The notes beneath the pieces are model-generated. The model was given only the letters and a program-made list of their open reading frames with translations, did not search any database and was not told the DNA's origin. From positions 1-20,290 of the IMG/VR virus record IMGVR_UViG_3300042467_002622: 20,290 nt of DNA; one strand, 5' to 3'. Shown piece after piece: positions 1-20,290 of the stretch. The position numbers were made by a program, and so were the translations under genes. This stretch comes from a virus. The number at the start of each line of letters is the position of its first letter. The first letter of the stretch is position 1.

Positions 1-609
1 ATCGCTCCCATCAAGTTCACGGGTGCGTTCTTCGGCCAGTGCCTGCAGCGGACGATGGAGCAGGTCGTCGACACGCACGACGTCGTGCTGACCATCGACT
101 ACGACACCATCTTCACGGCGCAGACGGTCGAGGCCCTGCTCACCCTGTTGATGTACTCCGGCTTTGACGCCATCGCCCCGCTTCAGACTAAGCGGGAGGC
201 CAATACGGTCATGTTCGCCCTCCCCGGCGTGACGCCGGACGAGAAGACAACGGTCCAGGACGATTGGTTCTCGAAGCCCGTCCAGTTGGTCGAGACGGCT
301 CACTTTGGCTGCACGTTCATCCGCACGGCGGCCATCAAGAAGATGCCGAAGCCCTGGTTCCTCGCCGAGGCCAACGCCGAGGGGACGTTTACGGGCGGCC
401 ACGTTGATGAGGACATCTACTTCTGGAAGAAGTTCTCGGCCTCCGGCAACAAGTTGGGCATCGCCACGAACGTCAGCGTCGGCCACGCCGAACTGATGAT
501 TACATGGCCGTCCAGGACGGAGCCAAGCGGCAAAGTCCAGCAGCACACGACCGAGTTCTGGAACAGCGACAAGACGCCGCCCGAGGGCGCATGGGGGTTC
601 GTGAGGTGA
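1..609 (+). CDS. Glycosyltransferase, GT-A fold (5' end missing)
   Basis: The reading frame is open from the first base of the window and stops at TGA 607-609, so the true start lies upstream; an internal ATG at 55 is not the likely start because coding continues before it. The visible 202 residues show a GT-A style nucleotide-sugar transferase: a hydrophobic strand followed by an acidic DYD (visible residues 33-35, in VVLTIDYDTIF), the place of the metal-binding DXD motif, and later an acidic HVDEDIYFWKK followed by a strand and VGH, which resembles the catalytic-base/acceptor region of GT2-like enzymes. The family moves a sugar from a nucleotide donor to an acceptor. It sits directly before the neck genes, so a virion protein is a plausible acceptor; modified DNA bases or host glycans are other options. 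The acceptor is inference; the fold assignment is fairly good. Confidence 0.72.
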   Translation: MAPIKFTGAFFGQCLQRTMEQVVDTHDVVLTIDYDTIFTAQTVEALLTLLMYSGFDAIAPLQTKREANTVMFALPGVTPDEKTTVQDDWFSKPVQLVETAHFGCTFIRTAAIKKMPKPWFLAEANAEGTFTGGHVDEDIYFWKKFSASGNKLGIATNVSVGHAELMITWPSRTEPSGKVQQHTTEFWNSDKTPPEGAWGFVR

Positions 610-800
610 GAGTCAGGATCGTCAAGGCGTTTGGCGGATACAAGGTCGGCCAGGAGTTCGATTGGGGGGACGGCATGGCCCGCGTGCTTGTGGCCCGCGG
701 CCTTGTGAGGGCCGTTGAGGACCGCGACGAAGAGACTGCGGCCGTTGAGGTCCGGACAGAGCGGGCCGTTCAGCCGCAAGGAAAGAAGAGGCACAAGTGA
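606..800 (+). CDS. Small phage protein, DUF7302-like
   Basis: A 64-residue protein. The chosen GTG start at 606 overlaps the stop of the glycosyltransferase (GTGA), the same coupling used by the next two genes, and it leaves an N-terminus (VRVRIVKAFGGYKVG) that matches the usual beginning of this family. An in-frame ATG at 591 would add five residues and is the alternative start. The pattern of a basic beta strand, GY-VG, then GMARVLVARGLVR and a charged tail is typical of short proteins coded between head genes and the head-tail connector in many siphophages. The C-terminus is rich in Arg, Lys and Glu and looks disordered. Its function is not known; I infer a role in the head or neck from position only. 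Confidence 0.7.
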   Translation: MRVRIVKAFGGYKVGQEFDWGDGMARVLVARGLVRAVEDRDEETAAVEVRTERAVQPQGKKRHK

Positions 801-1441
801 CAGTCACGATCACCTACGGCTCGCCGCAGCAGCCAGAGTCCGGCATCACTCCGTATCGCAGCCTGACGCGCTACACGGCGCCGGCTGTCGAGCCGGTGAC
901 GCTCGCCGAGGCCAAGGTGCAGTGCCGCGTGGACACTGCCGACGACGACGCGTACATCACGGCGCTCATCGCCACGGCCCGCGAGTACGTCGAGAGCGTC
1001 CTCGACATCTCCATGATCTCGACCGTCTGGGAGGCTCGATACGACACGTTCCCGCTGTGGGAGATCATCCTGCCCCGGCCACCCATGCAGAACGCCTCCG
1101 TGACGCTCGTCTACCGTGACGAAGGCGGCACGAATCAGACGCTGACGAGCGGCAGCGGGGCGTTTCAGATGGACTTCTACGCCACGCCTGGACGCATCTT
1201 CCCGGTGTACGGCGGCGTCTGGCCGGCCGTTCGGGGCGACGAGAACAGCGTCCTGGTGCGGTGGAGCGCCGGCTACGGAGCGTCCGGGTCGAGCGTGCCC
1301 AGCGTGCTTCGGCACCTTGTCCTGCTCCTCGTCGCCCACTGGTACGAGATGCGGCAGCCGGTTGGCCAGGGCGGCCAGATGCCGATTCCCACGACGTTCG
1401 ACACCCTGCTGGCGGCTTCGGGGTGGGGGGGATACCGGTGA
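797..1441 (+). CDS. Head-tail connector protein (HK97 gp6 / phiE125 gp8 type)
   Basis: A 214-residue protein starting at GTG 797, which overlaps the previous stop as GTGA and has a good purine-rich ribosome site (GAAAGAAGAGG) just before it. The N-terminal half carries the hallmark of gp6-like connectors: VTLAEAKVQCRVD followed by DDDAYITALIATAREYVE, an all-helical segment (about residues 34-72), then a beta-rich stretch with PRPPMQNASVTLVY and a final helix (LRHLVLLLVAHWYEMRQPV). Members form a ring beneath the portal and connect the filled capsid to the tail. Its order before the head closure and gp10-type genes is what is expected for HK97-like neck modules. Assignment is by family pattern and context and is quite secure. 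Confidence 0.88.
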   Translation: MTVTITYGSPQQPESGITPYRSLTRYTAPAVEPVTLAEAKVQCRVDTADDDAYITALIATAREYVESVLDISMISTVWEARYDTFPLWEIILPRPPMQNASVTLVYRDEGGTNQTLTSGSGAFQMDFYATPGRIFPVYGGVWPAVRGDENSVLVRWSAGYGASGSSVPSVLRHLVLLLVAHWYEMRQPVGQGGQMPIPTTFDTLLAASGWGGYR

Positions 1442-1923
1442 CACTTGAGGCCCAAGTCACAGCCACCGTGTCGGCGCGGTCGACCTCGACGAGCGGCCTG
1501 ACGTCGTCTGTCTCGGATCACCCGCTGTCGTTCTTCTTCGACGTCGGCGACTGCACGAAGGTCTGGAGCGACCGCCGGTCCTTCGAGTCCGGCTACGACG
1601 AGGTCGACTTCGCCGCAGTTGGCATCGGCACCGTGAAACTCCTGTGCATCAAGAACCTGTCGGCGACCAATCAGATTGCCCTCTCGGCCGGCTGGACTGG
1701 CAGCCAGTTCAGCGTCTTCCGTCAGGACGTTACGTCGTGGAACTTCTCCCCGATGGTCAACCTTGGCTCGCTGACGCTCCGCGGCTACCCGATCCGCGAA
1801 CGAGGCGCGTTTCTGATTTGCTGCCCGAACTCCGTCGGGTTCGGCGCCACGGCTGGCGGCAGCATCCTGCGGATCGGCGGCACTGCCGGCCAGGACTACG
1901 AAATCTACGTCATGGGGAACTAG
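1438..1923 (+). CDS. Small beta-rich phage structural protein (paralogue 1)
   Basis: A 161-residue protein; the frame is open further upstream, but GTG 1438 overlaps the connector stop as GTGA and follows a strong G-rich ribosome site, so I chose it. The sequence is mostly predicted beta strand with Thr/Ser/Gly turns. The second half has an LLCIKNLSATNQIALS strand-turn, a LRGYPIRERGAF segment, and ends with a strand (YEIYVMGN). This layout recurs in the products at 1927-2427 (VYVRNKSDSVALSI) and 10391-10759 (VAFLRNLSTAAAS), so the three look like distant paralogues. I do not recognise a named family. A virion role such as decoration, neck or tail spacer protein is inferred from position between the connector and head closure genes. 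Confidence 0.66.
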   Translation: MTLEAQVTATVSARSTSTSGLTSSVSDHPLSFFFDVGDCTKVWSDRRSFESGYDEVDFAAVGIGTVKLLCIKNLSATNQIALSAGWTGSQFSVFRQDVTSWNFSPMVNLGSLTLRGYPIRERGAFLICCPNSVGFGATAGGSILRIGGTAGQDYEIYVMGN

Positions 1924-1926
1924 CCG

Positions 1927-2427
1927 ATGGCACTCAACGCCCAGATCGCCCTGTCCATCCTTGCCCACGAGACGTCGAACGGCGACCTGTCGCGGACGCT
2001 GCGGGCCACGCCGGCCAACTACGCCATTGCGCTTGCCGACGGCACCGGGGCCAACCAGGCGCAGGTGGTGTGGAGTTCGTCTGGAACGGCCACCACGACA
2101 AACACCGACCTCAACCTGTCCGCGATCGAAGACACACGCGACGGAGCATCAGTCACTGTCACGTTTACCGCCATAAAGGCGGTCTACGTTCGCAACAAAA
2201 GCGATTCTGTTGCGTTGAGCATTGGAGGCCCGACGAACGTGACGTCCGGCATTTGGTTTCCGGCTATCCCAATTCAGATCCAGCCCGGCGGGTGCTATTT
2301 CGTGTCAGCCCCAGGCGCCGACGGTATCTCCGTCAATCCGGCAGGCCCGCGCATTGCTCGGCTGGCCTCTGTCTCTGGAACAGCAGCCTACGACGTTGTC
2401 TTCATCGGAGAGGGCAGCGTCGCATGA
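1927..2427 (+). CDS. Small beta-rich phage structural protein (paralogue 2)
   Basis: A 166-residue protein with ATG 1927 three bases after the previous stop, preceded by GGGG. It begins with an amphipathic strand (MALNAQIALSILAHE) and has the same strand-turn-strand core as its neighbour: a charged strand ending in VYVRNKSDSVALSIG, a hydrophobic loop (IWFPAIPIQIQPGGCYFV), and a final strand (AAYDVVFIGEG). The next gene starts inside its stop (ATGA). No catalytic motif, signal peptide or membrane segment is visible. It is probably a virion component, because it is inserted in the neck operon and translationally coupled to it, but its exact place in the particle is unknown. Its similarity to the proteins at 1438-1923 and 10391-10759 is a by-eye judgement. 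Confidence 0.66.
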   Translation: MALNAQIALSILAHETSNGDLSRTLRATPANYAIALADGTGANQAQVVWSSSGTATTTNTDLNLSAIEDTRDGASVTVTFTAIKAVYVRNKSDSVALSIGGPTNVTSGIWFPAIPIQIQPGGCYFVSAPGADGISVNPAGPRIARLASVSGTAAYDVVFIGEGSVA

Positions 2428-2738
2428 TCATCGGCAGGATGCGGGAGCGCGTGGCCATCCAGCAGCCCTCCGAGGTGCGGACGCCCGTCGGCGAGACGAC
2501 GCTGACCTGGGCCGCGCTCGCCACGGTCTGGGCCAGCGTCGACGGCCTGTCGACCAGGGACATCCTGCAGGCCCAGCAGGCCAACCTTGTGGCGACGCAC
2601 CGCATTCGCATCCGCTACAGGGCCGACGTCAATCACACGCATCGCATCGTCTGGCGCGGCCGCACGATGGAGATCGCCAGCGTGGTCGAGCGAGACAACC
2701 GCACGGCGCTCGAGATTTTGGCCCGAGAGGTGCAGTGA
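2424..2738 (+). CDS. Head closure / head-tail adaptor protein (HK97 gp7, SPP1 gp16 type)
   Basis: A 104-residue protein beginning at ATG 2424, four bases overlapping the previous stop. The sequence has the standard look of this family: a start of the type IGRMRERVAIQQP, a central W-A-V strand (WAALATVWASVDGLSTRD), a basic strand that fits HRIRIRYRADVNHTHRIVW, then a hairpin ending in VVERDNRTALEILARE. In related phages the protein forms a small beta-barrel ring under the connector that closes the head after DNA packaging and provides the surface to which the tail binds. Length (about 105 aa) and position directly before a gp10-type gene match the family. Confidence 0.88.
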   Translation: MIIGRMRERVAIQQPSEVRTPVGETTLTWAALATVWASVDGLSTRDILQAQQANLVATHRIRIRYRADVNHTHRIVWRGRTMEIASVVERDNRTALEILAREVQ

Positions 2739-3457
2739 TGGCCGTCGACAACTTTGGCCGCGCGCAGGCGTTTATCCGCATCGGAGTCGAGGGCATACGT
2801 CCGATCCTGGAGACGCTGGAAAACGTGGCCGGCGTCCTGTCGGCCGGCGAGTCTCTGGAGCGCGTCCTGGAGAGGGCGGCCCGCCCCATCCGCGACACCT
2901 ACCGGGCCGCCGCCCTGCGGCATGACGCCACCGGCAACCTTGCCAAAAGCACGACGATCAAGACGAAGACGTACCGCCCAGGCGTGTCCGTCGCCATCGC
3001 CGGCCCGCGGCACACCGGCAGCCAGGGCGCCACCGGCTCGCAGGCCAGCGGCAACCACAGTTGGCTCGTCGAGTTCGGGTCCAACGGCCGCCGGAAGCCA
3101 TCGTCGCGCGGCACACGCAAGACCTACGTCAACGTCCACGAGGTCATCAACCGCCGCATGACCAAGGTGGCCCGGCTGGAGGACAGCGACAAGTTCGCCC
3201 GCCGATCCAGGGGGTACTACTTCCTCATGTCGTCGTGGAGGGAGCCGACGCGGCAGGCTCGGGCCGGCAGGGGGTACACGCACGACTTCCTGCCAGACGG
3301 AGGCGTCTTCACGCTGCACCCCGGCGAGGACTACGGCGCGATGCCGGGCTATCACCTCATGGAAAACACCATTTCCGCCCGCAGGTCCCAGGCCCAGACC
3401 ATCATCCGAAACGGCCTCATCGACGCCATCAACACAGCCATCGCGGGGTCTCTGTAA
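2738..3457 (+). CDS. HK97 gp10-type neck/tail-joining protein
   Basis: A 239-residue protein. ATG 2738 shares one base with the preceding stop (TGATG). The N-terminal helix (GVEGIRPILETLENV) and ALRHDATGNLAKSTTIK, followed by WLVEFGS, match the HK97 gp10 family, which begins with a helical segment containing the aromatic-free NLxxS basic patch and then the VEFG signature. A long insertion (about residues 120-205) rich in Arg, with YYFLMSSWREPTRQARAG, makes it longer than the usual 120-150 residues; the C-terminal helix resumes with YHLMENTISARRSQAQTIIRNGL. It follows the head closure gene and precedes the tail terminator, the canonical place. The role is head-tail joining or tail completion. 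Confidence 0.82.
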   Translation: MAVDNFGRAQAFIRIGVEGIRPILETLENVAGVLSAGESLERVLERAARPIRDTYRAAALRHDATGNLAKSTTIKTKTYRPGVSVAIAGPRHTGSQGATGSQASGNHSWLVEFGSNGRRKPSSRGTRKTYVNVHEVINRRMTKVARLEDSDKFARRSRGYYFLMSSWREPTRQARAGRGYTHDFLPDGGVFTLHPGEDYGAMPGYHLMENTISARRSQAQTIIRNGLIDAINTAIAGSL

Positions 3458-3885
3458 TGCTCCTGCTCCCGGAAAAGCACATCTACGCGAAACTGGCCTC
3501 GACGCCGGCCGTCGCCCGGCTGGTTGGCTTTCAGATCTACCCGATCGCCGTCCCAAAAGGGGCGTCGATGCCGTTCGTGATCTACAAGCGGGCGAACGTC
3601 CGGCGGGAGGGGACCCTCGGGAACACGCCACTCTTCATGCCGGAGGTGTCGCTCCAGGTGGCCTCCTGGGCGCTGACCTACGAAGGTGCCAAGGAACTTT
3701 CCGACGAGGTGCGGCTGACTCTGGATGGCCACACAGGCACACTTCTCGGGGTTACAATACATGATATGAGGCTGGTCTCCGAAGTGGACGACTTCCTCGA
3801 CCCCACAGCGGTTGGGGCACAACTACCGCCGGCATACGAAGTCAGGCAACTGTTTCAGGTTCGCTGGTCCGAGGCGACCGGCTAA
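3457..3885 (+). CDS. Tail terminator / tail completion protein (DUF3168 type)
   Basis: A 142-residue protein; ATG 3457 overlaps the preceding TAA by one base. It shows the DUF3168 plan: an N-terminal helix (LPEKHIYAKLASTPAVARLVG), a strand followed by PKGASMPFVIYKRA, a region with EVSLQVASWALTYEGAKELSDEV, and a late strand with LFQVRWSE. Members of this family (HK97 gp11, SPP1 gp17) sit at the top of the tail tube, stop its growth and dock the tail to the neck. It is the last neck gene before a 27-base gap with a strong ribosome site, where the tail tube genes start. A TACAATAC promoter-like sequence lies within its 3' half. Confidence 0.85.
   Translation: MLLLPEKHIYAKLASTPAVARLVGFQIYPIAVPKGASMPFVIYKRANVRREGTLGNTPLFMPEVSLQVASWALTYEGAKELSDEVRLTLDGHTGTLLGVTIHDMRLVSEVDDFLDPTAVGAQLPPAYEVRQLFQVRWSEATG
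3753..3758 (+). promoter_or_regulatory. Candidate -10 element (TACAAT) inside the tail terminator gene
   Basis: TACAAT is one change from the bacterial -10 consensus and stands out in GC-rich coding DNA. It is part of GTTACAATA, which occurs once more at 18345-18353. A recognisable -35 box is not present at the usual distance. It lies about 155 bases before the tail tube genes, which often need high expression. This is a weak candidate that could also be chance in coding sequence. Confidence 0.2.
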
Positions 3886-3896
3886 CACAATAGCGC

Positions 3897-3903
3897 AAGG
3901 AGG
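3897..3903 (+). promoter_or_regulatory. Strong ribosome binding site for the first tail-tube gene
   Basis: AAGGAGG lies nine bases before ATG 3913. Most genes in the window have only partial G-rich sites or rely on coupling to the previous stop, so this near-perfect site decides the start and suggests abundant product, as expected for a tail tube subunit. Confidence 0.7.
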
Positions 3904-3912
3904 CGCGGCGCA

Positions 3913-4245
3913 ATGGGAACTTCGGCACAGGGACTTACGTTCACCTTCGGTGGCGCCGCCGTCACCGTCACTTCCGTCCAGGTCAATGACACTCAAGACC
4001 TCCTCGACGCGACCCACCTCGGCGTGGCCCCGAACGGCCGGCGGATCTTCGTGGGCGGTTTTGCGACCGACCGAGAGGTGCAGATCGACTACATCAGTTC
4101 GACGATCCTCACCGCCGGCACGTCCGGCGCCATGTCGATCTCCGGCCCAATGTCGTTCAGCGGCAATGCGACGATTTCGTCGGCGTCCCTCGGCGGCTCG
4201 GTCGGCGACTTCGTGCGAGGCTCCGCGACCTTCCGGCTCGCCTGA
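3913..4245 (+). CDS. Tail tube protein-like, first copy
   Basis: A 110-residue protein with ATG 3913 after a near-perfect Shine-Dalgarno. It is almost entirely beta: it starts with QGLTFTFGGAAVTVTSVQV, has a loop with DLLDATHLGVAPNGRRIFVGG, and finishes with GDFVRGSATFRLA. This matches the small double-sheet tube subunit fold (lambda gpV N-terminal domain, Hcp-like), although at about half the length of a classic siphophage tail tube protein. The next gene encodes a related protein (VGELVRGTLRFTLT at the matching end), so this looks like a tandem duplication. The position between tail terminator and chaperone genes fits a tube role. Which copy is the major tube subunit is not clear; the strong ribosome site favours this one. 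Confidence 0.72.
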   Translation: MGTSAQGLTFTFGGAAVTVTSVQVNDTQDLLDATHLGVAPNGRRIFVGGFATDREVQIDYISSTILTAGTSGAMSISGPMSFSGNATISSASLGGSVGDFVRGSATFRLA

Positions 4246-4260
4246 CGACCGGAGGGTCCG

Positions 4261-4638
4261 ATGGCGATCACCGCGCACGGCGCGACGTTTGTCTTTACCG
4301 GCACGCGCGGAGAGATTAGGGCAAACGTCACGGCACTGTCTGTCACGAACCCGACCGCAGAGGTCGTTGACATGACTGGGCCGTCTGACCCCCTTGGGTT
4401 TCGCATCATGGTGCCGACGGGCGACGTGTCCGGTGGCAGCATTGACGTCGAGTATCTGGCCACCGCGAACGGCGGGGTTCCGGACGGCTTTGTGTCTGAC
4501 TACGGCACGCTGACGTTCGATACCCCGGTGATGTCCGTCTCGCGAAGAGTGGTGCTTGCCAGCGCTGACAAGGAGGCGCGTGTTGGCGAACTCGTTCGCG
4601 GCACGCTTCGCTTCACGCTCACGGACTACGGGGGCTAG
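4261..4638 (+). CDS. Tail tube protein-like, second copy
   Basis: A 125-residue protein with ATG 4261 after a G-rich site (CGGAGGG). It shares with the 110-residue product at 3913-4245 a TxFxFxG start, a central loop (EVVDMTGPSDPLGFRIMVP against DLLDATHLGVAPNGRRIFV) and a matching end (VGELVRGTLRFTLT). It has an extra loop around residues 65-85, with a Gly/Asn-rich segment (ATANGGVPDGF). Function is inferred as a second tube, neck-tube or tip-tube subunit. Paralogous tube proteins are known in phages with separate tube and tube-end components, but nothing in this sequence decides which it is. Confidence 0.7.
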   Translation: MAITAHGATFVFTGTRGEIRANVTALSVTNPTAEVVDMTGPSDPLGFRIMVPTGDVSGGSIDVEYLATANGGVPDGFVSDYGTLTFDTPVMSVSRRVVLASADKEARVGELVRGTLRFTLTDYGG

Positions 4639-4644
4639 TCGGCC

Positions 4645-5364
4645 ATGCCAACAGCATCACAGTTGCCGGTCCGGCAAGACATAGCCGTGTTTCAGTCGAC
4701 GCAGCAGGTTGTTCCGATCTCCCTCGGCGTCAACATCATCGGCATGACCGTCCTTGCTGTCGCGAGGTGGATGGAAGTCGGCGAGTACGAGGTGGCAGAG
4801 ATACCGTCGACTGTCGTCTCTGCCTCGCTGGGCAATGTCTCGCTGGTCATTCCGCAGTCCCTGCCGGCCGGTCCAGCCATCACTTGGACTTTAGTCACCT
4901 ACGAGCCGTCCTCCGAAGACCCTGTCGCGGCGGCGAAGACGCGCCGCTGGGGCGTGATCAACGTGGTCACGCCGTCAACGCTGACTCCGGACTCTCCGAA
5001 TTATCTGAAGATCGAGATGGTTGCCGGCGACGAGTACACGTTTCAGGTCAATCTTGGCGTCGATGTCACTGGGCAGTCGCTGTACGCCATAGCCTCGTTC
5101 GTCAGCGCCGGCGAGTACGAGTCGCAGTTGTTCGGCGTGAGCGTGCTTTCGGCTGCCACCGGGCTGGTGAAGGTGACGATTTCAGAAACTGCCTCGTCCC
5201 AAATCTCGAACGACCCGAGCGCCGCATGGTCGCTGATGGCCTACGGGGTCGGCAACGCCAACACGCTGTATCGCGCCGGTCCGATCGTGTGTTACTCAAG
5301 TCCGACAACGTCGTCGGCGGGCGCGGGTTCTGGCGCAGGCCAAATTGGTTCCGTGTTTCTGTAA
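4645..5364 (+). CDS. Duplicated-domain tail protein, BppU_N-like
   Basis: A 239-residue protein starting at ATG 4645, six bases after the previous stop. It contains two similar beta-sandwich units of about 90 residues: the first with VPISLGVNIIGMTVLAVARW and MEVGEYEVAEI, the second with YTFQVNLGVDVTGQSLYAIA and VSAGEYESQLF. Each is followed by a short stretch ending in SLVIPQSLPAG or VKVTISETAS, then a W-strand (ITWTLVTYE and AAWSLMAYG) and a closing strand (RWGVINVV and RAGPIVCYS). The pattern resembles the N-terminal domain of baseplate upper proteins such as BppU. A Ser/Gly/Ala-rich C-terminus follows. Role as a tail accessory or baseplate protein is inferred from the fold pattern and position; it has no visible catalytic motif. 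Confidence 0.65.
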   Translation: MPTASQLPVRQDIAVFQSTQQVVPISLGVNIIGMTVLAVARWMEVGEYEVAEIPSTVVSASLGNVSLVIPQSLPAGPAITWTLVTYEPSSEDPVAAAKTRRWGVINVVTPSTLTPDSPNYLKIEMVAGDEYTFQVNLGVDVTGQSLYAIASFVSAGEYESQLFGVSVLSAATGLVKVTISETASSQISNDPSAAWSLMAYGVGNANTLYRAGPIVCYSSPTTSSAGAGSGAGQIGSVFL

Positions 5365-5382
5365 TAGAAAAGGGTCATGCTG

Positions 5383-5757
5383 ATGGCTTTGAGCAAGGCT
5401 GCGATTCTGGCGGCGAAGGACGTTCGGTTGAGCGACGCGATCAAGGTCCCGGAGTGGGGCGGCGACGTTTACGTCAAGACGCTCTCCGGCCTGGAGCGGG
5501 ACGCCTTCGAGGAGTCCTACGCCGAACAGAAAATGAAGTCGTTCCGCGTCCGCTTCCTCACGCTGACGCTGTGCGACGACTCCGGCGAGCGGCTGTTTGC
5601 CGACACGGACACCGACCTCCTCGGCAAGAAGTCGAGCGTGGTCATCAACCGGCTGTTCGAGAAGGCCTGGAGCCACAACGCCCTGACGTCGGAGGCCGTG
5701 GAAAGCCTGGGAAAAGATTCACCGACCGACCAGAGCGGAGGTTCTACTTCCGCCTAG
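5383..5757 (+). CDS. Tail assembly chaperone, short form (lambda gpG-like)
   Basis: A 124-residue protein. ATG 5383 is chosen over ATG 5377 because it lies eight bases after AAAAGGG; 5377 is too close. The sequence (MALSKAAILAAKDVRL, VPEWGGDVYVKTLSG, RDAFEESYAE, FRVRFLTLTLCDDSGERLF) is a standard tail assembly chaperone N-terminal domain. In the reading of the short form, translation ends at TAG 5755-5757. At the slippery heptamer 5709-5715, a -1 shift leads into the frame ending at 6014 and gives a longer fusion of 210 residues. The protein keeps the tape measure from aggregating and helps the tube assemble around it. It is directly upstream of the tape measure gene, as in lambda. Confidence 0.86.
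   Translation: MALSKAAILAAKDVRLSDAIKVPEWGGDVYVKTLSGLERDAFEESYAEQKMKSFRVRFLTLTLCDDSGERLFADTDTDLLGKKSSVVINRLFEKAWSHNALTSEAVESLGKDSPTDQSGGSTSA
5709..5715 (+). promoter_or_regulatory. Programmed -1 frameshift slippery site (GGGAAAA)
   Basis: The heptamer fits X XXY YYZ in frame (CTG GGA AAA GAT) and differs in only the last base from the GGGAAAG used by lambda G/GT. A -1 shift here continues into the frame that is open to 6014, whose product has the T-type chaperone motifs. Both frames overlap and no start codon with a clear ribosome site exists for the downstream frame. Confidence 0.85.
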
Positions 5758-6014
5758 CGTTGGCGCTGGGCATGACGGTGAAGCGGCTCCTGACGGAGTG
5801 CGACTCGGAGGAGTTGAGCGAGTGGTACGCCTACGATCAGCGGTGGCCGCTGCCTGACCCCTGGTGGCAGACGGCGCGGCTGTGTCGGACGGTGATGGCG
5901 GCGAGCGGAAACTACAAGAGGTTGCCGGAAGAAAACATCTTCATCCCGTCGCAGGTGAGGCCGTATCAGTCGACGAACGAGATGTTTGCGGAACTACAGA
6001 AACTTCAAGGATGA
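5715..6014 (+). CDS. Tail assembly chaperone, frameshift extension (lambda gpT-like)
   Basis: This frame is entered by a -1 shift at 5709-5715 and adds 99 residues to the first 111 of the short form, giving a fusion of 210. The extension carries the T-type pattern: LALALGMTVKRLLTECDSEE, then LSEWYAYDQRWPLPDPWW and a helix with TARLCRTVMAA, ending with a segment likely to bind the tube (NEMFAELQKLQG). If translated alone it would have to begin at ATG 5772, which has no ribosome site, so the fusion is favoured. Its stop (TGA 6012-6014) lies four bases before the tape measure ATG. The fusion is needed in small amounts and bridges the tape measure and the tube subunit in known phages. Confidence 0.82.
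   Translation, partial: RFTDRPERRFYFRLALALGMTVKRLLTECDSEELSEWYAYDQRWPLPDPWWQTARLCRTVMAASGNYKRLPEENIFIPSQVRPYQSTNEMFAELQKLQG
5735..5753 (+). promoter_or_regulatory. Candidate hairpin downstream of the slippery site
   Basis: GCGGAGG (5735-5741) can pair with CTTCCGC (5747-5753) through seven pairs, one of them G-U, with a five-base loop. It starts 19 bases after the slippery site, farther than the usual 5-9 bases for a stimulator, so its effect on frameshifting is uncertain. Confidence 0.35.
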
Positions 6015-6017
6015 AGA

Positions 6018-9000
6018 ATGGCCCTGCTCGGCAAAATCTCCGCCGTCCTGACTGCGAACACGCAGGACTTCACCCGCCGGATTGGCGAGTCCCGGCGTGA
6101 ACTGCAGGACTTCGCGCGCCAGGCCAGAGGCATCCAGTTCAACCTCAACACTAGGGCGCTCGACGGCACGCTGACGCAGTTGCAGCGGTTTCAGCGGACG
6201 CTGCGAGAAATCCAGCAACTCCAGTCCCGCGGCATTGACGCCGGCCTGCCGAATGTCGGCCGCCTGCGCGATCAGTTTCGCGCCTTTGAGGACATCGGCA
6301 GGCCGCTGACTGCCCTCAAGAACCAGATCGAGGGCCTGTCATCGTCAATTCAGGCGGAACTCTACCCCGAACTGGAGAAGATTCAGGCTGGGTTTCGCAA
6401 CTTTTATCGCGATCTTGATACCGGCGCCGCAGCGTTCGACAGGTCGGCGGCTCGCGTCGACAACCTTCAGCGGAGGCTTCAGGCGCTGTCTAGGGTGACG
6501 GCTGCCGTTAGAGATGTCGGCGGGCTGGCGAGAACGCTAGATGCAGACAACACAGGCGCGTCTTTCTTTCAGGGGCGGGCGAGAGAGTCGCTTCAGCGCA
6601 CCATTTCGCTTCGCGGGCAGGCGCAGAATATCCCGGCCGCGCTTCGCGGCGACGTCTTTGCAGACCTGTCTGCCCAGGCCGAGGAAAACGCCCAGAGAAT
6701 TGAGCAGGCCGTGGCGCGGGTGGCCAGGGCGCAGTTGCGTATTGCCAACGGAGGCTCGGGCGGCGGGCCGACATCAAGAAACATCGAGGCCAGAGGGCGA
6801 GCGCAGGCAGAGTTGGACTCGCTCACAAGACGGCAGAATGCCATCAATCTCTCGTTTCAGCGAGAGATGGAGTCCGCCGCGATTCAGCAGATCGTCTCGC
6901 CAGGCGCCGAGCGGCAGGTTGCATCGCTTCGCGAGCGGCTCGGAAGTCTGGCGACAGAACTTCGGGCCATCAACGGACAGCAGTTCAACGGCCTGATCGC
7001 CGGCGCGGCCGCCGTCGTGGAGCAGTTCAATCGCGGAACTGCGTCTGCCAGGGAGGCGAAGCAAGCAGTGGACGCGCTGGCAGCGTCCCTAAATGCGGCA
7101 AACACGTCTCGCGGACTGCAGCAGCAGACGGAGTCGCTCCTCTTTACGCCGCGAGAGGCATCTCGTCGGCGCATTCAGTCGGACTACGACAGGCAGGTCG
7201 CCGGCCTTGCGCCAGATGACCCGCAGCGACGCGGTGCTGGAATCCAGAGGTCAGTCAATCTGTACAGAGAGCAACTGAACGCAGACGGAATCCCGCGCGC
7301 CATGGAAGCCGCGACGGCGGCTCGATCGCTTGGGACTGCAGATGGCGTTCGCGACGCCGAGAGGCTTCTGGAGATCCAGCGGCAAATCAACGCCGAACTG
7401 CGCAGATCGGCCAACCTGAATCAGAACAGGCAGTACGACCAGGCGCAGGAGAGGCTCCGCAGGGTGCAGTTGCTGCTCCAGGAGCAAGTTTTCGTCGAAG
7501 GCAGAATCACAGATCAAGTCGAGATTCGCAACGCTGCGCGAAGGCAGGAGGAGTTGTTCCTCGAATCCTCCGGCGGCCGCGCAGAGCAACTGTCGCAGGG
7601 GGCGCGTGACGCGGCGGCCAATGTCTCGGTTGCAAGGCAATTTCGCGGGCAAATTGCGTCTGGTGCGGCCAGAATTCAGATCTCTGCAGAGATCGACCGC
7701 GTCACAAACAGCATCATCGAACTGCAGCGGCAAATGGCCAGGGTTGCCGCCAGCGACCTAGGCTTCGACGAGCGCGTCGCGGAACTCGACAGGCTCGACA
7801 ATGAAATCCGACAGTCGACTAACGGTCTCGCGGCGTTCGTGGCAGACCGCAGCGGCGGCGCGTTCAACACGAGGCAAATTGAGGCCTCGATGGGCCGCGC
7901 TCGCAATCAATCTGGGTCTTTGTCTGGCACTGGGGTTTTGACGGCTCAACTGGCGGCCCAGCAGGCCTTGTTTGCGATCGATGACTTCATCTCGTCGACC
8001 GGAGGCTTTGAGTACAAGATCCGCGCAATCGGAAACAACATCACGCAACTCGGCTTGCTTCTTGGGCAGTCTGGCCTCATTGCAGGGCTGACTGCGACAA
8101 CCGGGCTTTTTGCCGGCCTTGCGGTTGTGATCGGCGGTCAAGCCCTGTCGGCCATCATCAAGTGGTACAACGCCGGCGTCACTGCGGAGGATCAAGCAAA
8201 AGCCCTCAACGACGCCCTGCAAAAGCAAAAGTCTCTGGCGGAAGAACTGGCCGCGTCCTTTGAGTCGCTCGGCAAGTCGATCGCCGATGGTGCATTCTCG
8301 GCTTCTGCCAAGTCCGCTCGCGACTTTGCGCTGTCGCTTGAAGAGGTTGCCAAGAAGCAGCAGTTGCTCCGCGAGGAGCAGTTCGGCGCTCTCGACCCGG
8401 CATCTGTTCAACAAAAAAGCATAGCAACATCAATTGACAAGCGGCTCCAGGCCGCCACCGATGCCGGCCAGATTGTGGCCCTGACGCAGGCGCAAACTAG
8501 GGCGCGCGTCGCCGCCAGGGGCGCCGCCAGAACAGCCGCCGGCAGGTCTCCAAATTTTGACGACGCGATAAGTGCAGTTGGCGCTGGCACGCAAAACCGC
8601 GCGGAAAGCAACCGAAGGCTTCTTGGAGCGCAACTTGACTACTGGGGTGGAGGCATTTCGTCGTTGTTCAATGGGCTTGGGTTTGCGGCCCGGCTCGCTG
8701 GGCGCGCCAATGCCCCAATGCCAGAGTCGCAGGATCTTCGCAGGCAGCGGCTTGAGGCAGCCAGAGGCGATCGCGTCGCCGAGCGGAATGCAGTTCAGAC
8801 CGAAATCGACAGGCTTCGCCCACTTGCAGAGCAGGACATTGGTCTTTTCACGACACTGACAGGCACGTCCGAGGCTGTCGCGAACGCCTCTCGCGAATTT
8901 TCACGGCTCCAACTTGTGCTGATTGCGCTCAACGAGTCAGCCTCGCAGGACGACATTTCGCGATTTTTCAGGTCGGCGCGTGAGGGCGGCTTGGCCCTTG

Positions 9001-10388
9001 AGGCCGCTCAAAACCAAGCAGCCGAGGCCATTCGCGCTGGGATCCCGTCGGCGCTCGCGCTTTCTGGGTACATCGACAGGCTCGCTGGAGAGATCGACGC
9101 CGCCCAGAAAGAGATCGCGAAAGCGCAGCAGGAGTTTGCGCAGCGTGGCAGCGCCCCGACGCAGGCGGACTTTGACGAACTCAATAGACAGGTGTCGGCC
9201 GCGCAGGCGAGGATTGACCGTGGCCGTGCGGCACGCGAGCAGGCCCAGGCCCGCGCGGCAGAACTTGAGCAGCGACGCATCGTTGATCCGCAGTCAACGC
9301 TTGACGCTCGACGCCAGCGGGCAGAAGCGAATCTTCAGGCGTCGGGCGCGGAGTCCGGCATTATCGCGCGCAGGATCAGAGAACTTGAGGCGCGCCGCGC
9401 GCGGGCCGAGGCGGCTGTCTCGCAGCGGCCGGATAGCGCGTTCGTTCGACGTCGTGCCGATCGCGAGATTTCGGCCATCAACGAGGAGATGAAGGCGATT
9501 GAGGCCGCCACGCTCGGCCTAAAGCGGTTCACAGAGGCACTGGCCCGCGCGTCAGCGGAGGCCGAAAGCAACCTGCAGGCTGCAAGGCAGCGCGATGACG
9601 ACATTCGCCGGCAAAGCCTCGCGCCGGGCCGCGGGGCGGCCTTGCCGACCCAGGCAGAGCGAGACCGCGCAAGGAGGAATGTAGAGGAGCAGCAAGTAGC
9701 AAACAGGGCTGTTGAGCAGGCCGTTGCTCAAGAGCGAGACAGGCTTGAGCGGCTCGCGCAAGATCCGCAAAACCCACTCAGCGAAACTTTTCGTCGGCTT
9801 CGAGAGATCGACGAGCAGTTGTCGTCTGGTGCAGGCACTGAACGGGAGAGGCAAAGGCTCATCGAGGAGCGCCGCTCGCTTCAGCAGCGGGTCGACAGTC
9901 AGATCGACGAGTCGCCAGCGGTCCGCGCCGCGAGAGACAACAGCACAAGAATCGAGCAGCGCCAGACGGCCGAGGACCGCGGCCGCGATCTCGCCATGAC
10001 GCCGGCGCAGCGGGCAGCAAGAGAGTTCGGGCAGCAGGCCCGCGACCTGACCGCCGAAATGAATCGCATCAACGCGCCAAATGCCGTCAGAGGCGCGAAC
10101 ATGAGCCGCCTCGCTCTTGAGGCCGCCCAGCAAGTTGCCCCGATGGTCATGGGCTTTCGCGAGGAGCGTCTCAACGCCGCGCTCCAGGGTCCGTCGCGGG
10201 CAGCGCTCAATGTGGCCGACGTCAACACGATGGAGGGTCAGCGGGAACTCAACCGACTTCTCCGCGGTGACGACGCCAACCGCGACGTCAATCTCGTCGA
10301 ACTGCAGAAGCAAACTGAAAAACTTCAGGAAGTCGTGGACGCTATCCGCGATCAGGATCGGGCCGCTGTTGTCGAACTTCGAGGGTAA
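6018..10388 (+). CDS. Tail tape measure protein
   Basis: A 1456-residue protein, by far the largest gene, with ATG 6018 after AAGGATGA. It begins with LGKISAVLTANTQDFTRRIG, the usual tape measure opening in which residues of a helix contact the chaperone. It is dominated by Gln/Arg/Ala/Glu-rich coiled coil, with a hydrophobic segment at about residues 675-717 (LGLLLGQSGLIAGLTATTG and LAVVIGGQALSAIIKWY), as seen in proteins that insert into the host membrane during DNA ejection. The last 400 residues return to charged coiled coil. The length should set the tail length; by the usual rule of about 0.15 nm per residue this would be near 200 nm, which is inference. No lysozyme or peptidase motif was seen. 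Confidence 0.92.
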   Translation: MALLGKISAVLTANTQDFTRRIGESRRELQDFARQARGIQFNLNTRALDGTLTQLQRFQRTLREIQQLQSRGIDAGLPNVGRLRDQFRAFEDIGRPLTALKNQIEGLSSSIQAELYPELEKIQAGFRNFYRDLDTGAAAFDRSAARVDNLQRRLQALSRVTAAVRDVGGLARTLDADNTGASFFQGRARESLQRTISLRGQAQNIPAALRGDVFADLSAQAEENAQRIEQAVARVARAQLRIANGGSGGGPTSRNIEARGRAQAELDSLTRRQNAINLSFQREMESAAIQQIVSPGAERQVASLRERLGSLATELRAINGQQFNGLIAGAAAVVEQFNRGTASAREAKQAVDALAASLNAANTSRGLQQQTESLLFTPREASRRRIQSDYDRQVAGLAPDDPQRRGAGIQRSVNLYREQLNADGIPRAMEAATAARSLGTADGVRDAERLLEIQRQINAELRRSANLNQNRQYDQAQERLRRVQLLLQEQVFVEGRITDQVEIRNAARRQEELFLESSGGRAEQLSQGARDAAANVSVARQFRGQIASGAARIQISAEIDRVTNSIIELQRQMARVAASDLGFDERVAELDRLDNEIRQSTNGLAAFVADRSGGAFNTRQIEASMGRARNQSGSLSGTGVLTAQLAAQQALFAIDDFISSTGGFEYKIRAIGNNITQLGLLLGQSGLIAGLTATTGLFAGLAVVIGGQALSAIIKWYNAGVTAEDQAKALNDALQKQKSLAEELAASFESLGKSIADGAFSASAKSARDFALSLEEVAKKQQLLREEQFGALDPASVQQKSIATSIDKRLQAATDAGQIVALTQAQTRARVAARGAARTAAGRSPNFDDAISAVGAGTQNRAESNRRLLGAQLDYWGGGISSLFNGLGFAARLAGRANAPMPESQDLRRQRLEAARGDRVAERNAVQTEIDRLRPLAEQDIGLFTTLTGTSEAVANASREFSRLQLVLIALNESASQDDISRFFRSAREGGLALEAAQNQAAEAIRAGIPSALALSGYIDRLAGEIDAAQKEIAKAQQEFAQRGSAPTQADFDELNRQVSAAQARIDRGRAAREQAQARAAELEQRRIVDPQSTLDARRQRAEANLQASGAESGIIARRIRELEARRARAEAAVSQRPDSAFVRRRADREISAINEEMKAIEAATLGLKRFTEALARASAEAESNLQAARQRDDDIRRQSLAPGRGAALPTQAERDRARRNVEEQQVANRAVEQAVAQERDRLERLAQDPQNPLSETFRRLREIDEQLSSGAGTERERQRLIEERRSLQQRVDSQIDESPAVRAARDNSTRIEQRQTAEDRGRDLAMTPAQRAAREFGQQARDLTAEMNRINAPNAVRGANMSRLALEAAQQVAPMVMGFREERLNAALQGPSRAALNVADVNTMEGQRELNRLLRGDDANRDVNLVELQKQTEKLQEVVDAIRDQDRAAVVELRG

Positions 10389-10390
10389 TC

Positions 10391-10759
10391 ATGCCAGACA
10401 TTTCCTACGGTATCTCGCTGACGGTCAACAAGGACAACCTTGTGAACCAAGTCGCCGTGTCCAACATCACGGCGGCCATGAGCAATGTTGGCCTCAAGAG
10501 CGTGACGTACACGCTCTCTACCAACACGACGAGCATCTCAACGGCAAACCTGTCGTCCGTCGGCGTGGCGTTTTTGCGAAACCTCTCAACGGCCGCCGCG
10601 TCCACGGCGCAGATTGGCATCGCTGCCGGCGGGTCCTTTGCGTCGTTCGCCACGCTCCGGGCCGGCGAGCCGCAGTTAATTCGGCTGTCCTCAGGCACCG
10701 ACTACGTGGCCATCGGCACGGCCGGCACGCGGCTTCGCGTTGACATTACGGAGGGGTGA
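10391..10759 (+). CDS. Small beta-rich phage structural protein (paralogue 3)
   Basis: A 122-residue protein, ATG 10391 two bases after the tape measure stop. It starts with a strand (MPDISYGISLTVNKDNLVNQ), has a Thr/Ser-rich middle (VTYTLSTNTTSISTANLSS), and then the strand-turn element VAFLRNLSTAAAS, followed by GGSFASFATLRAGEPQLIRLS and a closing strand (DYVAIGTAGTRLRVDI). The latter part aligns by eye with the second halves of the products at 1438-1923 and 1927-2427. The fold suggests a compact beta sandwich. It is coupled to the next gene by a GTGA overlap or near-overlap and sits just below the tape measure, so it probably belongs to the tail tip. Exact function unknown. Confidence 0.68.
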   Translation: MPDISYGISLTVNKDNLVNQVAVSNITAAMSNVGLKSVTYTLSTNTTSISTANLSSVGVAFLRNLSTAAASTAQIGIAAGGSFASFATLRAGEPQLIRLSSGTDYVAIGTAGTRLRVDITEG

Positions 10760-10761
10760 CG

Positions 10762-11805
10762 ATGCCAAAACTAGTCAAGGAAATCACGTCTGGACAGTCG
10801 AACGAGCGGTCGGCCGCCGGCGGCGGGCTGGCCGACACATCTGTCCGCACTTGGAGGGTGATTCTGTCGTCTCCGTCCGAGGCGTATGACATCCAGAACA
10901 CCGTTGGCGTCAGGATCGGCGACCTGCACCCGGTCAACACCTCGGTCCCGTGCGTGTCGATTTCAGAGCGGCCAGACGGCGACTCTCGCGTCGTCAGGTT
11001 GGTCACGGCGACGTATAGCACTACGGCCGGCTCGACTCAAAATGATCCGAATTCGCAGCCGCCGGACATCCGGCCAGCGCGGTTCACCATTTCATCCGCG
11101 CCCATCGAACTGCCGGCCGACAAGTGGCGGATGATCGAGAATCACCTCGGCGCGGAAGAAATAGGAGACTTGGTAGATCCGCTCAACCCTGTCAACGATC
11201 GATACGACGGCGTCACCGTGCTTGAGCCGCTCATCACAATCAGCATTGAGCAGTTCGAGTCCAGCGCCACTGGGAACCTCATCGCGATAGGAGACATCAA
11301 CAGCGACGACACTAACTTTGGCGCGCTTGAGATCAAAAAGAATAAATGCATGCTGCGCAGCATCAGCGTGCGGCCTGTCGTAGAGACATTTGGCGCAACA
11401 CTATACCGCGGCTTCACTCGCTCTTACGAGTTCGCCATTCACTATCGCGGCTGGTATATCGACCAGATACTGGAGGGGTTCAACATCAAAAACCAGAACC
11501 TCAACGGCGTCGGCGTGTGGAACGAAGGGCTGAACCTCCAGCATGAGGACGGCAAGGTAGCGCAGCCGCTCAGGCTTGCGGACAACACAAACGGCAAAAA
11601 AATGAGGGCAGTCATTCCGATCGCGACTTTGGACGGCGGCTGGATGCAGCGGCCAAGCGCGCAGCCGGTTGCGCTCAACATCGACGGCACTCCAAGAAAC
11701 GCCGAGGCCAATGGCGTGCTGCGCAGAAAATACGTCACGCAGTTTCAGCGAGTGTTTGGCCCCAACTTCGTCAACCTGGGCGTTCGCATTCAAGACATCC
11801 TCTAA
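10762..11805 (+). CDS. Tail tip protein of unknown family
   Basis: A 347-residue protein. ATG 10762 follows GGAGGGG by five bases and is preferred over the in-frame GTG at 10756, which overlaps the previous stop as GTGA. It has mixed alpha/beta content, with conserved-looking stretches such as TWRVILSSPSEAYDIQNTVG, VPCVSISERPDGDSRVVRLV, PPDIRPARFTISSAP and a C-terminal YVTQFQRVFGPNFVNLGVRI. The segment with LYRGFTRSYEFAIHYRGWYI is aromatic-rich. No catalytic motif, signal peptide or membrane segment is visible. It takes the place usually held by a distal tail or tail tip protein, directly after the tape measure region, and this position is the only functional clue. It overlaps the following gene by one base. 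Confidence 0.7.
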   Translation: MPKLVKEITSGQSNERSAAGGGLADTSVRTWRVILSSPSEAYDIQNTVGVRIGDLHPVNTSVPCVSISERPDGDSRVVRLVTATYSTTAGSTQNDPNSQPPDIRPARFTISSAPIELPADKWRMIENHLGAEEIGDLVDPLNPVNDRYDGVTVLEPLITISIEQFESSATGNLIAIGDINSDDTNFGALEIKKNKCMLRSISVRPVVETFGATLYRGFTRSYEFAIHYRGWYIDQILEGFNIKNQNLNGVGVWNEGLNLQHEDGKVAQPLRLADNTNGKKMRAVIPIATLDGGWMQRPSAQPVALNIDGTPRNAEANGVLRRKYVTQFQRVFGPNFVNLGVRIQDIL

Positions 11806-12161
11806 TGAGCGAAAAAGGCAACCAATTTGGGCCTGTTCTGACTGACCGCATCATTTCTGTGGTCAAGCGCGTGGAGTCTATGCCGTATGGCGGCAAGGCA
11901 GGAAAGATCCAGACGCGCTTTGAAGATATGCCTGCGCCAGGCGGCGGCCGCCTCCGCATCGGCAAGACCACGGCCACCTGGACAAAGAACACGCTGATGA
12001 CGATCCCGCTCTACGAAGAGGGGACGCCGCCGAATGAAACGACCAGCAATGCCACGCTCGAAGGCTGCGTGAACCACTGGGGGACGGTGCAGGCGAACAG
12101 GTGGGTCGGCCTGCAGCGCGGGCCGAAGGGCGTCTACTACCTTGTCGTCTCGGAGTGCTGA
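11805..12161 (+). CDS. Small hypothetical tail-region protein
   Basis: A 118-residue protein. ATG 11805 overlaps the previous TAA by one base, and the stop overlaps the next ATG by one base, so it is translated in a tightly coupled block. The sequence includes basic strands with a Gly turn (GGGRLRIGKTTATWTK), a short motif with PLYEEGTPPNE, and an aromatic end (NHWGTVQANRWVGLQRGP, then GVYYLVVSEC). I do not recognise a family. The Trp/Tyr-rich end and the block it belongs to suggest a small tail-tip or assembly partner of its neighbours, in particular of the large GGSGYT-repeat protein that follows. Confidence 0.66.
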   Translation: MSEKGNQFGPVLTDRIISVVKRVESMPYGGKAGKIQTRFEDMPAPGGGRLRIGKTTATWTKNTLMTIPLYEEGTPPNETTSNATLEGCVNHWGTVQANRWVGLQRGPKGVYYLVVSEC

Positions 12162-15100
12162 TGCTCTTTGGCTGCACTAACTGCTGCAGTTGCACCAAAT
12201 GCACTGACGGCGCCCCAAAACGACTGATCGTCTCGCTGGACTACCCTCCAGGCAGCGGCGAGACGCTTCTGGCGGACGACGCGAACCCGCCGGCCTACGG
12301 CGCGGTCACGACCAACTGCGAGCCTGTTGGGAGCGAGTTCCCGATCATCTCCGTCACGCTGGACAACGCTGGCGACGGCTACACCACTGCCCCTACGCTG
12401 ACGCCAACGCCATCGGGCGCTGTCCTTGTAACGGAACTTCGACGGGCGCTTGAGTCCGTCGAGGTGACGGCTGGCGGCTCCGGCTACACCACGACGCCGA
12501 CTGTGTCGATTACAGGCGGCACAAAAGCAACGCAGGCCACGGCCGTGGCGGTCATCAAGGGGGGCGGCACGGCGGCCACGGTGACGGCGGCCGGAGCCGA
12601 CTATACGTCGCCGCCGACGGTGTCCGCCGAAGGCGGAACGGGACTCCAGGCCACTGCGGTCATGTCGGGGTATGTCTACGAAATCACACTTGCCCAGCAG
12701 GGCGACGGCTATACATCAACGCCGACGGTGACGATCACAGGAAGCGCCACGGCGACGGCCACTGTGGCGGACGGGAAAGTCACTGGGATCACAGTCACGG
12801 CGGCCGGATCTGGATACGCCTCTGCGCCGACAGTCACGGTCAGCGGTGGCGGCGGCTCCGGCGCCGCGGCGACCGCAGTGCTGCGGTACAGAGTCTCGTC
12901 TGTAACCGTGCAGTCAGGAGGCAGCGGCTACGGCCTTCAGGCGCCGCTCATCTTTACCGGCGGCGGCGGCAGCGGCGCGGCCGGAACGCTGCAGGTTTCT
13001 GGCAGCGTTGACGAGGTCATCGTTACCGACGGCGGCGACTACTTCAACCGCCGGCGAACGGACGGAACCAACACGCAGGATTGGCCGACCGTGACGTTCT
13101 CTGGCGGCGGCGGCAGCGGCGCACAGGCGACTGCATACTTCGGCGCTGGCCCGATCAACGCGGTGTCCGTATGGAGCGGCGGCGCCTACGAGGAGCCGCC
13201 GACGCTGGCGTTTTCTGGTGGCGGCGGCAGCGGCGCAGAGGCAACGGCCTACATCGCCTACCAAAGCACCAACGAGATTGGCATCGACATCGGCAAAGCC
13301 GACTGCACGGCCCGCATCGAGACGGCGTTTTGCACCAGTACTGACAGCGAGGCATACCCACCGGCGCCGTGCGATGGCTGTGGGGGCCGCTTGTATCTAG
13401 GCCCAGGCACGACTGAACCGCCTACGGACGCAAGGTACGGCGAAAGGCTCCAAACCATCGTCATACCGCTGACGTCGGCCGCAGCCGGCTCGCCGTCAGG
13501 TCGGGCGGACGTCGGCGGGAGCCAATACCGCAGCGCAGAGGACGGAGACTTCACGCCTGGGGGCGAGTACATCTATGTCTATGTAGGTCAGGTGTGGCGG
13601 GTGGCCGGCTACATCTTTGTTCACGACGAGAGAATGTACGTCAGGCGGTTTTTTAGTCGCGTGCCGCCAACTGGAAACTGGATCGTTCGCAACCAACCAG
13701 CGTCGGCAACCAACGCCATCCTGTCTCCTGTACTGAAGCAGGGCGAAGACCTCGCCGGCCAGCCATTCTGGTGGATAGAGTCATTCAGCGTTGTGTCAGG
13801 CGGCGAGAATATGGTGGCCGGGGCTGGCGGCAACGAACTATTGTCGCCGGATGATGACGTAAACTATCCGTATCCATACGAGTCTTTATCTGCCGTCAAC
13901 GCGGTGTACACCTACTCCACGCCGGTGGTCAATGCGTTTGGCAATGCCACGCTGTTCTCGTCGCCGCCGCAGTTTGCGTACACGTTCTCGCCAGTCGGCA
14001 ACGGCAAGGACTACACGCTGACTGGAATCTCTATTTCTAGCGCCGGCAGCGGAGGCCCGTCGGACGGCCAGTATTACACGACTCTGTCGTTCTCCACCGG
14101 CTACCCATCACCGTCGCCGACTATTTCGTTTACCGTTTCCGGCGGCAGTGTTCAGTCTGTGTCCATCGACTCCGCGGGCACCGTTCGAGGCGGCGCCTCG
14201 TTGCAGTCGGTCGAACTGCCGGAGCAGGCGGAGTTTGCATATCCGCCGCGAATCTTGATCGGAAGAAGCACCCTCCAGGCAACTACAACGTACAGTGAGC
14301 CGACAGTGACGGCCTCGGCGCCGCCGGGGTCGGCCACCTTCTCGGTTACGCTGGACGAAGGCGTCGACGCCAATGGCAATCCATACTGGTTCGTCACGGC
14401 GGTCACGATCATTGACGGAGGGTCAGGCTACCTGGAGCCTGTAGGGCTTGATTTCTCCGTTTCCGGGCCAAACGGAGTCGAGGCGATTCCGGCCGTTGTC
14501 GTGGCATCGCCGCCTGGGCGGGAGGAGCCGACGCTGTCCATCGGCGGGTCTGGCGACTTTACGATTGCCTACACCTACGAATCGTCGTGCGACTGCTGGG
14601 TTATCTCCGATGTTACGGTGGTCGACGGCGGGAGCGGATACACAAACGGGCAGTCGGCGACCATCATTCTTGGCGAAGAAGACAACGAGATCACGGCGGC
14701 CGATCTTGTCATCAACACCGTGCTGGAGGAGCCGACAGTCACGGCGACGGTTTCTGGCGGATCGGGCGCGCAACTCACGGTGACGCTGGAGTACATCGCG
14801 TACCTCAACGTATGGTCGATCCTCTCGATCTCTATCGCCTCTGCCGGAACCGGCTATACGGACGGCGCGGAGATCGTATTTTCCGGCGGCGACCAGGGGG
14901 AATCTTACGCCTACGCGACAATCACAACCGACCAGGACGGTGCCATCATCGGCGTGTCGATCGGCAATGCCGGAGCGTTCTACGACGACACGGGGCAGGC
15001 ATCGTCGGTGACGGTGAACGCCGCCGGCGCGTACTACAAGCAGCGCACGGAACTAGAGACTATATCCATCGTCTCTGGTGGGCGGTATTTCAATCGCGTC

Positions 15101-15367
15101 ATCACCGTCACCGAGACGCCGCTGCCGGATGTTGAGTGCGACGGAGAGGTCAGCGAGGAGGCCGGCTGGGAGTTGCTTCGCTACAAGCCGCCCTACGCCT
15201 ACCCGCTGACTGATGATGAGGTTTGGCAAACAAAAGAATACGAGGTCGGCGAGCAGTACGAGTCTGGAGTTCAGACGGAGTGCTGGATGAATATTTCGAC
15301 CCTGTATGACTTCACCAGAGTCCGCCGCTGCGGCTTTCCGACCGTGACGCTCCGGTTCGAGAAATGA
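12161..15367 (+). CDS. Large GGSGYT-repeat tail/fibre protein with Cys-rich N-terminus
   Basis: A 1068-residue protein; the frame is open farther upstream, but ATG 12161 overlaps the previous stop and gives the Cys-rich start. The first 14 residues hold five Cys (C5, C8, C9, C11, C14; CTNCCSCTKC), a possible metal-binding or disulphide knot. From about residue 60 onward the sequence is built of short repeats of the type V-x-v-x-G-G-S-G-Y-T-s-x-P-T-V-x-i-s-G-G-G-G-S-G-A-x-A-T-A, with copies near residues 71, 105, 144, 181, 215, 253, 291 and 340 and a second set in the last 350 residues. A nonrepetitive region lies between, with four more Cys around 382-407 (CDGCGG). Such repeats are common in phage fibres and surface proteins. 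A receptor-binding or baseplate role is inferred from position and composition. No peptidase motif seen. Confidence 0.78.
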   Translation: MLFGCTNCCSCTKCTDGAPKRLIVSLDYPPGSGETLLADDANPPAYGAVTTNCEPVGSEFPIISVTLDNAGDGYTTAPTLTPTPSGAVLVTELRRALESVEVTAGGSGYTTTPTVSITGGTKATQATAVAVIKGGGTAATVTAAGADYTSPPTVSAEGGTGLQATAVMSGYVYEITLAQQGDGYTSTPTVTITGSATATATVADGKVTGITVTAAGSGYASAPTVTVSGGGGSGAAATAVLRYRVSSVTVQSGGSGYGLQAPLIFTGGGGSGAAGTLQVSGSVDEVIVTDGGDYFNRRRTDGTNTQDWPTVTFSGGGGSGAQATAYFGAGPINAVSVWSGGAYEEPPTLAFSGGGGSGAEATAYIAYQSTNEIGIDIGKADCTARIETAFCTSTDSEAYPPAPCDGCGGRLYLGPGTTEPPTDARYGERLQTIVIPLTSAAAGSPSGRADVGGSQYRSAEDGDFTPGGEYIYVYVGQVWRVAGYIFVHDERMYVRRFFSRVPPTGNWIVRNQPASATNAILSPVLKQGEDLAGQPFWWIESFSVVSGGENMVAGAGGNELLSPDDDVNYPYPYESLSAVNAVYTYSTPVVNAFGNATLFSSPPQFAYTFSPVGNGKDYTLTGISISSAGSGGPSDGQYYTTLSFSTGYPSPSPTISFTVSGGSVQSVSIDSAGTVRGGASLQSVELPEQAEFAYPPRILIGRSTLQATTTYSEPTVTASAPPGSATFSVTLDEGVDANGNPYWFVTAVTIIDGGSGYLEPVGLDFSVSGPNGVEAIPAVVVASPPGREEPTLSIGGSGDFTIAYTYESSCDCWVISDVTVVDGGSGYTNGQSATIILGEEDNEITAADLVINTVLEEPTVTATVSGGSGAQLTVTLEYIAYLNVWSILSISIASAGTGYTDGAEIVFSGGDQGESYAYATITTDQDGAIIGVSIGNAGAFYDDTGQASSVTVNAAGAYYKQRTELETISIVSGGRYFNRVITVTETPLPDVECDGEVSEEAGWELLRYKPPYAYPLTDDEVWQTKEYEVGEQYESGVQTECWMNISTLYDFTRVRRCGFPTVTLRFEK
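12962..13236 (+). repeat. Three identical 17-base direct repeats inside the GGSGYT gene
   Basis: The 17-mer GGCGGCGGCAGCGGCGC occurs at 12962-12978, 13106-13122 and 13220-13236, with spacings of 144 and 114 bases, both multiples of three. It codes for the GGGSGA turn between strands. A related but diverged copy is at 12846-12863. The identity at the DNA level suggests recent recombination or duplication of repeat units. Confidence 0.7.
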
Positions 15368-15615
15368 AACACTGCATCTATAACAGCACCCGATGCGTCA
15401 TCTGCCGGCGGCCGCTCCCGCCCGAGGGCCGCGGACACAAGCGGCAGTGCAATGCCGGCCTGGGGGACATCGTCGCTGCCGGGCTGGAAGCCGTCGGGGT
15501 CACGAAGGAAAGGGTGTCTGCGGTGCTTGGGAGGCCGTGCGCGTGCCCCCAGCGGCAGGAGGCGCTGAACCAACTGGGCGCCAAATACCTGGGAATTGGC
15601 GTGGACAACGAATAG
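15364..15615 (+). CDS. Small Cys-rich phage protein with CxC-RQEALN end
   Basis: An 83-residue protein; ATG 15364 overlaps the previous stop as ATGA. Six cysteines are placed as C4, C11, C14 and C29 in the first part and C59-A-C61 in the second, suggesting one or two metal sites. The segment GLGDIVAAGLEAVGVTKERV followed by PCACPQRQEALNQL matches a small protein type I know from many phages (G-G/L-G-D start, C-x-C-x-x-R-x-x-x-L-N end) and in which the end is the most conserved part. Its role is unknown. It is the first gene of the accessory module after the large tail gene. Zinc binding is inferred. Confidence 0.72.
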   Translation: MKHCIYNSTRCVICRRPLPPEGRGHKRQCNAGLGDIVAAGLEAVGVTKERVSAVLGRPCACPQRQEALNQLGAKYLGIGVDNE

Positions 15616-15636
15616 GCTACTTGGCACCATATATCC

Positions 15637-15936
15637 ATGCCCGGCGACCACCACTTCACGATCCACGGCGTGCGCTGGCTCCTCCGGTTCACGCGGCTGC
15701 GCGGAGACGCCGCCGGCTGGGCCTATCTGCCGGACGCCAAGAACCCGCGGATGAAGCGGAAGATTCTGATCGACGAGCGGCTCAAGGGCCGCGCCCGCAT
15801 GGAGACGATTCTGCATGAGTGCATCCATGTCTCGTTCCCCACGGCCAGCGAAGAACACGTCACCGAAGCCGCCCGCGACATCACCAGGGTCCTGTGGAGC
15901 CTCGGGTACAGGCTCGACGAGTCGAAGTCTCCTTGA
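15637..15936 (+). CDS. Minimal HExxH metallopeptidase-like protein
   Basis: A 99-residue protein with ATG 15637. No clear ribosome site precedes it, and the 21 bases before it are unusually AT-rich for this window. The centre has HECIH (residues 60-64), the zinc ligands and catalytic Glu of zincin metallopeptidases, followed ten residues later by SEEHVTEAARDITRVLWSLG, which offers Glu residues for a third ligand. The preceding strand (KRKILIDERLKGRARMETIL) is typical of ImmA/IrrE- or SprT-like small phage proteins. No signal peptide, so it acts in the cytoplasm. Possible roles are removal of a host or phage repressor, or a nonenzymatic role; the substrate cannot be judged. The family assignment is at the fold level. 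Confidence 0.72.
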   Translation: MPGDHHFTIHGVRWLLRFTRLRGDAAGWAYLPDAKNPRMKRKILIDERLKGRARMETILHECIHVSFPTASEEHVTEAARDITRVLWSLGYRLDESKSP

Positions 15937-15958
15937 CGCCGTCGTCGCAGATCTGCCG

Positions 15959-16165
15959 ATGACGCACAGCGGCGTCGGCTACTGGATGGACAGGATCTCG
16001 GCGGATGCCAAGGCGGAACTAGAAGAGATCAAGCGGCAGTATCGCTCCGGCGCCATCAAGGCGCGGCGTCGCACGCTCGCAAGGGCGATTTCACGGCACC
16101 TACGAGAGCGTGGCATCTGCTCGATCGGTCACTACGGAGTCGAGGCATGGCTGCAAAAGGGCTGA
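15959..16165 (+). CDS. Small basic helical protein, possible helix-turn-helix
   Basis: A 68-residue protein. ATG 15959 is the first usable start in this frame after the previous gene; the site before it is weak, so the start is uncertain. It is rich in Arg and Lys and predicted helical: a first helix with DAKAELEEIKRQYRSG, a second (RTLARAISRHLRERG), and an end with GHYGVEAWLQKG. The arrangement of two helices, a short turn and a third helix with a Trp could be a small DNA-binding domain. The last 19 bases overlap the following gene, whose ATG lies within it. I do not know a named family. Its place before the phosphoesterase suggests it belongs to the same operon. Confidence 0.55.
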   Translation: MTHSGVGYWMDRISADAKAELEEIKRQYRSGAIKARRRTLARAISRHLRERGICSIGHYGVEAWLQKG

Positions 16166-17304
16166 AGGCCGCGATCATCTCGTCGCTGCCGGCAGAGACG
16201 CCGGCCGCTGACGCCGAGCAGGTGACGCAGCGGCAGGACGGCGACACGCTGGAGGCAAAGTCAACGTCTCGGCGGATCAAGACCGTCGAGGACTTGCTGC
16301 GGCACATCGAAGCCGACATGACGCGGTACGAGGTGGCGGCGAGCGAGGCCACGAAATGGGAGTGCGGCGACGGGTCCGGGGGCGCCCTCGAACTCCATCG
16401 CGTCTTCGTCCGGCTCAAGCCGAAGGCCGGTCCGGGCGTCCGCGAGTGCGTCGAGGCGATGATTGCGGCGGCCTCCAAAGATCTGCGTCGCAAGGGCGTC
16501 GCGAAGCCGGCCAAGAGAAGCGGCCTCTGGCAGGTGGTCGTCGTGTCGGACGTTCACTTCGGGAACTACGCCTACCACGGTACGACCGGCGGCGGCAACT
16601 ACGACCTTCACATCGCCGAGAAGGCCGTGCGGCGGGCGTCTGGCGAACTCCTCGCCGTCGGCGACGCCATGAAGCCGGCCAGGAGAACGATCGCGTTCCT
16701 CGGTGACTTGCTGCACTACGACAACCCGCGCGGCCAGACGACCTCGGGGACGCAACTGGAGCGGGACGGCCGCCTGCAGAAGATGCTGCAGGTCGGCTGG
16801 GACTGCCTGCTGGAGATCGTCGAGCGGTCGGCCGAGAAGGCGCCGACGGACGTTCTCGTCGTCAACGGGAACCATGACGAAACCTTAAGTTGGGCCTTTC
16901 AGCGCGTGCTGCTGGAACGGTTTCGCAACGACGGCCGCGTCGCCGTGTCGGAGGCGTGGACCGGCCGGCAGTACGCCACGCACGGCAAGAACCTGCTGGG
17001 CTTCGCCCACGGCCACAAGGCCAAGCGGAAGTTGGGGCAGATCATGGCGCTGGAGCAGCCGCGGCACTGGAGCCACGCGGTCTGCCGCGAGTGGCACACC
17101 GGCCACTACCACTCCCAGGCCGCGGAGTGGCAGCGACCCATCGAGACGATCGACGGCGTCATCGTGCGGACGGCCCCGGCCCTCTGCCCGCCGGACGACT
17201 GGCACTCGGAGAACGGCTTCATCGGGTCGCGGCGGGCGATGGAGACGTTCGTCTATCGGCCCGAGGGCGGGCTGGTGTCCATGCACGTTGCGGGGGCCGA
17301 CTGA
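16147..17304 (+). CDS. Calcineurin-like metallophosphoesterase
   Basis: A 385-residue protein with ATG 16147 after a GAGG site, overlapping the previous gene by 19 bases. The catalytic domain has the full metal-binding set of the calcineurin-like superfamily: D135-x-H137 (SDVHFG), GD187 (LGDLLHYD), GNHD (N242, H243, D244), H288 (FAHGHK) and GHYH (H320, H322). The N-terminal 120 residues form a separate domain with TVEDLLRHIEADMTRYEVAA, a WECG turn and LELHRVFVRLKPK, an arrangement typical of phage members of the family and likely a winged-helix or nucleic-acid-binding part. The enzyme probably hydrolyses phosphodiester bonds of DNA or nucleotides, as for Mre11/SbcD relatives, but the substrate is not proven. 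It precedes the dCMP deaminase gene directly. Confidence 0.88.
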   Translation: MAAKGLKAAIISSLPAETPAADAEQVTQRQDGDTLEAKSTSRRIKTVEDLLRHIEADMTRYEVAASEATKWECGDGSGGALELHRVFVRLKPKAGPGVRECVEAMIAAASKDLRRKGVAKPAKRSGLWQVVVVSDVHFGNYAYHGTTGGGNYDLHIAEKAVRRASGELLAVGDAMKPARRTIAFLGDLLHYDNPRGQTTSGTQLERDGRLQKMLQVGWDCLLEIVERSAEKAPTDVLVVNGNHDETLSWAFQRVLLERFRNDGRVAVSEAWTGRQYATHGKNLLGFAHGHKAKRKLGQIMALEQPRHWSHAVCREWHTGHYHSQAAEWQRPIETIDGVIVRTAPALCPPDDWHSENGFIGSRRAMETFVYRPEGGLVSMHVAGAD

Positions 17305-17808
17305 ATGGCTACGCTGTCCCACAATACGCCGGCCGATTGGCTCCGCGTTGCCTGCCAGGAGGCGGCCGCCGGCAGTGACGACCCGCACACCCAGAACGGC
17401 GCCGTGCTGGTGCCGAAGGCCGCCGCCTACGTCTGCATCGGCGTCAATCGAGTGCCGCGAGGCGTGTGGGCGGCGCCAGATCGGCTCGCGCGGCCGGAGA
17501 AGTATCAGTACATCGAACACGCGGAGCGGGCCGCGATCTACAACGCCGCGCGGGTGGGCACGCCGACGCTGGGAGCGACGCTCTACTGCCCATGGTTTGC
17601 CTGCATGGACTGCGCCAGGGCGATCATCATGGCCGGAGTGTCCGAGGTCGTCGGCCATGTCCGGCCGCGGGCGGCCACGCCGGAGCGGTGGACGGCGAGC
17701 ATCGTCAAGGCCGAGGCCATGCTCCGCGAGGCGAACGTGTCGATGCGGTGGCTCGCGGAGCCGCTGGGGGTGACGATCCGATTCGACGGCGAGGAGATGG
17801 AACTGTGA
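17305..17808 (+). CDS. Deoxycytidylate (dCMP) deaminase
   Basis: A 167-residue protein; ATG 17305 follows the previous stop without a gap. It shows the zinc deaminase motifs: H72-A-E74 (IEHAERAAIYNAA, the zinc ligand His and catalytic Glu) and PWFACMDCARAI with C100 and C103 as the other ligands. The PWxxC form in place of PCxxC is common in phage members. The enzyme converts dCMP to dUMP, the precursor for dTMP, in the cytoplasm. The next gene, a dNMP kinase, overlaps it by four bases (GTGA), so the two act together in nucleotide supply. dCMP rather than cytidine or riboflavin substrate is inferred from motif style and the kinase neighbour. No thymidylate synthase is visible in the window. 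Confidence 0.88.
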   Translation: MATLSHNTPADWLRVACQEAAAGSDDPHTQNGAVLVPKAAAYVCIGVNRVPRGVWAAPDRLARPEKYQYIEHAERAAIYNAARVGTPTLGATLYCPWFACMDCARAIIMAGVSEVVGHVRPRAATPERWTASIVKAEAMLREANVSMRWLAEPLGVTIRFDGEEMEL

Positions 17809-18362
17809 TCATTGGACTCTGCGGGGCGGCCGGGGCGGGGAAGAACACGGTCGCGGAGCGGCTGTGCCTCGAACACAAGTTCGTGCCGCTGGCGTTTGCC
17901 GATCCGCTCTATGCCGCCGTGTCGGCGATCACCGGGCTGACGGTCGAGCAGTTGCAGGACCGCTCTCGGAAGGAGAACACGCTGGGGTGGATCAGTTGCT
18001 CGCCCAGGAAACTCCTCCAGACCCTCGGCACCGACTGGGGCCGGAACATGATCCACCCCGAAATCTGGGTTATGGCGACGATGCAGAAGATCGAAGCCAG
18101 CCCAGAGTTCGACTACTGCCTGACTGACGTCCGTTTCCCCAACGAGGCGGCGGCCATCAAGGCCCGCGGGGGCGTCGTGTGGCGGGTGGTGCGGCCCGGC
18201 TTCGGCGTCCTGGACGGAGACACGGCCAGCCACGAGAGCGAGCGTGGCATCCCCAGCGAGTACGTCGACGACGAGATCGTCAACGCCGCGGGCATCCTGG
18301 GCCTCTGGACCGCCGTCGATGCCGCGATTCGCAGGCTACAGGGCGTTACAATAGCGGTATAG
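17805..18362 (+). CDS. Deoxynucleoside monophosphate kinase
   Basis: A 185-residue protein. GTG 17805 overlaps the deaminase stop as GTGA and places the P-loop at the N-terminus, which is normal for the family; the frame extends upstream but only as shadow coding. The Walker A motif is GAAGAGKNT (residues 7-15). LAFADPLYAAVSAITGL, the KENTLGW segment, SPRKLLQTLGTDWGRNMIHP and LTDVRFPNEAAAIKARGG follow the usual order of phage dNMP kinases (T4 gp1-like), the last being the region of the second catalytic Asp/Arg. It adds a phosphate to dNMPs (dTMP, dGMP or modified forms) in the path to dNTPs. It ends at TAG 18360-18362, inside an inverted repeat. Confidence 0.9.
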   Translation: MIIGLCGAAGAGKNTVAERLCLEHKFVPLAFADPLYAAVSAITGLTVEQLQDRSRKENTLGWISCSPRKLLQTLGTDWGRNMIHPEIWVMATMQKIEASPEFDYCLTDVRFPNEAAAIKARGGVVWRVVRPGFGVLDGDTASHESERGIPSEYVDDEIVNAAGILGLWTAVDAAIRRLQGVTIAV

Positions 18363-18372
18363 CCCCTGTAGC
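18335..18372 (+). repeat. Nine-base inverted repeat around a promoter-like TACAAT
   Basis: GCTACAGGG (18335-18343) is exactly complementary to CCCTGTAGC (18364-18372). The 20-base loop holds TACAAT and the stop of the dNMP kinase gene. No T-run follows the right arm, so it is not a standard Rho-independent terminator. It could be an operator, an RNA stability hairpin or a weak terminator between two gene blocks. Confidence 0.5.
18347..18352 (+). promoter_or_regulatory. Candidate -10 element (TACAAT) before the last gene block
   Basis: TACAAT, one base from consensus, lies about 70 bases before the strongly translated gene at 18421 and within the loop of an inverted repeat. It is part of GTTACAATA, also found at 3751-3759. 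No good -35 box is seen 16-18 bases upstream, so support is modest. Confidence 0.28.
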
Positions 18373-18407
18373 ACGCCCCGTGAGGCCCATAGAGGCCCGC
18401 AACGCAC

Positions 18408-18416
18408 AAGGAGGTG
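18408..18416 (+). promoter_or_regulatory. Full-length Shine-Dalgarno for the gene at 18421
   Basis: AAGGAGGTG matches the complete anti-Shine-Dalgarno complement and ends four bases before GTG 18421; the GGAGG core is six bases away. It is the best ribosome site in the window and fixes a GTG start. Confidence 0.75.
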
Positions 18417-18420
18417 CAGA

Positions 18421-18774
18421 GTGGAACCGAAGATTCGGCGGAAGTTCAAGGCTCTCAACGTCACGCTGTCCACGGCGACCGCGGCGGCCACCACGATTCG
18501 CTGGGACGACATTGCCGGCGGGGCGATCCTCCTGGGGACCGGAGCCACGGCGGCCACGACGATCCAGTTGTGGGCCAGCGGCACGACGGACGGCACCTTT
18601 GGCCGCGTCTATGACGCTGGCGGCAGCGCGGCCGACATCACGCTGGCCCAGTCAGCCACCGAGGCCCGCGTCTACGCCCTGCCGGACGCCGCCTACGGCG
18701 TCGGTGCGATCAAACTCGTCGCCGGGCAGGCCGCCGGCACGGCCGTCTCCTGCGTCGTCCTCCTCAAGACCTGA
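18421..18774 (+). CDS. Small beta-rich phage protein, likely virion-associated
   Basis: A 117-residue protein starting at GTG 18421 after a full Shine-Dalgarno, and the first gene after a 58-base noncoding gap. After a short basic start (MEPKIRRKFKALN) it is Ala/Thr/Gly-rich and predicted as beta: TIRWDDIAGGAILLGTGA, TIQLWASGTTDGTFGRVYD, VYALPDAAYGVGAIKLVAG, and a closing strand (VSCVVLLKT). This layout, with a WAS-TDGTF turn followed by VYDAGG, is common in small phage proteins with a discoidin-like or carbohydrate-binding-like sandwich found next to fibre genes. A role in the virion or in fibre assembly is inferred. The strong ribosome site suggests high copy number. Confidence 0.7.
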   Translation: MEPKIRRKFKALNVTLSTATAAATTIRWDDIAGGAILLGTGATAATTIQLWASGTTDGTFGRVYDAGGSAADITLAQSATEARVYALPDAAYGVGAIKLVAGQAAGTAVSCVVLLKT

Positions 18775-18787
18775 CGAGGGCGGGGCT

Positions 18788-19099
18788 GTGACGACGGAGG
18801 AGATCAAGCAGAGCGTCCTGGACACGTTTCTTCGCATTGCCGACCGCTTCGGCGTGCCGTGCGTCATTCTGGCGATCGTGATGTTCTTCGGCCGCGAGGC
18901 CGCAATTGCCCTGCACGGCACGGTCGTCGAGCCGATGGTCAAGTCCCATGTCGAGTTCCTGGACACGACGGCCGAAACGCTCAAGGAGATCGGTCAAGTG
19001 CAGCGGCAGCAGGCCGAGACACTTCAGGAACTCTCGCACGGCCAACGCGAGTTGCATCAGTTCGTGAAGACGGTCGTCGAAGAGAAGGCGAGGAACTGA
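18788..19099 (+). CDS. Single-TM coiled-coil protein, holin-like
   Basis: A 103-residue protein. GTG 18788 follows GAGGGCGGGG; the frame is open upstream but only as shadow. Residues about 19-34 (VPCVILAIVMFFGREAA) form one transmembrane helix after a short amphipathic start (TTEEIKQSVLDTFLRIADRF). The rest is a charged helix suitable for a coiled coil (FLDTTAETLKEIGQVQRQQA) in the cytoplasm or periplasm. The size and layout fit small holin-like or accessory membrane proteins found near phage tail fibre and lysis genes. No endolysin gene is visible in the window, so the lysis role is inferred, not shown. A membrane anchor for another phage protein is an alternative. Confidence 0.66.
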   Translation: MTTEEIKQSVLDTFLRIADRFGVPCVILAIVMFFGREAAIALHGTVVEPMVKSHVEFLDTTAETLKEIGQVQRQQAETLQELSHGQRELHQFVKTVVEEKARN

Positions 19100-19100
19100 C

Positions 19101-20290
19101 ATGGGGATGAATCCTCGCACCCTGCGGCCCGGCAGCGCGTTCACGCCGAAGTCCATCTCTGGCCTCGCCCTGTGGCTGGACGGGTCTGACGCTTCGACGC
19201 TCTACACTACGGACGCGGGGCCGGTCACCGCGGTGACGGCGCCAACGGACATCAGCGGATGCGTGGGGTGGTATGACGCGAGCGATGCGGCCAGCATCAC
19301 GCAGGATGGCGGGCTGGTGAGCCAGTGGAACGACAAGAGCGGAAACAATCGCCACGCCACCGCAAGCGGGGGGGCAAGGCCGACTCTGACTGCCGGTGGA
19401 CTCAATGGCAGAAGCGTTGTGACGTTCGACGGCACGGACGATCAGATGCTTATTGCTAGCGGTTTCCTGCAAGTGCCGAACGTCACCATTCTGTCGGTAT
19501 TCAAATACAACTCTGGGCAGTACGGCGGCATCATATCAAGCGGCCTCCAGCCGGCCGATGATTCGTCGCCTCGCCTTGTCATTCACAACGGCTCTTTTCG
19601 GACTTTTGGATATTCCAACTTCTCCGACACGCCTCAAGGGACATCACCGACGCTTGTGACAGGACGAGTGCAAGCCGGGGCATCGTCCATTTTTCAGTCT
19701 GGTTTGCTGGCAGACGCCGACGCGGCATCTGGGTCGCTTACAACCGGCAGCACACAGACGGCAATCGGCTCGTACAGGACAAACACCGGCAATCATCTCA
19801 ACGGCTACATAGCCGAGATTGTCGTCTTTGATTCTGCACTCTCAACGTCCGACCGCGCCCGCGTCGAAGCCTACCTCGCCGCAAAGTGGGGGATCACTGG
19901 TGTTCATGTACAGGCAACGCCAGCAGGCAGTCTTTTAGCCGGCTATTGGGGCGACAAGTCCGGCAGAGGGCGACACGCCACGCAAAGCACGGCAGCGAGC
20001 AGGCCGACATTCACCACAGGCGACCTCAACGGGAGATCCACGCTCCGCACTGTCGGCTCGCAGGCCATGTCCGTTCCGGCGTGGGACTACACCGCCGCCA
20101 ACACGGCAGTCTTTGTGTTTCGCGGATCGGCACTCAACCAAGGCATTTACCAGCGCGGCGCTCTCAACAACGGCCCTCGCTCGGCAATACAGGGATCACC
20201 TGTAGTTACCCTGCGAGGAACCATTCACGGCTCGGCCGCCTCGCAGGCTGACACACTTGCTTCATACGCTGTTGGCACTTGGGCCATAGG
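19101..20290 (+). CDS. LamG-type tail fibre / lectin-like protein (3' end missing)
   Basis: A reading frame open from ATG 19101 to the end of the window (at least 396 residues). After a short head it contains SGLALWLDGSDASTLYTT, then CVGWYDASDAASITQDGG, then the LamG/concanavalin A-like jelly-roll signature QWNDKSGNNRHAT followed by LNGRSVVTFDGTDDQML and, at about residues 229-264, NGYIAEIVVFDSALS and RARVEAYLAAKWGI, the usual end of such a domain. A second domain begins at about 281 (YWGDKSGRGRHATQ, DLNGRSTLRTVG). These domains bind glycans or anchor to surfaces; a receptor-binding fibre role is inferred from position at the end of the tail module. The first WLDGSD unit appears as a partial domain fused to the next. 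Confidence 0.8.
   Translation, partial: MGMNPRTLRPGSAFTPKSISGLALWLDGSDASTLYTTDAGPVTAVTAPTDISGCVGWYDASDAASITQDGGLVSQWNDKSGNNRHATASGGARPTLTAGGLNGRSVVTFDGTDDQMLIASGFLQVPNVTILSVFKYNSGQYGGIISSGLQPADDSSPRLVIHNGSFRTFGYSNFSDTPQGTSPTLVTGRVQAGASSIFQSGLLADADAASGSLTTGSTQTAIGSYRTNTGNHLNGYIAEIVVFDSALSTSDRARVEAYLAAKWGITGVHVQATPAGSLLAGYWGDKSGRGRHATQSTAASRPTFTTGDLNGRSTLRTVGSQAMSVPAWDYTAANTAVFVFRGSALNQGIYQRGALNNGPRSAIQGSPVVTLRGTIHGSAASQADTLASYAVGTWAI

Follow-up and report, generated by a model that had tools for sequence, protein, structure and literature searches.

Sequence evidence for a lambda-type -1 ribosomal frameshift in the tail-chaperone genes of an uncultured siphovirus

Organization of the tail module

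The window, that is, the whole stretch of DNA analysed here, is a virus record of 20,290 bases, and the G/T locus described below, like the tape-measure gene, is located on its + strand. Two overlapping frames, G and T, lie between the major tail and tape-measure genes, both of which are assigned by position only, together with size in the case of the tape measure. The tape-measure gene (6018-10388) is located directly downstream of T and encodes a large protein of 1456 aa, for which Pfam and PHROG searches returned no family match. In nearly all relatives, too, a long ORF starts no more than about 11 nt from the T stop. The genes upstream showed matches to head-tail adaptor, neck and tail terminator families, which points to an ordinary long-tailed phage tail module.

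Two adjacent small proteins (3913-4245 and 4261-4638) share 31% identity with each other (E 3e-6) and have no family match; from their position, they may be duplicated tail-tube proteins. A protein of about 1050 aa (12206-15367) contains many imperfect repeats of the GSGYTSxPTVTxxGG type, has no Pfam match and is possibly a tail fibre or surface protein. Past the tail module (16147-18362), a weak metallophosphoesterase match, a dCMP deaminase (2.9e-15) and a deoxynucleotide monophosphate kinase (1.9e-14) follow in a row.

The zero-frame product of the locus (5383-5757, 124 aa) is a gpG-like tail assembly chaperone. It is homologous to annotated tail assembly chaperones and, in particular, matched PHROG 344 (phrog_344, tail assembly chaperone) along almost the entire protein (E 2e-27); the match to Pfam Phage_TAC_1 (TAC_1) was weak (0.14), and no solved structure matching G by sequence was found. 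A start at 5383 is favoured over one at 5377, with AAGGG located 8 nt upstream and relatives aligning from the Met at 5383 onwards.

The -1 frame (5715-6014, stop at 6012-6014) encodes a gpT-like extension of 99 aa. This part matched Pfam PF06223 (Phage_tail_T, Minor tail protein T) with 26.6 bits against a curated cut-off of 25.9, as did all 10 of the 10 relatives tried, and it also matched phrog_337 (PHROG 337, tail protein) at 1.3e-9. The first-pass annotation, made from the sequence alone, had noted T-type motifs in this frame, and the PF06223 match above cut-off bears this out. Read as one chain, G and T give a fusion of 210 aa with the junction ...EAVESLGK/RFTDRPERR....

The slip site and its conservation

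The two frames meet at a slippery heptamer, G_GGA_AAA (5709-5715). The zero frame around it reads CTG GGA AAA GAT, with codons at 5707, 5710 and 5713, which places the heptamer in the X_XXY_YYZ register. An earlier reading of a lambda-like GGGAAAA in the right frame, leading into an overlapping -1 frame, is therefore confirmed for both the register at 5709-5715 and the T frame at 5715-6014. GGGAAAA occurs once in the 20-kb window (on the + strand, at 5709-5715), compared with a mean of 1.3 expected by chance; thus, the case rests on the position, frame and conservation of the heptamer and not on its rarity. Transcriptional slippage was also considered and is rejected as unlikely, as the runs GGG and AAAA are short. 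Heptamers that end in AAG work best in E. coli (PMC4066793), and GGGAAAA may therefore be weaker; no efficiency figure for GGGAAAA in E. coli was found in the text of PMC4066793.

Two scans of IMG/VR yielded about a hundred distinct loci containing both frames, and in every distinct relative T lies in the -1 frame of G. The joined appearance of the frames could in principle reflect a sequencing error or a decayed gene, a reading to which the frame change itself lends the sole point in favour. Since every distinct relative shows the -1 relation, across many samples, and both frames are under purifying selection, this reading is refuted by the comparison and retains a negligible probability.

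The form of the heptamer was counted at 99 loci with enough flanking sequence; for 12 of these, the tblastn start shifts the printed register, and the heptamer was read from a separate listing of the loci. All 99 carry a shift-prone heptamer at the same aligned codon: GGGAAAA in 52, GGGGGAA in 25, GGGAAAC in 17 and AAAAAAC in five. GGGAAAA has thus been replaced in 47 of the 99 loci, each time by another shift-prone heptamer and never by a non-shifty sequence. Further, no locus among the 99 has lost a shift-prone heptamer while keeping both frames, the combination that had been named at the outset as evidence against frameshifting. When mapped onto a tree of 54 non-redundant protein rows, from which the junction was left out, these states require at least eight switches, so that the site was rewritten repeatedly, always to a shift-prone heptamer. 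GGGGGAA in particular is recurrent within the family at the codon of GGGAAAA (e.g. at loci L025, L062 and L111). It is fairly probable that the slip site changed several times between GGGAAAA or GGGAAAC and GGGGGAA within one homologous chaperone family; as part of the same reading, the A-site Glu tRNA on GGGGGAA would re-pair with GGA via a G-U pair at the middle position.

More distant homologues fit this pattern. A search of genome contigs for a host gave only distant matches, a Nitrospira MAG with AAAAAAC and Streptomyces phytophilus with GGGAAAC. The Rhodococcus phages REQ1, Jflix2 and Madraxi (L163-L165), which contain a more distant G/T pair, had no canonical heptamer in the part of the sequence that was inspected.

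The constraint on codon choice falls precisely on the slip site. This was assessed in 51 non-redundant loci, which are not mutually independent, so that the figures are given as counts and not as probabilities. The Gly codon at the site is GGA in 29 and GGG in 22 (51 of 51) and never GGC, which accounts for 66% of Gly codons in G. Where Lys is the second codon of the site it is always AAA (18 of 18), compared with a share of 87% for AAG among Lys codons, and the Leu codon before the site ends in G in 50 of 50 cases.

Probable translation of the T frame

One alternative to a fusion is that T is a separate gene, translated from the internal ATG at 5772. This ATG is in frame and is present in 35 of 51 relatives, and some annotated phages indeed give T as a separate gene. 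However, it is replaced by Lys or Arg codons in the other 16, and 12 of the 51 have no ATG, GTG or TTG among the first 26 codons of T. The codons ahead of 5772 are, in addition, conserved as protein: between the site and the ATG (T codons 2-19), the T frame has a pN/pS of 0.30 versus 1.05 in the third frame, which served as a control, and the residues RPER, LA and LG are invariant. The low pN/pS before 5772 and the missing ATG in relatives indicate that ribosomes enter the T frame at the heptamer rather than at 5772. An internal start would also leave the codon constraint at the heptamer unexplained. This alternative is therefore rejected as very unlikely.

What keeps the zero-frame stop, TAG (5755-5757), is the rare Leu codon CTA at 5754-5756 in the T frame. 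Among the 46 loci that lack an early zero-frame stop, 42 have CTA as Leu 14 of T, which creates the TAG, compared with a CTA share of 4.5% among Leu codons later in T. The two loci with CTC at this position have their zero-frame stop further on, by two and six codons. In lineages whose zero-frame stop directly follows the heptamer, Leu 14 is TTA or TTG and the same T frame is kept. The zero-frame tail past the heptamer is otherwise free to vary, the zero-frame reading of the overlap having a pN/pS of 1.10. As the zero-frame stop is kept and the T frame is under selection, both the short and the long product appear, from these sequence patterns, to be selected, and it is the G-T fusion that selection is seen to preserve in the T frame.

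T could also be reached by termination-reinitiation coupling, in which ribosomes stop at the end of G and restart in the T frame. Such coupling is possible in one lineage (L050-L053, L068 and L069), in which ATGATGA spans the zero-frame stop right after GGGAAAA. At this junction, the codons are GAA TGA TGA in the zero frame and ATG ATG in the T frame, so that reinitiation could back up or replace frameshifting there. However, a start codon is missing at the G stop of most lineages, including the window, the T residues upstream of that stop are conserved, and the L050 lineage itself still has the heptamer. Except as a possible backup in that lineage, reinitiation is rejected, and for the family it is still less probable than an internal start.

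Candidate stimulatory elements

A hairpin drawn in the first-pass annotation at 5735-5753 can indeed be formed in the window, with seven pairs and the loop TTCTA, 19 nt past the heptamer. The local 50 nt fold better than shuffled sequences (z -3.4), and 92 nt gave a z of -1.6. The hairpin found no support as a conserved stimulator: in relatives, 63% of its cells are paired, no more than in shuffles, with one two-sided change, and RNAalifold on the alignment of the relatives predicted no pair and, in this search for stem-loops, no consensus downstream structure. It is rejected in that role and is probably incidental, with a lineage-specific role possible.

A Shine-Dalgarno-like GGAGG (5691-5695), located 13 nt before the heptamer, is another possible stimulator. 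GAGG is found at this distance in 48 of 54 non-redundant loci, and the spacing falls inside the range of 6-17 nt upstream of the motif that has been used for stimulatory Shine-Dalgarno elements (PMC4066793). The Glu codon within it is GAG in 47 of 47 cases, the most constrained in codon choice of 49 conserved G columns. As another Glu column is almost as invariant (50 of 51), this evidence is no more than suggestive; the upstream GAGG may be a likelier stimulator than the hairpin.

Proposed mechanism and significance

A -1 slip that yields a short and a longer tail-assembly helper is familiar in tailed phages. The analysis established how the sequence is arranged, to which families its products belong, that relatives conserve both the slip site and the frame, and that selection acts on both products. 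By far the best explanation, in our view, is that this siphovirus tail module uses a programmed -1 ribosomal frameshift of the lambda type, with a probability of about 0.95. That ribosomes slip here, how often they do so, that the upstream GAGG stimulates slippage and what the proteins do are what we infer. The majority of ribosomes would terminate at the TAG of G (5755-5757), which yields the short chaperone. In a minority, the tRNAs for Gly and Lys would move back by one base from GGA AAA to pair with GGG AAA, and translation would go on in the T frame as far as 6014, giving a G-T fusion of 210 aa. If the analogy with lambda holds, the tape-measure protein would be coated by G, and a few G-T copies would recruit the tail-tube protein through their T part.

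For a widespread group of uncultured phages, this reading corrects how one tail gene is annotated: the product would be a 210-aa fusion and not a stray 80-aa gene. The suspicion that annotation can split off the extension was well founded, as T appears as a gene of its own downstream of G in the annotated relatives REQ1, Madraxi and Dryad. Further, the aligned relatives provide four natural slip sites at a single codon, a series which may serve as material for testing bacterial heptamers, GGGGGAA above all. If the proposed switching is true, GGGGGAA would be a working and interchangeable frameshift site in nature.

Comparison with known systems

According to Xu, Hendrix and Duda in 2004, the lambda-type G/GT -1 frameshift is reportedly conserved in long-tailed phages. 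In lambda, G and G-T have a role in bringing the tube protein onto the tape measure, and long-tailed phages conserve the frameshift (PMC5009743). The window resembles lambda in the location of the locus between a major tail gene and a tape measure (here by position), in a G chaperone with a probable G-T fusion (rare in lambda), in the probable GGG AAA slip and in a T-type domain recognised by the Pfam model Minor tail protein T. Unlike the lambda site G_GGA_AAG, the heptamer has A as its last base in the window, with C or a GGGGGAA site in relatives, and the upstream GAGG is preserved in the window family.

Closer counterparts are found in the Streptomyces phages phiSASD1 (gp35/35.1) and Dubu (gp13/14), which have homologous G (33-41% identity) and T (34-36%) and an annotated joined CDS, with GGGAAAC at the homologous codon. 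They differ from the window in this heptamer, in a zero-frame stop immediately after it and in their actinobacterial hosts. Other heptamers are known as well: GGGAAAC and AAAAAAG sites have been reported in Burkholderia phages (PMC3483164), and GGGGGAA, with an upstream GAGG element and a proposed downstream pseudoknot, in gp14A of corynephage phi16 (PMC5506516). In the SEA-PHAGES data analysed with PRFect, GGGGGAA is the only form of the 'fivetwo' motif, and G-U re-pairing is discussed (PMC10885494). Unlike phi16 with its proposed pseudoknot, the window family showed no conserved structure in the stem-loop search. The phi16 and 'fivetwo' sites share GGGGGAA with 25 of the 99 relatives, whereas the window itself has the canonical GGGAAAA. 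Overall, the locus in the window is most probably an ordinary lambda-type tail-chaperone frameshift with nothing outside the known picture, and the one mildly unusual point is the recurrence of GGGGGAA sites in its relatives, a form already reported elsewhere.
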